Positions 1 to 64,000 of a DNA stretch of 64,000 nucleotides are shown here, piece after piece (within the stretch, counting starts at the first letter, position 1; each line of letters opens with the position of its first letter). Both the position numbers and the translations under genes were made by a program. Below the pieces are notes generated by a model, which worked only from the letters and a program-made list of their open reading frames with translations, did not search any database and had not been told where the DNA came from. The DNA is from Nostoc carneum NIES-2107. Lineage in GTDB: Bacteria > Cyanobacteriota > Cyanobacteriia > Cyanobacteriales > Nostocaceae. The stretch is from positions 62,001-126,000 of the forward strand of contig AP018180.1 of NCBI GenBank assembly GCA_002368155.1, read 5' to 3'.

Positions 1-1
1 C

Positions 2-49
2 AGGCTAGATGAGGCTGCACGAGCATTAGAAGCTCAGACAGGTGGGTAA
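2..49 (+). CDS. C-terminal end of an unidentified protein (cut by window edge)
   Basis: The second frame is open from the window edge and reads RLDEAARALEAQTGG before a TAA stop at 47-49. The alanine-rich helical composition looks like real coding sequence, but only 15 residues are visible, so neither family nor function can be given. No other frame is open across this stretch. Confidence 0.4.
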   Translation, partial: RLDEAARALEAQTGG

Positions 50-162
50 TTAGGGCACGACAGCCATAATCTTTTAGCATATCAAATTATCTTACTGGTG
101 CCGTGCCCCTACGGATATACCTTGGTTGTAAATGCGATCGCCTTTGCTATGAATGCTCATTC

Positions 163-394
163 ATAAACAACCCTAACTCTTTGGTCACCAATGGGTTAAG
201 GTTCTCTATGGATGAGGTAGCGTTGATAAACAACCTTAACTCTTTGGTCACCAATGGGTTAAGGTTCTCTATGGATGAGGTAGCGTTGATAAACAACCTT
301 AACTCTTTGGTCACCAATGGGTTAAGGTTCTCTATGGATGAGGTAGCGTTGATAAACAACCTTACCTCCTTGGTCACCAATGGGTTAGGGTTCG
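163..394. repeat. 63-bp tandem repeat, about 3.7 copies
   Basis: A unit of exactly 63 bp repeats with almost no divergence; the TTGGTCACCAA core recurs at 181, 244, 307 and 370. Each unit carries a dyad: AACCTTAAC and GTTAAGGTT arms surround an inner TTGGT-C-ACCAA palindrome, so each transcribed unit could fold into one hairpin about 35 nt long, separated by about 28 nt. Because 63 is a multiple of three, both strands stay open (98 and 77 codons), but this follows from the repeat and is not evidence of a gene. Confidence 0.9.
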
Positions 395-594
395 GTTAAA
401 AATTTTTCGTTACTGTTTTGGGGTTGTGGAGACGCGATTAATCTGCAAAGACGGAGACGCGATCAATCGCGTCTCTACAAGTACCATAAATAATCGGCGG
501 TGCGGCGCTTGGCGACAACACTATTACCAATTACCAATTACCAATTACCAATTACCCAATGACAAATGACAAATGACAAATGACAAATGACAAA
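395..594. repeat. Intergenic: GACGCGAT palindromes and heptameric STRR
   Basis: At 429-480 there are two degenerate copies of the interspersed palindrome GACGCGAT(T/C)AATCGCGTC followed by TCTACAA. At 521-598 a heptamer tract runs TTACCAA x4 and then GACAAAT x5. The tract ends on the stop codon of the CheB-like gene on the opposite strand. No gene is visible. Confidence 0.85.
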
Positions 595-1710
595 TTACCC
601 AACTTTCTGTGCTTGAAACAATTCAATCACATCGCCAGCATGACGGGCGTGCATATCTAGCAGTTTCATTTCCCAGGGTAAAAATCGGCGTGGTTCGCGG
701 AAATGTGTTGATAATACGCCGACTAAATTACCTGTGCGACTGGTTAGGGGTGTGGATTGGACGGCGCGATATCCTGCGGCTTTGGCGATCGCCCGCACAG
801 GCGCAAAATTCGCATCGGCTTCGATATCTTCAATAATCACAGTTTCTCCAGAACGCAAGGCGCTGATACAGGGCGAATGTTGGGCGAGGCTAACTGTCTG
901 CACATTATCGATGGCGGCTGCATTAAAGCCGCGTTGAACTGCTAGCAGCAGAGTGCAGGTATCTTTATCGAACAGATGAATGTAGCCCATATCTGCGCGG
1001 TGCATGGCGATCGCCCGCTCAAGTAAATTTTCTAGGGCATCTAGCAGCATCGGTGATAGCTGTAGGCTACTGTTTAATGGTGCTGCTTTCGGCGATGGTG
1101 TTGCTGATAAGGGATTTCCCTTGCATACCAGGCTTACCAATAAAGGTGCGATCGCTTCCCGTGACACAACTTGGTTAACACAACCTGTAGCGATCGCTGC
1201 CTCGGGCATTCCAAAAGCCACAGAACTGGCTTGATCCTGAGCTAAGACAATGCCATGCTGCTCAGATATTGCACGTACACCCTCAGCGCTGCCTTTACCT
1301 GTACCAGTCATCACAATTACTACAGCGCGTTCTGCATAACTGAGAGCCACCGACTCAAAAAACCGATTTACCCCATAATGCCAGCCTTGTTTTGCTGTTT
1401 GGGGAACTAGCGAGATTGTAGCATCGGGATGGACAACAAAGTAATGCCCAGGCGGGCAGATATACACCACTCCCGCCGCCAGTTGTTCCCCCTCATGGCC
1501 CCAGCGTACAGTCAGATGCGTGCGTAATTGTAATAATTGCGCCAACATATTACTGTCATAATCACTGAGATGCTGTAGGCAGAGAATCGGCGCAGGAAAA
1601 TCCGCAGGCAATCCAGAAAGCACCTTGCGAATCGCCGTCACGCCACCAGCCGACGCTGCGATCGCCACAATCGCAATTTTCGATTTCTGCTGGTGCCTAT
1701 CTCTATGCAT
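595..1710 (-). CDS. CheB methylesterase-like domain fused to GAF domain
   Basis: 371 residues. Residues about 10-195 are a CheB-type methylesterase fold: nucleophile motif ASAGG with Ser20, then LQHLSD with His47. Residues about 215-365 are a GAF domain of the type found in cyanobacterial sensor proteins, with the typical YRAVQSTPL strand. There is no N-terminal receiver domain, unlike classical CheB. The motif that should carry the catalytic aspartate (family form TGxGxDGA) reads TGTGKGSAEG, so residue 140 is Gly. The domain probably still folds, but classical glutamate methylesterase activity is doubtful. Next on the same strand upstream is the CheB-CheR hybrid kinase at 2645-6856, whose CheB triad is complete, so the two may act on the same signalling pathway (inference). 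The family call is secure; the activity is not. Confidence 0.85.
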   Translation of the reverse strand: MHRDRHQQKSKIAIVAIAASAGGVTAIRKVLSGLPADFPAPILCLQHLSDYDSNMLAQLLQLRTHLTVRWGHEGEQLAAGVVYICPPGHYFVVHPDATISLVPQTAKQGWHYGVNRFFESVALSYAERAVVIVMTGTGKGSAEGVRAISEQHGIVLAQDQASSVAFGMPEAAIATGCVNQVVSREAIAPLLVSLVCKGNPLSATPSPKAAPLNSSLQLSPMLLDALENLLERAIAMHRADMGYIHLFDKDTCTLLLAVQRGFNAAAIDNVQTVSLAQHSPCISALRSGETVIIEDIEADANFAPVRAIAKAAGYRAVQSTPLTSRTGNLVGVLSTHFREPRRFLPWEMKLLDMHARHAGDVIELFQAQKVG

Positions 1711-1743
1711 CCTTATTAGCCATGTTAATGTGCTGACTTATAC

Positions 1744-1797
1744 AGACGCGATTAATCGCATTTGTTGCAGAGACGCGATTAATCGCGTCTCTACAAA
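1744..1797. repeat. Interspersed palindrome GACGCGATTAATCGCGTC, two copies
   Basis: A degenerate copy (1744-1760) and a perfect one (about 1771-1797, followed by TCTACAA) lie between the CheB-GAF gene and the small coiled-coil gene. The same palindrome recurs throughout the window. Confidence 0.85.
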
Positions 1798-1804
1798 ATT
1801 TATT

Positions 1805-2172
1805 CTATTCCCCCTGCACCCTGCCCCCTGCCTCTTCATCTCCCCCTGCTCTCTCAATCAACCACTGAATCATCTCCCTAGCTCGCTTAGTTCTCTCCTT
1901 CGCCTGTCGAGCTTCTTCTGTAGCTTGTTGAGCTTTCGCCTTAGCCTGCTGGGTTACTTGAGTAATATTTTGAGCTTTCTCCCTAGCCTGTCGAGCTTCC
2001 TCACTATCCAATTGAGCTTCGCAGACACACCACCTAATTTTTTTTCTAATTGGGGTTCTGAAATTTCTGCTTGTTTTAGTGTGTCTAAACTATCAATTCT
2101 GTTAACCATGAGAGTAGAGAAGCAAGGGCATCCCCAGTTAAATTTTCTACGCTTAACATAAGCGTAGTCCAT
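1805..2172 (-). pseudogene. Possible frameshifted small coiled-coil protein
   Basis: Two overlapping minus-strand frames look like halves of one gene. The upstream frame (from 2172, or from ATG at 2109) gives MVNRIDSLDTLKQAEIS and then QLEKKLGGVSAKL. The downstream frame (to 1805) continues with SEEARQAREKAQN followed by a long Ala/Lys/Gln/Glu-rich coiled coil. Joining them near 2011 by a one-base shift gives one continuous helical protein of about 100 residues. The family is not recognised. Either frame alone could also be the gene, since neither has a clear ribosome binding site, so this is a tentative call. Confidence 0.35.
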
Positions 2173-2217
2173 TCATCAGCCACTATTACCTTGCTAAATT
2201 AAAGTTTACTGAGGGGA

Positions 2218-2276
2218 TGGGGCATTGGGCATTGGGCATGGGGTAATGGGTAATGGGTAATGGGTAATTTCTCCTT
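2218..2276. repeat. Heptameric STRR tract
   Basis: GGGCATT, then TAATGGG heptamers repeat about seven times. This is typical cyanobacterial STRR sequence with no coding potential. Confidence 0.85.
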
Positions 2277-2320
2277 GTCCCTTGTCCGTTGGTGTAAATT
2301 TAACGCTCAACCCATAGCCC

Positions 2321-2542
2321 GACTAGGAATGAATTCCTAGTCTCATAGCAAAAGTCATCTCAAGATGACTAAAAATCCTCACAAATCCCTAGCCTACTTC
2401 AGTAGACTTGAACTTTGTCCCTGGGAATTCATGATGCTGTTGACGAATCAGGTGGAGGTTTGACCCATCAATAATAATATTTCCCATATTTTCAGTGCGT
2501 TTGAACGCACTTTTACTATTAGCCCGCAATTAATTGCAGGGC
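2321..2542. repeat. Cluster of short near-perfect hairpins
   Basis: Five dyads lie within about 220 bp of non-coding DNA: 2321-2342 (10-bp arms GACTAGGAAT), 2353-2370 (8-bp arms AGTCATCT), 2394-2405 (5-bp arms CTACT), 2494-2511 (8-bp arms AGTGCGTT) and 2522-2542 (GCCCGCAATT with one bulged A). The first four have only 2 nt between the arms. Nothing in between reads as a gene. The stretch looks like one composite structured element rather than a set of terminators. Confidence 0.75.
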
Positions 2543-2583
2543 GGGAGAACAACGCAAAGCGAAGGTTTTGGTGATGGTGAATC

Positions 2584-2650
2584 ATACCCCAGTCCCCAGT
2601 CCCCAGTCCCCAGTCCCCAGTCCCCAATCCCCAATCCCCAATCCCTAATC
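2584..2650. repeat. CCCCAGT/CCCCAAT STRR abutting a stop codon
   Basis: About nine heptamers run directly into the last codons of the minus-strand hybrid kinase gene. Similar tracts touch the 3' ends of several other genes in the window. Confidence 0.9.
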
Positions 2651-5600
2651 CCTCCCCGCCAACGAAGCAACAATCAACACCAACTGCCTGGTTTCAATGG
2701 GTTTGCCGATGTGCATTTGAAATCCGGCTGCTAGGGCTTCTGTGCGTTCTGCATCTCCAGCGTAGGCGGTGAGGGCGGCGGCGGGAATTTGTCCGCCTGC
2801 TTCAGCACTTAAGGCTCTTACTTGACGAATTAAATCGTAACCGTCTTGTTCTGGTAAACCAATGTCGGATAATAAAACATCGTAGCCGTTGGGATTGGCT
2901 ATTAAGGTGGATAGGGCTTCGTTGGCGGATGCAACAGTTGTTACTTCTACTCCGTACTGCTGCAGGGTAACGGTAAATAACTGGCGAATGTCTTCCTCAT
3001 CATCAACGACCAAAACCCGTATACCTGCCAAGGATGTAATATTCTGTAGGGGGATTTCTGGCTCGTCTGGTAAAGGAGTTAACTGTCTAGCCACAGGCTG
3101 AGAAGTTTCTGGGAACTGAGTTTGTAAAGGTAGCCTGACTGTAAAAGTTGCACCTTGGTTTTCACCAGGGCTTTCTGCTTCAACTGTACCGCCGTGGAGT
3201 TCTACTAAATGGCGCACTATGGAAAGTCCTAGCCCTAAACCAGGGTTTGAGCGTTTTCTGGTACCATCAGCTTGCCGGAAGCGCTCGAAAATATGGGGGA
3301 GAAAGTCGGGTTTAATACCTTTGCCTGTGTCGCTAACTTGAATTTGAGCAGAGAAATCGGTGTAATTTAGGGTGATATTAACTCTGCCCTCGTTTGGGGT
3401 GAATTTAATGGCGTTAGAAAGCAAATTCCACATTACTTGCTGTAAGCGATGGGGATCGCCGTTGATGCTTCTGGGTGTGGAATCTAGCCGCGATTCAATA
3501 GAGATATTTTTGGCTGCAGCGGAGAAGCTAACTACTTCAATGGCGGCTGTAATTATCTGTAAAAGCTCGATAGGCTCTGCATCCAGGCGCAGCCTTCCGG
3601 CGCTGATGCGTGAAATATCTAACAAATCTTCTATGAGCTGGGCTTGATCTGTAGCACTGCGGTTAATTGCTTCTAGCCCTTGATTAATTATGCCTGGCTC
3701 GAGATTGGGACGCTGGAGTAGTTGTGCCCATCCCAGTAAGGAATTGAGGGGATTACGCAGTTCGTGAGAAAGAATTGATAAAAACTCATCTTTGGCGTGG
3801 TTAGCTGTTTCCGCCGCCGCCCGGGCTGATTGTTCTTGTGTGAGCAACTGAGCGCGTTCTGCTTCGAGTTGCTTTTGTTGGGTGATATCTTCAATTACCA
3901 GCAAAATCAATTGCATATTCTCGATTTCCGGCATTCTGCGGGCATTGAGGCGCATGATTTTATGCCCAATAGATTCAAAGTTATGCTCAACTTCCAAATC
4001 TTGAAATGGGGCATTGCTAGGAATCACATCTTCTAAGAGCGATCGCAATCGCGGTATATTCCATTGTCCATTACCGAGTTCAAAAATTAAGCGCTGTTCT
4101 GTTTCTGGGGGCAATACTTCAAAGTTTTCATAAAAAGAGCGATTGGCTTTGACCACTCGTAAGTCTAAATCCAGCACCAAAATCGATTCCCGCACTGTAT
4201 CTACAATTGCTTCGGCGTAATCTCTGGATGCTCTGAGCTGTTCGGTGCTGCGTTTGAGTCCATCAATATCAACTAATACCACGACAGCACCGTCAATTTT
4301 ATTATCTATTGTGCGATAGGGTCTGATTCGCAAATCATACCAGTGTCCTTCAGAGTCTTGTACTTCTTGGGTTTTAAAGTTGAGATTCCCAATAACTTCT
4401 AAAATTTGTTGCTCTAAATCGGAGATATTTAAGTTGTGATTAATATCACTAATTGGTCGCCCGATATCCGTGGAAATTAAGTTAAAAATTGTGCCAGCCA
4501 CCGGAGTAAACCGCCGAATCCGCAAATCACCCCCTAACATGAGAATGGGAATATTGATATTGCTGAGTAAATTCTGCAAATCGTTGGTAACTTGAGTTGA
4601 CTCCAGATTGCGCCGTTGCAGTTCGTCGTTAATCGTATTTAATTCTTCGTTGGTTGCCTGAATTTCTTCTTTAGCAGTTTCTAATTCCTCATTTGTGCTT
4701 TGTAATTCTTCGTTACTAGAAAGGATTTCTTCGTTAGCTGCTCTGAGGTTTTGATTAGTAGCTTGTTGTTCTTCAATAATTGATTGCAGATATTCTTTAG
4801 TAGTTGCTAGCTCCTGCTTAAGTGCGTTAATCTCTTGTTCAGCCGCAGCTTGTTTTCCCCGCCGAGATTTGCTACCATCGCTGGCTGATTGTGAGGAAAT
4901 AGCTGTTGCCGATGGCATATCTGCAAACAGTACTAAATAGTAGCTTTCATCACCACGGGTAGATTTAAACGGCACTACATCAACCTGCACCAGCCTAAGT
5001 TGACCGTTCTCAATAATTTGGATACCTTCTTTGCGGACTGAAGTTTGTCGCTGTTTTGCTTGGTGGATGGCGGTGCGTAACTCTAGCCGCAGTTCTTCTT
5101 TGGCCATCTTCAACAAATTAAAGCTGGGTCTACCTGCAGGGGGTTGGAGATAGGAACTAGTCTGCCCGCGAAATTGCAAAATATCTAAATCGTTGTTAAT
5201 CACTATACCCACCGGAGCAAAATGATTTAACACTATTTGGTCAGCAGATCTGTGCATTTCCATCTCATCCCAACCATTCTCATTCACTTGTGAGCGTGGG
5301 GTATTTGGTTTGAGGGGATAGTTGCTGGCGATCAGATCTATACCTAACTGAGCCGGAGCCATTTTGCGGCTATAAATTTTGAACTTTCTATCTACTAAAG
5401 TGAATAAATTAGCAAACTCCCCTACTGTCTCTGAGGTGCCTAGCATCAAAAAGCCAGTGGGTCTGAGACCATAATGAAAGATGGGTAGAAGTTTCTTCTG
5501 GATGGGACTTCCCAAATAAATCAGGACATTGCGACAGGTAATCAGATCCAGGTGGGAAAAAGGCGGATCGGCAATCAGGTTTTGCCGAGCGAAGATACAC

Positions 5601-6856
5601 AACTCCCGCACTGGCTTACTGATTTGGTAGCCACCTTCTACCTGCACAAAAAAGCGGCGTAGACGTTCTGGCGAAACTTCTGTGACTTGGCTGAGCTTGT
5701 ATAAGCCCATTCTCGCTATTTCAATGACCGCTTCATTAACATCTGTAGCAAAAATTTGGATTGATGTATTCATTACCTGATCAGCCAAAAACTCTAGCAA
5801 GGAAATCGCTAGTGAGTAAGCTTCTTGACCAGTGGAACATCCCGCCACCCAAATGCGGATGGGTGTATCTGGGGTGCGATTTTGGGTAATAACAGGAAAT
5901 ACTTTGGTTTTTAAGGCTTCAAAAGATTCCGGATCGCGGAAAAAACTGGTGACAGTAATCAGCACATCTTGATACAAGGCCATGACTTCTGTCGGATTTT
6001 CCACAAGATAGCTGACATAATCTTCCAATCTTTCCAGTTTGTATAAAATCATCCGCCGCAGAATGCGCCGCTTGAGTGTATTTTGCTTGTATTGGTGAAA
6101 GTCAACCCCTGTAGCAGACTTGAGCAAGCTAAAAATTGTCGAGACAGCATCACTGCTTTCTGAGATCACTTCAGCAGTTGCTGCTTGCTGCTGGCTCTGG
6201 ATATAGGGATGACGGCTCAACTTTGTCAGTTCCTCAGCAATCTCTTGTGGGGTGAGAACAAAATCTACATTACCCGAAGCCAAAGCAGTACTCGGCATCC
6301 CAGCGACTTTTGCTGAGTCTTGCGTCTGGGCAAAGGTAATACCACCAGCTTCTTTGATATGTTCTAGCCCCCGTGCGCCATCGCCATCACTTCCTGAAAG
6401 TACTACGCCAATTGCTTTACTTCCCCGTTCCTCTGCTAGGGAAATCAAGAAAGCATCCACCGACATAAACAACCCATAGGTTTTAGTCCGTGGAGCTAAA
6501 TTCAGCACTCCCTGAGCAATAGTCATTTTGGCATTAGGCGGAATCACATACACATGATTTGGTTCCACAACCATGCCATTCTGCACTTCTACTACAGGCA
6601 TTTCGGTTGAGCGTGAGAGAATCTCACTTAACAAACTTTTTTGATTGGGACTCAAGTGCTGCACTATCACAAATGCCATCCCGGTATCATTGGGCAAATG
6701 GCTCAGCAATTCTGTGAAAGCTTCCAATCCACCCGCAGAAGCACCCATCCCCACAATCGGAAATAATTCCTCTTGTTTATTCTCCTGCTCATTATTTGAA
6801 GATTGAGCAGCTTGGGTATTAGCTGGAGATTTTTTAGCAGACCGCTTAGAGTTCAT
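2645..6856 (-). CDS. CheB-CheR-PAS hybrid histidine kinase with receiver domain
   Basis: 1403 residues. Domain order: CheB methylesterase (about 33-215, with Ser40, His67 and Asp159, so the triad is complete); CheR methyltransferase (about 230-500, with the SAM-binding motif GCSTGQEAYSLA and TCRNVLIYL); a long coiled coil of Asn/Glu-rich repeats (about 650-760, e.g. SNEELQSTNEELETAKEE); two PAS-like segments; HisKA with the phospho-acceptor His in SHELRNPLNSLLG; HATPase_c (NAIKF, DTGKGI, GLGLGLSIV); and a C-terminal receiver (about 1277-1403, Asp in LLSDIGLP, Lys in GKP). No membrane segment is visible, so it is probably cytoplasmic. The family is known as a CheB/CheR-PAS hybrid kinase; its signal and target are unknown. 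The gene stands alone, with an STRR at its stop codon. Confidence 0.95.
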   Translation of the reverse strand: MNSKRSAKKSPANTQAAQSSNNEQENKQEELFPIVGMGASAGGLEAFTELLSHLPNDTGMAFVIVQHLSPNQKSLLSEILSRSTEMPVVEVQNGMVVEPNHVYVIPPNAKMTIAQGVLNLAPRTKTYGLFMSVDAFLISLAEERGSKAIGVVLSGSDGDGARGLEHIKEAGGITFAQTQDSAKVAGMPSTALASGNVDFVLTPQEIAEELTKLSRHPYIQSQQQAATAEVISESSDAVSTIFSLLKSATGVDFHQYKQNTLKRRILRRMILYKLERLEDYVSYLVENPTEVMALYQDVLITVTSFFRDPESFEALKTKVFPVITQNRTPDTPIRIWVAGCSTGQEAYSLAISLLEFLADQVMNTSIQIFATDVNEAVIEIARMGLYKLSQVTEVSPERLRRFFVQVEGGYQISKPVRELCIFARQNLIADPPFSHLDLITCRNVLIYLGSPIQKKLLPIFHYGLRPTGFLMLGTSETVGEFANLFTLVDRKFKIYSRKMAPAQLGIDLIASNYPLKPNTPRSQVNENGWDEMEMHRSADQIVLNHFAPVGIVINNDLDILQFRGQTSSYLQPPAGRPSFNLLKMAKEELRLELRTAIHQAKQRQTSVRKEGIQIIENGQLRLVQVDVVPFKSTRGDESYYLVLFADMPSATAISSQSASDGSKSRRGKQAAAEQEINALKQELATTKEYLQSIIEEQQATNQNLRAANEEILSSNEELQSTNEELETAKEEIQATNEELNTINDELQRRNLESTQVTNDLQNLLSNINIPILMLGGDLRIRRFTPVAGTIFNLISTDIGRPISDINHNLNISDLEQQILEVIGNLNFKTQEVQDSEGHWYDLRIRPYRTIDNKIDGAVVVLVDIDGLKRSTEQLRASRDYAEAIVDTVRESILVLDLDLRVVKANRSFYENFEVLPPETEQRLIFELGNGQWNIPRLRSLLEDVIPSNAPFQDLEVEHNFESIGHKIMRLNARRMPEIENMQLILLVIEDITQQKQLEAERAQLLTQEQSARAAAETANHAKDEFLSILSHELRNPLNSLLGWAQLLQRPNLEPGIINQGLEAINRSATDQAQLIEDLLDISRISAGRLRLDAEPIELLQIITAAIEVVSFSAAAKNISIESRLDSTPRSINGDPHRLQQVMWNLLSNAIKFTPNEGRVNITLNYTDFSAQIQVSDTGKGIKPDFLPHIFERFRQADGTRKRSNPGLGLGLSIVRHLVELHGGTVEAESPGENQGATFTVRLPLQTQFPETSQPVARQLTPLPDEPEIPLQNITSLAGIRVLVVDDEEDIRQLFTVTLQQYGVEVTTVASANEALSTLIANPNGYDVLLSDIGLPEQDGYDLIRQVRALSAEAGGQIPAAALTAYAGDAERTEALAAGFQMHIGKPIETRQLVLIVASLAGRD

Positions 6857-7343
6857 TATGTGAGCAGTGATACGTTGGGATGTTACATAAAGTTAGCGCT
6901 TGCTTGCCCACTTCTCCCACAGGTAGAATGAGCTTCAGTATTGAGCAATCACAACAAAATCTGTTGTTTGCACTTTATTAAAGATGAGTCCGAGCAACTA
7001 GCCAGCCAGAATTTGAGCGTACAAGATAATAATCGAGCAATTCGATTGAATTTCTCAAACTATTTACCTAAGCAGATAAATTTTAATAGGGAACAGCAAA
7101 TAAATAATCAAGCTCTACTGATTTGTTTGAAAAATCAAATATGAGTTCAATAAGTATATAAAATTTTGTTTATGTACATTTAGTAAATATTACTTGAATC
7201 CATAAATTAACTGATTCTCTCGTTAGGCAGAACTTTGCAGCGTTGCAGAGACGCGATTAAGAGGCGCGATGGAGAGATGCGATGAACAGACGCGATGAAC
7301 AGACGCGATGAATCGCGTCTCTACAAGATTTATGATGCCTCTG
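6857..7343. other. Intergenic, AT-rich, with degenerate GACGCGAT repeats
   Basis: Between the hybrid kinase and the glycosyltransferase. 6941-7144 is open in one frame but has no recognisable protein features. 7246-7326 holds a run of degenerate GACGCGATGAA units ending in a perfect palindrome half and TCTACAAG. No RNA gene or clear regulatory site was seen. Confidence 0.6.
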
Positions 7344-8630
7344 CTAAATTCTCCCCTGATGCTCAGTTTTAATCCAACGCGATCGCGGTTTTTGGAAACA
7401 TAACTTGAATGTGGTCACAATCATCGCCGGAATCCAATGCACCATGTAAATTGAACCTTGGATAGTTGCCCAAAGTAAAGACCATCCCTTTAAATTTTGA
7501 TATTGGTAAATCCCCGCTATAAAAGCTACTGTGAGAATAATGCTGAGTAAGGTTTGTAGTGGGAACAAAACAGGGCGATCGCTTTTTATAATTGTCCACA
7601 ATAAATCAGGTATCAGCCCAATAGGAAGTAAAAATTGTAAGAGAAAAAATAAGAGTAAATCAATAGATTTAGCCCAGCCCAAAGTTAAAATTTGCGGAAA
7701 ATAATCAAGGTAACGCTGATAGCCACCTTCCGCCCAGCGACAATGTTGCGGCCATAAGTTTTGCCAAGTTGTCACTGCTTCTTCTTGAATAGTAGGAAAG
7801 GTAACAAACTCAATTTCTGTACCTGCTAAATACAACTTAAAACAGAGATCCAAATCATCAGTAACAGTGTCTTCACTCCAACCTTGACACCTTTGCAGCA
7901 TTTCTCGCCGCACCAACATTCCATTCCCCCGCAGTTCCGACATTCCCCCAATAGCAATGCGATGCGTTTGCAAAAAACTATCGCAATTCATCTCCATTTG
8001 CTGACAACGAGTTAAGAAATTAGTCTCTGCATTCATAATGGCTTTTCGCACCTGTACAGCACCAACACCAGGTTTCTCAAATACAGGTACAGTTGCCATG
8101 AGAAAATTAGCAGGAAGCAGCGCATCAGCATCACAAACTAAGATAATTTCTCCTCGCGTCAAAGGAAAAACCGCATTTAGCGCCCCCGATTTACCACCTT
8201 TTGATTCCCGGTAATGAACTTGTAGCGTCGGAAATTCAGCTTGTAATTGCTGTAAAATCTGGGGTGTAGCGTCTGTACTACCGTCATCTATCACCCAAAT
8301 ATCCAGGCGATCGCGCGGATAATTTAATTCATATAAGCTGTAAACTAAATCAGCTAAGACAGCACTTTCATTTTTCGCAGGAACTAAAATTGATACCAGC
8401 GGTAAATCAGCATCACTTGCAATTACCAAAGGCGCAGGCTTTACTATCAGCATTCGCAGAGTTTGCACAGCCAAAATTACCGTTAACCCCACCATCAACC
8501 ATTGCGTTTGGGGTAGCCAATGCCACAAAATGACAAAACCCCACACCAGTAATAATACTAGAGTCGCTGGCAAACGGCGATCGCGATGAGCGCTAATATC
8601 CTTCCTGGGCTGATAGATGCTTCTTCCCAC
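7344..8630 (-). CDS. Membrane glycosyltransferase, family 2
   Basis: 428 residues. Two N-terminal hydrophobic segments (about 22-58) are followed by a GT-A domain starting VSILVPAKNES, with IDDGSTDAT, the metal-binding motif CDADAL, an acidic motif TDDLDLCF and CRWAEGGYQRY, which corresponds to the (Q/R)xxRW region of processive GT2 enzymes. Three or four membrane helices follow. The architecture is that of cellulose synthase, poly-GlcNAc synthase or ceramide glucosyltransferase relatives, which transfer a sugar from a nucleotide sugar at the cytoplasmic membrane. The product cannot be told from sequence, and no polysaccharide export genes are adjacent. The start ATG fits the first helix. Confidence 0.88.
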   Translation of the reverse strand: MGRSIYQPRKDISAHRDRRLPATLVLLLVWGFVILWHWLPQTQWLMVGLTVILAVQTLRMLIVKPAPLVIASDADLPLVSILVPAKNESAVLADLVYSLYELNYPRDRLDIWVIDDGSTDATPQILQQLQAEFPTLQVHYRESKGGKSGALNAVFPLTRGEIILVCDADALLPANFLMATVPVFEKPGVGAVQVRKAIMNAETNFLTRCQQMEMNCDSFLQTHRIAIGGMSELRGNGMLVRREMLQRCQGWSEDTVTDDLDLCFKLYLAGTEIEFVTFPTIQEEAVTTWQNLWPQHCRWAEGGYQRYLDYFPQILTLGWAKSIDLLLFFLLQFLLPIGLIPDLLWTIIKSDRPVLFPLQTLLSIILTVAFIAGIYQYQNLKGWSLLWATIQGSIYMVHWIPAMIVTTFKLCFQKPRSRWIKTEHQGRI

Positions 8631-8664
8631 TGTTTAGCAATTATCTTCAGTTTGGATATATATT

Positions 8665-8692
8665 AACAATTCAAAATTCAAAATTCAAAAAT
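8665..8692. repeat. ATTCAAA heptamer STRR
   Basis: The heptamer ATTCAAA repeats about three times just upstream of the BrnA-like gene. It leaves only a short window for that gene's promoter. Confidence 0.75.
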
Positions 8693-8709
8693 AATTAAGG
8701 CAACGAAAT

Positions 8710-8985
8710 ATGAACAACGAACCTACTTCGAGCAACTCTCAAACTGATTGGCAACGACTGGATGCAATGAGCGATGAAGATATTGATTTATCAGAATGCC
8801 CAGAGATTACACCGGAAATGTTTGCTAAGGCAATTGTGAGACGGGGTTTACCTGCTACAAAAACCAAGTCTCAAGTTACACTTCGCATCGATAGCGATGT
8901 ATTGGAGTGGTTTAAGTCCCAAGGGCGAGGCTATCAAACACAAATCAATCAATTCCTACGCGCGCATATGGAAGCACACCAATAA
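8710..8985 (+). CDS. Orphan BrnA-family antitoxin
   Basis: 91 residues. The C-terminal half (about 54-88) is a ribbon-helix-helix of the BrnA type: VTLRIDSDVLEWFKSQG followed by YQTQINQFLRAHM. The N-terminal half is acidic (MSDEDIDLSECPEIT) and matches the toxin-wrapping region of this family. In known systems BrnA represses its own operon and neutralises the BrnT ribonuclease encoded just upstream. Here only about 80 bp separate it from the divergent glycosyltransferase and no BrnT frame is present on either side. AAGG lies upstream of the ATG. It is either a lone regulator or the remnant of a lost toxin-antitoxin pair. Confidence 0.8.
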   Translation: MNNEPTSSNSQTDWQRLDAMSDEDIDLSECPEITPEMFAKAIVRRGLPATKTKSQVTLRIDSDVLEWFKSQGRGYQTQINQFLRAHMEAHQ

Positions 8986-9013
8986 GGGACTTCCAGAAAA
9001 TAAATTATCCAAT
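8984..9013. repeat. Single end of MITE-like family C
   Basis: AAGGGACTTCCAGAAAATAA follows the brnA stop codon and matches the terminal inverted repeat of the complete element at 41190-41314. No opposite end is found nearby; a GACGCGAT palindrome (9018-9056) follows instead. It looks like a decayed or interrupted copy. Confidence 0.55.
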
Positions 9014-9017
9014 TGCT

Positions 9018-9056
9018 TGTAGAGACGCGATTCATCGCGTCTGATTCATCGCGTCT
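9018..9056. repeat. Interspersed palindrome GACGCGATTCATCGCGTC
   Basis: GTAGAGACGCGATTCATCGC and a second half-copy fill the gap before the rhodanese gene stop codon. Confidence 0.85.
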
Positions 9057-9068
9057 GCTAAATATCGT

Positions 9069-9608
9069 TCATGCGCCACTGCGTTGGTTATAAGGTAGTT
9101 TCGCCAGCATCATCCCCAAAATACAAGTGTCTGTTATGCCCGAATAGACTAACCCTGCACCCATTAAGCCACTGAGAAGGAGAAACCAGGGAGAAACAAA
9201 TGCTCCTAATAATGTACCAAGTAATACTGATGAACCTGTAATAATTTGCACTTGTCGCAACAGGCTCATTGGAGCTTTGCGGTTGATGGTTGTAGGCAAA
9301 CCTGCTTCTTTCCATGCACCAATACCACCACTCAAATGAGTGACAGTTGCAAACCCAGCGCTAAACAACTTTTGCGCCGCCATTGCCGAGCGATTTCCCG
9401 AGCGACAATAGAGAATAATGCTACCATCTTGAGGAACCTTGTGCGGATCAAAGCTGGAAAGGGAAACTAGTGTTGCACCTGCGATATGTTCTCCTGCATA
9501 TTCAGCCGGTTCACGAACATCAATCAGTGTCACAGCTTTTTGCTCAAGCAGCTGTTTAAGAGTTTGGGCGCTCACAGTTTGTAATTTGTTTACACCAAAA
9601 GTAGTCAC
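9069..9608 (-). CDS. Rhodanese domain fused to DUF2892 membrane domain
   Basis: 179 residues. Residues about 12-105 are a rhodanese domain: IDVREPAEY, and the active-site loop CRSGNRS with the sulfur-accepting cysteine, then LSGGIGAWKEAGLP. Residues about 115-170 hold two hydrophobic helices with the DUF2892 pattern, as in the YgaP family, so the sulfurtransferase is membrane-anchored. Such proteins move persulfide sulfur in sulfide-oxidising cells. Its 5' neighbour on the same strand is the interrupted persulfide-dioxygenase-like gene (75 bp away), and the SQR-like gene is nearby, which supports a role in sulfide/persulfide handling. Confidence 0.9.
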   Translation of the reverse strand: MTTFGVNKLQTVSAQTLKQLLEQKAVTLIDVREPAEYAGEHIAGATLVSLSSFDPHKVPQDGSIILYCRSGNRSAMAAQKLFSAGFATVTHLSGGIGAWKEAGLPTTINRKAPMSLLRQVQIITGSSVLLGTLLGAFVSPWFLLLSGLMGAGLVYSGITDTCILGMMLAKLPYNQRSGA

Positions 9609-10040
9609 GTTGTTTCGCTCCGAATTAAAACTTCAAAATTAAGTAATGAGAAATAATGAATTACGCAGATTTTCTGTTTGTCCCTATGCGGCGCTACCGC
9701 AGCGTTGATTGGCTGGGACAGCTTCTCTAATTTTGTTGGGTTGGGGTAGATTGAGATTTGCCATCAATTGCACAAATTCACTGCGGCTACGTCCAGCTAA
9801 TCGCGGGTTCCATTGCTTCTCTTCACCGATAGTCGAAACTGTGTTTCCGCGATAATCGTGACCAGGATAAACTAAGGTTTCATCCGGTAGTGTGAATAAT
9901 CTTTGGGTGATCGAGTCATACATGGCTTCTGCATTACCACTTTGAAAGTCAGTGCGTCCGCAACCACGAATCAACAGCGCATCTCCAGTTAATAAGTGTG
10001 TGCCATTAACTAGATATGCCATGTGAATATCAGTATGACC

Positions 10041-10072
10041 TGGGGTTGCGTTCGTCGAAGACGTTGCCGAAG
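10041..10072. repeat. In-frame palindromic mini-repeat inside the metallo-hydrolase gene
   Basis: GCGTTCGTCGAAG and CGAAGGCATCGC halves surround ACGTTGC; such GCGATGCC-ended mini-palindromes are interspersed in Nostocales. Its translation interrupts the expected IKA-TPGHTD junction without changing frame. Confidence 0.65.
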
Positions 10073-10269
10073 GCATCGCTTTTATTTTCACACTCCCCAA
10101 CTCTAAGATTTCTCTATCTTTAATCAAGCGGTCTGCACAAGCAACTTGGGCATTCTCTGGTAGGATTCCTTGGCAACCCGTTAACTCGCGCAGTTTTGCT
10201 GTACCTGTAATATGGTCAGCGTGAATATGGGTTTCTAGACAGTATTTGAGAGTTAATCCTAGTTCGTTG

Positions 10270-10310
10270 AGTAATTTGCGTAGACGCGAAGCGGCTTGTC
10301 GTAGACATCG
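10270..10310. repeat. Frame-breaking palindromic mini-repeat inside the metallo-hydrolase gene
   Basis: GCGTAGACGCGAAGCGGC and TTGTCGTAGACATCGCG lie between the codons for VERD and RKLLNELG and shift the frame. Similar motifs occur at 16903-16935 (GGAGCGGCTTCCCGCAGGGT) and around 10980. Confidence 0.7.
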
Positions 10311-10473
10311 CGTTCTACTTGCTCTATTACCGGATCAACTAAAACAGCAAGATTAGTGGTGAGATCGGCAATTAAATAAGTATATGTACTAGTTTCAGGG
10401 TCAAATAATTGTCGAAATAACATTATGGCTGACTCCAATCATCTCTATTGCATACATACTATCTAATAGTACT

Positions 10474-10487
10474 ACTATATAGTAATA
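10474..10487 (-). promoter_or_regulatory. Operator candidate, copy 1 (in front of the metallo-hydrolase gene)
   Basis: TATTACTATATAGT read on the minus strand, with the perfect 10-bp palindrome ACTATATAGT at its core. The identical 14-mer in the same orientation relative to its gene lies in front of the SQR-like gene at 11139. Both genes belong to the sulfide cluster that also encodes an ArsR repressor, so this is the most likely binding site (inference). Confidence 0.6.
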
Positions 10488-10532
10488 TGGTTGAATTGTC
10501 GAGGAGTTTTTGCCAACAGAAAATTCCCCCTG

Positions 10533-10606
10533 CTTGTAGAGACGCGATTCATCGCGTCTCTATCCGATCCATCGCGTCTTTATCCGAGATCCATCGTGTC
10601 TTTACC
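10533..10606. repeat. GACGCGAT palindrome with two degenerate half-copies
   Basis: GTAGAGACGCGATTCATCGC followed by two weaker ATCCATCG(C/T)GTCTTTA units. Confidence 0.8.
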
Positions 10607-10612
10607 CCGCCC

Positions 10613-10843
10613 CTAGTCTACATCCTGACACGAACGCTGACGGCAGTAATACCGCAATCCCCACAAAGAACTCAGCAAAACCAGAATTTTTAAGACCAAA
10701 GGACTTAAAACAAAACTGATAAACAGACTAACTACAGCAATAGTGCTGGACAACACAACTACTATTTCTTCTTTGCGAAAGTAGAATCTGGCAAAGATGG
10801 CGAACAGTGACACGCTAAACGCTAAGAGCAAGGATGTATACAT
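10613..10843 (-). CDS. Small membrane protein of unknown function
   Basis: 76 residues with two or three hydrophobic stretches (about 2-20, 27-47 and 48-63) and a basic, Cys-containing C-terminus (YYCRQRSCQ). No family is recognised. It sits alone between the metallo-hydrolase promoter and the SQR promoter region. Codon use and the membrane pattern support a gene; the absence of a clear ribosome binding site is against it. Confidence 0.5.
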   Translation of the reverse strand: MYTSLLLAFSVSLFAIFARFYFRKEEIVVVLSSTIAVVSLFISFVLSPLVLKILVLLSSLWGLRYYCRQRSCQDVD

Positions 10844-10859
10844 AAAAACGCACCGTGAA

Positions 10860-11100
10860 GAGTCGAAGAGAAATTGGGGAAGGGGGTGAGGGAGATGAGG
10901 GAGACTGGGAAAAGCAAGGGTGCAGGGGGCAGGTGAGACCAGCCCCCGTCTTGGCGGTCTCCGTCACGATGGGGGACTGGCGCTCGCGTAGCGTATCCGA
11001 AGGATTCACCCGAAGGGGTGCAAGGGGAGAAATAATTAATGACAAACACCAAACCCCAATTACCCATTACCAATTACCCATTACCCAGTCCCCAATCCCC
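10860..11100. other. Intergenic repeat-rich stretch
   Basis: Contains low-complexity GGGGAAGGGGG tracts, a palindromic mini-repeat family member around 10980-11020 (CGCTCGCGTAGCGTATCCG, then ACCCGAAGGGGT) and an STRR (TTACCCA, ACCAATT units, 11056-11100). Open frames here have no protein-like features. Confidence 0.6.
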
Positions 11101-11135
11101 AGTAAAGATTTTTATCATTTTAATTTACCAAAGAC

Positions 11136-11165
11136 TTGTATTACTATATAGTTATATCATATAAT
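11136..11165 (+). promoter_or_regulatory. Promoter of the SQR-like gene with overlapping operator candidate (copy 2)
   Basis: A -35-like TTGTAT (11136-11141), an 18-bp spacer and a perfect -10 TATAAT (11160-11165). The 14-mer TATTACTATATAGT (11139-11152), identical to the site at 10474-10487, covers the end of the -35 box and the spacer, where a repressor would block RNA polymerase. The leader is about 130 nt long and includes a possible hairpin (ACCGCC-TCAT-GGTGGT). Confidence 0.6.
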
Positions 11166-11301
11166 GATAGTTATAAGGTAAAACTGCTGTAGGATGTCAG
11201 TCGCAAACCGCCTCATGGTGGTATCAGTAGGTGAACCTTGTAACTAGTATGAGGAGCTGGTTGACTCTAGCTTGATTAAATAGTTACCGGGGGGGAATTT
11301 T

Positions 11302-12606
11302 ATGGCTCGAATTGTGGTGATTGGTGCGGGAATCGGCGGGTTACCCATTACCTACGAACTGCGACGACTACTGCCAAAAGAGCATCAAATTACATTGATT
11401 TCCAATACCCCTAAGTTTACTTTTATTCCTTCCTTACCTTGGGTAGGGTTGAATCTTAAAGAACTTGAGAGTATTCAATTAGATGTAGAAAATCTGTTAG
11501 TAAATCGAGGAATAGATTGGATATTAGGAGGAGTTAGCCAAATTCAGCCAGAATTACAGCAACTCGTTGTCAACGATACTGTCATTTCTTATGACTATGC
11601 AGTGATTGCTACAGGTGCAGAGTTAGCACTAGATGCAATTCCCGGATTGGATCAAGGATATGTGGAGTCGGTGTGTAATCCTGCTCATGCCCTCAAAGCT
11701 GCGGAATGCTGGAAAGAGTTTCTGAAAAATCCCGGGCCGATAGTAGTGGGTGCAGTACCCGGCGCTAGTTGTTTTGGCCCAGCTTACGAGTTTGCATTAC
11801 TTACAGATTGGCTGTTGCGGCGGTATGGGATACGGAGTCGCGCCCCCATTACTTTCGTCACACCAGAACCCTATGTTGGACATTTGGGAATTGGTGGGAT
11901 GGCAAATTCTGCGGAATTGGTAACCAAATTACTCAAACAAAAAGAAATTACAGTACTTGAGAACACCGCTATTAGCCATATTGGGCCAAACACAATTTAC
12001 CTAGCAGATGGGCGTTCTCTACCCTTTGCTTTTAGTATGTTGTTACCGCCATTCCGCGGGCCGCAATTTTTAAGAGAAGCAACTACTTTAAGCGATCCCA
12101 AAGGATTTGTACCTGTATTACCCACTTATCAACATCCTCAGTTTCCTTCAATATATAGTGTTGGGGTAATTACTCAACTCAAACCACCCGAACAAACTCC
12201 CATTCCCATTGGTGTACCTAAGACAGGCCAAATGACCGAAGCAATGGGAGTAGCTGTAGCTCACAACATTGCTGTACAACTAAAGGTGATTCCTGGCCCA
12301 TTAGTAACTCCTACCTTAGAAGCACTTTGTTTAGCCGATTTTGGCGACACAGGAATTGCATTTTTAGCAGACCAAGTTTTACCAGATCCAATTACTAAGC
12401 AAAGACGCAGAGCCATCGCTAAAGAAGGACTTTGGGTAAGTTGGGCTAAGACTGCTTTTGAGAAGTTTTTCTTAGCTAAAATGCGTTGGGGTTTAGCAGT
12501 TCCTTGGTTCGAGCATTGGGGATTGAATATGATGGGCTTAGACCTAGTAAAACCCGTTGAAAACTTAGAAGTTTCACAAGATTCTCAAACTCTTGTAATT
12601 AAATAG
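11302..12606 (+). CDS. sqr: Sulfide:quinone oxidoreductase-like FAD flavoprotein
   Basis: 434 residues. The N-terminal FAD-binding motif is VVIGAGIGGLP (residues 5-15), with a second strand YDYAVIATGAE (97-107) and a C-terminal FAD motif region SIYSVGVI (283-290). Cysteines at 125, 157 and 343 match the number and approximate spacing of the three conserved cysteines of SQR enzymes; the second and third form the redox pair there. The C-terminal amphipathic/hydrophobic region (about 375-415) could dock to the membrane. SQR oxidises sulfide and passes electrons to quinone. The ATG is preceded by a G-rich GGGGGG. The neighbours (rhodanese, persulfide dioxygenase-like gene, ArsR) agree with this. 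Another FAD/NAD-linked oxidoreductase cannot be fully excluded. Confidence 0.82.
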   Translation: MARIVVIGAGIGGLPITYELRRLLPKEHQITLISNTPKFTFIPSLPWVGLNLKELESIQLDVENLLVNRGIDWILGGVSQIQPELQQLVVNDTVISYDYAVIATGAELALDAIPGLDQGYVESVCNPAHALKAAECWKEFLKNPGPIVVGAVPGASCFGPAYEFALLTDWLLRRYGIRSRAPITFVTPEPYVGHLGIGGMANSAELVTKLLKQKEITVLENTAISHIGPNTIYLADGRSLPFAFSMLLPPFRGPQFLREATTLSDPKGFVPVLPTYQHPQFPSIYSVGVITQLKPPEQTPIPIGVPKTGQMTEAMGVAVAHNIAVQLKVIPGPLVTPTLEALCLADFGDTGIAFLADQVLPDPITKQRRRAIAKEGLWVSWAKTAFEKFFLAKMRWGLAVPWFEHWGLNMMGLDLVKPVENLEVSQDSQTLVIK

Positions 12607-12608
12607 TT

Positions 12609-12758
12609 ATACCAATTCTTTATGAAGCTGCATAGAATTCGATCCCCCCTAACCCCCCTTGAAAAAAGGGGGGAACCGGAAGAAATATATCAAAGTCCCC
12701 CTTTTTAAGGGGGATTTAGGGGGATCTAAATATGTACAACTTCACATGAAATTGGTAT
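12609..12758. mobile_element. MITE-like element, family B (150 bp)
   Basis: Starts ATACCAATTC and ends GAAATTGGTAT, with long imperfect inverted ends (ATACCAATTxxxxxTGAAGxTG) continuing into GATCCCCCxTAA and CCCCCTT arms on both sides. Flanking TA dinucleotides fit Tc1/mariner (IS630)-like insertion. It has no coding capacity and lies right after the SQR-like gene. Confidence 0.75.
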
Positions 12759-12888
12759 TAGGGAATATATGGTGCGTTGTGCTGGGCAACAACACACCAC
12801 CAATAATTGTAGATTTCTGCCCAGACTTTTCTCTGCTAAATCTGGATATTTGACCGAAAATGATTAACCAGAAAAAGGAGAAATCAAT

Positions 12889-13341
12889 ATGAAAAACATC
12901 ATCCCAACAATCGCCACAATTTCGATTTTGAGTTTACTTCCAGTACCAGTTGTAATAGCTCAATCAGGTACAGGAGGATGCCCTTCTAGGGCTACTTCTT
13001 CCCCAGGAATGTATGACCCAAAAACAGTAGAAACCATAACAGGTCAAGTAATTGCTATAGACAACACTGCTTCTCCTAGAGGAATGTCTGGTGGCTTGCA
13101 TTTAAAAGTCAAAACTCTAACAGAAGAGATTCCAGTACATTTGGGGCCAGTATGGTACATCAACCAACAAAACATCCAAATTAAACTTCAAGACAATATT
13201 GAAGTTAAAGGTTCAAGAATTACCTTTGCTGGACAGCCCACAATCATTGCTGCCCAAATTAAAAAAGACAACAAAATTCTGAAGTTACGTTCTGATGATG
13301 GTCTACCAGTTTGGGCGGGATGGAGAAGAAACCAGAGGTAA
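12889..13341 (+). CDS. Secreted protein, conserved in DUF4405-associated loci (function unknown)
   Basis: 150 residues with a clear signal peptide (cleavage probably after VVIAQ or nearby, residue about 25). The mature part is a small beta-rich domain (ETITGQVIAID, then PVHLGPVWYI, then DNIEVKGSRI), which looks OB-like, and ends with LRSDDGLPVWAGWRR. It carries a strong ribosome binding site (AAAAGGAG). It is the first gene of a tight run: the next start follows its stop by 4 bp. Its location in the periplasm and its pairing with the small membrane protein suggest a joint redox or ligand-binding role (inference only). Confidence 0.8.
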   Translation: MKNIIPTIATISILSLLPVPVVIAQSGTGGCPSRATSSPGMYDPKTVETITGQVIAIDNTASPRGMSGGLHLKVKTLTEEIPVHLGPVWYINQQNIQIKLQDNIEVKGSRITFAGQPTIIAAQIKKDNKILKLRSDDGLPVWAGWRRNQR

Positions 13342-13345
13342 GCCA

Positions 13346-13636
13346 ATGAACAGCGACGAGCACAATAGTCAGCTAAAAATTTACTTTCGGTTAGTAGATG
13401 TTTTAGCACTAATTACTGGCTGGAGTTTGGCATTTTTGACAGGGTTGTTATTGTGGTTTGCCCCTACAGAAAAAGATGTGGATAGAGTCGCTTGGTTTTT
13501 CGGTTTATTGAAACATGAATGGGGCAAACTTCATTTATTCATGGGTGTAATTGCTTTGTGTATCACAACGATTCATCTTGTAATTTCTCAAAAAGTTTTA
13601 CAAAGTTTGAATCATCGTCACAATTTATGGGAATAA
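13346..13636 (+). CDS. Small DUF4405-like membrane protein (cytochrome b561-like fold)
   Basis: 96 residues from ATG at 13346, chosen because GAGG lies just upstream and the longer frame would overlap the preceding gene. Two or three helices: VDVLALITGWSLAFLTGLLLW, then HEWGKLHLFMGVIALCITTIHLVI. The paired histidines HEW, LH and IH match the DUF4405 family, which is linked to membrane b-type cytochrome or flavinylated electron-transfer systems. Whether this short member binds haem is unknown. It is part of the operon with the secreted protein before it and the ArsR gene 16 bp after it. Confidence 0.75.
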   Translation: MNSDEHNSQLKIYFRLVDVLALITGWSLAFLTGLLLWFAPTEKDVDRVAWFFGLLKHEWGKLHLFMGVIALCITTIHLVISQKVLQSLNHRHNLWE

Positions 13637-13652
13637 TCTTTATTAAAGATGT

Positions 13653-13946
13653 ATGGAAATTGCACTCAACCCCAATGAATTAGAACTACTAGCACGCCGC
13701 TTTAAAGTTCTTGCAGAACCCACAAGATTGCAGATTTTAGGGGCATTATGCAATCAAGAGCAGACCGTACAAGAAATATGCGATCGCACTGGTCTTAAAC
13801 AAGGAAATGTTTCTAGACACTTGCAATTAATGAAAGATGCAGGAGTGTTAACTTGTCGCCGCGAGGGTTCATGGCGCTACTACCGTGTGATCGATACCGA
13901 ACTTTTAACTATGTGCAAACATGTTTTTCGCAACGTTATGAGGTGA
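13653..13946 (+). CDS. ArsR-family transcriptional repressor, possible persulfide sensor
   Basis: 97 residues, a complete winged-helix ArsR protein: FKVLAEPTRLQILGAL, then the recognition helix QGNVSRHLQLMKDAGVL and the wing REGSWRYYRV. It has four cysteines (33, 43, 68, 88). Cys33 at the start of the second helix and Cys88 in the last helix are roughly where SqrR/BigR/YgaV-type persulfide sensors keep their reactive pair; it lacks the ELCVCDL metal site of ArsR/SmtB types. In those systems persulfide forms a cross-link and releases the DNA, turning on SQR and rhodanese genes. The neighbouring genes and the shared 14-mer fit that model. The sensing chemistry is inferred. Confidence 0.88.
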   Translation: MEIALNPNELELLARRFKVLAEPTRLQILGALCNQEQTVQEICDRTGLKQGNVSRHLQLMKDAGVLTCRREGSWRYYRVIDTELLTMCKHVFRNVMR

Positions 13947-13949
13947 ATT

Positions 13950-14462
13950 GTGATACCTTGCCACATCCGACGAATTTTTTCGTGGCTATTACTAATTGGC
14001 AGTTTAGTGTTGTTTATTTTGGGAGGTTGGGGAACTTTTTCAACTAAGGAAGCTGCTGCAGTAATTAATCAACTGCAACCAGCACCTCAACAAATTCTTT
14101 ACCGTTCTCAGAATTCTCTATTAGACTCAACGGGCAAGTCTTGGCAAGTAGTGCTGTTTAAGCAGGTGACAGCAGATGAGACTAATTCTTTGTCTTTAAG
14201 ACTGGTTGGTTTTCCTGGTGCTGTTGAGTTTTTACATCCTCAACCATTGGAGTTGAAAACAGATACAGGCTCTACTTGGCAGGCTCAAGATAGCTTTTCC
14301 CATGATTCACCGGCAGCAAATGTGGGGCAATATGACCTCACAAAACTAACCGCTCAATTACCAAGAGATGCTTCTTTAACACTCTCCTTACCGTTAAAAA
14401 ATCAACCTGGTTTTGCTCTCAAAATACCCTCAAGTATTGTTCATGAATGGCAAACCTTATAG
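13950..14462 (+). CDS. DUF3122-like exported protein
   Basis: 170 residues starting at GTG 3 bp after the ArsR stop codon. An N-terminal membrane/signal segment (about 9-28, FSWLLLIGSLVLFILGGWGTF) is followed by a beta-rich domain: ILYRSQNSLLDSTGKSWQVV, then LRLVGFPGAVEFLHPQPL and NVGQYDL. This pattern matches the cyanobacterial DUF3122 family, for which no function is known. It is translationally tied to the regulator and the next gene, so it probably responds to the same signal. Confidence 0.72.
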   Translation: MIPCHIRRIFSWLLLIGSLVLFILGGWGTFSTKEAAAVINQLQPAPQQILYRSQNSLLDSTGKSWQVVLFKQVTADETNSLSLRLVGFPGAVEFLHPQPLELKTDTGSTWQAQDSFSHDSPAANVGQYDLTKLTAQLPRDASLTLSLPLKNQPGFALKIPSSIVHEWQTL

Positions 14463-14486
14463 TTACTAAAAATGTGGAGTAAAAAC

Positions 14487-14882
14487 ATGACAGAATTATT
14501 TTCCCAAGCATGGATGCAAACTTACGCAGAAAAGTGGAATCAAGAACCTGAGTTAGCAGATGCGCTCAAACAAATTCATTTCAATTCTGTAATTGGTTAT
14601 GGTTTTGAAGATGAATCAGAACCTAGAGGTGTACTCACCATTGTGGATGGAAAAGTCATTGAAGCAGGTGCTTACAATGGGCAAAAACTCAACTGGGATC
14701 TGCGCGCAGATCAGGATCATTGGCAACAGTGGGTAGCTAAGGGCTTAAACATGATGGGTTTGAGCATGGCTTATATGTCGCGCAAGTTGCAATTCCGTGT
14801 AGGAGATTATCTCGCCATGATTAAAGATCCACGCATGGCAGGGCCATTTATTAAGTCTTTCTCAGTTATGGGTAGGGTATGA
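14487..14882 (+). CDS. SCP2-like sterol/lipid-carrier domain protein
   Basis: 131 residues from ATG 14487, chosen because GGAG lies 7 bp upstream; an in-frame ATG at 14472 precedes that site. The pattern LTIVDGKVIEAG, then WDLRADQDHWQQWVAKG and FRVGDYLAMI with a hydrophobic helix between them resembles the SCP2 sterol-carrier fold, which binds apolar ligands. No signal peptide, so cytoplasmic. It is the last gene of the ArsR operon. The family call is by pattern only and the ligand is unknown. Confidence 0.65.
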   Translation: MTELFSQAWMQTYAEKWNQEPELADALKQIHFNSVIGYGFEDESEPRGVLTIVDGKVIEAGAYNGQKLNWDLRADQDHWQQWVAKGLNMMGLSMAYMSRKLQFRVGDYLAMIKDPRMAGPFIKSFSVMGRV

Positions 14883-14883
14883 A

Positions 14884-14912
14884 AAGGGCATGGGGCATAG
14901 GGCATAGGGCAT
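14884..14912. repeat. GGGCATA heptamer STRR
   Basis: About four copies directly after the SCP2-like gene stop codon. Confidence 0.75.
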
Positions 14913-15059
14913 GAGAAAGACAGATTTTCATGCTTGGTTGTGCCAAAACCTGCTGTGAATGCCTGAAGAGATGAACTCTACGCCTCTGCGTCTCTGCGTG
15001 AAAAAAAATAGGTGAATCAGGCGCAAAAAAATACTCCCAATCTAAAATCCAAAATTGTC

Positions 15060-15407
15060 ATGAAACGTACTCTCAAAGAAAACGAACCAAATCAAACTCA
15101 ACCTTTCAGCTTAAGCGCTAGACAACTACAATCGCGGCAAGCACAATTCATAATTATCGATGCTCGCAGTTGGATGGAGTACGTTCTTGGGCATATTCCC
15201 GGAGCACGTTGCCTCAGCCAAAGCAGTATCCTGAAGGAGATTCCTAAAGACCAACTCATAGTAGTCACTTGCCTGTCAGGACACCGCAGTTTAGCCACAG
15301 CAAATTGGTTAATTGAGCAAGGCTACAGTAAGGTTTACAACTTACAAGGCGGCATCATGACATGGCAACAGTTAGGCTATTCTCTGCAACGCGGAAACAA
15401 TCCCTAG
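15060..15407 (+). CDS. Single-domain rhodanese
   Basis: 115 residues from ATG 15060. An in-frame GTG at 15012 would add 16 residues, most of them encoded by an ATCCAAA-type STRR (about 15040-15056), so the internal ATG is preferred. The fold is complete: FIIIDARSWMEYVLGHIPGA, the active-site loop TCLSGHRS with the catalytic Cys, then NLQGGIMTWQQLGY. No membrane anchor, so cytoplasmic. Together with the anchored rhodanese at 9069 it gives the locus two sulfurtransferases flanking the SQR and ArsR genes. Confidence 0.88.
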   Translation: MKRTLKENEPNQTQPFSLSARQLQSRQAQFIIIDARSWMEYVLGHIPGARCLSQSSILKEIPKDQLIVVTCLSGHRSLATANWLIEQGYSKVYNLQGGIMTWQQLGYSLQRGNNP

Positions 15408-15447
15408 CTATTTGATGCTGAATTTATAGAAGAGCAGAATCAATCTT

Positions 15448-16881
15448 ATGTTTAACGATCAATCGTCCCTCAACTTGGAACCAACTCATACAGACACTAC
15501 CCCAGAACCAGCCCCAGAACTACAACCCAAAAAACCCAAGCGGCTGGGGATGATTGCTTTGATTACTGTTTTTGCGATCGCATTTGGGGGTGTGGCTTGG
15601 TTCTGGTTATTTCGTCATGCTTCCGAATCTACGGAAGCGACAACGGCTAATCTCCAACCTCTAGAGGTGGAAACTACAACGGCTGCTCAAGAATCTATAG
15701 CGGGTGACAGCAGTCTCACTGGTACTATCGAATCTGTGGAAACTGTCACCACTACCAGCCGGATTCAAGGACAAATTAAAAATCTTCCAGTGGCAGAAGG
15801 CGACAGAGTCAAAGCCGGTCAAGTGCTGGCTATTATCGATGTTAAAGATATCCAAGCCCAAGGGAATCAGGCATTAGCAGCCATCGCCCAAGCGCAAGCA
15901 GGTGTGACAGTGGCGGCGGCGGCGCAAACGCAAGCAATGGCAAGCAAAACTCAGGCAGAAGCCCAGTTAAATCAAGCCGAGGCGGGACAACAACAAGCCG
16001 AAGCCCAATTACAAGAAGCCCAAGCACAGCTAGCTGATGCCGAGTTAAATCAACGCCGGATGGCAATGCTGCATAAAGATGGTGCAGTTAGTCAATCACA
16101 GTTGGATCAGGCGAATACACAGGTAGCATTAATTCAAGCGCGGATTAAACAAGCCAAGGCGGGGATCGAGCAAGCCAAACGAGGAATTGATCGCGCCCAA
16201 GCAGGTGTACAACAAGCCAGTTCCCAAGTCAAACAAGCCGAAGCTGGAGTAGAACAAGCACGTTCCCAAGTTCAACAAGCCAAAGCCGGACAACAGCAAA
16301 CCCTGGCTAACTTAAACTATGGCACTGTCACCGCACCCTTCGCAGGCGTAATTACCAAAAAACATACAGAAGTCGGTGCGATCGCGGGGCCAGGACAGCC
16401 GATAGTAACATTAGAAAGCACCAACCGACTACGTTTAAGTGTCGCAGTCCCAGAATCCTTAATTTCCTTAGTCAGATTGGGAGACGAGGTGACAGTACAG
16501 CTAGATAGTGTTAACCGTTCTGTTACTGGTCACGTGCGGCAAATTGTACCTTCTGCCAACTTAAATTCCCGTAGTTTTACGGTGAAAGTAGCTTTAGATA
16601 ATTCCTATAAATTAATGCCAGGAATGTTCGGACGCTTAGAACTACCCAGGGAAACTCGCACAGTGATGATGATTCCGCAAAATGCTGTGTTTAAGCGTGG
16701 TCAATTGGAAGGAGTATATGTAATTGCGGCTAATGATATTGCTCAATTACGCTGGGTAAAAACCGGGAAAGTGCAAGATAACAAAGTAGAAATTGTCTCC
16801 GGCTTAGAAACAGGCGATCGCATTATTATTAGCAATGTTGAAGAACTGCGTGATGGACAGCAAGTTGTTGCTAATAAATAA
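15448..16881 (+). CDS. RND efflux periplasmic adaptor (membrane fusion protein)
   Basis: 477 residues. A cytoplasmic Pro-rich head, one membrane segment (about 35-53), a lipoyl/barrel-sandwich half (RIQGQIKNLPVAEGDRVKAG), a long alpha-hairpin (about 145-290), the second lipoyl half (LNYGTVTAPFAGVITKK), beta-barrel and membrane-proximal domains. The hairpin is made of near-perfect AG(V/I)(E/Q)QA(K/R) units and is strongly Ala/Gln-rich. Such adaptors link an inner-membrane RND pump to an outer-membrane channel; no TolC gene is adjacent. The RND gene follows 168 bp later on the same strand. Confidence 0.93.
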   Translation: MFNDQSSLNLEPTHTDTTPEPAPELQPKKPKRLGMIALITVFAIAFGGVAWFWLFRHASESTEATTANLQPLEVETTTAAQESIAGDSSLTGTIESVETVTTTSRIQGQIKNLPVAEGDRVKAGQVLAIIDVKDIQAQGNQALAAIAQAQAGVTVAAAAQTQAMASKTQAEAQLNQAEAGQQQAEAQLQEAQAQLADAELNQRRMAMLHKDGAVSQSQLDQANTQVALIQARIKQAKAGIEQAKRGIDRAQAGVQQASSQVKQAEAGVEQARSQVQQAKAGQQQTLANLNYGTVTAPFAGVITKKHTEVGAIAGPGQPIVTLESTNRLRLSVAVPESLISLVRLGDEVTVQLDSVNRSVTGHVRQIVPSANLNSRSFTVKVALDNSYKLMPGMFGRLELPRETRTVMMIPQNAVFKRGQLEGVYVIAANDIAQLRWVKTGKVQDNKVEIVSGLETGDRIIISNVEELRDGQQVVANK

Positions 16882-16894
16882 AGAGTTTTATCTC

Positions 16895-17030
16895 ACGCAT
16901 AGACGCGGAGCGGCTTCCCGCAGGGTAGGCGCAAAGGCGCAAAGAATTTCTCTCACTAAATAACTCTCTTCTATAAATTCTTCCTTCGTGTTCTTCGCGT
17001 ACTTCGCGGTTCGTTTATCTCTTCCCTATC
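16895..17030. repeat. Palindromic mini-repeats between adaptor and pump genes
   Basis: Includes GACGCGGAGCGGCTTCCCGC followed by AGGGTAGGCGC, and CTTCGCGTACTTCGCGG. These are interspersed repeats of the family that also disrupts the metallo-hydrolase gene. Confidence 0.65.
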
Positions 17031-17049
17031 TCACAAAATTGCATATTTT

Positions 17050-20000
17050 ATGAACGGTAAAAGTTCAGAACCAAAAATCCAAAATCAATCCAAACTTGGT
17101 TTTGTTGGCAAACTAGCCAAAAAATTTATCGACTCTAAATTAACTCCCCTAATTATTTTAGTTTCATTATTATTAGGCATTGGGGCAACAATACTTCTCC
17201 CCCGCGAAGAAGAACCGCAAATTACAGTTCCAATGGCAGATGTATTCGTGCAAATGCCTGGTGCAACTGCTAAAGAGGTAGAACAGCGAATTACCTTCCC
17301 AATGGAGAAGTTAATTAAAGAATTACCTGGTGTCGAGTATGTTTATTCTACTTCTAGCCCTGGTTCATCTGTTGCCATTGTCCGGTTTTATGTAGGGCAA
17401 AAAACCGAAGATGCTATTGTTCAACTTTATAACAAACTATACGCTAACTTCGATAAAATTCCGGCTGGTGTTTCGCAGCCATTAATTAAATCTCGCGCCA
17501 TTGATGATGTACCGATTCTAACGCTTACTCTGTGGAGTAATCAAGCTAACTCTACCGATTTACGGCAAATTGCGGCTCAATTAGATGAGCAAATTAAGCA
17601 GGTGCCAGATGTATCAGAAACCACTTTAATTGGTGGTCAAAAACGACAGTTACGCATCGAAGTTGACCCTGCAAGATTGAATGCTTTCGGATTAACTCCC
17701 TTAGATATTTCCCAAGCATTACAGTTACAAAATACCGAACTAGCAAGCGGTGCTTTGAGCCAAAATAATCAATCATTATTAATTAGAACGCAAAGCTTTA
17801 TTCGCTCGGTAGAAGATGCACAAAATTTAGTTGTGAGTGTGGCGAATAATCAACCTGTATATTTGCGGGATGTCGCCACTGTTAGCGATGGTGCAGAAGA
17901 ACCAGCTAGTTATGTATTTTTCGGACAAGGTAAGACAGAGGGTAAACATGATGCAGAGAAAGCAGCAACCGGTGAAGCGGATGCAGTGACAATTGCGATC
18001 GCAAAACGTCCAGGTGCGAATGCAATTCAAGTTTCCCATCACGTATTGCACAAGTTAAAGGAAATTCAGCACAATTACATCCCCAATTATGTACAGCTAA
18101 CAGTCACGCGGGATTATGGTGAAACTGCTGCGGAACGTTCTAACGAGTTGTTAGTCCACATGGGAATTGCAGTAATTTCTGTAACAGTCCTCATGTGGTT
18201 TGCACTGGGTAAAAAAGAGGCGATGGTGGTGGCAGTTTCCATCCCTGTTACCTTAGCGCTAACTCTCGCCAGCTTTGTATTTTACGGCTTTACCCTCAAC
18301 CGTGTAACATTTTTTGCGCTAATTTTCTCTATTGGTATTTTAGTTGATGATGCGATCGTGGTTGTGGAAAACGTTGGTCGTCATTTGCAACTTCCCGAAA
18401 ACAAAACCCGAATGCAGTTATCGCACAATCGCCAAAAGACGCTACAAAAAATTGTTCTCGAAGCTGTAGACGAAGTAGGAAATCCGACAATTTTGGCGAC
18501 TTTAACTGTAATTGCGGCGATTTTGCCAATGGCGTTCGTTGGCGGGTTGATGGGGCCTTATATGCGTCCAATTCCTTTGGGTGCATCTGCGGCGATGATT
18601 TTCTCGGCGTTAGTGGCATTTATTGTTGTTCCTTGGGCAACGATGCGCTTTTTTGGCAATTACAATAGTCACAATCACGGACATGAAAAGGAAGATTTTC
18701 TCAGTCAGCTTTATCGCCGCTTCATGGGGCCGTTAATTGCGCGTCGTCAATGGGGAAACGCCTTTATTGCAGGGACATTGGCGTTATTAATCGCAGCGTT
18801 GGGATTAGCGGGATTTCGGTTAGTTATCCTGAAAATGTTACCCTATGACAACAAAAGCGAATTGCAGATTGTCCTCAATATGCCAGAAGGGACAACCCTA
18901 GAACAGACAGCTAGGGTAACAAAAGAAATGGGGCAATATTTGACTACAGTACCAGAAGTCACGAACTATCAAAGTTATGTTGGTACTGCGTCGCCTTACA
19001 ACTTCAATGGCTTGGTGCGACATTACTTTTTGCGTTCCGGTGCGAATATCGCAGATATGCAGGTGAACTTTTTACCAAAAGGCGATCGCAACAGGCAAAG
19101 CCATGATATTGCTAAAGCTATTCGCCCCCACCTCAAGCAAATTGCTGATAAGTATAACGGTCGTGTGCAAGTAGCAGAAATACCCCCAGGGCCGCCAGTA
19201 CTGCAAACTTTGGTTACTGAAGTCTACGGTGCAGATTATGAAAAACAAATTGAACTAGCTCAACAAATCCGTACAATTTACAAGAATACCCCTGATATTG
19301 TGGATGTGGATTGGTATATGGAATCACCACAAACAGAATATCAATTAGTAATTGACCGAGAAAAAGCTGCCCTCAATGGTATAAGTCCAGCGCAAATTTC
19401 CCAAGTATTACAAATTGCTCTTTCTGGTCAAAATGTTGGTTTACTTCATGATGCTAATTCCCGCGAAGATATCGCCATTAACTTGCGGTTAAATCAGGCA
19501 AACCGCACCAGTTTAGCAGACCTAAAATCTTTAAAAATGAAGGGAATCAATGGTAATTTAGTTGCTGTCAGTGATTTAATTCAAACGGAAAAGACCACCG
19601 CCAATCACAGTATTTATCACAAAAACTTAAAGCCTGTAGTTTATGTTACGGCTGATGTTGCTGGGAAAGTCGAGAGTGCAGTTTATGCCATGCTCAATGT
19701 GCAATCTCAAATAGATAAACTCTCCCATACTCAGGGCTATAACATTACTACCCACTTTACCGAACAACCCCCAACCACAGAAAAATTTGGCATTAAATGG
19801 GATGGTGAATGGCACGTTACTTTTGAAGTCTTCCGCGATTTAGGAATTGCTTTTGCTGTAGTTTTAGTGTTGATTTATGCCCTGGTAGTCGGCTGGTTCC
19901 AATCTTTTATTACTCCCCTAGTAATTATGGCAGCAATTCCCTTTTCTCTAGTAGGAATTATGCCAGCTCACTGGTTAATGGGAGCATTTTTCAGCGCTAC

Positions 20001-20352
20001 CTCCATGATTGGCTTTATTGCTGGAGCCGGAATTGTGGTGAGAAACTCAATTATTTTGGTAGATTTTATTGAATTGCGTCTGAAAGAAGGAATCCCTTTA
20101 GAAGAGGCAGTAATTGATGCGGGCGCAGTGCGATTTCGTCCGATGTTACTCACAGCCGCGGCGGTAATAGTTGGTTCCGCAATTATTTTAACTGACCCAA
20201 TCTTCCAAGGATTAGCAATTTCCTTAATGGCTGGTGAAGTCGCTTCTTTATTATTATCGCGGTCAGCCGTTCCCATTTTATATTACAAAGTTTGGCGAGG
20301 TAAAAAATCAAAACCAGAAGCTATCCCTATTCCTTCTGCAATTGTCAATTAA
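17050..20352 (+). CDS. RND multidrug/metabolite efflux permease (AcrB superfamily)
   Basis: 1100 residues, the usual length for the family or slightly above. It shows the duplicated RND layout: TM1 (about 35-52, [17 protein letters not shown]), a large periplasmic loop, TM2-6 with the proton-relay motif [15 protein letters not shown] in TM4, then a second half with TM7 and [17 protein letters not shown]. Substrates cannot be read from sequence. The adaptor gene directly upstream is the partner. It stands at the end of the sulfide/thiol cluster, but a repeat-containing 168-bp gap makes co-transcription with the ArsR operon uncertain. Confidence 0.95.
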
Positions 20353-20822
20353 ATATTACTCAGATTTGATTGTTGCAATAATGTAAGATGCGTTAGCGAT
20401 AGCGTAACGCATCATTACCAAAGCTGAGATTTTTTCAGAAGTCAAATCGGATTACCATAGCACTTGTAATGCTTACACCAAATCAAATAATGTTTGCGAT
20501 AAATCAATAATATTCTAGAGGGCAAGGCAGTGCCTTGTCCCTACAATCTTTCGCATGATTTTTTTGAAATTGAGGTAACCTTATATTTTTTGAAAATACA
20601 AATCTAAAACAGATGAATACAAGCAAAAAATTATTGTATAAAAATTGACAAAAATACTAACATAAAAATTCTAGAAAACCTTAAAAGCGTTATTATACAA
20701 AATATACTTAAAAAGTATCAAACTACTTCATCAAAAATTTATAGTAAAATTACTGACACATTTTAATAATGCAAAGGATATGATTTAATTTATCGGATTA
20801 GTCATCGATTAAACATTGGGTA
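20353..20822. other. Intergenic with a palindromic repeat and a MITE-like copy
   Basis: 20389-20415 is the near-perfect palindrome GATGCGTTAGCGATAGCG plus TAACGCATC, also present at 51519-51545. 20473-20578 is copy 1 of MITE-like family A. The rest is very AT-rich without visible genes. Confidence 0.7.
20473..20578. mobile_element. MITE-like element, family A, copy 1
   Basis: Begins ACACCAAATCAAATAATG, contains CAATAATATTCTAGAGGGCA and the internal palindrome AAGGCAGTGCCTT, and ends with TTTCGCATGATTTTTTTGAA. Other copies are near 31045-31145, at 60288-60388 (inverted) and at 61649-61740. Confidence 0.75.
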
Positions 20823-21062
20823 ATGGTGAACAAGCGACATCATTTTACAAGTCCAGAACAACAAGAGACAGAAATCTGGATAGATTTAATGCGTAAAAGA
20901 CTGAAATGTTTGCCTAATAAGTTATTGGCTGCAGAAATTGAGCATTATTTAAAAACAATCGAAGAAAATTTGCATAATGAAAGTCTTATTGATAATTGTC
21001 TCTACAACATTCAAATCTTACGACTCAAAAGTCAACAGCAGCCCTGGACAAAGTTAAATTAG
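20823..21062 (+). CDS. Small helical protein of unknown function
   Basis: 79 residues, charged and predicted helical (EIWIDLMRKRLKCLPNKLLA, then EIEHYLKTIEENL). No family recognised. The start ATG follows TTGGGTAATG without a clear ribosome binding site. It is the only open frame in a 950-bp gap between the RND pump and the oxidase operon, and a perfect 14-bp-arm palindrome follows it. Confidence 0.45.
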   Translation: MVNKRHHFTSPEQQETEIWIDLMRKRLKCLPNKLLAAEIEHYLKTIEENLHNESLIDNCLYNIQILRLKSQQQPWTKLN

Positions 21063-21165
21063 CCATCACTGATTGAAATAAACTGTGTTATAGACTTGAG
21101 TTACAAACTCAAAAATGCGAATGTGGTGCTTTTTTACCACCATTAATATTAAATTTATTAAATTT

Positions 21166-21194
21166 GTAAGGGTACAACAATGTTGTACCCTTAC
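21166..21194. terminator. Perfect inverted repeat between convergent genes
   Basis: GTAAGGGTACAACA, a single A, then TGTTGTACCCTTAC: 14-bp perfect arms. It stands between the plus-strand small gene and the minus-strand oxidase operon. It may act as a hairpin terminator in both directions, although no long T tract follows. Confidence 0.5.
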
Positions 21195-21300
21195 TTGTAT
21201 ATCTCACTAATTCACTACTTGCTATGGTTGAATATGGTTCAGCCTGGGAATTAAATCAAAAGCGCTTTACCTCTGGCAATAAACCTATTGGAATTGCAGA

Positions 21301-21903
21301 TTACTGCCAAATGTAAATCAGAATAAATAACACAATCCAGATCACATCAACAAAGTGCCAAAACAATGAAGTGGCATTGACACCAAAGTGACCAGTATCA
21401 TAATTACCTGGATTAAAAGAGCGTACCAGAATAATCGACTGTAGCAAAATCCCGGTAAGTACGTGCAAACCGTGAAAGCCTGTGAGCAAATAGAACATCC
21501 CACCGAAAACGCCAGAAGTAAAACCAAAGGCGAGGCTGTGCCATTCAAGGGCCTGTCCTAATAAAAAGTAGCTACCCATAGCCATTGTAGCTGCAAGAAA
21601 CAGACGAAATTTCAGTAAGTCGTGACGTTGCAAAGCACGTTCTGCCAAGTAAATCACGAAACTACTGGAAACCAGAATCACTGTATTGATTGCGGGGTCT
21701 TTAATTTCTAATCCAGAGACACCAGCTGGTAGCCAGTTAGGAGTCGTGATTTTGTAAACAATATATCCAGCGAAAAAGCTGAGGAAAATAACACTTTCTG
21801 ATAGCAAGAAGACGATGAAGCCAAACATCTTATTGCCTTCTTCGTCGTGGGTATGTTCACCACTTATGTGATGCGACTCCCCAGAAGTGAGATAACTGTC
21901 CAT
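21301..21903 (-). CDS. ctaE: Terminal oxidase subunit III
   Basis: 200 residues, the short five-helix form of haem-copper oxidase subunit III. GFIVFLLSESVIFLSFFAGY carries the conserved Glu of the first helix; LTGFHGLHVLTG and VNATSLFWHFVDVIWIVLF are family signatures. It has AAGGAG at good spacing before the ATG. It is the last gene of the oxidase operon, 177 bp after subunit I; the gap contains an AACCGCAGAGG inverted mini-repeat (about 21990-22070). Confidence 0.95.
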   Translation of the reverse strand: MDSYLTSGESHHISGEHTHDEEGNKMFGFIVFLLSESVIFLSFFAGYIVYKITTPNWLPAGVSGLEIKDPAINTVILVSSSFVIYLAERALQRHDLLKFRLFLAATMAMGSYFLLGQALEWHSLAFGFTSGVFGGMFYLLTGFHGLHVLTGILLQSIILVRSFNPGNYDTGHFGVNATSLFWHFVDVIWIVLFILIYIWQ

Positions 21904-22080
21904 TGCGGAAATTCTCCTTAACCAAATTCAGTAATGAGTGCTGAGTGAAGATAAAGTAGTCAGCATCTTGATTGCAGAGGGTAATAAACGAACCGCAGAG
22001 GACGCGGAGGACTCAGAGATATGAAACTCTGCGTTACTCAGCGTTAACCCTGCTTCCTCTGCGGTTAAAAATTACTTGCC

Positions 22081-23772
22081 TCAAGCAAACGGCTTGTAGG
22101 CGGAATCGGATGGGGCCTGAATGTTAGCAGTCAATGGTTCAGACTTACCGTAGCCGTAGGGTTCGCTGATGACGATGGGGATTTCTTCAAAGTTTTCTAC
22201 TGGTGGTGGAGAAGCAACTAACCATTCCAAACCAATAGCGCGCCAAGGATTAGCAGGTGCTTTTTGACCATGCATCCAGGAAACTACCATATTGAAAATG
22301 AAGGGTAAGGTAGACATTCCTAAGAGGAATGAGCCAAGACTAGCAACAATATTCCAGAATTCATACTCTGGTGCGTAGGAAGAAATCCGGCGTAACATCC
22401 CTTGCAATCCTAATGGGTGCATAGGTAAGAAGTTGAGGTTAGTACCAATGAATGTTAACCAGAAGTGCAATTTGCCCCAGCTTTCGTAGTACATCCGTCC
22501 AGTCATTTTGGGGAACCAGTGGTAGATGGCTGCATACAAGCCCATTGTCACTGTTCCGAATAGGACATAGTGGAAGTGACCAACTACGAAATAGGTGTTA
22601 TTGACGTGAACATCTACAGGTACTGAGGAAAGCATAATGCCAACGATACCTGCGAAGACAAACATGATCAACGCACCCAAGGCAAATAGCATGGGTGTAG
22701 TTAAGCGCATCTTTCCACCCCAAATTGTTGCTACCCAAGCAAACACCTTAATGCCAGTCGGTACAGATACCAACATTGTGGTCACCATGAACAGCATCCG
22801 CATCCAAGCTGGTGTACCACTGACATACAAATGGTGTACCCAAACAATGGCGCTAACTACTGCAATTAACAGAGAGGAAATCGCAACTACTTTGTAACCA
22901 AATAAAGGTTTGCGGCTATAAACAGGGAAGATTTCGGAGAAGATGCCGAAGATGGGCAGAATGATCACATAAACGGCAGGGTGGGAGTAAAACCAGAAGT
23001 AATGTTGGAACATTACTGGGTTCCCGCCTCTGCTGGGGTCAAAAAAGGCTGTGCCAGCAGTGAGGTCTAGTAGCAACATGACTGCACCAGCTGTCAAGGC
23101 AGGTAGACCAAAAAGTTGGATAATTTGGGCGCTAAACACTGCCCAAACGAACAGGGGCATTTTAAAGAAGCCCATGCCTGGTGCACGCATCTTGACGATG
23201 GTGGTGACAAAGTTAACTGCCCCCATAATTGAGGAGACACCAGATATTGCTACTGCCAACAACCAGACAACTTGACCATTAATTAAGTTACCTGTAGGGT
23301 TTTGCAAGCTAACTGGAGGATAAGCCCACCATCCAGCCTGGGCAGGGCCACCGGGAACAAAGAAGCTGGCCATCAAAAGAATCCCGACTACTGGCACCAT
23401 CCAAAAGGCGACGGCGTTGAGGCGAGGAAAGGCCATGTCTCGTGCCCCAATCATCAAGGGCACTAAATAGTTAGCAAAACCTATTAAAGAGGGGAATGTC
23501 CACAAAAACAGCATCACAGTGCCGTGCATGGTGAACATCCCGTTATAGAAGGTGCGGTCTACTAGGTCTGATTCGGGTGTAATCAGTTCTCCCCGAATCA
23601 CCATTGCAAAGATACCGCCAACTAAAAAGAAGATGAATGCTGTCACAAGGTATTGAATACCAATGACCTTGTGGTCAGTGCTGAAGCTGAAGTATTCCTT
23701 CCAATTCCCTGGTGATTCGTGGTGAGGTTCCTCACTAGGGAGATTAACGTTTTTTACAGAGATGTTTGTCAT
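22081..23772 (-). CDS. ctaD: Terminal oxidase subunit I (haem-copper, A2-like)
   Basis: 563 residues from ATG 23772, which has AAGGA upstream; an in-frame TTG at 23790 would overlap subunit II. Twelve helices with the haem and CuB histidines are visible (TMHGTVMLFLW, WVHHLYVSGTP, VGHFHYVLFG). The helix VI motif reads FYSHPAVYV: the Glu of A1-type enzymes (GHPEV) is replaced and the YSHPxV signature of A2-type proton channels is present. It reduces oxygen to water and pumps protons. The genes upstream encode a CuA-less subunit II, so the electron donor is probably quinol, as known for cyanobacterial ARTO/Cox3 enzymes. Confidence 0.95.
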   Translation of the reverse strand: MTNISVKNVNLPSEEPHHESPGNWKEYFSFSTDHKVIGIQYLVTAFIFFLVGGIFAMVIRGELITPESDLVDRTFYNGMFTMHGTVMLFLWTFPSLIGFANYLVPLMIGARDMAFPRLNAVAFWMVPVVGILLMASFFVPGGPAQAGWWAYPPVSLQNPTGNLINGQVVWLLAVAISGVSSIMGAVNFVTTIVKMRAPGMGFFKMPLFVWAVFSAQIIQLFGLPALTAGAVMLLLDLTAGTAFFDPSRGGNPVMFQHYFWFYSHPAVYVIILPIFGIFSEIFPVYSRKPLFGYKVVAISSLLIAVVSAIVWVHHLYVSGTPAWMRMLFMVTTMLVSVPTGIKVFAWVATIWGGKMRLTTPMLFALGALIMFVFAGIVGIMLSSVPVDVHVNNTYFVVGHFHYVLFGTVTMGLYAAIYHWFPKMTGRMYYESWGKLHFWLTFIGTNLNFLPMHPLGLQGMLRRISSYAPEYEFWNIVASLGSFLLGMSTLPFIFNMVVSWMHGQKAPANPWRAIGLEWLVASPPPVENFEEIPIVISEPYGYGKSEPLTANIQAPSDSAYKPFA

Positions 23773-23786
23773 CGGTGAGTTTCCTT

Positions 23787-24713
23787 TCAACCAGGATAAT
23801 TGACTAGAGGTGCTGATTCAGGTACGACTGTAGCCCATCCGGTTTTGCCTGACTGACTGGTTGCTTGGGCATACTCATCAGCTGCTTGATTGTATGCGGG
23901 AGTAGGTGTTTGGGTTGCAGCTTGGGCTAGCCATTGGTGGTATGCTTCGGGAGATTCAACCACTACATTAGCGTGCATAGTGGCAAAGTATGTACCGCTA
24001 TATTGAGAGTCGGTCAGTTGGTATTTGCCGGGACGAATGGGAGTGAACTCAAAGTCAATATTGTGGTTGGGAATGATGTCTTGCTTCAGTCGGAATGCAG
24101 GGATATAGAAGCCATGTAGTACATCTTCTGATTTTAGTGCCAACCGGACGCGGCGATCGCTTGGTAGATGTAGTTCGGTACTAGTAACATCTCGTTCGGG
24201 GTAATGAAATACCCAAGCCCATTGTTTGGCGATGACATCGATGTTTTCTACTGGTTCAGCTAAAGCCGCAACGGATTCATCTTTAGGTGCTGCATAAGCC
24301 GATTCCATTCCCATCGGATTATGCAGATGCACTAATTCCATTGGGCCTTGAATGCCCATTTGTTCGTAAATTTGGTAGCTGTAACCTGCAATCCAAAAGA
24401 CTAGCAAAATGGGGATGGCTGTCCACACAACTTCTAGGGTGATATTGCCCTCAATTGCTGGGCCATCACTATAATCATTCTTGCCAGCACGATGGAAGAG
24501 GACAGAATACAACAAAACGCCAGTAACACCTAGAAAAATAAACGCACCCAGGGTTACTAAGAAACTAATCAGATCATCAATGAGTAGAGATTCAGCCGCC
24601 GCCTGTGGAGGAAGCCAAGAATAGGACTGTTTACCTATCCAGAGACTCATAACAGTCACGGCGATCGCACCGATTATCAGTGCCACAATATTAAAAATCT
24701 TCTGGATTGTCAT
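23787..24713 (-). CDS. ctaC: Terminal oxidase subunit II lacking the CuA site (ARTO/Cox3 type)
   Basis: 308 residues from ATG 24713. Two N-terminal helices (about 10-30 and 50-75, then VVWTAIPILLVFW) anchor a periplasmic cupredoxin domain (KQWAWVFHYP, then DVLHGFYIPAFRLKQD). Where CuA subunits have CxExCGxxH, this one reads DSQYSGTYFATMH: both bridging cysteines are absent. The absence of CuA is the known mark of cyanobacterial alternative respiratory terminal oxidases, which oxidise quinol instead of cytochrome c. The C-terminal tail is low in complexity (TQTPTPAYNQAADEYAQA). The start lies in an AGGGTCA STRR without a clear ribosome binding site. Confidence 0.93.
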   Translation of the reverse strand: MTIQKIFNIVALIIGAIAVTVMSLWIGKQSYSWLPPQAAAESLLIDDLISFLVTLGAFIFLGVTGVLLYSVLFHRAGKNDYSDGPAIEGNITLEVVWTAIPILLVFWIAGYSYQIYEQMGIQGPMELVHLHNPMGMESAYAAPKDESVAALAEPVENIDVIAKQWAWVFHYPERDVTSTELHLPSDRRVRLALKSEDVLHGFYIPAFRLKQDIIPNHNIDFEFTPIRPGKYQLTDSQYSGTYFATMHANVVVESPEAYHQWLAQAATQTPTPAYNQAADEYAQATSQSGKTGWATVVPESAPLVNYPG

Positions 24714-24715
24714 AG

Positions 24716-24776
24716 TCAATAGTCAAGGGTCAATAGTCAAGGGTCAAGGGTCAAGGGTCAAGGATCAAGGGTCAAA
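24716..24776. repeat. AGGGTCA heptamer STRR inside the oxidase operon
   Basis: About eight heptamers (GTCAAGG/GTCAATA) lie between the second DUF2231 gene and subunit II, covering the place where the subunit II ribosome binding site would be. Confidence 0.85.
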
Positions 24777-24822
24777 ATTAATTACTTTGGACTTTGGACT
24801 GTTGACCCTGGACTTTGCAAAG

Positions 24823-25428
24823 CTAATTGAACATAGTGTTGAGGTCTTTGCCCAATCGCAGCAAACTATCTGCGGTGTTGTGAACACCAAATTCAGCAGC
24901 TAATTGTGCGCCTAAGGTGCCGTGGAGGTACATGATGAACATGACTGTCACACCGGCGATGAGATAGCGCCATTGCACTTGTTTTTCTTCATCCCGGCGA
25001 GTAACAAAGCGCTGATATCCTCTCCAGACAGTCATACCGATGATGATGGTTAATAGCAGCACCCCACCAACACCATGCCAAATCATCGTATCCATTGCTG
25101 GGAGTCCCCAAGCACTTTTGACATCGGCTGGTGGTTGCGCTAACAGCATCTCATAAAAGCCAGCGGCAACTGTAAAACAGGTAATTACTGATGACCCTAC
25201 CATGTTGTACCAGCCAACATCAAATAGGTTGTCACGTTCCACAGAAATTGCGAAAAATTTGAATACCCATTTTTGGAAGGGGAACAATGCCCCAACAATA
25301 TCAAAGGTAATCCCAATGATGAATAAGCCTAGGGTGAGGTGAACTAAATTGGGATGAAGCGGAATACTGTAAGGTAAACCGTTGGGGCCTAGTTGGTCGC
25401 TTAATTGGTTAATTAATTCTGCGTTCAT
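24823..25428 (-). CDS. DUF2231 membrane protein, oxidase-linked (second)
   Basis: 201 residues with four or five hydrophobic helices. The conserved DUF2231 start is visible: LPYSIPLHPNLVHLTLGLFI. Its ATG overlaps the TGA of the preceding DUF2231 gene (ATGA), so the two are translationally coupled. DUF2231 proteins precede the Cox3/ARTO genes in heterocystous cyanobacteria. The histidines at the membrane face could bind haem or quinone, but no biochemical role is known to me. Confidence 0.85.
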   Translation of the reverse strand: MNAELINQLSDQLGPNGLPYSIPLHPNLVHLTLGLFIIGITFDIVGALFPFQKWVFKFFAISVERDNLFDVGWYNMVGSSVITCFTVAAGFYEMLLAQPPADVKSAWGLPAMDTMIWHGVGGVLLLTIIIGMTVWRGYQRFVTRRDEEKQVQWRYLIAGVTVMFIMYLHGTLGAQLAAEFGVHNTADSLLRLGKDLNTMFN

Positions 25429-25925
25429 GGCAAGATATTATCCTTGAGTGCTTCTACAACTGGTACTGTGTGCAATCCATATACCCAAACCAGTTCATCA
25501 CCTAGGTATACTTGCAAGCCAACTATTGCTATCAAAATTAGCCCAGCTCCCAGATAATAAAATGTGATGCGCTTGGGATCGCGGGCGCGAATTACATAAC
25601 GCCAAGCTGTAATCGCGGCAATAATTCCTGATAGTGACCAGCCAATGAGTGTATGTACGTTCAATACAGATTTAGCAACTTCGTATGGTTTGGCTAAACC
25701 TGCTTCAAATTGACCGAAAATGATGGCGACAAAAATAGAAATTGTCGCAATCAACATATTCCACCAACTTACCTCAAACAACCGAGAGTTGCGGGTAAAA
25801 TAGCCAATTACATCACAGCAAAAGGCAAACAGCACCATTGCAATTACGAAGTGAACCACAATGGGATGAATTGTATCTGGATAGGGTAGATTGTGGTCGT
25901 TCAAATTTGTGAGATAATCAAACAC
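25425..25925 (-). CDS. DUF2231 membrane protein, oxidase-linked (first)
   Basis: 166 residues with four helices and the same N-terminal pattern as its neighbour (LPYPDTIHPIVVHFVIAMVLF), so the two are paralogues. It starts at GTG with GGAGA 5 bp upstream. It is the first gene of the operon DUF2231-DUF2231-ctaC-ctaD-ctaE. The long AT-rich region upstream should hold the promoter. Its function is unknown; a role in assembly or electron entry for the quinol oxidase is plausible. Confidence 0.85.
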   Translation of the reverse strand: MFDYLTNLNDHNLPYPDTIHPIVVHFVIAMVLFAFCCDVIGYFTRNSRLFEVSWWNMLIATISIFVAIIFGQFEAGLAKPYEVAKSVLNVHTLIGWSLSGIIAAITAWRYVIRARDPKRITFYYLGAGLILIAIVGLQVYLGDELVWVYGLHTVPVVEALKDNILP

Positions 25926-26799
25926 GGTATTCTCCTAGGCATATCGGCTTTACCTCAAACAAACTTCTGTAATTGACACCCAAGAAATTTCACCAAAAAT
26001 TATCTACCCATCACCGGAATATAGAAATACATTATACTTGGGGCGCTATCCGGTTGTTTAAATATTAAGGTTGTGGTAGACAATTTGAGCGAGTTGGGTG
26101 CAATTACAAGTTCAGAAGTTTAGTTTTTACTCATTGATTCATCATGGCATTGTGAGATAGCGGCTCTTAATGTTTAACAAAAAAATCGCCGTTTGCTCAT
26201 TGCTTTCTTAAAGCTATCTTTTAGCTTAAGGATTTTTTTAGTACTTGTCAAAAGAGTCAAAATAAAAAAGTTTGGAGTATTTTTTTTAGCAAAAAACTGT
26301 TTTTTGAAAGGTAGCTAATTTAGCAGCTTAAAAAAACGTAAATGTAACCTACCAATTTTTAGTTATTTAGCTGACAATTTTTAAATATTAATTTGTGATT
26401 TTAATTACTAAAGCTTGCTAATAGAGCTATTTATCTAAATTCATTCGCTGCAGCTAATAAAAAATATATGCTCAATCTCACTATAGTAAAATCTATCGAA
26501 TTACTGATTGTTTTGGTGTGAATGCTGCAAATACAAGGCTGATACAAAAATGCGGCTGATGTTTTGAGCAATCTTCAGAGGAATAATATATCTCGCAATA
26601 GGATTATTTAGCAATAAATCTCGAAAATAGGGAAGTGCTACAGAACTGCGATCGCATACATAGCTGGTGGCTTTGTGGATGAAAAGGCTGAGGTGGAGAA
26701 GGTAGACTTTTAGCAATTTGTAATGGTTGCTTTATTTATACTGTGATGTACTAGTATCATGTAAACAAGCACTAAAACTTATAATGAAAATCTATGGAT
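25926..26799. other. Long AT-rich intergenic region upstream of the oxidase operon
   Basis: No convincing gene. A minus-strand frame at 26501-26716 has no recognisable features. I looked for a canonical NtcA site (GTA-N8-TAC) in the 400 bp before the first DUF2231 gene and found none. The operon promoter is expected here but could not be placed. Confidence 0.5.
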
Positions 26800-28185
26800 C
26801 TAAATTTGCATTGGTTTCATTCCCACCCAATCCAGGCAAAGCTGACGGAAATGATCGCCGCGGACTTCAAAATTGGGATATTGGTCAAAACTAGCGCAAG
26901 CTGGAGATAGCAGCACTACAGTAGCTTGGTGCTTTTTGGCTAATTCTGCGGCTTGGGGAATTGCCTTGTCCATCGTTTCCACAATTTCATAATTAGCATA
27001 CCCCACCTCTTGCAGACGTTGGGCAAATGCTGGGGCGGCGTTACCAATTAATAAAACCGCAGCGGCTTTAGCTTGAATCTTGGCTAGCCAGCCTGTGTCA
27101 TCACCGGCTTTGGCTTCACCACCAGCAATTAAAATCGCCGGACTTTTCACCGATGCTAAACCAACTTCTGCCGCATCGTAGTTGGTGGCTTTGCTGTCGT
27201 TGATAAAATCTATGCCTTCCCAAGTGCAGATATTCTCTAAACGATGGGCTACACCAGGGAATTCGCGAATAGCGCGGGAAATAGCATCAGCATCAATTTT
27301 TGCTAATCTTGCGGCTGCAACAGCCATGAGGAGGTTTTGCTGGTTATGTTCTCCTACCATTCGCAAAGCAGAGGCTTCTACAATTGGTTCTGGTGTGGAG
27401 GTTGCAGATAGTTTTTCTATTACCCAGCCATCTTCAATATAAAAGCCTTTGTCACCTATGAGGAAATCTTTGCCTTTGACACTTGTCCAATAGGCATCTG
27501 GCCAATCACTTAAACCTACTTTACTCAAATAGGCATCATCGCCATTGAACACTTGCAATTGCGATTTATGTAATAGCTGGGCTTTAATTTTGTAGTAATT
27601 TTCTAAAGTTTTGTGGCGACTGAGATGATCTGGTGTGAATGTCGTCCAAACACCAATTCTCGGCGCAAGAGTTACAGAAGATTCTATTTGATAACTACTG
27701 ATTTCTCCTATTACCCAATCTGGCTGTTTTGCAGCTAAAGCAACTTCGCAAGCAGCATAGCCAATGTTACCGCAAGCAGGGGCATCTAAACCCGCAGCTT
27801 GAAAAATTGCTGCAATTAACGCAGTGGTTGTAGTTTTACCATTTGTGCCGGTAATTCCTACCCAGGGGCGAGTTTGTAAATATCGCCAAGCCAGTTCCAT
27901 TTCCCCGATAGTTTCAATACCTAATTCTCTGGCTTTAACTAATACGGGAATGTCCCAAGGTACACCAGGGCTGACAACTATTAATTGCGGTAAATCAGCT
28001 GTATTGAATTCTAGGGAGTACCCCAGTTTTACAGTTATGTTTTCTGTAGCAAGTTCTTGTTGTTGTTTGAGGAGGGTTTCGGAGGTGTTACTATCACTTA
28101 GCACCACCTCCCAGCCTTCCCTTCGCAACAATCTTGCCGCAGCAATACCGGATTTTCCTAATCCAATGACAGCAGATCTAGGCAT
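26800..28185 (-). CDS. murD: UDP-N-acetylmuramoyl-L-alanine:D-glutamate ligase
   Basis: 461 residues, full length. N-terminal nucleotide-binding fold ([15 protein letters not shown]), central ATP-grip loop [12 protein letters not shown] with the lysine for phosphate binding, and the Mur-ligase motifs [18 protein letters not shown] and NDSKATN. It adds D-glutamate to UDP-MurNAc-L-Ala in cytoplasmic peptidoglycan synthesis. It stands alone, not in a dcw cluster, as is usual in cyanobacteria; glyS lies 89 bp upstream on the same strand. Confidence 0.97.
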
Positions 28186-28274
28186 AGATTGTGTGTAGCA
28201 GAGTCTCCCTGGTTAAGCACTACTGATCGTAGCGTTTATTGGCAAAAATTACACCTACTTTTTGTTTATTTAAG

Positions 28275-30425
28275 CTACAAATTTTTGACAATTGCACCAA
28301 AGTCCGCTAAAACACGGGCATGATTGCGGAGCAGTCCTAACAAATTTAACCGATTGCGCTTGATTTCTGGATCGGAGTCCATTACTAACACGCTATCAGC
28401 ACCATCGAAAAAGGTACTTACAGTAGGTGCGATTTTACTTAATGCTGTTATTAACAACTCGTAATTGCGCGATCGCTGGGCGGCTAGGGTCTGGGGTACT
28501 AATTCGACTATGGCATTGTAGAAAGCTGATTCTGAGGACTTTTGGAAGAGTTCTTGCCGAACTAGGTTAGCTGGTTCTAACTGTTCTTTATCTAAATCAC
28601 CTTGGGCAGCTAACCTTGTGGAACGGTTCACAGTTTCATAGATGGTATCTAAAGTACCATCGCGGCGAATTTGCTGCAAGTATAAAGCGCGATCGCGGAC
28701 ATCTAATAAATCCTTGAGTGCCCGTTCGGTATATTCGGGGTCATTCTCTCCTAAAACGGCATTTACTAGGTCATAATCAATTTGTTTTTCTTCTTGCAAT
28801 AGGGTACGGATACGTTGCAAGAAAAATTCGCGCAATGAGGTAACTAATTGTGCTTGGTCTTTGTTATATGTGGTGACAAAATCGGCAGTAATTTGTGCTA
28901 ATAACTCAGCTAAGTTGATTGGTAAATTAGCTGACCAGGTAATGTTAACTACAGCATTTGCAGCGCGACGTAAAGCAAAGGGATCGGAGGAACCGCTGGG
29001 GATTAAACCTAAACCAAAAATACTAACTAAAGTATCTAATCTATCTGCTAAACCGACAACTTGACCTGTGAGAGTTTCCGGTAAAATATCATCGGCTCCC
29101 CTAGGTAAATAATGCTCAAAAATTGCTCTAGCAACTTCGGAATTTTCGCCACTGGCTAAAGCGTACTTCTCACCCATTACCCCTTGTAATTCAGGGAATT
29201 CATAAACCATTTGGGTGACAAGGTCAGCTTTACAAAGCAATGCGGCTTTGTGAACATTTTGGCGTTGAGTTTCGGTTAATTGCAGTTGATTAGCAATTTG
29301 TCCCGCAATTTTGACGATTCTATCTACCTTCAGCCTTAGAGAACCTAAATCTTCTTGGAATGTGACTTTTTCTAACTGTGGTAAAAAGCTTTCTAAAGGT
29401 TTAGCTAAATCAGTTTTGTAGAAAAATTGCCCATCGGCTAATCTCGCTCTAATTACCCTTTCATTACCCACCGCAATAATATCGGCTTTGCTGGGATCGC
29501 CGTTAGAAATGGTGATGAAATTGGGCAATAAGTCTTTGCTATTTTCAGTTTTAAATACGGGGAAATAACGCTGGTGACTTACCATCACAGTGGTAATTAC
29601 CTCCGTCGGTAAGTTCAAAAATTCGTCTTCAAATTTACCCACCACCGTAGAAGGATACTCAACTAAGTTTGTGACTTCGGCTAATAAATCTGGGTAAATT
29701 TCCGTAGCACCGCTTAACTTTTGGACTGATGCCTTCACTTGTTCTTGGATAGTTGTGGTGCGTTCCTCAGCATCAACCACCACAAAAGCCGATCGCAGAG
29801 TGCTAACATAATCATTAGCTTGGGAAATTGTGACCGTTTCCGGATGTAAGACACGATGACCACGAGAAATGCGATCGCTTTTCACTACCTTAGAAGCATT
29901 TACCAACTCAATCGGCAATACCTCTGCATCTAACAAAGCCACCAGCCAGCGGATCGGACGGGAAAAGCGCACATCCCCATCACCCCAGCGCATCAACCGC
30001 TTACCTTCTAAAGCATAAATCCACTGCGGCACCAGTTCCGTTAAAATATCCGCTACTGGACGACCAGCAATACTTTTGTTGACAAACACAAAATCGCCCT
30101 TGTCAGTTGGTCGAACTTGCAGCGCTTCGATTTCCACACCTTGCTTTTTCGCAAATCCCAGAGCTGCTGGTGTGGGTTGACCATCTTTAAAAGCTGCTTG
30201 TGCGGGAGGGCCTTTAATTTCCTCTTCTCGGTCTGGTTGTCGAGATGGTAAGCCTTTAATCAGTACCGCCAACCGTCGCGGAGTTCCGTAAACTTCTACT
30301 GCATCACTAGTAAGGCTGTGAGTAGAAAGACTTTGAGGAATGAGCGATCGCCATTGTACTATGGCATCTCCCAGAAAGCTTGCAGGTAGTTCTTCTGTTC
30401 CAACTTCCAATAAAAATTCCGGCAT
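28275..30425 (-). CDS. glyS: Glycyl-tRNA synthetase beta subunit
   Basis: 716 residues, the usual length. It begins [20 protein letters not shown], diagnostic for GlyRS beta, and carries [22 protein letters not shown], an HD-like domain ([11 protein letters not shown]) and the C-terminal anticodon-binding helical domain. It works with the alpha subunit (glyQ), which is not in the window, in the alpha2beta2 bacterial enzyme. Confidence 0.97.
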
Positions 30426-31196
30426 AAGGCAATTTGTGTAAAACAGTCAGTTTCAACAGTTTACCTCGCCTGTTATGCTGACTGCTCCCTTGAGGGCTGC
30501 CAACTCGAAAAATACCATTGTTGTGTAGGCAGAGGGGCTGGGGGTAGAGAGCAGGGCGAGAAAGAAAAATATAATTGTGAGGAAATTGGAGAATTTATCT
30601 GCGGGAAGTTTCTTAATTTTCTATTTTTCTTGATACTTTTCCGATTTTTACCTATAGCCTGATGAAGTTAATCGTAGAGAAAACGTGCAGTAGGGAACAA
30701 TTTTTATTTTCTCGTTTCCCTGGAGCTAGGGAAACGAGGAAATTTTCTTATCTCACCCAGAATTCAAGTTATCAGTAATGAAGTTGATACTGCAGAACAA
30801 AAACAGGACTTACGCAACTGGTACAGTCATCTTCTGGTTTAAGAGTCAACAGTCAAGGGTCAAGGGTCAAAAATTCAGGTTTTTTGGACTCTTGACATTT
30901 GACCCTGGACAAACCTAAACGAAAAAAATATGACACTTGCGTAAGTCCTAAAAAAATTAGATTTAGAATTAATAATTGGTAATTTGTAATTCGTAATTAT
31001 ATTAACTATTGTACTTATATTTTTCAGAATTAAAATTGGATTCCTATATTAAATTATAATTTTTGCGACACATCAATAATATTCTAGAGAGCAAGGTGCG
31101 GCAGTGTTCCTAAAGTCTGTCGCATTCTTTTTTCAAATTATTATTAAATGTAATATACTGTAATTTGGTAGATTTGTGGTATATTAAATATTAAGC
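30426..31196. other. Intergenic with STRR and a MITE-like family A copy
   Basis: 30841-30907 holds AGGGTCA/GTCAACA-type heptamers arranged as two inverted tracts within an IR (GGACTTACGCAA and TTGCGTAAGTCC ends at about 30809 and 30939). 31045-31145 is MITE-like copy 2. No gene is seen. Confidence 0.6.
31045..31145. mobile_element. MITE-like element, family A, copy 2
   Basis: GCGACACATCAATAATATTC, then TAGAGAGCAAGG and GTCTGTCGCATTCTTTTTTC. It matches copy 1 and the inverted copy at 60288, but both ends are diverged. Confidence 0.65.
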
Positions 31197-31349
31197 AATG
31201 TGCTGTGGTCTAGACGTGCAGCAAACGCAGATGTGCAAGACTCAGCTAATGCTATTCGAGAATTTAATAGCAAACTGCATCAAAACGATCACATAGATTT
31301 AAGCTTGATTTCTATAGCAGATGGACTCACATTAGCAATCAAACGTTAA
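31197..31349 (+). pseudogene. C-terminal remnant of a SAM-dependent O-methyltransferase
   Basis: An open stretch without start codon reads NVLWSRRAANADVQDSANAI, then REFNSKLHQNDHIDLSLISI and ADGLTLAIKR before TAA. That is the conserved last ~50 residues of caffeoyl-CoA-type O-methyltransferases (family form DNVLWSG...AIRxFN...D.S.LPIxDGLTLAxKR). The first ~170 residues, including the SAM-binding motifs, are missing; upstream lies AT-rich DNA and a MITE-like copy. The SDR gene begins 6 bp after the stop, so the pair was probably an operon. Confidence 0.8.
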
Positions 31350-31355
31350 CCAATC

Positions 31356-32105
31356 ATGATAGGTAAATTAGACGGCAAAGTGGCAATTATTACCGGAGCA
31401 TCTTCTGGTATTGGTGAAGCCACCGCCTTAGCACTAGCAGCAGAAGGTGCAGCAGTTGTTCTGGCTGCTCGCAGAGGCGATCGCTTAAATGCCTTGGCAG
31501 AAAAAATTGCTACTAGTGGAGGCAAGGCTTTACCCATTATTACTGATGTAACAGACGAGTCTCAAGTACAGAATTTAGTTGACAAAACAAAAACTGAATT
31601 CGGTCATATAGATATCCTCGTCAATAATGCAGGTATTGCGGTTATTGGTGCTATTGATGGTGGCAATACCTCAGAATGGAAAGAGATGATTAATCTCAAT
31701 CTCTTGGGGTTGTTGTATGTCACCCATGCAGTATTACCCATTTTGAAAGCTCAAGGTGCAGGACATATCGTCAATATTTCATCCGTTGCGGGGCGCACTG
31801 CAAGGGTTGGAATTGGTGTATATAATGCAACTAAATGGGGTGTAAACGGGTTTTCAGAATCCTTGCGGCAGGAAGTTTGTAAGCAAAATATCCGTGTCAC
31901 AGTTATTGAGCCTGGGTTAGTAAATACGGAGATAAATGATCATATTACCGACCCGGTTTTTAAACAACAAAGCGAAGCGCGCCGTCGTTCTGTGACACCT
32001 TTGGAAAGTGAAGATATTGCAGCTGCGATCGCGTATGCAGTTACCCAGCCATCCCGTGTGAATGTGAATGAAATTCTCATTCGACCAACATTGCAAGAAT
32101 GGTAA
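31356..32105 (+). CDS. Short-chain dehydrogenase/reductase
   Basis: 249 residues, a classical SDR. Cofactor loop TGASSGIGEA (13-22), NNAG motif (ILVNNAGIAV), catalytic Ser in NISSVAG and the YxxxK pair in YNATKWG. The Arg-rich AARRGDR after the second strand favours NADP(H). Its substrate is unknown. It follows the O-methyltransferase remnant by 6 bp and may have lost its original promoter when that gene was deleted. Confidence 0.93.
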   Translation: MIGKLDGKVAIITGASSGIGEATALALAAEGAAVVLAARRGDRLNALAEKIATSGGKALPIITDVTDESQVQNLVDKTKTEFGHIDILVNNAGIAVIGAIDGGNTSEWKEMINLNLLGLLYVTHAVLPILKAQGAGHIVNISSVAGRTARVGIGVYNATKWGVNGFSESLRQEVCKQNIRVTVIEPGLVNTEINDHITDPVFKQQSEARRRSVTPLESEDIAAAIAYAVTQPSRVNVNEILIRPTLQEW

Positions 32106-32471
32106 ATACTTAGGAAATAGGGGAAAAGGAAAGGGATTTAATTAGTTATGTTTGTTTAATTTGTAGCGAGTAGTAAGTTAGCTGTAAGCCTAGTTAAACA
32201 AACATAATTAAGAAAAAACATCAGAAACTCAAATATTTAGCTAGGGGCAATTTATGATTGCCCCGATAATATGCATTTATTTGGAAGTTCTTATTTATCT
32301 GAATGCAATTTTATCTTACTATAAGCCATACCATACTTTTCAATTAACATCTTATAGTTAGACAGCCAAAATAGAAGAATTTTATCTACCTTAAAATCAT
32401 TTATATTGTAGTCAGCCATTGAGCATACAATCTCATCTATTTTCAATTGTCATAAATCTCTGAGAAATTGA
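32106..32471. other. Intergenic between convergent genes; hairpin at 32244-32264
   Basis: GGGGCAAT, TTATG, ATTGCCCC forms an 8-bp GC-rich stem and could end transcription from either side, although no T tract follows. Otherwise AT-rich without genes. Confidence 0.5.
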
Positions 32472-32717
32472 TTAATCAGAAGTGATTCCTAATTCAAATT
32501 TGGATTTTTTTAACTGTTCCCACATTTTCTCAATTTTCTGATAAGCTTCCTCTGGTGAAAGTTTACCGTTTGTCTCCAAGGAAGAAATATAACCAACTTT
32601 TTGAGAAAATTCTTGCAAATTCGCGTTAAATACTAAGTTCTGCGGTTTTACTTGACCACGGTAGCGACTGCGAGGATAGAGAAAGCCATCTTTGATTATG
32701 CCGTTTGATTCCGCCAT
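32472..32717 (-). CDS. Conserved small cyanobacterial protein (DUF7219-like)
   Basis: 81 residues from ATG 32717, which has AGG 8 bp upstream; an in-frame start at 32759 adds a poorly conserved-looking 14-residue lead. The pattern FLYPRSRYRGQ, then LVFNANLQEFSQKVGYIS and SPEEAYQKIEKMWEQLKKSK looks like a small family widespread in cyanobacteria. Its role is not known. No membrane segment. Confidence 0.75.
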   Translation of the reverse strand: MAESNGIIKDGFLYPRSRYRGQVKPQNLVFNANLQEFSQKVGYISSLETNGKLSPEEAYQKIEKMWEQLKKSKFELGITSD

Positions 32718-32900
32718 AATTTGCACCTGCTGGTAATCTAGAAGGCAAAATATTAGCAAGTCCTCAGTTTCTTGGCAATTGATACTTTTACTAGATTAAT
32801 AAGTACCGTTTAGCATTGAGGAATAAGTGTATTTCCTCAAAATCAAAGATGAATTTTTCCAAGCGCTACGGATAGTACTGAATTTGCTAAAAATTTGAGC

Positions 32901-34106
32901 CTATTTCCTACGTGCGCCAAAGTGCAAAATTGCAGCCAAGCTTAATAGGAAAAGCCCCAAAGCACAAACCCCATTCCACTGTCCAATTACCCAACTATAG
33001 CTACCAAGTAAAGAACCGAGTGCCCCACCACTGTAGTTAATCACCATATAAACAGTGTTCAATCGGCTCTCAGCATTGGGAACAAGATTATAAACGCGGA
33101 TTTGATTGGAAAGGTAAGCGCTATGCATTCCCAACTCTAAGATAACTACACCGAAAATCAGACCCATTAAATGAGTCCCTGTTAGCCAGAGAATTGTAAA
33201 GCCGGATAAAGCAAAACAAAGAGCAATACCTACAACGCGCCTCGCGCCCCATCTGTCTACTAACCTACCTAACAGAGAACTTGTACCTGCTCCCACTAAA
33301 CCGACTAAGCCAAATAATCCTGCAACTTGACTGTCATATTTATAGACAGGCGATTCTAGCAGGAAAACCAGTGTCACCCAAAAGACATTAAAAGCGCAAA
33401 ATATTAAAGCGATATTAAATGCAGCTTCCCGAAGTACAGGCTGTTGATAGGTAAGATGGGCAAGACTCTGCATTAGTTCTGGATAAGACATCTGTGATGA
33501 GGAGCGATTTTCAGGTAATTGCTGACGAATCGCTAAAGCCAGAACAATCATTACACCTGCAGAAATCCAATAAATTCCAGACCAGCCCATTAGCTTACCC
33601 ACAAAACCACTCACAGAACGAGCTAGCAAAACACTAATAATTAACCCACTCATTAAGGTACCAATCACCTTTCCGCGTTGGTTGGGTGGGGTGATTTGGG
33701 CAACGAAGGGAAGAATTAAATGGGCAACAATGCTGCTAAACCCAAGAAAAAAACTCGCTACACCCAGCCAAATAATGTTGGGAGAAATGGCAACGGCAAC
33801 TAAGGTACAACTTAGTAAGCCGAACATTTTAATAATCAGCTGTTTTCGTTCTAAACGATCGCCTAACGGCACTAAAAACAATAAGCCTGTTGCATAGCCT
33901 ACTTGGGTAAGCGTCGGGATAAATCCTACCTGCTGCACAGAGATATGAAAGCTTCTACTCATATCTGCTAACAGAGGTTGATTGTAATACACATTTGCTA
34001 TTGCTAATCCACAGGCGATCGCTAAGGTGAAAACAGTCGTTCGATTTGCTAGCAGATTACTAAATGCAGTTGTATCGTTGAGCTGAGACTGCTCTTGAAA
34101 ATCCAT
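32901..34106 (-). CDS. Major facilitator superfamily transporter
   Basis: 401 residues with twelve predicted helices. The N-terminal motif YYNQPLLADMSRSF resembles the drug:H+ antiporter/inner-membrane transport group also seen in YnfM/AraJ-like proteins. The loop 2-3 motif A is LGDRLERKQLI; the second-half equivalent is GRLVDRWGARRVVG. Substrate unknown. It is monocistronic, with a 500-bp AT-rich gap to the divergent PP2C-like gene. Confidence 0.9.
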   Translation of the reverse strand: MDFQEQSQLNDTTAFSNLLANRTTVFTLAIACGLAIANVYYNQPLLADMSRSFHISVQQVGFIPTLTQVGYATGLLFLVPLGDRLERKQLIIKMFGLLSCTLVAVAISPNIIWLGVASFFLGFSSIVAHLILPFVAQITPPNQRGKVIGTLMSGLIISVLLARSVSGFVGKLMGWSGIYWISAGVMIVLALAIRQQLPENRSSSQMSYPELMQSLAHLTYQQPVLREAAFNIALIFCAFNVFWVTLVFLLESPVYKYDSQVAGLFGLVGLVGAGTSSLLGRLVDRWGARRVVGIALCFALSGFTILWLTGTHLMGLIFGVVILELGMHSAYLSNQIRVYNLVPNAESRLNTVYMVINYSGGALGSLLGSYSWVIGQWNGVCALGLFLLSLAAILHFGARRK

Positions 34107-34618
34107 AAATATGTAGTTAGTATGTTGGGTTATTGCTTCATTTGCGGACTATAGCAGAGTTTTTCCCAACCACATCACACATCACTCTGATGCATCCTTT
34201 CCCTCTGAAAATTTCAGCCATCACTGATGAATATAGACATCTTTAGAAATTAGTACAACAATTTTTATCATAGGCTAGATAATTGTTTAGCAAAAGCCAG
34301 ATATAGCAGTATTTGTAAATTAAAAACAGAAAAAAATGTACAAAAATATGTGAATACAAATATAATACTATAAATCTATCAGTTTTTAGTATTTTTAAAT
34401 ATTCAATATAGATTATTTACATAAAATCTATCTGAAAGCAAGGTTTTGATAGCAAAGCTTCAGTAGTTTTGAAAAAATTATAATAGAGTTGATTGTCAAA
34501 TCATTTTATGTCATTATATACATATATAGGTATTAAATACCCTTAGTAAATAGTCTGATATTTATTTTTATAAGTATTTAATATTTGATACAGATAGCTG
34601 TGAGGTAAGACATTAGAG
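34107..34618. other. AT-rich divergent intergenic region
   Basis: Over 70 percent A+T; it should hold the promoters of the MFS and PP2C-like genes. No repeat family, hairpin or open frame of note was found. Confidence 0.5.
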
Positions 34619-35461
34619 ATGAATCAAAACGCCAGCTTCACAGTAGTGGAATCATTAAGTCGCTCAAAATACGGAGATCCTAGCTTAGGTGACGATCGCT
34701 TGGTTGTTACTAAAGATTTTGTAGCTGTCTTAGATGGCGCTACAGATGCATCAGGTGCTAGTTATGATAGGCTTTCTCCTGGTCGTTTTGTAGCAGAAAT
34801 CGGCGCTCAAGCTTTAGAAAGTCTTGCGGCTGAGGCTAGCGCTATAGAAGCTATTGAGCAGTTAACTCAAGCACTAAAAGAAGCTTTAGCAAGAGTTCAA
34901 TCAGAGACAGTGCCAATTTTTGCACCGTGTTTTGCAATCATACTCTTCTCTAATGCGCGTAGAGAACTTTGGCGAGTTGGAGATTGCCAATATTTATTAG
35001 ATGGAAAAGGTCACAATCCATTCAGCAAAGTTGATGAAGTTACAACTAAGTTACGTTCTTTGATGGTGCATTCCTATCTAGCTCAGGGTAAAACAATTGA
35101 CGAACTATTGCAAAATGATCCCAGCCAAAATTTTTTGGTTTCTATATATAGACTGCAAGCATCGTTATGTAATTCTCCAGCAGAACCATTTGGTTATGGT
35201 GTAATTAATGGTGATAAAGTCCCTGAGAAATATATTGAAGTGATTCAGATTCCCGAGGAAGTTAAATCAGTAGTCCTTGCTAGTGATGGTTATCCAGATT
35301 TAAGAAAAACTCTCACAGAAAGCGAGGCCATTCTCTCAGAAATGATTGCCAAAGACCCTTTATTTTATGACATTTATTTAGGTCACAGAGGACTCTCCCC
35401 AGGTAGAGAGTCATTTGACGATCGCACTTATGTTCGATTGGAATTAGGGCATAGGGCATAG
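34619..35461 (+). CDS. PP2C-like protein phosphatase
   Basis: 280 residues. The metal-binding aspartates of the PPM/PP2C fold are recognisable: GDDRLVV followed by VAVLDGATDASG, then WRVGDCQYLLDG, VVLASDGYPDL and DDRTYVRLE. No membrane segment or extra domain, so a soluble phosphatase. The spacing between motifs is longer than in classical PP2C and matches a divergent bacterial branch. The last residues (GHRA) and the stop codon are encoded by a GGGCATA STRR that follows, so the original C-terminus may have been replaced. Confidence 0.75.
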   Translation: MNQNASFTVVESLSRSKYGDPSLGDDRLVVTKDFVAVLDGATDASGASYDRLSPGRFVAEIGAQALESLAAEASAIEAIEQLTQALKEALARVQSETVPIFAPCFAIILFSNARRELWRVGDCQYLLDGKGHNPFSKVDEVTTKLRSLMVHSYLAQGKTIDELLQNDPSQNFLVSIYRLQASLCNSPAEPFGYGVINGDKVPEKYIEVIQIPEEVKSVVLASDGYPDLRKTLTESEAILSEMIAKDPLFYDIYLGHRGLSPGRESFDDRTYVRLELGHRA

Positions 35462-35480
35462 GGCATGGGGCATGGGAAAG
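35450..35480. repeat. GGGCATA STRR forming the end of the PP2C-like gene
   Basis: Four heptamers; the first supplies the final codons and the TAG of the PP2C-like frame. Confidence 0.75.
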
Positions 35481-35528
35481 ACATATTTTTATGCTTATTT
35501 GTGGCATAAACTGGTTTTAATGGCTGAA

Positions 35529-36452
35529 TTATGAATATTTTCGCCAAATAGCGGCTATCAGGGAACCTGTAAGATTGTGACAAACGCTAAATATAGCTCC
35601 TGGTATTGCGGCTACTGGATCAAAATGTGCGATCGCTAATGCCACAGCTAAACCGGAATTTTGCATTCCTACTTCTATAGAAATTGTACGACAAATAGCT
35701 TTAGGTTGACCTGTAATAGCTGCACCCATATAACCTAAAATTAAACCGAAAACATTATGGAAAATCACCGCAATGATTACTATAGGCATAATCAATAATC
35801 GCTCATGATTCAAGCCTACAACTGTAGCGATAATCCAAACAATTGCGAACATGGAAACTAGGGGTAGTATGCCTTCCATTACCAATTTACTAGGAGTCCA
35901 AAAGTAGCGAATTACGATTCCTATTAATACAGGTAAAAGGACAAATTGGACTGTAGTTATAATTAAAGATAACGGTTGAATATCAACCCAATTTGCACTA
36001 AGAAACCAAATCCAAGCAGGTGTCATAATTGGGCTGATTAGTGTAGAAGCAGTCGTTAAAGCTACAGATAGAGACACATCACCACGCGCCAAAAAAGTAA
36101 TAACTTCCGAAGCTGTCCCGCCCGGACTAGCACCAACAAGAATTACACCTAATGCCAACATTGGTGGTAATTTCAAAACTGTAGCCGCGAACCATCCTAA
36201 GAGTGGCATGATAGTAAACTGTAGGCACACTCCTAAGATTAAAGCTTTACCTGCATGACGTAAGCTTTTAATTTGCTCAAGAGTGATTGTTAAACCCATT
36301 CCTAACATCACCACTCCCAGCGCTGTGGAAATATTAGCACTACCACTGGCGGTAATTTTGGGGAATAAATAACCACTGATTGCAGCAATTAATACCCAAA
36401 CAAAAAATAAATCTTGGCTGACCTTGATGAGACGATTAACTTGATGAGACAT
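35529..36452 (-). CDS. Bile acid:sodium symporter (BASS) family transporter
   Basis: 307 residues with about nine or ten helices. Family signatures: GASPGGTASEVITFLARGD, where the core helix crosses, and EVGMQNSGLAVALA with the conserved Glu and Gln of the sodium sites. BASS proteins take up organic anions with sodium; plant and cyanobacterial relatives carry pyruvate or other 2-keto acids. The substrate here is unknown. Confidence 0.9.
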   Translation of the reverse strand: MSHQVNRLIKVSQDLFFVWVLIAAISGYLFPKITASGSANISTALGVVMLGMGLTITLEQIKSLRHAGKALILGVCLQFTIMPLLGWFAATVLKLPPMLALGVILVGASPGGTASEVITFLARGDVSLSVALTTASTLISPIMTPAWIWFLSANWVDIQPLSLIITTVQFVLLPVLIGIVIRYFWTPSKLVMEGILPLVSMFAIVWIIATVVGLNHERLLIMPIVIIAVIFHNVFGLILGYMGAAITGQPKAICRTISIEVGMQNSGLAVALAIAHFDPVAAIPGAIFSVCHNLTGSLIAAIWRKYS

Positions 36453-36758
36453 TTACTGTATCTAGATTTTTCACAACTTTTAGGGGCTGGGGAATTCTCG
36501 GTAAAATGGCAATGGTAATACTTATGATTTTTACAGGCTGCTGATTTTAGCAACTGTATCTGCGACTCTAAGTAGTTCAGTATTCTTTTTTTATCCCACA
36601 TTGTCACTTTACAACTAAATTTGCCCAAAATTCGCCCTTATTTATCTGTTAGCACTGATGTAGAAAATTATTGGTTGAACTTGAGCCGCAATTAAGTAGT
36701 GGATAAGTTGCGGTAAGCTAAATAGTAACTGAAATGACAAATTTAGGTAGGGTGGGTG
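36453..36758. other. Intergenic, nothing recognised
   Basis: Separates the divergent BASS transporter gene and the desaturase remnant. No repeat or open frame of interest. Confidence 0.5.
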
Positions 36759-37058
36759 ATGAGCGATCGCACAGTTAGCGTGAATAATATCACTCAAGAA
36801 TTACAGCAAGTTACCGCCGACTTACACCAAGTTAATCCTCTGGCTGGATTGCTACGTTTTAGTATATTGGGTTTGATATTTATCGGCTTAGTCATATTAG
36901 CTTGGTCATTGCCAAATAATATTTTATTTGTAGTCATAACAATTCTGGCGGGAGTTGTTTATGGCTTTTGGCTAATTTGTACCCATGATATGGCACATCA
37001 AACCTTAACTGGTTGGCAGTGGTTTGTCATTTGTCATTGGGTAATTGGTAATTGGTAA
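36759..37058 (+). pseudogene. N-terminal remnant of a fatty-acid-desaturase-like gene, cut by an STRR
   Basis: From ATG 36759 the product begins MSDRTVSVNNITQELQQV, has two hydrophobic helices (about 35-73) and the first histidine box CTHDMAHQTLTGWQW (HDxxH), typical of membrane desaturases and hydroxylases. At 37023 the coding sequence passes abruptly into the heptamers TTTGTCA and TTGGTAA, which encode the final FVICHWVIGNW before a stop. The second and third histidine boxes, needed for the di-iron centre, are absent; the next 200 bp is pure STRR followed by an unrelated minus-strand gene. It cannot be an active desaturase. Confidence 0.75.
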
Positions 37059-37225
37059 TTGGTAATTGGTAATTGGTCATTTGTCATTTGGTGTTTTTCC
37101 CCATTACTCATTACTCATTACTCATTACTCATTACTCATTCCCCAGTCCCCTTTCCCCAATCCCCAATCCCCAATCCCCAGTCCCCAGTCCCCAGTCCCC
37201 AATCCCCAGTCCCCAGTCCCCAATC
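37023..37225. repeat. Long composite STRR (four heptamer types)
   Basis: Runs of TTTGTCA, ATTGGTA, CATTACT and CCCCAGT/CCCCAAT, about 200 bp in all, among the longest in the window. It joins the broken desaturase gene directly to the stop codon of the next gene on the opposite strand. Confidence 0.92.
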
Positions 37226-38672
37226 ACTTACTACCAATAGCCTCATAGCTATTTTTATAACTAGTCAGCTTGTCTTGTACTTCTTTGGAGACTGATGTCC
37301 CTTCGGGAATGCTTTGTAATAAGTTAATTGCTTCTTGTAATTTATCTTTTGCTTGTTGTAAAATTACCGATTCTGGTGGTGCATTTTTGGCGATAAACTC
37401 GGCTTCTACTGCTAATTTTTGAGCAGATTCTAAGTTGGTAGCAGCTTTCTTTTCATTCAAAACTTTTTGGCTAATAGCCGCATATTTAGTACGATAGCTA
37501 ATTAGTTGTTTCTTCGCTTGAGGAGAGACAGGGGTTCCTTCTGGAATACTTTCTAATAATTGCACTGCTTGTTGCCATTTGCTTTCTGCTTGCTGCCAAT
37601 CTTTGAGAGGTAATGGTGGCTTTTGCACTATCAAGGAAGCTTCCAGACCAAGTTTTTGAGAAGCTTTGAATTTATCTACAACATTTCTTGGTTGTTTACC
37701 ACTGACATTGCCGGACTGTAATTGAGTAATTTGATGATAAATTGTCCAACCACCCAAGCCTAAAACTAATACGCTGGAAGCGATGAATAAAATTGAATTG
37801 ATGCGTTTTCTGGCTAAATATTTTGCAGCTTTTCCTAAGGGGTCACTCTGTGGTAAGCTAACTATAGCTTGTTCTGTTTGCGTTTTTAAGCTATTAATAT
37901 TTTCCACTAAAGTATTAATATTGTTTTTATAGGATTCACAATCATTAATAAACTCTGTTAATGGCTGAAAATTGCCCATACTAGAGATAATAAAGCCATA
38001 TTCATCAGATAGCCATTGTAGCTCCAGACCATTTTGCCCACAGAATAACGATAATCCTAGCAAAATTACTAAAATAGTTTGACCGCTCTTAATACTATCA
38101 AATACTATAGATAATCTCTGCTGAATTTCTAATAAATCTGATTGATAAGTAGTAATTTGCTGATTTTGAAATTCTAATTTTTTCTGATTGCCAAAGGCTA
38201 AATTAATGGGAACTATTTGTTCAATCTCTCGAAATTTTTCCGGAATATTTGTATAGTTAATATTACAATTTAGCTGGTTAATAATTTGCTCATCGCTTAA
38301 CATATCTGTGGCTATAGACTGAAGCAATTCACCCCACTCATGCCAGCGAACCATTTGGGCTTGTAATTCTGTTAAGGAAAGCTGTTTATTAAAACTGCCA
38401 AATTTTTCGGCAATAAACCCATTATCCGTAGAAAAATTGTCAGGTATCAATAACGATCTGGCTGTACCCGCAGAAATCGCGCTACATCCATTTTGATGAG
38501 ATTTTGTCACATCTAATTCTTGAGCGATCGCCACTTGCAGATTGTGCAATTTTTCTTGAACTTCGCTTAGACGTGTTAATTCTTGCTGAATTGTTTCAGT
38601 GTTTCCCACAGTTAGCTTTAGCTCTTCAACAAGTTTTGGCAGTTCATTCAGTACCTTTTCTAATTCAGCCAT
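37224..38672 (-). CDS. Membrane protein with coiled coil and duplicated C-terminal domain
   Basis: 482 residues from ATG 38672 (AAGGGA just upstream; an in-frame TTG at 38708 is less likely). N-terminal coiled coil (about 1-55), a hydrophobic stretch 199-211, one clear membrane helix 291-311, then two tandem copies of a ~68-residue helical unit (336-403 and 414-482). Both share Q(A)xxxLLxSIPEGTxVSxxxxxxLxSYxxxYxAI. The unit resembles the helical linker repeats of cyanobacterial membrane proteins, but no named family is recognised. The duplicated domain should face the periplasm or cytosol as a binding spacer; its function is unknown. Confidence 0.75.
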   Translation of the reverse strand: MAELEKVLNELPKLVEELKLTVGNTETIQQELTRLSEVQEKLHNLQVAIAQELDVTKSHQNGCSAISAGTARSLLIPDNFSTDNGFIAEKFGSFNKQLSLTELQAQMVRWHEWGELLQSIATDMLSDEQIINQLNCNINYTNIPEKFREIEQIVPINLAFGNQKKLEFQNQQITTYQSDLLEIQQRLSIVFDSIKSGQTILVILLGLSLFCGQNGLELQWLSDEYGFIISSMGNFQPLTEFINDCESYKNNINTLVENINSLKTQTEQAIVSLPQSDPLGKAAKYLARKRINSILFIASSVLVLGLGGWTIYHQITQLQSGNVSGKQPRNVVDKFKASQKLGLEASLIVQKPPLPLKDWQQAESKWQQAVQLLESIPEGTPVSPQAKKQLISYRTKYAAISQKVLNEKKAATNLESAQKLAVEAEFIAKNAPPESVILQQAKDKLQEAINLLQSIPEGTSVSKEVQDKLTSYKNSYEAIGSK

Positions 38673-38923
38673 AAATATCCCTTGGCGATTGTTGCAAGTG
38701 GATGCCAAACAATTAAAATTACGATGCAGCGAAGTTATGGCTTGATTAAAAAAATAACTACGCCCACTGCATACTAGTCAATACTTTCACGTAAGTGTAC
38801 TAGTATCCTAGTTGATTGACAAATCTCAGCATTTACAGAGATATATTTCCCGAAAATCCTGCTAAAGTAACAAACTTAGTAGAAAATTGCAGAAAAAACC
38901 TCAAACTACTCAGTAGTTCACGC

Positions 38924-40321
38924 ATGAATACCACTGATTTAGCTTTTACCCCAGCACTGAAGTTGGCGCAATTAATCCGTCGCCGGGAACTTTCGCCTCT
39001 AGAGTTGGTAAATGTATATCTAGAAAGGATTGAGCGGTTAAATCCCCAATTAGGCAGCTATTTTACGGTGACGGCAGATTTAGCGATCGCAGATGCTCAA
39101 GCTAAAACAGAAATATTGGCAAATAATTCCGATTTACCGCCATTTTTTGGGGTGCCAATTTCGATTAAAGACCTGAACCCGGTAGCTGGTGTACCTTGTA
39201 CTTACGGCAATCCTGCTTTAATCAACAATATTCCTAACTATGATGATGGGATTGTCACTCGCATCAAACAAGCTGGATTTATTATCCTCGGTAAAACTGC
39301 TACTTCCGAAGTCGGTTCCTTTCCCTACAGCGAACCTATGGGATTTCCCCCAGCGAGAAATCCCTGGAATTTGGAATATACACCAGGCGGTTCTAGTGGT
39401 GGTGCAGCCGCATCTGTAGCAGCTGGGTTGAGTGCGATCGCTCAAGGTTCCGATGGTGGTGGCTCAGTTCGCGGGCCTGCGGCTTGTTGTGGTTTGGTAG
39501 GCATTAAACCATCACGGGGTAGAGTAAGTAATGCCCCTGTAGGCGATCGCCTTTCGGGAATTGCCACCAATGGGCCGATTGCTCGGACTGTTGCCGATGC
39601 AGCCGCACTTTTAGACACCATGTCAGGTTACGTAGTAGGCGATCCTTACTGGTTACCCGATCCGGAAACTTCCTTCCTCTCTGCTACTGAGAAACCACCC
39701 CAGGAATTGCAAATTGCCTATACAACGATTATTCCTCCCTTGGGTGAAGCAGATAGTAGCTGTGAACAAGGAGTTTTGCAAACAGTTAAGTTATTAGCAC
39801 AACTAGGACACAAAGTTGTAGAAAAATCGCCAGATTTTAGCGGATTAATTGAACCATTTCCCATCATCTGGCAAGCTGGGGTAGGTGCTTCGGGAATTCC
39901 CGCAGAAGTTTTGCAAGCAATGAACCGTTGGCTATTAGCGCGTTCTGGTTCTGCGGGTGAATATCTGCAAGCAGTATCACAAATGCAAATCGCCGCACGG
40001 CAAATTGTCGGATTTTTCCATAATGTTGATGTGCTGGTATTGCCAGTTTATTTGCATTCCCCAATTCGCGTAGGTGAATGGGCTGACTTAAGTCCAGAAG
40101 ACACACTTAAAGAGATTATTAACTGGATTGCTCCCTGTCCCGCAGCCAATGCAACTGGACAACCTGCGATCGCACTTCCTGTAGGATTTGATAGTAACGG
40201 TTTACCCCTTAGCGTACAGTTAGTAGGTAAACCTGGCGCAGAAGCAACACTCATCAGCCTCGCCGCACAATTAGAGGCTGCAAATCCTTGGATTCAGCAT
40301 CGTCCAGCTTTTGCGATCTGA
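38924..40321 (+). CDS. Amidase (amidase signature family)
   Basis: 465 residues from ATG 38924. An in-frame TTG at 38816 would add 36 non-conserved residues. The Ser-cisSer-Lys triad region is complete: SIKDLNPVAG with the catalytic Lys, then GGSSGGAAASVAAG and DGGGSVRGPAACCGLVGIKP with the two serines. The family hydrolyses amides and includes GatA. The absence of gatB/gatC neighbours and the sequence after the signature point to a stand-alone amidase rather than the Glu-tRNA amidotransferase subunit. Substrate unknown. Confidence 0.92.
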   Translation: MNTTDLAFTPALKLAQLIRRRELSPLELVNVYLERIERLNPQLGSYFTVTADLAIADAQAKTEILANNSDLPPFFGVPISIKDLNPVAGVPCTYGNPALINNIPNYDDGIVTRIKQAGFIILGKTATSEVGSFPYSEPMGFPPARNPWNLEYTPGGSSGGAAASVAAGLSAIAQGSDGGGSVRGPAACCGLVGIKPSRGRVSNAPVGDRLSGIATNGPIARTVADAAALLDTMSGYVVGDPYWLPDPETSFLSATEKPPQELQIAYTTIIPPLGEADSSCEQGVLQTVKLLAQLGHKVVEKSPDFSGLIEPFPIIWQAGVGASGIPAEVLQAMNRWLLARSGSAGEYLQAVSQMQIAARQIVGFFHNVDVLVLPVYLHSPIRVGEWADLSPEDTLKEIINWIAPCPAANATGQPAIALPVGFDSNGLPLSVQLVGKPGAEATLISLAAQLEAANPWIQHRPAFAI

Positions 40322-40359
40322 CAAATCAAGAATATTCTATCGCTTGGATGGCAAGGGGG

Positions 40360-40389
40360 TAGAGACGCGATTAATCGCGTCTTTACAAG
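40360..40389. repeat. GACGCGATTAATCGCGTC palindrome
   Basis: A perfect palindrome flanked by TAGA and TTTACAAG in the 110-bp gap between the amidase gene and the CRP-family gene. Confidence 0.9.
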
Positions 40390-40430
40390 AAGGAGAAAGT
40401 GATTTTGAGTTTCCTTTGTAAAATAATGTT

Positions 40431-41129
40431 ATGCAGGCATCATTGGAACAACTTTCTCAAATTACTGTGTTTGCAGGGTTAACAACTGCAGACAAAATTA
40501 GTTTGCAACCCCAAACCCAACTGCAAAATTTTAGTAAGGGGGAGATGATTCTCCATGAGCGCGATCGCTTACCTGCAAAATTATATGCTGTTGTTAGTGG
40601 TTCCATTCAAGTGAGCAAAACAGCAACCACAGGCAAAGAAACGATTTTGCGTACCTTAGCAGTAGGAGAAATTTTTGCTGCGCCTGCTTTATTAGGAAAT
40701 GGAATTTCTCCTGCGACTGTAACGGCTGAATCTGAGTGTGAAATTCTCACTGTAGAGCGAGATGCTTTATTAAAAGCCATACAAAAAAATCCCGAACTTG
40801 CTCTACAGATGTTGATGGTTTTTAACAATCGGATTCAGCAATTACATGAAACAGTACATGGATTAGTTTCTGAAAGAGCTATTGTTAGGCTTGCTAGATT
40901 AATTCAATATTATGCCGCCGAATCTGGAACCGAGCGAACTCCACAAGGCGAAACTTTAAAAGTTAAGTTATCTTACTATCGCATGGCGCGTAGTGTTGGG
41001 ATATCTTACGAAGAATGCGTGCGTTTAATTAAAAGCCTCAACTCGATGATTACCTACAGTCGAGGCGGCAAAATTACAATTCTTGATACTAATCAATTAG
41101 ATGCGATCGCTCTTGGTGGCATAGAGTAA
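40431..41129 (+). CDS. CRP/FNR-family transcriptional regulator
   Basis: 232 residues. N-terminal cyclic-nucleotide-binding-type beta-roll (residues about 15-125; LQNFSKGEMILHERDRLPAK, then LAVGEIFAAPALLG), dimerisation helix and a C-terminal winged helix (about 155-225; KLSYYRMARSVGISYEECVRLIKSL). The phosphate-binding cassette does not show the RxS/T pair of cAMP-binding CRP and there are no FNR-type cysteine clusters, so the effector is unknown. It is not NtcA; the DNA-recognition helix differs from the conserved one of NtcA. Downstream lie only repeats. Confidence 0.88.
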   Translation: MQASLEQLSQITVFAGLTTADKISLQPQTQLQNFSKGEMILHERDRLPAKLYAVVSGSIQVSKTATTGKETILRTLAVGEIFAAPALLGNGISPATVTAESECEILTVERDALLKAIQKNPELALQMLMVFNNRIQQLHETVHGLVSERAIVRLARLIQYYAAESGTERTPQGETLKVKLSYYRMARSVGISYEECVRLIKSLNSMITYSRGGKITILDTNQLDAIALGGIE

Positions 41130-41189
41130 TTTTATTTTGGTATTGGGTGTTTGTTATTCTCCTGATCCCCTTCATCCCCCAATACAGTT

Positions 41190-41314
41190 AGGGATTTCCA
41201 AGAAATAAATTATTCCATCTTGTGGGGCGGGCATCTTGCCCGCCACATAAACTGGGCGGACAAGATGTCCACCCCACAATACATACTGGGATATTTTTTT
41301 ATTTGGAAGTCCCT
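41190..41314. mobile_element. MITE-like element, family C (125 bp, complete)
   Basis: Terminal inverted repeats AGGGATTTCCAAGAAATAAA and, read inward from the right, AGGGACTTCCAAATAAAAAA. The inside is itself a large imperfect dyad: TGTGGGGCGGGCATCTTGCC against TGTGGGGTGGACATCTTGTC from the other end. A solo end of the same family is at 8984. No coding capacity. Confidence 0.8.
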
Positions 41315-41372
41315 TAAGTTAAGCTCATTAGTGATTGATTTATCACATATTAAAGAAGCCAGAAGACTTGGG

Positions 41373-41458
41373 GGATTCTCCCCCAAACCCCCGATTGGGT
41401 GACGGTTGCGTCCCCCAAACCCCCGATTGGGTGACGGTTGCGTCCCCCAAACCCCCTC
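41373..41458. repeat. 32-bp tandem repeat
   Basis: The unit ACCCCCGATTGGGTGACGG followed by TTGCGTCCCCCAA occurs twice in full plus partial copies on both sides. Confidence 0.8.
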
Positions 41459-41864
41459 CAAAATTATTGTTCTGTTTTTTTGTTGAGTAACTAGTTTTTT
41501 GGTTTTGTTATCAATTAATTTTCTTAACTGAACTGTATTTCTTCATACCTAGTCCCCAGTCCCCAGTCCCCAACATGACAAATGTCATGTCTTTCCATGA
41601 CAAATATCATCCTCAAGTCATGACATTTATTCGATGGAACTTACCTGTTAGTTCCGATAAATTAAACCTAGAAAGAAGTTAACTACTTCAATCCCGATTG
41701 TTTGCGGTTAAGGGAGGAAGGATGCAGAAAGAACCTTTCACCCTTACCCTTTACCCTTTTCACCAAACTCAATATCAATTTCAAAAAAGAATACGGACGA
41801 TAGACACTTTCAAATACTGATTATGAATAGCTTTATTTATGAATATTTCCAAGAGGTAGAACTT

Positions 41865-42563
41865 ATGAAGATTGATGAATCTGCTAAAATTCGCCTATTA
41901 ATTGTTGACGACCAAAGCTTGATTCGTCAAGGATTAAAAGCAATGCTAGAACAGGAACGTGATTTACAGGTAGTGGGGGATGCGGAGAATGGCAAAGTCG
42001 CCCTCGAAATGGTTGCACAACTCCAGCCTGATGTGGTGTTAATGGATATTCGGATGCCGGAAATGGACGGACGAACTGCGACAAAATTAATTGTGGAAAA
42101 CTATCCCCATATCAAAGTTCTAATTCTCAGCACATTTGATGATGATACTTCTTTGGCTGGGGCTATGCGGGCGGGTGCAAAAGGATATTTACTTAAAGAT
42201 ATGCCTTCCAGCGAGTTAGCAAATGCAATTCGCTTTGGTCATTATGGCTATACTCAATTTGGCCCGGGGTTATTTGATAAACTTTTAGCGAAAGAAACAT
42301 CTCCAACCGAAACTAGTGAAAGTTCCGCGCCTGCAAAGTTATCGGAACTGACTGCACGAGAACAAGAGGTTTTACAGTTGATTGGCGTAGGCGCAACAAA
42401 CCGCGAAATTGCTCAAAAGCTATATATTACTGAAGGCACGGTTAAAACTCATGTGACAAGTATTCTCAACCGTCTCAATCTCAAGAATCGGTCACAACTG
42501 GCGATTTATGCAAATACTGTAAATCACAAATCTGTTGAGGGGGAGGTAATGGGTAATTGGTAA
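41865..42563 (+). CDS. NarL/FixJ-family response regulator
   Basis: 232 residues from ATG 41865, chosen because AGAGG lies 8 bp upstream; an upstream ATG at 41823 is in frame. Receiver domain about 5-125 with the acidic pocket VDD, phospho-acceptor Asp in VLMDIRMPEMDGR and the conserved Lys in YLLKDM. LuxR-type helix-turn-helix about 160-225 (LTAREQEVLQLIGVGATNRE, then KLYITEGTVKTHV). No kinase gene is adjacent. The last residues EVMGNW are encoded by a TAATGGG-type STRR. Confidence 0.92.
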   Translation: MKIDESAKIRLLIVDDQSLIRQGLKAMLEQERDLQVVGDAENGKVALEMVAQLQPDVVLMDIRMPEMDGRTATKLIVENYPHIKVLILSTFDDDTSLAGAMRAGAKGYLLKDMPSSELANAIRFGHYGYTQFGPGLFDKLLAKETSPTETSESSAPAKLSELTAREQEVLQLIGVGATNREIAQKLYITEGTVKTHVTSILNRLNLKNRSQLAIYANTVNHKSVEGEVMGNW

Positions 42564-42594
42564 TGGGGAATAGAAATAGACACGATGAATCGGG

Positions 42595-42625
42595 AAGGAG
42601 ACGCGATTAATCGCGTCTCTACAAA
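42595..42625. repeat. GACGCGATTAATCGCGTC palindrome
   Basis: A perfect copy preceded by a degenerate half (42578-42592) in the gap between convergent genes. Confidence 0.88.
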
Positions 42626-42631
42626 ACTTGA

Positions 42632-43993
42632 CTAGACCGCAATTTCTTGTAAGGCTTGCAATAGTTGCTCAATTTCCTCGGCTGTGTTGTAATGTGTGAG
42701 TCCAATTCGCACTAAGCCAGTGGTAGGTTCTATGCCTAGTTTTTCAATGAGAGCGATCGCATAAAAATGACCATGCCAAGAAAATATTCCGCGATCGCCT
42801 AATGCTTTGGCAACAGTTTCGGGGGTTTGTCCGGCTAAGCGGAATCCTACTGTTGGGGTTCGCCAATTAAAGCGCTGTGGATCGGTAATACCATATAACT
42901 TTAAGCCCGGAATCGCCAACAATCCCGGAATGAGTTTGTGACTCAATTCTCTTTCGTATTGTTGAATGCTGGACATCGCTGCTACCAAAGCCGCGCGTCT
43001 GCTGTGATAAGCAGATGTAATTGCAGGTGTTGCTGAATCTGCAGACGTGAGAAAGCTGGGACAGTGGAATGTTTCTATACCTTCCTTATCTGCTTCAATT
43101 AAAGCAGAAATTAACTCATTATCCACGTTGGGTGATACATGACAACCCAATTTTGTCAAGTAATTTATTGCAGCTACTAACCCAGCCAAGCCTTCAAAAT
43201 TCAAAGTTCCAGTTTCCCAGCGCGAGGGAACATCATCAGGCGCGGGTTTAACTTTATATGGCGTTAATCGAGTAAGATGCTCACGCTTACCATACAAAAC
43301 CCCTACGTGGGGGCCAAAGAACTTGTAAGCAGAACAGGCGAGAAAGTCGCAATCCAGTGCATGGACATTGAGAGGCGCATGGGGCGCATAGTGAACAGCA
43401 TCAACAAATACCAATGCGCCCACAGCATGAGCCAGGTTTACAGCTTTAGCAACATCGTTGATTGTCCCTACTCCATTAGATGCAAAGCCAATCGCGACTA
43501 ACTTTGTACGTTCATTGATAAGCCTTTCTAGTTCACCCATATCTAAGGTGCAGTCTTCCACATTGAAACCCACCTCACGCACAATCACGCCTTTTTCCTC
43601 CAATGCATACCAAGGAGAAACATTGGCGTAATGGTCAAGCTGCGTCACAATAATTTCGTCGCCTGGTTGCAATTCTCGACCTATAGCACGACTGACGCTA
43701 AAGGTAAGGGTGGTCATATTAGCGCCGAATACCACCTCATCACTATGACATCCCAGAAAATCAGCCGTAGCAGCACGCGCCGCCGTCAACAGTGCATCTG
43801 TGCGCGCGCTAGTCGCAAAAGCCCCATGAGCATTAGCATTTGACCTTACTAAATAATCACTGATAGCATCAAGCACTGCACCCGGTACTTGAGTTCCACC
43901 AGGGCCATCACAAAAAATTACAGGCTTACCATTAATTTTTTGTGTGAGTGCGGGAAACTGGCCGCGTATCCATTTCAGGTCAAAGTGATGCAT
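42632..43993 (-). CDS. Cysteine desulfurase-like class V aminotransferase
   Basis: 453 residues. PLP-dependent fold type I enzyme with VIFCDGPGGTQVP at the substrate pocket, DAVHYAPH with the cofactor-binding Asp, and the Schiff-base Lys in CSAYKFFGPHVG. It resembles the cysteine desulfurase-like subgroup rather than IscS/NifS. No cysteine-loop with the mobile catalytic Cys was identified with certainty. AGGAGA precedes the ATG. Role not known; it could act on another amino acid such as kynurenine-like or isopenicillin-epimerase-type substrates. Confidence 0.88.
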   Translation of the reverse strand: MHHFDLKWIRGQFPALTQKINGKPVIFCDGPGGTQVPGAVLDAISDYLVRSNANAHGAFATSARTDALLTAARAATADFLGCHSDEVVFGANMTTLTFSVSRAIGRELQPGDEIIVTQLDHYANVSPWYALEEKGVIVREVGFNVEDCTLDMGELERLINERTKLVAIGFASNGVGTINDVAKAVNLAHAVGALVFVDAVHYAPHAPLNVHALDCDFLACSAYKFFGPHVGVLYGKREHLTRLTPYKVKPAPDDVPSRWETGTLNFEGLAGLVAAINYLTKLGCHVSPNVDNELISALIEADKEGIETFHCPSFLTSADSATPAITSAYHSRRAALVAAMSSIQQYERELSHKLIPGLLAIPGLKLYGITDPQRFNWRTPTVGFRLAGQTPETVAKALGDRGIFSWHGHFYAIALIEKLGIEPTTGLVRIGLTHYNTAEEIEQLLQALQEIAV

Positions 43994-44009
43994 AATGATT
44001 CTCCTGAAA

Positions 44010-44262
44010 TTATGAATTATGAATTATGAGTTATGAGTTATGAATTAAAGCGGCTTTAACACATCGGTATTAGTGATGCTGCAAAAGATAACACATAAAT
44101 TTTGGGACGGCACTTTTTGGGGATTGGGGACTGGGGATTGGGGACTGGGGATTGGGGACTGGGGAATGAGTAATGAGTAATGGGGAAAAACACCAAATGA
44201 CAAATGACAAATGACCAATGACCAATGACAAATGACCAATTACCAATTACCCATTACCAATT
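44010..44262. repeat. ATGAATT, GGGGACT, AATGAGT and AATGACA STRR tracts
   Basis: Several heptamer families follow one another, with a 60-bp unique island between. The tract ends within a few codons of the stop of the Ap4A phosphorylase-like gene. Confidence 0.9.
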
Positions 44263-45168
44263 GACAAAACCCACATTCTTAAGAATATTCATTGGCCCTT
44301 GGTCTTTGAGGAGTTGCATTTGTTGCTGATTTCGCACTAATAGCGCACCTGCAAATCCTAATGAGTTAACGGAAATTAACTCGTATTCTTCTTGCGATCG
44401 CGGTACGATTAACATCCATTCTCGTGTAGCTAAAAGGTTGTACGCACCAGATTGTCTATTATCGTTAATCGCAGTTATCCCTACAGCATTGAGTAAAGCA
44501 TTATATAGTTCCATTGTAGTTTTTGCAGCTTGTAATGGCGACTCTGCCCACTGGTGATTTAAAGCTGCGATAGCGTGTTTAAAAGGTAAACCTGGTATAG
44601 TTGCAATTCCATCCTGAAATTCTGCTTTTGCTAACAACGGCTGAATGGGTATTGCATCGCCTGAAGTTGTCAAAGGTAAAGGTACGATTTGTAAATGCTT
44701 GTGTCGCTGGCTGGCCCCTGCAACTTGACCACCGTTGTAAAATGCCAAACCATCGTATTCCGCTAAACAAGCCCACATTGCTGCAAAATCTTCTAAGGTA
44801 AGTAGGCTTTCTTGTTCCTCAAAGGCGCGAGTAATAATCAATATATGATGGTCAACAACGTTGAATTTATTTAAGAGACAAACATGAGTCTCAGAAATAT
44901 CTGCAACAAATAAATCTTCTTCGTATGGCAGAAAAGGATTAAAATTCTTACCAGATGCGGCGGTTTGTTGAGCCTGTTTTTTCTTGGCTGCATCCTTACG
45001 CACAAGATTTGCCAAAATCCTCACCAAGAAACGTACACCATCCTGCTCAACATATTCAAATTCTGTTGGTATCGACAGCAACGCCCCACATTTCAAAGCA
45101 GATTCAGTACGTTCTATGACACTTTGCCATAAAGTGCCAGATTGCAACAATATTTTTCCCTCTGTCAT
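44254..45168 (-). CDS. ATP adenylyltransferase (Ap4A phosphorylase)-like protein
   Basis: 304 residues from ATG 45168, preceded by GAAGGA at good spacing. The frame stays open for another 166 codons only because of a tandem repeat and STRRs. The HIT-superfamily motif is SQRHKHLQIVPLPL with the catalytic histidine region (HxHxQ). FNPFLPYEEDLFVADIS and HHILIITRAFEEQ are typical of fungal/cyanobacterial Apa2-type enzymes. These cleave diadenosine tetraphosphate by phosphorolysis to ATP and ADP. Cytoplasmic and monocistronic. Confidence 0.9.
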   Translation of the reverse strand: MTEGKILLQSGTLWQSVIERTESALKCGALLSIPTEFEYVEQDGVRFLVRILANLVRKDAAKKKQAQQTAASGKNFNPFLPYEEDLFVADISETHVCLLNKFNVVDHHILIITRAFEEQESLLTLEDFAAMWACLAEYDGLAFYNGGQVAGASQRHKHLQIVPLPLTTSGDAIPIQPLLAKAEFQDGIATIPGLPFKHAIAALNHQWAESPLQAAKTTMELYNALLNAVGITAINDNRQSGAYNLLATREWMLIVPRSQEEYELISVNSLGFAGALLVRNQQQMQLLKDQGPMNILKNVGFVNW

Positions 45169-45908
45169 CTTTTTTCCTTCCGGCTCGGTGAAATATTTTA
45201 GCAGGAAGCGCTGGGGACTGGGGACAAGGGGACAAGGGGACTGGGGACTGGGGACAAGGGGAATAACAAAGGCCAAATGCAACTTAGTTGTAAGGCGATA
45301 CATTAACAATGTAGGGCGATACATTAACAATGTAGGGCGATACATTAACAATGTAGGGCGATACATTAACAATGTAGGGCGATACATTAACAATGTAGGG
45401 CGATACATTAACAATGTAGGGCGATACATTAACAATGTAGGGCGATACATTAACAATGTAGGGCGATACATTAACAATGTAGGGCGATACATTAACAATG
45501 TAGGGCGATGCGATTGCATTGTCGCTCGATACAATGACATTGTTAGAGGTGCGATCGCCTTCCAGCAAAAAAATTCAATTATGCGTTGTCGCAAATCCTC
45601 CCCACTCCTCAGTCCCCAATCCCCAATCCCCAATCCCCAATCCCAATCCCCAGTCCCCAATCCCAATCCCTATTCCCACCCAAGACTGTTGCATTCAACA
45701 ACTATTTATGTTGAAAACCACCGAATGTCATCCTCTAAGCTAATTCGCAGGTATGAGGGCAGAGGCTATTTATTGAGTCACTGTATTTATAGAGACTGTT
45801 GTCACTTGTCTATTTTCAGTAACCAGTACCGCTGCGACGATTCTATCTTCAGTTAAAGTGCGATCGCTGTTAGTTATTGAGTGTAAAGTACTACAGGATA
45901 ATTCGCTA
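45169..45908. other. Repeat-rich intergenic region
   Basis: Contains a GGGGACT/ACAAGGG STRR (45209-45262), the 21-bp tandem repeat (45292-45505), a second CCCCAAT/CCCCAGT STRR (45608-45680) and then about 200 bp of unique sequence that should hold the invertase promoter. Confidence 0.75.
45292..45505. repeat. 21-bp tandem repeat, ten copies
   Basis: The unit GGGCGATACATTAACAATGT plus one A repeats ten times with no differences seen, then decays into related units (GGGCGATGCGATTGCATTGT, then CTCGATACAATGACATTGT). Each unit contains the small dyad ACATT-AAC-AATGT. The period is a multiple of three, so both strands stay open (heptapeptides RYINNVG and RPTLLMY), which explains the long false frames here. 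Confidence 0.93.
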
Positions 45909-47294
45909 ATGTCTATAAGTGTAAAAACTAATTCAGTTACCGAAGCTTGGAGGATACTGGAAAACTCCATTATTTACTATAGGGAACGCCCCATTGGTAC
46001 TGTAGCAGCACGGGATTCTCAAACAGAAGCCCTCAACTACGACCAGTGCTTTATTCGTGATTTTGTAATTTCTGGTTTGATTTTTCTCACCCAGGGAAAA
46101 GCAGAGATTGTTCGCAACTTTTTAATAGAAACTCTCACTTTGCAAAGTCACGAAAAGCAAATGGATTTTTTCAAGCCAGGCCCAGGATTGATGCCGGCTA
46201 GTTTTAAAGTAGATATCAAAGACAGTAAACAAGTTTTAATTGCTGATTTTGGGGAACACGCGATTGGTAGAGTCCCCCCAGTTGATTCTTGTTTGTGGTG
46301 GATTATCTTATTAAGAGCTTATGTGAAAGCTACAAAAGATATTTCCTTAGCTCATCGGCAAGAATTTCAACAGGGTATCAAACTTATTTTAGATTTCTGT
46401 TTGGTGCATCGGTTTGCTATGTACCCAACCATGTTAGTACCAGACGGTGCTTTTATGATTGACCGTCGCATGGGAGTATATGGCAACCCCTTGGAAATTC
46501 AGGTGCTATTTTATGCAGCTTTACTAGCAGCCAATGAGTTACTTTTACCGGATGAGAGTAGCGCTAAATATCTGCAAATCGTCAACAGACGCTTATCAGC
46601 ACTGGAGTATCACGTTAAAGAATATTATTGGATAGACATTAATCGCTTAAACGAAATTTACCGCTACAAGGGTGAGCAATTTGGTAAAGAAGTCGCTAAT
46701 AAATTTAATATTTATCCGGAATCTATTCCCCATTGGTTAACTGAATGGCTACCAGAAACCGGAGGTTATTTAGCAGGAAATCTCGGCCCTTCACAATTAG
46801 ATTTTCGCTTCTTTGCTTTGGGGAATTTAATGGCGATTTTAGTTTCCTTAGCAAGTGAGCAAGAATCATTAATGATCATGAATCTGATCGAAGAAAGGTG
46901 GCATGATTTGATTGGTTCCATGCCAATGAAAATTTGTTTTCCAGCTTTAGAAGGTTTAGAGTGGAAAATTGTCACTGGCTCAGACCCAAAAAATAGAGCT
47001 TGGTCTTACCATAATGGAGGTAATTGGCCTGTTTTACTTTGGCTTTTAGTAGCGGCTGCTCTCAAAACAGGTAGATTAGAACTTGCTCATCAAGCCATTG
47101 ATGTAGCGCAAAACCGACTAATTCATGACCAATGGCCAGAATACTATGATGGCAAAAATGGGCGATTAATTGGTAAAGAAGCAAGGAAATATCAAACATG
47201 GACTATTTCTGGATTCTTAATGGCAAAAGAGTTAGTAAATAATCCCGCCCATTTAAACTTAATTTCTTATGAGAAGGGGATTGGGGACTGGTGA
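45909..47294 (+). CDS. Alkaline/neutral invertase (GH100)
   Basis: 461 residues from ATG 45909 (an in-frame start at 45858 is less likely). GH100 signatures: [17 protein letters not shown] with the catalytic Asp region, [50 protein letters not shown], and [16 protein letters not shown]. It splits sucrose into glucose and fructose in the cytoplasm; in heterocystous strains such enzymes feed nitrogen-fixing cells. It stands alone. The last residues (KGIGDW) run into a GGGGATT STRR. Confidence 0.93.
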
Positions 47295-47460
47295 TTGGGG
47301 ACTGGTGATTGGGGACTGGGGAATGAGTAATGAGTAATAAGTAATGAGTAATGAGTAATGAGTAATGAGTAATGAGTAATGGGGAAAAACACCAAATGAA
47401 AAATGACCAATGACCAATTACAAATTACCAATTACCGATTACCAACTACCCATTCCCCAA
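47277..47460. repeat. Composite STRR between convergent genes
   Basis: GGGGATT/GGGGACT, AATGAGT x6, AATGACC and TTACCAA heptamers fill almost the whole gap between the invertase and the DUF1400 hydrolase and include the last invertase codons. Confidence 0.9.
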
Positions 47461-47463
47461 CCT

Positions 47464-49125
47464 CTATTCCTCACTCTTGATATATTGCCTAACTACTAGC
47501 ATTGCTTGTGTGGGAATCCTAGTAACTAAGCGAATCGGAAATGCTTGAGTGGAAGCAAATTGAGCATAATCTGGTGTGAGAAAAGCTTCATATTTTTCCG
47601 CTTCAGGAGTTCCCTGTGCTGCAAAAGCTAAAGCGATCGCTTGCAAATATTTACGAATATCTGCAGCTTGTTCGCCTACAACTTCTCCGCCAGATAAGAC
47701 TGTATTTAGCTTTGTGGCTTGATCCGTGGTGGTACTGGGGTCTTTGACGCTCAAATGAGTACCGCCAAGTATACCCACTAGCCATTTAGGAGATGGAATT
47801 TTAGTGAATCCTATTACTTGTTCGGGTAAAGCTGGAAGCGTTTTATCTGCGGAAGCCGCCCATATTAAGGTAGGTACTTTCACTTCTCTTAGTCCGTTTT
47901 TACCAAACATTAAAGAAGAGGTTGGACTGAGTGCGATCGCTCTTTTAATTCTCTCATCTCGTAGTTGATATTTATTAGCTGGTAATTCTTGAGCAACGCA
48001 TTGCAGGGTTTCTCCAAAACTAAATCCAGCTACATTCTTTTTACAACGCTGTTTGAGTTCTTCTAATTGTAATTCTGCTCCTGCAAGTGATAAGGCTGTC
48101 CCACCACCAAAGGAATAGCCAATTACCATAGCGTTATTGCTGGCGACTTTTCCCTGTAAGGGACTAGTAGCGGTTTGGTTGAGTTTTTCTAGTTCATCGA
48201 GGACAAAACTAATATCTTTGGGACGATCTAAAAACTCTTGAGGCTGGATAAATCTAGTGTTATTTTGGAAAGCTAATTTGGTATATGTCTCATTACTACC
48301 CGGATGTTCTAATGCTGCTACTATATAGCCATGAGATGCTAAATGTTGGGCAAGGTAGCGCATATCTGTACGCACCGATCCGAAACCATGACTAAACACA
48401 ATTACAGGTTTTTCTGTGGTTGAAGAGTTTGACCAATAAACATCTACAGGAATTTTGCGGTTGCGTTTTTGGTCATTTAATTCCAAGCCTAGAACCTGAT
48501 ATTGAGCTACTCCCGGTGCGCTAGGATCAATAGAAAAAGATAGTTGCGATGTGATGGGGTTGAGTTGCGGTGCGATCGCTAGCATAAACTGTTGCGTCAG
48601 CCAAAAACCTGAGTTTAAATTGCTGGCAACTCTAAATGATTGCGGTAAATTGATTTCTAAGCGTTGACTCGGGTAATTTTTAATAAAAGATAGTATAGAA
48701 AGTCCATCTTGTGAATTAGAGCCTAAAACAAATCCGGCTCTTAATGCTTGTACGCCAGCACTATCTTTTCTGACTAAAGCTGTGGATAGGTCGTTGAGAA
48801 TTGCTGTCCCAATTTGTGTATTCAATAAGCGACTAATAGTGATTACGTTTAGGGGTATCTTCATTCTCAAAGCCCCTAATATGGAATTACGTTGTTCTTC
48901 CGGTAACTTATTGGTGAAAAGTGCTATATCTCTGGGAAACTCTCCAGTTTCCGCAGCTTTTTGCAAATCCGCTACAGCGAAGGATTCTGCAAACGGGCCA
49001 TATCTCACTACAACTGTTTCCGCCGCTTTTGCAGAGGTAGCTGTCCCTAAAAGTTGCGCGATCGCAATTGCACAAAACCCACCTTTAACGGTTTGTAGAT
49101 TTCCCCAGATTCTTCCCATTAACAT
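47464..49125 (-). CDS. Exported alpha/beta hydrolase with N-terminal DUF1400
   Basis: 553 residues from ATG 49125; the longer frame from 49182 puts 19 hydrophilic residues before the signal peptide. Signal peptide with an AKA-A cleavage site (near residue 36), DUF1400 domain (VVVRYGPFAESFAVADLQKA onward, about 38-140), then an alpha/beta-hydrolase domain: VIVFSHGFGSVRTDM with the oxyanion region, the nucleophile elbow GYSFGGGTALSLA and a C-terminal GGTHLSVKDP with the His. It is of the chlorophyllase/PAF-acetylhydrolase-like type. Periplasmic. Substrate unknown. Confidence 0.88.
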   Translation of the reverse strand: MLMGRIWGNLQTVKGGFCAIAIAQLLGTATSAKAAETVVVRYGPFAESFAVADLQKAAETGEFPRDIALFTNKLPEEQRNSILGALRMKIPLNVITISRLLNTQIGTAILNDLSTALVRKDSAGVQALRAGFVLGSNSQDGLSILSFIKNYPSQRLEINLPQSFRVASNLNSGFWLTQQFMLAIAPQLNPITSQLSFSIDPSAPGVAQYQVLGLELNDQKRNRKIPVDVYWSNSSTTEKPVIVFSHGFGSVRTDMRYLAQHLASHGYIVAALEHPGSNETYTKLAFQNNTRFIQPQEFLDRPKDISFVLDELEKLNQTATSPLQGKVASNNAMVIGYSFGGGTALSLAGAELQLEELKQRCKKNVAGFSFGETLQCVAQELPANKYQLRDERIKRAIALSPTSSLMFGKNGLREVKVPTLIWAASADKTLPALPEQVIGFTKIPSPKWLVGILGGTHLSVKDPSTTTDQATKLNTVLSGGEVVGEQAADIRKYLQAIALAFAAQGTPEAEKYEAFLTPDYAQFASTQAFPIRLVTRIPTQAMLVVRQYIKSEE

Positions 49126-49319
49126 CTTTTTTTTACCATGCTTAGGGGAATATAGCTGATATTGGTGTATGTTACTACCCATGCTGTAAAAAATCTTAGC
49201 AGGTGTCGTTCAGCATAGAGAGTTTACATAGATAGCATAAATTTGCATCAAAACTTGCCTATTTTAAATTTGGGGTTGCTTTCCAGACTACTGCTTTTGC
49301 TAGCAAAACTCTTCAATTT

Positions 49320-50459
49320 TTAGCTGAAAGGTAATAAATTACCACGGGCTGCTTGCTCACGCTCAATGGCTTCAAATAATGCTTTAAAATTACCATTACC
49401 TAGCCCTTGCGCGCCTTTGCGTTGAATAATTTCAATAAAAAATGTTGGTCTAGTTACTAATGGCTTAGTAAATATTTGCAGCAGATATCCTTTTTCATCT
49501 CTATCAAGTAAGATTTTTAATTCTCGCAACGTCTCTATATCTTCATCAATTTGACCAATGCGTTGTTGCAAATTCTCATAATAAATATCTGGAGTTTCTA
49601 AAAATTCCACACCATGATTACGCAATTCTGTGACTGCTTTCACAATATTATTGGTTCTGAGAGCAATATGTTGCACACCAGGGCCATAATGAAAATCTAA
49701 ATATTCTTGAATTTGTGATTTACGATAGCCTGCTGCTGGTTCATTAATAGGAAATCTAATTTGACCAGTATTATTTTGCAAAACTTTTGACATCAACGAA
49801 GAATATTTAGTAGAAATATCATCGCTGGTAAATAGTTGACTCTCTTGCAAGTCTAGTACTTTGCAATAAAAGTCTGCCCATAAATCCATTTTGCCTAATT
49901 CGACATTAATCACAATGTGGTCAATATCCAATAAACTAGCATAATTGTTGCTGGATATATTGGCAATCGGCTGATATTGGGGTGCAAAATTGCTATAGTT
50001 ATGACGCTCGATAAAAGAATGAACTAAGTCACCGCTATAACTTTTGATTGTTGCTTTCACAAGATATCCATCTTGTTCTTGAAAAATCGTCGGTTCTAGT
50101 ATTGGTTGTGCGCCACGTGCGATCGCAGTTGCAAAACAAGCACGAGCATCATCAACTTGCAAGGCAATATTATACACTCCATCACCATGTAACCTCACAT
50201 ATTCGGCTACTGGCCCCTCTGGTGTTAGCGCCGAGGTAAACACAAGGCGGATATTAGATTGTGCGACAACATAGGAACTGCGATCGCGCATCCCAGTTTC
50301 CAATCCCGCATAGGCGATCGCTCTAAAGCCAAAACATTTGCAATAAAAGTAGGCTGCTTGCTGTGCATTACCTACATAAAATTCTACATAGTCAATTTTT
50401 TTTAATTTGATGGAATCCTCTTCTGGCAAAGGAACTATTTTATTTTCTCTAGTTTGCAT
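49320..50459 (-). CDS. hppD: 4-hydroxyphenylpyruvate dioxygenase
   Basis: 379 residues from ATG 50459, which has GAGGAA upstream; a start at 50489 is in frame. Two vicinal-oxygen-chelate repeats. The iron ligands are in DHIVINVE (His), GVQHIALRT (His) and FFIEIIQRKG (Glu), and the C-terminal helix GLGNGNFKALFEAIEREQ is the HPPD gate helix. It converts 4-hydroxyphenylpyruvate to homogentisate in the first step toward tocopherol in cyanobacteria. The gate helix separates it from hydroxymandelate synthase. Confidence 0.93.
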   Translation of the reverse strand: MQTRENKIVPLPEEDSIKLKKIDYVEFYVGNAQQAAYFYCKCFGFRAIAYAGLETGMRDRSSYVVAQSNIRLVFTSALTPEGPVAEYVRLHGDGVYNIALQVDDARACFATAIARGAQPILEPTIFQEQDGYLVKATIKSYSGDLVHSFIERHNYSNFAPQYQPIANISSNNYASLLDIDHIVINVELGKMDLWADFYCKVLDLQESQLFTSDDISTKYSSLMSKVLQNNTGQIRFPINEPAAGYRKSQIQEYLDFHYGPGVQHIALRTNNIVKAVTELRNHGVEFLETPDIYYENLQQRIGQIDEDIETLRELKILLDRDEKGYLLQIFTKPLVTRPTFFIEIIQRKGAQGLGNGNFKALFEAIEREQAARGNLLPFS

Positions 50460-50489
50460 GGGTAATTCCTCTATTTTACTAGATATCAT

Positions 50490-51077
50490 TAAATACCAAT
50501 TTTTGAACCATATATTTGCATATAATTAGCAGTATATAATGTAACTGTTTTCCAGTACATTTAAATTAATTTAGTAATGTATAATTTAATATAAAAAATA
50601 ATTTTATTTAATACATAAATTCGCAGTTTAGAAGGAAAATTTTATTAAAGAATCCCTCTAGGGTTAGATTGATTTAATTTTTCATAGATGAAAAAGCCGT
50701 GATATTTGGCATATTTGCGCCATGATTATGCGGCGATAAATATGCATAATCAAAATTTCCGACTGTAATTTATTTGTCATTTGTCAAGCTTAAAAAATAA
50801 TACCCTAGATAGTTTATATTCAGTATCAGTTAGTGCAATATAGTCAAATATCGCTGCTAAATCAAAGCTTGCTGATAAATTTATTCGCATCATTATAATC
50901 AGTAGCGATCACCACAAAAATTAGTTGACTTATTACTTATCTTAATAGTAACAAGATGCTTTAAAAAAATGTAGTGGAAGATGGCACTCCAGTTCATAAA
51001 AATCTGCTCACTACTAAAGCTGCATTAACATTGCTCATCAGATAGCAGCAATTGCATCAACAATTACTGTTGAATTT
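50490..51077. other. AT-rich divergent intergenic region
   Basis: Should hold the hppD promoter and that of the exported protein at 51078. No repeats, hairpins of note or small genes were found. Confidence 0.5.
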
Positions 51078-51509
51078 ATGCGTCGCCCATTTATCTATTT
51101 TTTGCTTTTCCTAATTTCACTAATAATTTTAACTTTATGGTGGCCTATCAATGATTCTGCTTGCGATGCAGAAGCATTCCTGTCATCAACAACCCAAAAA
51201 TTCCAAGTACAGGCGGCTAAAGTTATTGTGGAGCCGTGGCGTGGTAAACATCATGTCTATGGAGTCTTCATGGTTCCTAACGAATACAAGGAAAGTCCAT
51301 TTTTTGTATTAACTGTTAAAGGTTTTGGCAATGAATGTGCCAAACCATTTGGCTACAAGCAATATTATGATGGTATATCTGCCGCCCCAGGAACTCATTT
51401 ATTGAGAGAATATATCAGAACTCGCACGGCACTGCGCCTAATTCTTCAAGGTTTATATAACCAATTAAATGATAAAAATAACTGGACTTTGACTTATCCT
51501 CAGCCATAA
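51078..51509 (+). CDS. Exported or membrane-anchored protein of unknown function
   Basis: 143 residues. An N-terminal hydrophobic segment (RRPFIYFLLFLISLIILTLW, about 2-22) without a clear lipobox; the rest is soluble with two cysteines (about 29 and 90), which could form a disulfide. No family recognised. Monocistronic; followed by a palindromic repeat at 51519. Confidence 0.7.
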   Translation: MRRPFIYFLLFLISLIILTLWWPINDSACDAEAFLSSTTQKFQVQAAKVIVEPWRGKHHVYGVFMVPNEYKESPFFVLTVKGFGNECAKPFGYKQYYDGISAAPGTHLLREYIRTRTALRLILQGLYNQLNDKNNWTLTYPQP

Positions 51510-51516
51510 AAAGGTA

Positions 51517-51547
51517 GGATGCGTTAGCGATCGCGTAACGCATCCTT
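51517..51547. repeat. GATGCGTTAGCGATCGCG palindrome
   Basis: AGGATGCGTTAGCGATCGCG followed by TAACGCATCCT: nearly perfect, 31 bp, with a HIP1 octamer at its centre. The same element is at 20389-20415. Confidence 0.85.
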
Positions 51548-51564
51548 AAGCTTTTCGCGCGTTA

Positions 51565-52353
51565 CTAAATCCCCAATTCCACAACTACAGGTGTATGGTC
51601 GCTGGGTTGAGTCAATTTTCTCGGTGCGACATCAATCATGCAACTCGTTGCCCGCTCATACAATACTGGTGTGAGATAGTGATGGTCAATCCGCCAGCCT
51701 AAGTTACGCTGAAAGGCTGCGGTACGGTAATCCCACCAGCTGAAGTGACCGCCTTCAGAGGTGAATTTACGAAAGGCATCAGCAAATCCCAGTGTCAGTA
51801 TATCTCGCAAAGCTTGGCGTTCTGCTTCGGATGCCATGATGTGATTGTCTGGTTTGGCTTTATCGTGAATATCCTTATTTTCTAAAGCAATATTAAAGTC
51901 ACCGCATACACAGATAGCAGGGTGTGATTTTAATAGTAGTTGCAAATACTCCCGTAGTACTGTTAACCAGCGCAGCTTGTATTCGTATTTTTCGCTACCT
52001 ATAGATGAACCATTGGGAACATAAAGATTGACAATCCTCACATTATCAAGGACTCCAGTAATTACACGTTTTTGCTCGTCCCATTCTGGTTGTAAATTAG
52101 GCACAATTGCGGTGAACCCAGTACTTATATCTAACAAAGGTTGTCGGCTGATTAAAGCTACACCGTTGTATGATTTTTGCCCTGATATATATACTTGATA
52201 GCCTAAGTCTTCAAAAGGCGATCGCGGAAATTGACTATCAGTTACTTTTGTCTCTTGCAAGCAGAGAACATCCACAGGATTTTGGTTTAACCAATCAATA
52301 ACTTGTTCTAAACGAATACGGATTGAGTTCACATTCCAAGTAGCGATTTTCAT
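51565..52353 (-). CDS. xth: Exodeoxyribonuclease III (AP endonuclease)
   Basis: 262 residues, full length. EEP-fold catalytic residues are visible: WNVNSIR (Asn), LCLQETKV (Glu), CVCGDFNIA (Asp/Asn), SWWDYRT and QPSDHTPVV (Asp-His), plus LGWRIDHHYL. The enzyme removes 3' blocks and cleaves at abasic sites in base-excision repair. It stands alone between unrelated genes. Confidence 0.96.
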   Translation of the reverse strand: MKIATWNVNSIRIRLEQVIDWLNQNPVDVLCLQETKVTDSQFPRSPFEDLGYQVYISGQKSYNGVALISRQPLLDISTGFTAIVPNLQPEWDEQKRVITGVLDNVRIVNLYVPNGSSIGSEKYEYKLRWLTVLREYLQLLLKSHPAICVCGDFNIALENKDIHDKAKPDNHIMASEAERQALRDILTLGFADAFRKFTSEGGHFSWWDYRTAAFQRNLGWRIDHHYLTPVLYERATSCMIDVAPRKLTQPSDHTPVVVELGI

Positions 52354-52807
52354 TGATCCCGAGTTTACATAATTTAATTAATAATCATTAATGAGAGCGA
52401 TTTTTACTTTTTTTTAATATTCATGCAACCTCTAGGTTATAAGCGCTTTTCCATCAATCACAATTGAAAACAATTGATCCCAAGGGAGAATTTAGTATTT
52501 TCAGCTACAAATTTTTCCAATCAGTAGGTTAAGTTACAGAATAGGTCGAATTGTCTCAATGATCCCCAAGACAGATGAAATTACTCAGCAGTAGATTGTA
52601 CATTGGTATTGTAGTCGCAAGGGGGCAAATACGGTCTATCTGAAATTGTTTGGTGCTGTTGCACAGTACGGTTAACCGATATTGCACTTGTGGGCATGAA
52701 CTTGGTTAATTTAAATTTCAGAAGCTTAATTATAAGTTCTTCGCCCCCCAAGTTTAAAGTTAAGTTCTCATTTGCAGAACAACATTAATCGGCTGAACCA
52801 AAACATT
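52354..52807. other. Intergenic, nothing recognised
   Basis: Divergent promoter region of xth and the GT4 gene. AT-rich; an in-frame TTG at 52772 precedes the chosen GT4 start. No repeats or RNAs seen. Confidence 0.5.
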
Positions 52808-53875
52808 ATGAAGATCGCTCAAGTTGCCCCCTTATGGGAAAGAGTTCCCCCCCCTACATATGGAGGAATTGAACTAGTAGTAAGTCACTTGACCGATGAA
52901 TTAGTCCGTCGCGGTCATGAAGTTACTTTATTTGCCTCCGGCGATTCCCAAACTCTGGCTAATTTGGAAGCAGTTTATCCTCAAGCATTACGCTTAGACC
53001 CCCATGTCAAAGAGTATGCAGTTTATGAAATGCTTGAACTGAGCCAAGTGTACCAGCGAGCCAAGGAATTCGATATCATCCATTCCCATGTAGGCATCTC
53101 GGCATTGTCTTTAGCGAGTTTAGTTCCCACTCCAACTGTACATACTCTGCACGGCAGCTTTACCAACGACAACCGTAAAGTTTATAGCCATCATCAAAAG
53201 CAACCATACATTAGTATTAGTAATGCTCAACGGCAAGTAGACTTAAACTACTTTGGCACTGTTTATAACGGAATTAATCCTGATGATTATCCGTTTAAAG
53301 CGCAACCCCAAGAACCAGAATACTTGGCATTCTTAGGTCGCTTCTCCCCCGAAAAGGGGCCACACCATGCGATCGCAATTGCAAAGCAAACTGGTTGGCG
53401 CTTAAAAATGGCAGGAAAGATTGATGCAGTAGACTCGAAGTTTTTTGAACAAGAGATTGCTCCCCACATTGATGGTCAGCAAATTCAATATTTAGGCGAA
53501 GTTAACCATGCCGAAAAAGCTGAACTTCTGGGCAATGCTGCCATAACTCTTTTTCCCATTACCTGGCAAGAACCTTTTGGTTTAGTCATGATTGAATCAA
53601 TGGCAACTGGTACACCTGTAATTGCCATAAATCTCGGTTCCGTACCAGAAGTAATTGCCCACGGTGAAACAGGTTTTATCTGCCAAAACTATGAACAAAT
53701 GGCACAGATGATTCCGCAAGCTTTAAACCTTAATCGACAAACCTGCCGCCAATACGTAGAAAACAAATTTAGTGTCAGCCAAATGGTTAACGGTTATGAA
53801 GCCGTCTACGAGCAAATTATCAAGGGTCGCATAAATTCCAATGGCCGCATTCATGCTGCCAAAATTCAGCTTTAA
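52808..53875 (+). CDS. Glycosyltransferase family 4
   Basis: 355 residues from ATG 52808. GT-B fold: N-terminal PPTYGGIELVVSHLTDELV, C-terminal LAFLGRFSPEKGPHHAIAI, and the GT4 motif EPFGLVMIESMATGTPV with the two donor-binding Glu (EX7E). It uses a nucleotide sugar; the acceptor is unknown. No signal peptide, so it acts at the cytosolic face. A zinc-ribbon gene with a strong ribosome binding site follows 53 bp later and may be co-transcribed. Confidence 0.93.
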   Translation: MKIAQVAPLWERVPPPTYGGIELVVSHLTDELVRRGHEVTLFASGDSQTLANLEAVYPQALRLDPHVKEYAVYEMLELSQVYQRAKEFDIIHSHVGISALSLASLVPTPTVHTLHGSFTNDNRKVYSHHQKQPYISISNAQRQVDLNYFGTVYNGINPDDYPFKAQPQEPEYLAFLGRFSPEKGPHHAIAIAKQTGWRLKMAGKIDAVDSKFFEQEIAPHIDGQQIQYLGEVNHAEKAELLGNAAITLFPITWQEPFGLVMIESMATGTPVIAINLGSVPEVIAHGETGFICQNYEQMAQMIPQALNLNRQTCRQYVENKFSVSQMVNGYEAVYEQIIKGRINSNGRIHAAKIQL

Positions 53876-53928
53876 TTAACAAAAATTTTTTTTCACATTT
53901 CAACAACCTTTTTAGGGAGGACATCGGT

Positions 53929-54114
53929 ATGAGTATGAGAGCCAACACTTGCCCATGTTGTGGTGGTTCCCTCCTGCGCCATATTCGGCATAGTGAAGTT
54001 TATTGGTTTTGTCTATCTTGTCGGCAAGAAGTACCACTGTTAAATCTGAGCCGTATGTCGAATGTGGAAACCCGCAATACAGGTGTTCTTCCCCAGCCTA
54101 CAGCTAATTCTTAG
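53929..54114 (+). CDS. Small zinc-ribbon protein
   Basis: 61 residues with a strong ribosome binding site (AGGGAGG) before the ATG. Two CxxC pairs, NTCPCCGGSLLRH and YWFCLSCRQEVP, form a zinc ribbon; the C-terminal third is polar and disordered. It is shorter than most annotated genes here and is easy to overlook. Function unknown; a role as a nucleic-acid or protein adaptor is only a guess. Confidence 0.8.
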   Translation: MSMRANTCPCCGGSLLRHIRHSEVYWFCLSCRQEVPLLNLSRMSNVETRNTGVLPQPTANS

Positions 54115-54207
54115 GGCAATATGTTTGTAGTCAAGGCTAAAATCCTCAATTTTGTAGCACGCAAGTGTTAACTACAGACCTATGGAATTAAGGCTGACTT
54201 GTGACTG

Positions 54208-54234
54208 ACTCCACCTGGTAAAATCAGGTGGAGT
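54208..54234. terminator. Perfect hairpin after the zinc-ribbon gene
   Basis: ACTCCACCTG, GTAAAAT, CAGGTGGAGT: a 10-bp GC-rich stem with a 7-nt loop, 94 bp after the zinc-ribbon stop codon and 22 bp before the next start. It probably ends the upstream transcript or shapes the leader of the next gene; no T run follows. Confidence 0.55.
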
Positions 54235-54255
54235 TACTCATTTAGGTCAAAAGCT

Positions 54256-55284
54256 GTGTTAGCAGCCTTACTTTATGGTCAAGAAGATTTACGCTTAGAG
54301 CAGGTATCTGATCCGACTCCGGTTGCTGGTGAGGTAGTAATTAAGGTGGGGGCGGCTACAACTTGCGGCACAGATTTAAAAGTCTGGCGGCGTGGTGGTC
54401 ATGCCAGAATGCTGAAACCACCTACTTTGTTTGGTCATGAAGCAGCTGGGCAAATTGTCGCATTGGGTGAAGGTGTCACAGATTGGCGAGTAGGCGATCG
54501 CATTGTTGCGAATAACTCAGCGCCATGCATGGATTGCTTTTTTTGTCAACGGCAAGAATATTCCCTCTGCCCAAATTTGACTTGGAATAACGGCACTTTT
54601 GCAGAATATCTAAAAATTCCCGCGCCGATAGTACAGCATAATATGCTGCCCATTACCGATGACTTGCCCTTTGCATTAGCAGCCATGACAGAACCCCTAG
54701 CTTGTGTATTGCATGGTGTAGGGCGTACCGAAATCAAACCCGCAGATCGGGTAGTAGTCTTGGGAGATGGGGCGATTGGGCTAATGTTTGTCGCCGCCAT
54801 AGCTGATAGTACCAAAGCTGATGTATGGCTATGGGGAGGTAACGACCAAAGGCTAGAAATTGGTAAAAAGTTAGGTGCAGCCAAAACATTTAACTATCAT
54901 CAAATTCCCGACATTCCCAGCGTAGTCAAAGAACACACCCAAGGATGGGGTGCAGATGTAGTCATTGAAGCCACAGGAGTACCCAGCGTTTGGGAAACTG
55001 CGATCGCTTGTGCCCGTCCTGGTGCAACTGTCAATTTATTTGGTGGTTGTCCGCGAGATACAACTATTACAGTCAACACAGAACAGCTACATTACAGCGA
55101 ACTTACCCTGAAGGGCGTATTTCACAACACCCCCAAGTATGTCAAAGCAGCCCTAGCATTAATAGCTAGCTGTAGACTACCTTTAGAACTGCTAATCAGC
55201 GAACATCGTCCCTTAAAAGATTTAGCGCAAGTATTTAATGACATGAAAGCGCGCAAGGTAATTAAAGTAGCGCTGAAGGCGTGA
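54256..55284 (+). CDS. Zinc-dependent alcohol/sorbitol dehydrogenase family protein
   Basis: 342 residues from GTG 54256. MDR fold with the catalytic zinc ligands Cys in TTCGTDLK, His-Glu in FGHEAAG and Glu in TEPLACVLHG; the structural zinc lobe is CMDCFFCQRQEYSLC. The Rossmann loop is VLGDGAIGLMF; the acceptor position does not clearly tell NAD from NADP. It is nearest to L-threonine/sorbitol-type dehydrogenases. Substrate unknown. A GGGGAAT STRR starts at the stop codon. Confidence 0.9.
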   Translation: MLAALLYGQEDLRLEQVSDPTPVAGEVVIKVGAATTCGTDLKVWRRGGHARMLKPPTLFGHEAAGQIVALGEGVTDWRVGDRIVANNSAPCMDCFFCQRQEYSLCPNLTWNNGTFAEYLKIPAPIVQHNMLPITDDLPFALAAMTEPLACVLHGVGRTEIKPADRVVVLGDGAIGLMFVAAIADSTKADVWLWGGNDQRLEIGKKLGAAKTFNYHQIPDIPSVVKEHTQGWGADVVIEATGVPSVWETAIACARPGATVNLFGGCPRDTTITVNTEQLHYSELTLKGVFHNTPKYVKAALALIASCRLPLELLISEHRPLKDLAQVFNDMKARKVIKVALKA

Positions 55285-55575
55285 GGGACTGGGGAATGGG
55301 GAATGGGGAATGGGGAATGGCAAGACAGAATAATCTATAGCTTTAAACCCTTTTTACCTTTGACTTTTGTACAGACGCGATTAATCGCGTCTCTCCAACG
55401 CTTGACTCTTCACAAACTCCAATGCCCAATGCCCCAATCCGTAAAAAAACTTACAGCCCCAGCCATCTTTTTTAAATTTATATGAAATAATCTTGCCAAG
55501 AAACGGGAAAACTATATTCAGCACCCGATTGGGAGTAGCTAATGGGGTGATTTCATATAATTCCCGATTGAGAAA
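55285..55575. repeat. Intergenic with GGGGAAT STRR and a GACGCGAT palindrome
   Basis: 55285-55320 is GGGGAAT x4-5; 55371-55397 is ACAGACGCGATTAATCGCGT plus CTCTCC. The rest is unique sequence leading to the next gene. Confidence 0.85.
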
Positions 55576-56187
55576 ATGCTAAACAAATCTCTGCTTAATT
55601 GCTTAATTTTGCCGTTGTCTCTGGTTTCTTGGCTATCGGTGGGAATGCTTGCTGATTCCAAAGCCAATGCTTTACCAGGGCAAAAAACTGAAGAAGTAAC
55701 TACCTGGATTCAAGCACATCCTACACTACGTCCCCACAGTGGAGAGCGTTTATTTGTACAAAAGACTGATACAGCAGCCCAGCGATTCACTTTTTTAGCA
55801 TCGGTATTACCGCCAGGTAAAGTTGCATTTACTAAAGACCGTAGTATGATTCGTTCTGAGCGCATTACTATGTATGATGCTGTTAATGGCATGACGTTTG
55901 AGCGCTTTCAAGAAGCTTTACGGGTAATTTATGGGTTGGATATTTATCAAGATTTTGAACGTGCCCAACTACTCTATAAATATCCCAATCAAAGTGCGAT
56001 TAACTCAGCTAGATTTGCCAAAACTCCCATTAGAGAAGCGTTACAGGGAGAATTGCGTCTAGGCGATCGCTATGCTTATTGGGTAGAAGTAGCCCAGCCT
56101 AAGGATGGTAAGGCTTTCACTGGTCAAATGACTATTTTACTCAAAAGTGATTTAGACAAATTAGAAGCAGAACTGCGAAATCGTTAA
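55576..56187 (+). CDS. Conserved exported protein of unknown function
   Basis: 203 residues with a signal peptide (about 1-32, ending SKANA-LPG). The mature part is mixed alpha/beta with RLFVQKTDTAAQRFTFLASV, MTFERFQEALRVIYGLDIY and LRLGDRYAYWVEVAQ. It resembles conserved exported proteins seen in many cyanobacteria, but I cannot name the family. Periplasmic or surface. No operon partner. Confidence 0.78.
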   Translation: MLNKSLLNCLILPLSLVSWLSVGMLADSKANALPGQKTEEVTTWIQAHPTLRPHSGERLFVQKTDTAAQRFTFLASVLPPGKVAFTKDRSMIRSERITMYDAVNGMTFERFQEALRVIYGLDIYQDFERAQLLYKYPNQSAINSARFAKTPIREALQGELRLGDRYAYWVEVAQPKDGKAFTGQMTILLKSDLDKLEAELRNR

Positions 56188-56324
56188 ATAGCTTTAAATT
56201 TGCAGCCTTATGGCAATTTTTATAGTATGGGTTAGACGCACAATAGCCTAGGATTTTACCCAAAATTCTTGAATGCGTGCTAACCCGCTATTATCTTTTT
56301 GATTGCAAGTTTTCATGGTACTGC

Positions 56325-56693
56325 CTATACTCCGCCAAATCCAGCCGGAGGTGGGGTTTGCCATTTAGTAGAAAAGATACTTTCGGCTGCTAAAGCAATT
56401 CGCAACAAATCTTCCTTCAACAATGGTGGCCAATCAATCCCTACCTTGCGTCCACCAAGAAATAGTTGTGAAGGTTTAATACTTAACTGAAAAAGGGCGT
56501 AAGCTAATTCTCTGTCGAGACTGGAAGCTTCTTTTAGGGACTCAAATACCACTTTTAACGCCAACAAAATCGAAGTGATTTGACCGGGAACTGGCGGTTT
56601 TCCCTGCTGCATACGCATTAACAGGGAATCTGGATTGTCCTCGGTGGTTATTGTTTGGTCTATGAGGATTTTGCGAGCTGTTTCGTAATTCAT
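56325..56693 (-). CDS. Conserved small cyanobacterial protein
   Basis: 122 residues, soluble and mainly helical: MNYETARKILIDQTI, then PPVPGQITSILLALKVVFES, SLDRELAYALFQLSIKPSQ and GIDWPPLLKEDLLRIALAAE. It looks strongly conserved in filamentous cyanobacteria; I recall homologues labelled as dethiobiotin synthetase but see no P-loop or other BioD motif, so that label is not supported. Function unknown. Confidence 0.8.
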   Translation of the reverse strand: MNYETARKILIDQTITTEDNPDSLLMRMQQGKPPVPGQITSILLALKVVFESLKEASSLDRELAYALFQLSIKPSQLFLGGRKVGIDWPPLLKEDLLRIALAAESIFSTKWQTPPPAGFGGV

Positions 56694-57010
56694 GCATCCA
56701 CCTTACCCCAGATTTTGCCTCAGTAGTAATACTTGGTAAAAAAATGATTAATCTTTTACCAATGTTTGATAATTTACCCAAACAGGGTGTATCTAATATA
56801 GTTCGGTGAAGGGGAAAAGGGAAAAGGCGAAAGGGGAAAATATTTGATATATCAGTGAAATATTAGGCGCTTACAGCAGTTTTTAGAATTATTACAATTA
56901 TAAGTTCCTCCCCCTGCTCCCTTGCCCCCTTTCCTCTTCGTGGTGCGATCGCAAGTCTCTGTGTAGCTCTATGCTGATCTATGGTGCCATTGATATATTC
57001 TTCCAGACTC

Positions 57011-58645
57011 ATGTTCAAAGTACTTCCCAAACAAACAGCCTCGATGCATACACGTGATGGCGTGCGGTTAGATGCAGATATCTATCGTCCCGATGCAGCT
57101 GGGGAGTTTCCTATATTATTAATGAGACAACCTTATGGAAGAGCGATCGCATCAACTGTTGTCTATGCCCATCCTACTTGGTATGCTGCCCAAGGTTACA
57201 TCGTAGTAATTCAAGATGTACGAGGGAGAGGTACTTCTGAGGGAGAATTTAAATTATTTGCCAACGAAATTGCAGACGGCGAAGATACAGTAAATTGGGT
57301 TACAAACCTACCTCACAGCAATGGCAAGGTGGGAATGTATGGTTTTTCCTATCAGGGAATGACACAGCTGTATGCTGCTGCTAATCAACCAGCCGCTTTA
57401 AAAACTATTTGCCCAGCCATGATTGGCTATGATTTGTATACAGATTGGGCTTATGAAGGTGGCGCATTCTGTTTGCAAACTAATCTAGCATGGGCAATTC
57501 AATTAGCTACCGAAACCGCCCGTTTAAGAGGAGATAAGGTTGCTTATCAAGCATTATTTACAGCTGCGCGTAATCTCCCTCTCAATAATCCAGAAATTTT
57601 GCAGCATCTTGCACCAGAATCTTTTTATCACGAGTGGTTAGCCCATCCCCAACCAGATAGTTATTGGGAAGAACTGTCACCCAAACGCCACTTGCAAAGT
57701 GTTGATTTACCAATGTTCCACATAGGCGGATGGTTTGATACTTATCTGCGGGGAACTCTACATTTATATAAAGATATGGCAGTACGTAGCACCACACCCC
57801 AACATTTATTAGTTGGGCCTTGGGCACATTTACCTTGGGGTCGTAAAGTGGGTAATGTTGACTTCGGCCCCAAAGCCGCCAGTCCTGTAGATAGGATGCA
57901 AATTCGCTGGTTTGACCAGTTTCTTAAAGATGTCGATACAGGTTTACTCACAGAAGAACCTGTATGCTTATTCGAGATGGGAAGTAATATTTGGCGAACT
58001 TTCCCCAAATTCCCAACATCAAATCAACAATCCTATTACTTATCAACTACTGGATTAGCCAGCATCCGCGAAGACTCCGGAACTTTAATCCAAAATCCAA
58101 AATCTAAAATCCAAAATTGTGTTGATGTATTGGTTCACGATCCTTGGCGACCAGTTCCCTCCTTAGGTGGTCATGCAGCAATTCCTGCGGGAGTATTTGA
58201 GCGATCGCATCTTGATTTACGCTCTGATATATTAACTTACACTACTGAACCACTAGCGGCTGACTTGCATTTAGCAGGGGATGTCATAGTAGAAATCTTT
58301 TGCAGTGCTGATCAACCAAGTTATGATTTGTGTGCAGTGCTGTCCGAAGTTCATCCTGATGGACAAGTATATAATATCACCCAAGGATATGTGCATTGTC
58401 GAGAAGGCGCAAAACCCATCCCCACCAAAATTCAACTACAAGCCACTTGTGTGCGAATAGCTAAAGGTGATGCTTTACGTCTGAGTTTGAGCGTTGCTTG
58501 TTTTCCCGCCTACTCCATGAATTCTGGAAATAATGCCATAAATAGTAGCGAAATTTTACTAAATGCACAAATTATTACTTTAACTGTGAGTTGCGGAAAT
58601 GAGGCGACTTCTCGTGTTGTATTACCTATTGTGGCAGATATTTAA
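57011..58645 (+). CDS. CocE/NonD-type (X-Pro dipeptidyl-peptidase S15) hydrolase
   Basis: 544 residues from ATG 57011 (an in-frame ATG at 56981 exists; neither has a clear ribosome binding site). Alpha/beta-hydrolase domain with HTRDGVRLDADIYRP, VIQDVRGRGTSEGEF, the nucleophile elbow GFSYQGMTQ and the His in GPWAHLPWGRK; a C-terminal jelly-roll beta domain follows (HLAGDVIVEIFCSADQPSYD). At 58088-58118 four ATCCAAA-type heptamers lie in frame and encode IQNPKSKIQN in the linker before the jelly roll. The family hydrolyses esters or X-Pro peptides; substrate unknown. Confidence 0.9.
   Translation: MFKVLPKQTASMHTRDGVRLDADIYRPDAAGEFPILLMRQPYGRAIASTVVYAHPTWYAAQGYIVVIQDVRGRGTSEGEFKLFANEIADGEDTVNWVTNLPHSNGKVGMYGFSYQGMTQLYAAANQPAALKTICPAMIGYDLYTDWAYEGGAFCLQTNLAWAIQLATETARLRGDKVAYQALFTAARNLPLNNPEILQHLAPESFYHEWLAHPQPDSYWEELSPKRHLQSVDLPMFHIGGWFDTYLRGTLHLYKDMAVRSTTPQHLLVGPWAHLPWGRKVGNVDFGPKAASPVDRMQIRWFDQFLKDVDTGLLTEEPVCLFEMGSNIWRTFPKFPTSNQQSYYLSTTGLASIREDSGTLIQNPKSKIQNCVDVLVHDPWRPVPSLGGHAAIPAGVFERSHLDLRSDILTYTTEPLAADLHLAGDVIVEIFCSADQPSYDLCAVLSEVHPDGQVYNITQGYVHCREGAKPIPTKIQLQATCVRIAKGDALRLSLSVACFPAYSMNSGNNAINSSEILLNAQIITLTVSCGNEATSRVVLPIVADI
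58088..58118. repeat. In-frame ATCCAAA heptamer STRR inside a coding sequence
   Basis: Four heptamer units (ATCCAAA, ATCCAAA, ATCTAAA, ATCCAAA). The same unit appears upstream of the rhodanese start at 15040-15056. Confidence 0.85.
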
Positions 58646-58693
58646 AAGCAGACAAGAGTATCATGATCACAAATCACCAATACCGACCCAGTT

Positions 58694-59179
58694 ATGCAGA
58701 TTAAAACTAAAACTTTTCAAATTAGTCCTAAAGAATTACGAGGGATTATTGCGACCGATTATTATAAACGTATGAAAGTTTTCTTCATCCTCTTGTTGAT
58801 TTTAACATCAATTAATATAGTCCTAGCGGTAATCCTGCAAAGATTTGATTGGTGGTTGATATATTTCTTAGGTTTAATAGCCTATTTTTTGTCTGTACCT
58901 CTGTGGATGCGTTTGCAGGGACGAACATCTGCCTTAAATTTTCAAAGTAGATACTGTGAAATGGATGAAAACTTTTTTACCATCTGCTTTGAAGACGGCA
59001 GTCTAACAAAAATGAGATACGAACATTTTATGAAAGTAGTTAAAAAAGGGGAATATTACTTCTTGTATATTACAAAAGCGCAATTTCACTACTTACCAGT
59101 AGCAGCTTTTGAATCAGAAAAGGATATACACAGATTTGATTTATTTTTAGAAGGTAAACAACTAATCAAATTGTGGTAG
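58694..59179 (+). CDS. YcxB-like membrane protein
   Basis: 161 residues: a short N-terminal strand region, two adjacent helices (about 28-48 and 53-73; IYFLGLIAYFLSVPLWM), then a beta-rich cytosolic domain with CEMDENFFTICFEDGS, KMRYEHFMKVVKKGEYYFLY and YLPVAAFES. The pattern matches the YcxB family, of unknown function. No partner genes. Confidence 0.75.
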   Translation: MQIKTKTFQISPKELRGIIATDYYKRMKVFFILLLILTSINIVLAVILQRFDWWLIYFLGLIAYFLSVPLWMRLQGRTSALNFQSRYCEMDENFFTICFEDGSLTKMRYEHFMKVVKKGEYYFLYITKAQFHYLPVAAFESEKDIHRFDLFLEGKQLIKLW

Positions 59180-59210
59180 ATGGAAGGGCACAATTACACA
59201 TAACTACGAA

Positions 59211-59846
59211 TTACGAACTACGAATTCCTCTCGATTTGCGGCGTAATACCAACATTACGACTACTCCTAACAAAAAGCCACCTATACCTGCGATCGCTGC
59301 CATAGTCTGACCCCACTGCCGTGTAGCATTTAATACTGGATTATCCAGCAGATTTGAGGAGAAATGCAGGGATTGAATCGTCCATTTATCTTGGGCTTTT
59401 TGCAGAACGGCTGTCCAGCGCAACGCCATATCAGCTGCTTTACCATCTTTAAAATAGAAAGATGCGATCGCATCTCCTGTAGAAACATCTATTTCTGGTG
59501 AAAGAAATGTTCTGACAGGCTCTCCTTTAAGCTGCATTTTGATATCTTTGATCGTAGTCGAGAATTGCTGATTCCAGTACTTCTCAAACTCAGGCACTTT
59601 GTGAAAAACTTGGTTATCGACTGTTGTGATTGTAAAACTTGGGTGCAAGTAAGGTTCTATTTGGGAAAAATCGCGAGTATTTAGGGCTTTTAGCGCAATG
59701 TCCCTTGTCTGAATAATACTGTTAATATCCTGCTGATTAACATCTGCCAAAGCCGATTGAGGTATATTCCAAATTACTAGTGCTAACAAAATACTCCAAA
59801 GTAGCTGGCTGTATCTGTGTCTAGCCGCCCATAGCTGTTTCAGCAT
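59211..59846 (-). CDS. Exported NTF2/SnoaL-like protein with C-terminal membrane anchor
   Basis: 211 residues. Signal peptide (about 1-35, ending SALA-DVN), an NTF2-like domain (DINSIIQTRDIALKALNTRD, then HPSFTITTVDNQV and DGKAADMALRWTAVLQKAQD), and a C-terminal helix (about 183-202) followed by RRKSRGIRSS. The domain should be held on the outer face of the membrane. NTF2-like folds bind or convert small ligands; nothing more specific can be said. Confidence 0.82.
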   Translation of the reverse strand: MLKQLWAARHRYSQLLWSILLALVIWNIPQSALADVNQQDINSIIQTRDIALKALNTRDFSQIEPYLHPSFTITTVDNQVFHKVPEFEKYWNQQFSTTIKDIKMQLKGEPVRTFLSPEIDVSTGDAIASFYFKDGKAADMALRWTAVLQKAQDKWTIQSLHFSSNLLDNPVLNATRQWGQTMAAIAGIGGFLLGVVVMLVLRRKSRGIRSS

Positions 59847-60087
59847 ATAAAAAATTTTAAATTGAGTTTAATTGAGCGTAATTTACCAAATTATTTATCA
59901 CTGTGAACAGTACTAGTTCATCAAATTAATTTTCATCAGTTCCTAGGTAGTACCTTAGTGCAGAAAATCTAGGGCTAAAGTCCTGACTACTAAATTCTCT
60001 GGTTAAAAATTGCTTCCCAGCATCTAATTGTTTTGTAAATTATCAAGGTTTGTGATAAAATGTTCCAGTGATAGCAATCCGTTACGC

Positions 60088-60161
60088 CGGGATGTAGCGC
60101 AGCTTGGTAGCGCACTTCGTTCGGGACGAAGGGGCCGCTGGTTCGAATCCAGTCATCCCGA
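60088..60161 (+). tRNA. trnP-CGG: tRNA-Pro (anticodon CGG)
   Basis: Acceptor CGGGATG pairs with CATCCCG (60154-60160) plus discriminator A. D-arm GCGCAGCTTGGTAGCGC, anticodon stem CTTCG/CGAAG with loop TTCGGGA (anticodon CGG, codon CCG), T-arm CTGGTTCGAATCCAG. 74 nt; the CCA end is not encoded. Confidence 0.95.
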
Positions 60162-60162
60162 T

Positions 60163-60205
60163 TTGTACATTCGCAAATTATATGTCGCAATTTGCGAATG
60201 TACAA
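60163..60205. terminator. 17-bp perfect hairpin directly after tRNA-Pro
   Basis: TTGTACATTCGCAAATT (60163-60179) and AATTTGCGAATGTACAA (60189-60205) are perfect complements around a 9-nt loop, starting one base after the tRNA 3' end. It could act as a terminator or an RNase-processing signal. Confidence 0.6.
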
Positions 60206-60603
60206 TTGAATAACTAATTATTTGTCATAGTCACAAATTAGAGGTGTTAATTTGCTTTTCACCTCTAATAACAAATTACAGCAATTTATACCAATTTGAA
60301 AAAAGAATGCGACAGATTGTAGGAGCTAGGCACTGCCTTGCCCTCTAGAATATTATTGATGTGTCGCCAACATTATTTGATTTGGTATTATTGGTAATTT
60401 CCCATCTCTGCAAATTTTATAAAGTAAAAAATCCAGCATTTCTGCTGGATTGGAGCGTTTATCTACACCGTTGTTTGTCTTCTACCCGAGTGAATCGTCT
60501 CACCGAACGTCTTTTTTTACTGATTGCACTTAATGCAGGAAAATAATGTCTCGATATTAAACCTAGGTTTTTGAAGCGTTGAGAACTATATGTACAAAAG
60601 CTT
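60206..60603. other. Intergenic with MITE-like copy and a small hairpin
   Basis: 60288-60388 is MITE-like family A in inverted orientation. 60429-60450 is the hairpin AATCCAGCA-TTTC-TGCTGGATT. Nothing else recognised. Confidence 0.6.
60288..60388. mobile_element. MITE-like element, family A, copy 3 (inverted, best-preserved)
   Basis: 101 bp: ATACCAATTTGAAAAAAGAA then TGCGAC at one end, and from the other end ATACCAAATCAAATAATGTT then GGCGAC, an imperfect inverted terminal repeat of about 26 bp. TA flanks both ends. Internal CTAGGCACTGCCTTGCCCTC corresponds to the central palindrome of copy 1. Confidence 0.8.
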
Positions 60604-61293
60604 TTAAGCTATCTTGGATTTGCGTTTAACTAAAGATCCAGCACTTAAAGCACCGAAAGCTAGCAAGCCTAACATTGAACTAGGTTCAGGAACGGTAGCG
60701 ACTCTGTAGCTATAGTTATCAGTTTCAAGTGCAGGAGAAGTTGTTTTCAAAACAATCTTGTCAAAAGTTTCTCCTATAGAAGTGTTAGCTAGCAAATTAA
60801 CGTAAACATTGTTGTCACTACCACTTTGTGCGCCATTAGCTGGAGCGCCAGGAACATCTGCACCAGTAAATGTTTTTAGCAAACTACCTTTACTATAGAC
60901 CTCAACAGAGTTATATGTGTCTATTGAACCCCAGTAAAAACCAAAGTAATCCAGAGCTTGAGCAAAATTAATAGTTACATTGTTACCTGGGGAAACTGAT
61001 AAGTATTTGCTGGTGTCATTGAAGGGAGTAGCATACACACCGCTGAGATTTCCTTGGACAATGTTGTTGTTAATATTGCCGTTAGCTGCGGAAAAAGTAA
61101 CAAGTCCAGAAGTAGGCGCTGTACCATCATTAAAGTTGATAGTTGTAGCACCCTGAATATTAGTATATTGACCTTCTCCTGCAACTGGAGTTGAACCGCC
61201 TTTAACTAGATTAACAGCACTAGCTGGATTAGCACTCATCAACATTGCTGCTGTTCCAACCAAGGCTAATGATAGCTTTTGTAGAGTAGACAT
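60604..61293 (-). CDS. PEP-CTERM exosortase-sorted surface protein
   Basis: 229 residues. Signal peptide (about 1-27, ending PASA-VNL), a beta-rich domain containing GATTINFNDGTAPTSG, GVYATPFNDTSKYLSV and LDYFGFYWGSIDTYN, then a C-terminal sorting signal VPEPSSMLGLLAFGA followed by a basic KRKSK tail (from residue 201). It should be exported, cut by an exosortase and displayed at the surface. The core resembles the Npun_F0296-type exosortase-dependent family. No exosortase gene is in the window. Confidence 0.9.
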   Translation of the reverse strand: MSTLQKLSLALVGTAAMLMSANPASAVNLVKGGSTPVAGEGQYTNIQGATTINFNDGTAPTSGLVTFSAANGNINNNIVQGNLSGVYATPFNDTSKYLSVSPGNNVTINFAQALDYFGFYWGSIDTYNSVEVYSKGSLLKTFTGADVPGAPANGAQSGSDNNVYVNLLANTSIGETFDKIVLKTTSPALETDNYSYRVATVPEPSSMLGLLAFGALSAGSLVKRKSKIA

Positions 61294-61648
61294 TGATTAA
61301 TTCCCGTAGTTGCTTGCATAAGCCTAGCGTGGCATATCAAGTAGGAATCTGTGTAGTTACATGAACACAATTTCTACCTAAATTTATATCTCAGTTACTT
61401 AGCCTAAAGATGGGATGAAGCGCTTGAAAATAAAGAGTTTTAGAAGGATGATTTTCAGTATTTTTTCGGTATTTATATCGCTGTTTTGTTAGAGGATAGT
61501 ATCAATATTTGGATGACATCAAATATTTGACCGTAAATTCAATTAAGCTTGACCTCTAGGAGAAAGGATAGTTAAAATTCTCTACTGAATTTTACAGTAC
61601 TACTCATTAGAAAAGAGAGTAATTACTGAACAATTTGCTCCATACAAT
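61294..61648. other. Upstream region of the PEP-CTERM gene
   Basis: AT-rich and without genes; it should hold the PEP-CTERM gene promoter. No clear repeats before the MITE-like copy at 61649. Confidence 0.5.
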
Positions 61649-61740
61649 ACCAATTCAAATAGTTTCTGTTACAAATCAATGATTTGATTTCTCAAGGCAC
61701 AACATTGTTGTGCGGCTATTCATCTGTCGCATTCTTTTTA
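61649..61740. mobile_element. MITE-like element, family A, copy 4 (diverged)
   Basis: AATACCAATTCAAATAGTTT, then ACAAATCAATGATTTGATTT, a central palindrome AAGGCACAACATTGTTGTGC, and TCTGTCGCATTCTTTTTAAA. Ends and spacing match copy 1 but the inner palindrome is different. Confidence 0.65.
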
Positions 61741-61872
61741 AAGATAGGCATAAAATTATACTTGGTCAATAGTTTGAATTATTTCGGAGTGAAACAGTAT
61801 ATCTACAAAAGAGATTTTTTAAATACTTAGAACATTGCTATTAAAATTACCAATTAGATACTTTTTCTACTT

Positions 61873-61903
61873 AAAAAAAATGACCAGCCTCCCACAGCTG
61901 GTC
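61873..61903 (-). terminator. Rho-independent-type terminator
   Basis: GACCAGC, 8-nt loop, GCTGGTC, then A and a run of eight T on the minus strand. It ends rqcH and/or the candidate small RNA. Confidence 0.75.
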
Positions 61904-61985
61904 TAAAAAATATTTTCCGCGTTGTCTTCTCATTAGAGTTAAAACCCTGTTGCGCGTTCCCAAAATGCAACGGGCAACTTTTCTT
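61873..61985 (-). ncRNA. Candidate small RNA downstream of rqcH
   Basis: On the minus strand, an extended -10 box TGCTACAAT (ends at 61992) is followed by about 110 nt with an inner hairpin (CCCGTTGC and GCAACAGGG arms around 61957-61985 region) and a 3' hairpin GACCAGC-N8-GCTGGTC (61882-61903) with eight T residues after it. No open frame fits. It could also be the 3' untranslated end of the rqcH transcript, whose stop codon is at 62121. No known RNA family is recognised. Confidence 0.35.
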
Positions 61986-62120
61986 AACAATATTGTAGCA
62001 GTCAACACAGTTTTTTCAGAAAAATTTACCAAAAAAAGATACTGTTAAGGTTTGATGACCTCTATCTTAGAGAATAATTCGATATGTCTATCGGAAGACA
62101 GATGACGCAATAGTCAAAAG

Positions 62121-63857
62121 TTACGAAATTTGACCTTTTACTATTAATTGTGGTTGTCCCCACAGGATACGCTCTTGTTTGTAAATAGCAATTCCAGGTT
62201 TCGCTCCTTTGGGTTTGTAGACATACTTTGGCTGAGTGTATACTATTGGCACTTGGTCACTTTGCCGAGCGCGGCTATAGTAAGAAGCGAGGTTTGCAGT
62301 AAATTGCAAATCGGCTTCTTCGGGAACTGCGCCTGGTTCTAACCGCAATAAAACATGACTACCAGGAATTTCTTGTGCGTGGAACCATAAATCATAATCT
62401 CCAGCTACCCGAAAAGTTAATTGGTCATTCTGGCGATTGTTGCGACCAATTAAGACTTCAAAGCCGCTGGGAGTACGATAACGATGAAAGTTGCTGCTAC
62501 TATCTTCGTTGGTAGTACGGTTGCGGTATTCTGGATCTTCTAAATATCGTTGTCCAATTAGCTCATCGCGGATTTCTTCGAGTGCTTGTAAATCTTCAGG
62601 TGTTTGATATTTTTCTATCTGAGCGATCGCAGCTTCTACTTGCTCTAAGTATTCTATTTCTGTGTTCACTTCTGCAAGTAGTGGTTCGACAGCAGCACGT
62701 GCGCGTTTCAGCTTTTGGTGTTGTTTATAAAGGCTTTGAGCATTTTGCACAGCATTTTTATCTGGTTGCAGAGCGATCGCTACTGGTAAGTTAGTCTCAA
62801 AATCAGGAAGGGTAATTTCTTTCATCCCTGCTTCCCAATTGTGCAAGTTAGCCATTAACAAATCGGCTTTGTGGCGATATTCATCGGCTCTATCTGATTG
62901 TTGCAAGCGTTCTGCAAAAGTGTTGGCTTTTAGCCTTAATTTAGCCAAGATATTATTTAGTTTTTGGCTCAACTGATGGCGGAGTTGAGCAAATACTTGT
63001 TCGTTGAGTTGGTCAGTATAGTAGCGGTTGAGTAATTCTTGTGTATCCTTTGCTGGTGTCTCCCCACCCCAACCCATGACGGTGTATCCGTTCTCTGTCC
63101 AAGCAGGGTGAAACTTCTCGGCTTGTAATGCTGCTAGCCATACTTGCCATTGTTGGAATAATTGTTGCCAATCTTCTGGTGTCAGGCTATCGGTGGTTGT
63201 TTCTGGTGGTATATTTGCCGATCGCACCATTGATTCTACCAGCGATGCACTTAAACCACTATAACTTTTGAGCAACTGACGCTTAATAGCTCCTGGTACT
63301 AAACTCACTCGTTCTTGCCAACGTTGTGCAGATTCACTCACACTAGGAACTGGGCCAGTGAGTTTCGGTGGAGTTTCATAAGTTTGTCCGGTTTGGATAG
63401 GACGGACGCTAGATTGTTGCTGACTAACTTGATGCGCGGCAGTGATAATTAAATTGTTAGCATCGGTGAGGATGACATTGCTGTATTTCCCCATAATTTC
63501 CACGTAAACGTGATATAATGCGCTTTCTTGGGGACGACGAGCAAATTGGAAATTAACAACACGCTCCCAAGGTGCGATCGCTTCAATACCTACTAATGCC
63601 AAACCACCCAATTGGTGTATAAGTTGTTGGCTAAAAGTAAAAGTATCTGGTACCCGTGGCGGCGGATTACCAATACAGATACGTGCAGCTTGAGGATGCC
63701 AAGAAATTTCTAGCCAACCCCGCTGTTTTAGGGTACGTAAGGCGATAGAAATAGTATAGCGATCGCGCTGGAAAACCTGCTCTGTTCTGGATGGTAACCA
63801 GTAAGTGCGAAGTTCGCTACAAGCAGCGGTGAGGGTAGTCAAATCAACTGGTTGCAC
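62121..63857 (-). CDS. rqcH: NFACT-family RNA-binding protein (RqcH/Rqc2 homologue)
   Basis: 578 residues. NFACT-N domain (about 1-190; YVEIMGKYSNVILTDANN is the family signature), helix-hairpin-helix part (GAIKRQLLKSYSGLSASLVE), a long coiled coil (about 290-430) and NFACT-R (YRTPSGFEVLIGRNNRQNDQ, then DLWFHAQEIPGSHVLLRLEP). RqcH binds stalled 50S subunits with peptidyl-tRNA and directs C-terminal alanine tailing for ribosome quality control. At the place of the conserved Asp-Arg pair of the NFACT-N domain this protein seems to read APWERVVNF (Glu-Arg). Monocistronic. Confidence 0.92.
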   Translation of the reverse strand: MQPVDLTTLTAACSELRTYWLPSRTEQVFQRDRYTISIALRTLKQRGWLEISWHPQAARICIGNPPPRVPDTFTFSQQLIHQLGGLALVGIEAIAPWERVVNFQFARRPQESALYHVYVEIMGKYSNVILTDANNLIITAAHQVSQQQSSVRPIQTGQTYETPPKLTGPVPSVSESAQRWQERVSLVPGAIKRQLLKSYSGLSASLVESMVRSANIPPETTTDSLTPEDWQQLFQQWQVWLAALQAEKFHPAWTENGYTVMGWGGETPAKDTQELLNRYYTDQLNEQVFAQLRHQLSQKLNNILAKLRLKANTFAERLQQSDRADEYRHKADLLMANLHNWEAGMKEITLPDFETNLPVAIALQPDKNAVQNAQSLYKQHQKLKRARAAVEPLLAEVNTEIEYLEQVEAAIAQIEKYQTPEDLQALEEIRDELIGQRYLEDPEYRNRTTNEDSSSNFHRYRTPSGFEVLIGRNNRQNDQLTFRVAGDYDLWFHAQEIPGSHVLLRLEPGAVPEEADLQFTANLASYYSRARQSDQVPIVYTQPKYVYKPKGAKPGIAIYKQERILWGQPQLIVKGQIS

Positions 63858-64000
63858 AACAATTAGTTAGCCATTGGCGTTCATACTATCGATGCTAAGT
63901 ATAGTCTTAAATGCCAAGAGTCAAGAGTCAATAGTCCAAGATATCTAAAGAATATCTCAAAACCAATTACCCTTGACTTTTGTACAGACGCGATTCATCG
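63858..64000. other. Window edge: STRR and start of a GACGCGAT palindrome
   Basis: 63915-63945 has AGAGTCA/ATAGTCC heptamers; 63982-64000 is GACGCGATTCATCG cut by the window end. Confidence 0.7.

Follow-up and report, generated by a model that had tools for sequence, protein, structure and literature searches.

A putative ArsR-controlled sulfide/persulfide operon in Nostoc carneum with a possible SCP2-RND route for sulfur export

The locus under study occupies positions 9069-20352 of a 64,000-nucleotide stretch (the window) of contig AP018180.1 from Nostoc carneum NIES-2107, and comprises these genes and sites:

9069..9608, minus strand: rhodanese with YgaP-like TM domain (Pfam PF00581 2.7e-19, PF11127 3.4e-7)
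9684..10438, minus strand: persulfide dioxygenase-like (MBL) gene, disrupted, in two frames (PF00753 2.8e-7 in the downstream part; NF040641 63 bits, cut-off 625)
10468..10489, no strand: palindrome ahead of the dioxygenase-rhodanese genes and probable operator of ArsR (PWM 24.8 bits)
11137..11158, no strand: palindrome ahead of SQR and probable operator of ArsR (PWM 27.6 bits; itself a PWM seed)
11302..12606, plus strand: sulfide:quinone reductase, SQR (PDB SQR 3hyv 2e-94, 3sz0 8e-94)
12889..13341, plus strand: OB-like exported protein, accessory (MamS model 2.7e-5, far under cut-off; export judged by eye)
13346..13636, plus strand: DUF4405 membrane protein of 96 residues, accessory (PF14358 3.1e-7)
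13653..13946, plus strand: ArsR-family regulator with Cys33, 43, 68 and 88 (NF033788 above cut-off)
13950..14462, plus strand: DUF3122 protein with N-terminal hydrophobic helix (PF11320 1.6e-48; export judged by eye)
14472..14882, plus strand: SCP2-like protein (AlphaFold model and Foldseek; conserved start at 14487; by eye, no signal peptide)
15012..15407, plus strand: rhodanese (PF00581 4e-17)
15448..16881, plus strand: HlyD-type periplasmic adaptor (PF16576 7.6e-21)
17050..20352, plus strand: RND permease (NF033617 459 bits, below cut-off 1250; solved MexK 4e-78)

The existence of the cluster as first described is partly confirmed. All the genes listed in the earlier note are present as described there, but the persulfide dioxygenase-like gene is frame-broken, with a 216-codon frame (9684-10334) that includes the THIHADH motif and an N-terminal part in another frame (10259-10438); a relative (locus L137) has an intact copy of 240 residues. 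The spacing of 3-20 nt said to tie the genes together holds from the OB-like gene through DUF4405, ArsR and DUF3122 to the SCP2-like gene (gaps of 4, 16, 3 and 9 nt), but not for SQR-OB (282 nt), SCP2-rhodanese (129 nt), rhodanese-HlyD (40 nt) or HlyD-RND (168 nt).

Members of the SQR family oxidize sulfide at the membrane, pass the electrons to quinone, and release polysulfide or elemental sulfur. The window SQR, which we assume to be of type I, is homologous to solved SQRs over nearly its full length (residues 3-410 for 3hyv and 2-418 for 3sz0, E about 1e-94), with Cys125, 157 and 343, in SVCNP, ASCFGP and ALCLADF contexts, presumably being the catalytic (redox-active) cysteines. The DUF3122 protein matches PF11320 at 164.6 bits (cut-off 25) and its predicted structure (pLDDT 82.6) has a helix at residues 4-27; a fold assignment was dropped because a PDB search returned zero matches at E≤1e-3. 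At one locus (L079) SQR and DUF3122 are fused in a single protein, which is tallied as SQR only in the neighbour counts below. SQR is thus a candidate for the concrete partner of DUF3122, a word absent from the open-access literature searched.

Recurrence was assessed in 242 cyanobacterial genomes, with at least 78 SQR loci counted among the matches listed; neighbour counts omit three of 81 loci (L116, L117 and L118, in which SQR never exceeded 400 bits), and their thresholds (e.g., ArsR ≥80 bits) overlook weaker homologues. DUF3122 is near SQR at 46 of the 78 loci, an ArsR of the window kind at 36, the SCP2-like gene at 26, and an RND pump at 24, and the order SQR-ArsR-DUF3122-SCP2-rhodanese-HlyD-RND is kept in 16 of the 26 SCP2 loci. 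Such recurrence makes it unlikely that the cluster arose by chance. The co-occurrence test set beforehand thus came out in favor of ArsR, DUF3122, SCP2-like, rhodanese and RND genes, but against OB (5/78) and DUF4405 (3/78), whose rarity rules them out as a core extra step; they are rare accessories of the cluster. As the SCP2-like gene is missing from 52 of the 78 SQR loci, it is dispensable for sulfide oxidation. At the genome level, the SCP2-like protein occurs in 28 of the 242 genomes and is absent from 214; an SQR at ≥50% identity is present in all 28, as against at least 47 of the 214 others among the matches listed (Fisher p 9e-17, with genomes treated as independent and kinship ignored). 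The SQR of one of the 28 (G159) is a split gene and that of one of the 47 (G049) is in pieces; fragments below 70 residues were uncounted. The distribution of the gene set across cyanobacterial genomes is patchy. Plasmid ABRG53d of the cultured strain Pseudanabaena sp. ABRG5-3 is annotated with the same gene set, and the SCP2 gene is plasmid-borne in both Pseudanabaena and Kovacikia.

Regulators of the SqrR/BigR type use two cysteines. The window regulator shares with them the ArsR family and, as we infer, control of sulfide genes, but it scores only 45.8 bits against the NCBIfam BigR equivalog (cut-off 155) and has four conserved cysteines (among 47 aligned rows, Cys33 in 42, Cys43 in 47, Cys68 in 45, and Cys88 in 43). 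E. coli-type arsenic sensing by this ArsR was considered as a candidate mechanism and dropped. One 22-nt palindrome stands ahead of both SQR and the dioxygenase-rhodanese genes. With at most one mismatch it matches on both strands at three places in the 9.36-Mb genome, the third being about 150 nt upstream of a CoA-disulfide-reductase (CoADR)-rhodanese gene, and on a single strand at two further places. A position weight matrix (PWM) seeded with 15 SQR sites found a site of ≥12 bits upstream of 9/10 dioxygenase genes and, once SQR genes whose top-scoring site had served as a seed were set aside, of 41/60 SQR genes, although close relatives of the seeds were retained in the 60; the background was 21/368 for other ORFs and 3/880 for block-shuffled upstream regions (two-base blocks moved, not exact dinucleotide shuffles). 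The palindrome is a probable ArsR operator, and the genes linked to it likely form a persulfide regulon, a cyanobacterial one predicted on the basis of the 22-nt site. Because the site is common to SQR and persulfide genes, it strengthens the sulfide/persulfide role proposed at the outset, although sequence cannot separate the 'defence' of that proposal from energy use; the first interpretation of the cluster is partly supported. A sulfide operon, apparently governed by a single switch, is well supported on these sequence grounds.

Passages of two papers (PMC5061849, PMC11304991) describe arsenic-related sqr clusters in which ArsR and ChrA occur, including Synechocystis suo, and place arsenic genes next to sqr in Synechocystis, Geitlerinema and Gloeomargaritales. 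The window cluster resembles them in having SQR beside an ArsR-type regulator. A metalloid response like the one proposed for such clusters, with arsenite sensed by ArsR and expelled by the RND pump, would be favored by these arsenic genes and by the regulator belonging to the ArsR family. The window cluster, however, has no chrA or ars genes among its ORFs and domains and adds DUF3122, SCP2-like, rhodanese, HlyD and RND genes, its palindrome heads persulfide genes, and its RND permease scores higher against multidrug-type models (459 and 371 bits, cut-offs 1250) than against a metal-type one (326 bits, cut-off 701), all below cut-off. We consider a metalloid response very improbable.

The AlphaFold model of the SCP2-like protein (pLDDT 95.4) gave Foldseek matches to 2cx7 (E 2e-7, TM 0.78) and UbiJ-SCP2 (E 3e-5), so that an SCP2 fold is predicted confidently. 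This fold would be shared with UbiJ and the Thermus SCP2 proteins, from which the window protein differs in its low identity (about 11% to UbiJ, 22% to Thermus), its lack of a Pfam SCP2 match (none of 20 family members matched the Pfam SCP2 families at E≤10), and its sulfur-gene context; the NCBI label on relatives is 'SCP-2 sterol transfer family protein'. The window protein has no cysteine, and any cysteine occurs in only 9 of 56 aligned rows. The predicted fold and the scarcity of cysteine agree with the proposal of the earlier note that the protein could carry an apolar ligand. The SCP2 fold is compatible with quinone or lipid too. RND systems are known to move lipids or sterols. The SCP2-like protein could accordingly bind quinone or a membrane lipid and, with RND and DUF3122, protect or repair the photosynthetic membrane when sulfide is stressful to the cell, with something other than sulfur as the cargo. 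This possibility draws on the place of UbiJ-SCP2, a ubiquinone-synthesis protein, among the top fold matches, on SQR itself being a quinone enzyme, and on the mention of RND in the portion consulted of a paper on bacterial sterol-binding domains (PMC10942540). It is nonetheless a minority possibility: 214 of the 242 cyanobacterial genomes lack the SCP2 gene though all need quinone, and the few neighbour clusters annotated, a sample outside which most neighbours fall, include no quinone-synthesis gene. The proteobacterial loci also speak against it, since there the SCP2-RND pair adjoins sulfur-globule-like genes.

These loci number 48, mostly in records of uncultured bins, and only 13 bear what we take to be names of sulfur-bacteria groups. 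SCP2 is followed by HlyD-RND in 30; the other 18 show no RND (≥6 kb of downstream sequence being available in 9 of them). Of the 30, 13 have a sulfur-globule-like gene close to SCP2-HlyD-RND, as do 12 of the 22 with ≥8.5 kb downstream, and 8 of the 13 have Pfam SGP support above cut-off. Nine of the proteins that the sulfur-globule HMM finds had served as its seeds; two matches, one of 21.6 bits in L175 and a second in L196, did not resemble sulfur-globule proteins and were discarded. At the genome level (47 of the 48 loci, L193 excluded), SGP above the Pfam cut-off occurs in 29/46 SCP2-bearing proteobacterial genomes and 0/14 control genomes. In comparison with the Sgp systems of purple sulfur bacteria, the cyanobacterial loci differ in having no SGP-like ORF detectable by this HMM; none of the publication titles listed dealt with carriers or pumps in Sgp systems. 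No SQR match at 1e-15 was obtained in 17/46 SCP2-bearing proteobacterial genomes, and a match at ≥40% over most of the length was found in only 25/46 (46 loci searched, L182 and L193 excluded).

The RND permease is homologous over its full length to the RND superfamily, its nearest solved relative being the multidrug pump MexK (4e-78). Among the matches listed, 10 of 28 proteobacterial genomes have as the RND nearest to that of the window a copy other than the SCP2-linked one (28 of the 30 RND-bearing loci, L146 and L197 excluded, placed using ranges from a contig scan that retained 80 of 90 loci); the context was retrieved for 8 of these 10 and includes no SCP2, and in G277 the SCP2-linked copy is cut by the contig end. 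A first tree, whose outgroups were paralogues from the window genome, had SCP2-RND as a single clade; this was abandoned when adding SCP2-less proteobacterial paralogues spread the SCP2-linked RNDs over three or more branches, interleaved with SCP2-less RNDs. The three branches can also be read as a single early coupling followed by losses. An ordinary multidrug or solvent pump co-travelling with a sulfide-resistance island, without shared function, would suit the kinship to MexK, the patchiness of the set and the Pseudanabaena and Kovacikia plasmids; we hold it to be decidedly unlikely, because gene order is conserved between distant families and because SCP2 adjoins RNDs of several branches in two phyla.

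Our preferred explanation is an ArsR-controlled sulfide/persulfide operon with SCP2-RND sulfur export, and as a whole it is evenly poised between right and wrong. Sulfane sulfur would release the four-cysteine ArsR from the palindrome. The apolar product of SQR (S8 or a long polysulfane) would be taken up non-covalently by the cytosolic SCP2-like protein and passed to the HlyD-RND pump for export, the thiol-bound fraction being handled by rhodanese. DUF3122, tethered by its N-terminal helix, may serve SQR across the membrane, on the far side. That SCP2 and RND export zero-valent sulfur made by SQR has about even odds only; 18 of the 48 proteobacterial loci show no RND, and the nearest pump is not SCP2-linked in 10 of 28 genomes. 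More tentative, and somewhat more likely wrong than right, is the proposal that SCP2-RND is a dedicated zero-valent sulfur export machine, its cytosolic carrier binding S8 or polysulfane and feeding a tripartite pump, and that it serves both the excretion of cyanobacterial SQR sulfur and the loading of periplasmic globules in sulfur-oxidizing proteobacteria, with DUF3122 a far-side SQR subunit.

How S0 leaves the cell is likewise the question in Chlorobaculum tepidum, for which a 2025 paper, in the part consulted, calls the formation of extracellular insoluble S0 'an unknown mechanism' and proposes outer-membrane vesicles and polysulfide diffusion (PMC12285230); for the window operon a carrier and pump are proposed. 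This conserved candidate pair, which accompanies SQR in cyanobacteria and sulfur-globule-like genes in proteobacteria, offers named genes for S0 export, deletable in a cultured strain. The open-access titles and abstract openings listed did not name SCP2, DUF3122 or an RND pump together with SQR. As a likeness to the window cluster, the second sqr of Geitlerinema PCC 9228 is described, in the part consulted, as preceded by genes for a multidrug efflux pump and for glutathione S-transferase (PMC5061849).

The OB-like and DUF4405 proteins may be additions specific to the lineage. The former has no Pfam match. The DUF4405 gene occurs in 3 of the 242 cyanobacterial genomes, and its product keeps His63 and His77 in seven aligned rows (five distinct); their 14-residue spacing is also that of cytochrome b, and any heme binding is putative.

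The window belongs to a cyanobacterial genome of 9.36 Mb in four contigs, and ORF and domain searches located every gene named in the earlier note, which had proposed a sulfide/persulfide defence cluster with unfamiliar parts. The closest solved structures to its sulfide:quinone reductase (SQR) are the SQRs 3hyv and 3sz0. The 3-20 bp spacing claimed for the run applies to the five genes OB-DUF4405-ArsR-DUF3122-SCP2 (gaps of 4, 16, 3 and 9 nt) and breaks down at the flanks, where SQR-OB, SCP2-rhodanese, rhodanese-HlyD and HlyD-RND are 282, 129, 40 and 168 nt apart, respectively. The dioxygenase-like gene is divided over two reading frames; an intact one is present in a relative, and a second homologous stretch (73% identity, inside a 730-aa frame) lies elsewhere in the window genome. 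Between the dioxygenase and SQR genes (10545-10606) there are three tandem copies of a 20-nt unit of the CGATTCATCGCGTCTCTATC type; between SQR and OB (12640-12732) a C-run/G-run inverted repeat resembles, by eye, a small mobile repeat or terminator; and directly past the cluster, on the minus strand (21301-24719), are genes resembling, by eye, cytochrome c oxidase subunits.

Among 242 genomes of the class surveyed, the SCP2-like protein was present in 28, the OB protein in 19, DUF4405 in three and DUF3122 in at least 178 (among the matches listed). The SCP2 set is patchy, since only the window's own genome of the 28 represents its order; a separate scan of named genomes also found the protein in other Nostoc and Calothrix strains. 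SQR loci were fetched at ≥50% identity and neighbours counted over the 78 with SQR above 400 bits. Co-occurrence with SQR, as the earlier note had envisaged, was borne out for DUF3122 (46 loci at a distance of up to 8.5 kb, on the SQR strand in 44), ArsR (36), SCP2 (26), RND (24) and rhodanese (22), and failed for OB (5) and DUF4405 (3); HlyD was a neighbour in 30 loci and the dioxygenase in eight. Random placement of DUF3122 near SQR is estimated at about 2% or less, with at most four copies per genome among the matches listed. One further locus has a natural 602-aa fusion (L079:9302-11110) that joins SQR (residues 1-421) to DUF3122 (443-597) with a hydrophobic helix in between. The order ArsR-DUF3122-SCP2-rhodanese-HlyD-RND is kept in 16 of the 26 SCP2 loci, and Pseudanabaena plasmid ABRG53d is annotated with ArsR, DUF2892, FAD/NAD(P)-binding oxidoreductase, ArsR, DUF3122, SCP-2, rhodanese, RND adaptor, RND permease and DsbA. 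In 29 of the 78 loci a CxxCH homologue, Tll0287-like by a Pfam run on one member of its cluster, shares the strand of SQR and starts between -109 and +665 nt of where SQR ends; in three more it is distant and on the opposite strand. It lies directly 3' of SQR in L088, L089 and L087 among others and precedes DUF3122 in several loci. In L144, L208 and L272 the RND gene is directly followed by a member of an 11-locus cluster, DsbA-like by a domain run on one protein (L140:15697-16374); L208, from genome G158, is a plasmid copy of the operon without SQR nearby, with a shortened DUF3122 frame and, by eye, recombinase/transposase-like genes upstream.

A pattern search of the window found two copies of a near-palindrome:

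10468-10489, near-palindrome copy
11137-11158, near-palindrome copy

These correspond to four strand-wise matches, versus 0.13 expected. With one mismatch allowed, the whole genome holds three both-strand and two one-strand places, versus one match for the reversed control pattern. The third both-strand place is ~150 nt 5' of a pyridine-nucleotide-disulfide oxidoreductase-rhodanese fusion gene (L207:4646-6298), by family a CoA-disulfide reductase (CoADR) or persulfide reductase. A position weight matrix built from 15 SQR sites (threshold ≥12 bits) gave a site upstream of 59 of 78 SQR genes, including 41 of the 60 whose best site was not a seed, and of 9/10 dioxygenase genes, against a background of 21/368 other ORFs and 3/880 shuffled upstreams. 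The operon ArsR, which scores under the BigR cut-off, has four conserved cysteines (kept in 42, 47, 45 and 43 of 47 rows), and we infer that it binds the palindrome.

Pfam SCP2 models matched none of 20 members of the SCP2-like family; the AlphaFold model (pLDDT 95.4, from 56 aligned sequences) matches Thermus SCP2 2cx7 (E 2e-7) and UbiJ-SCP2 (3e-5). Cysteine is lacking in the window protein and occurs in only 9 of 56 rows, so that a persulfide-bearing cysteine carrier seems unlikely; methionine is ≥80% conserved in seven columns, start included. The predicted fold is naturally read as that of a non-covalent binder of an apolar ligand. Taking together the genes and their order, the palindromic site, the predicted fold and the recurrence, the best-supported reading is sulfur export from SQR via SCP2 to RND under ArsR, in which we infer the SCP2 ligand, cargo, direction and sensing. 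SQR would turn sulfide into polysulfide or S8, SCP2 would carry this apolar product to the RND pump, and the pump would expel it; thiol-bound sulfur would be dealt with by rhodanese and by dioxygenase or CoADR-rhodanese, and ArsR would switch the regulon open. In Cba. tepidum, extracellular S0 is described as forming "by an unknown mechanism", and outer-membrane crossing as requiring "a transport mechanism" (PMC12285230). Neighbours of cyanobacterial sqr described in earlier work include ArsR, ars genes, ChrA and psbA, and a multidrug efflux pump adjoins one second sqr (PMC5061849, PMC11304991).

A scan of named genomes (best 80 of 90 SCP2 relatives taken) gave 48 that are proteobacterial by title, at 55-69% identity. 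Thirteen are named after groups of sulfur bacteria (Thiohalobacter, Thiotrichales, Thiomargarita, Thioalkalivibrio, Thiogranum, Chromatiales and similar), and the remainder are mostly gamma- or alphaproteobacterial bins. HlyD and RND come after SCP2 in 30 of these 48 loci; with window proteins as queries, neither SQR nor DUF3122 was found in these stretches, and ArsR gave one weak match (L173, 49 bits). RND was not seen in the other 18, nine of which have ≥6 kb downstream. SQR is encoded in 29 of 46 SCP2-bearing proteobacterial genomes, in 25 at ≥40% identity over most of its length. Sulfur-globule-like genes, mostly 6.3-8.2 kb past SCP2, occur in 13 of the 30 SCP2-HlyD-RND loci (12/22 among those with ≥8.5 kb downstream), with the Pfam sulfur-globule protein model over cut-off in 8 of the 13. 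That model was over cut-off in 29/46 SCP2-bearing genomes (87 matches) versus 0/14 control genomes; at 1.9 matches each, chance placement within 20 kb would be 1-2%. An exported 269-aa protein with a weak, under-cut-off DUF4412 match (L150:17888-18697) typifies a cluster downstream of SCP2-RND in 11 proteobacterial loci, adjoining sulfur-globule genes in several. A sigma-54 activator divergent to SCP2 (L168:8396-9820, the member on which domains were run) has its cluster in 16 loci. Ten Rhodococcus plasmids carry distant SCP2 relatives (31-34% identity).

Across 28 proteobacterial genomes, the matches listed for the window RND comprise one subfamily at 40-49% identity and other RNDs at ≤28%; among them, the SCP2-linked pump is the best match in 18 genomes and a different pump in ten. 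All eight loci fetched from those ten (G254 and G277 fall outside this set) have HlyD-RND without SCP2; in G277 the SCP2-linked copy is cut. In a quick-method tree of 52 RNDs, the pumps linked to SCP2 occupy at least three branches (two of them cyanobacterial, the third proteobacterial) that are separated by SCP2-less RNDs, a pattern that may reflect either repeated coupling with SCP2 or a single early coupling followed by losses. In the SCP2 tree, which is based on few columns and leaves many forks open, three of four proteins beside the second cyanobacterial pump type group in the clade of the first type's SCP2; a fifth, L139, was excluded because its tree row differs from the copy beside that pump. 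This placement suggests that the pump was swapped in places and the carrier retained, which argues, weakly, that SCP2 carrier and RND pump function jointly.
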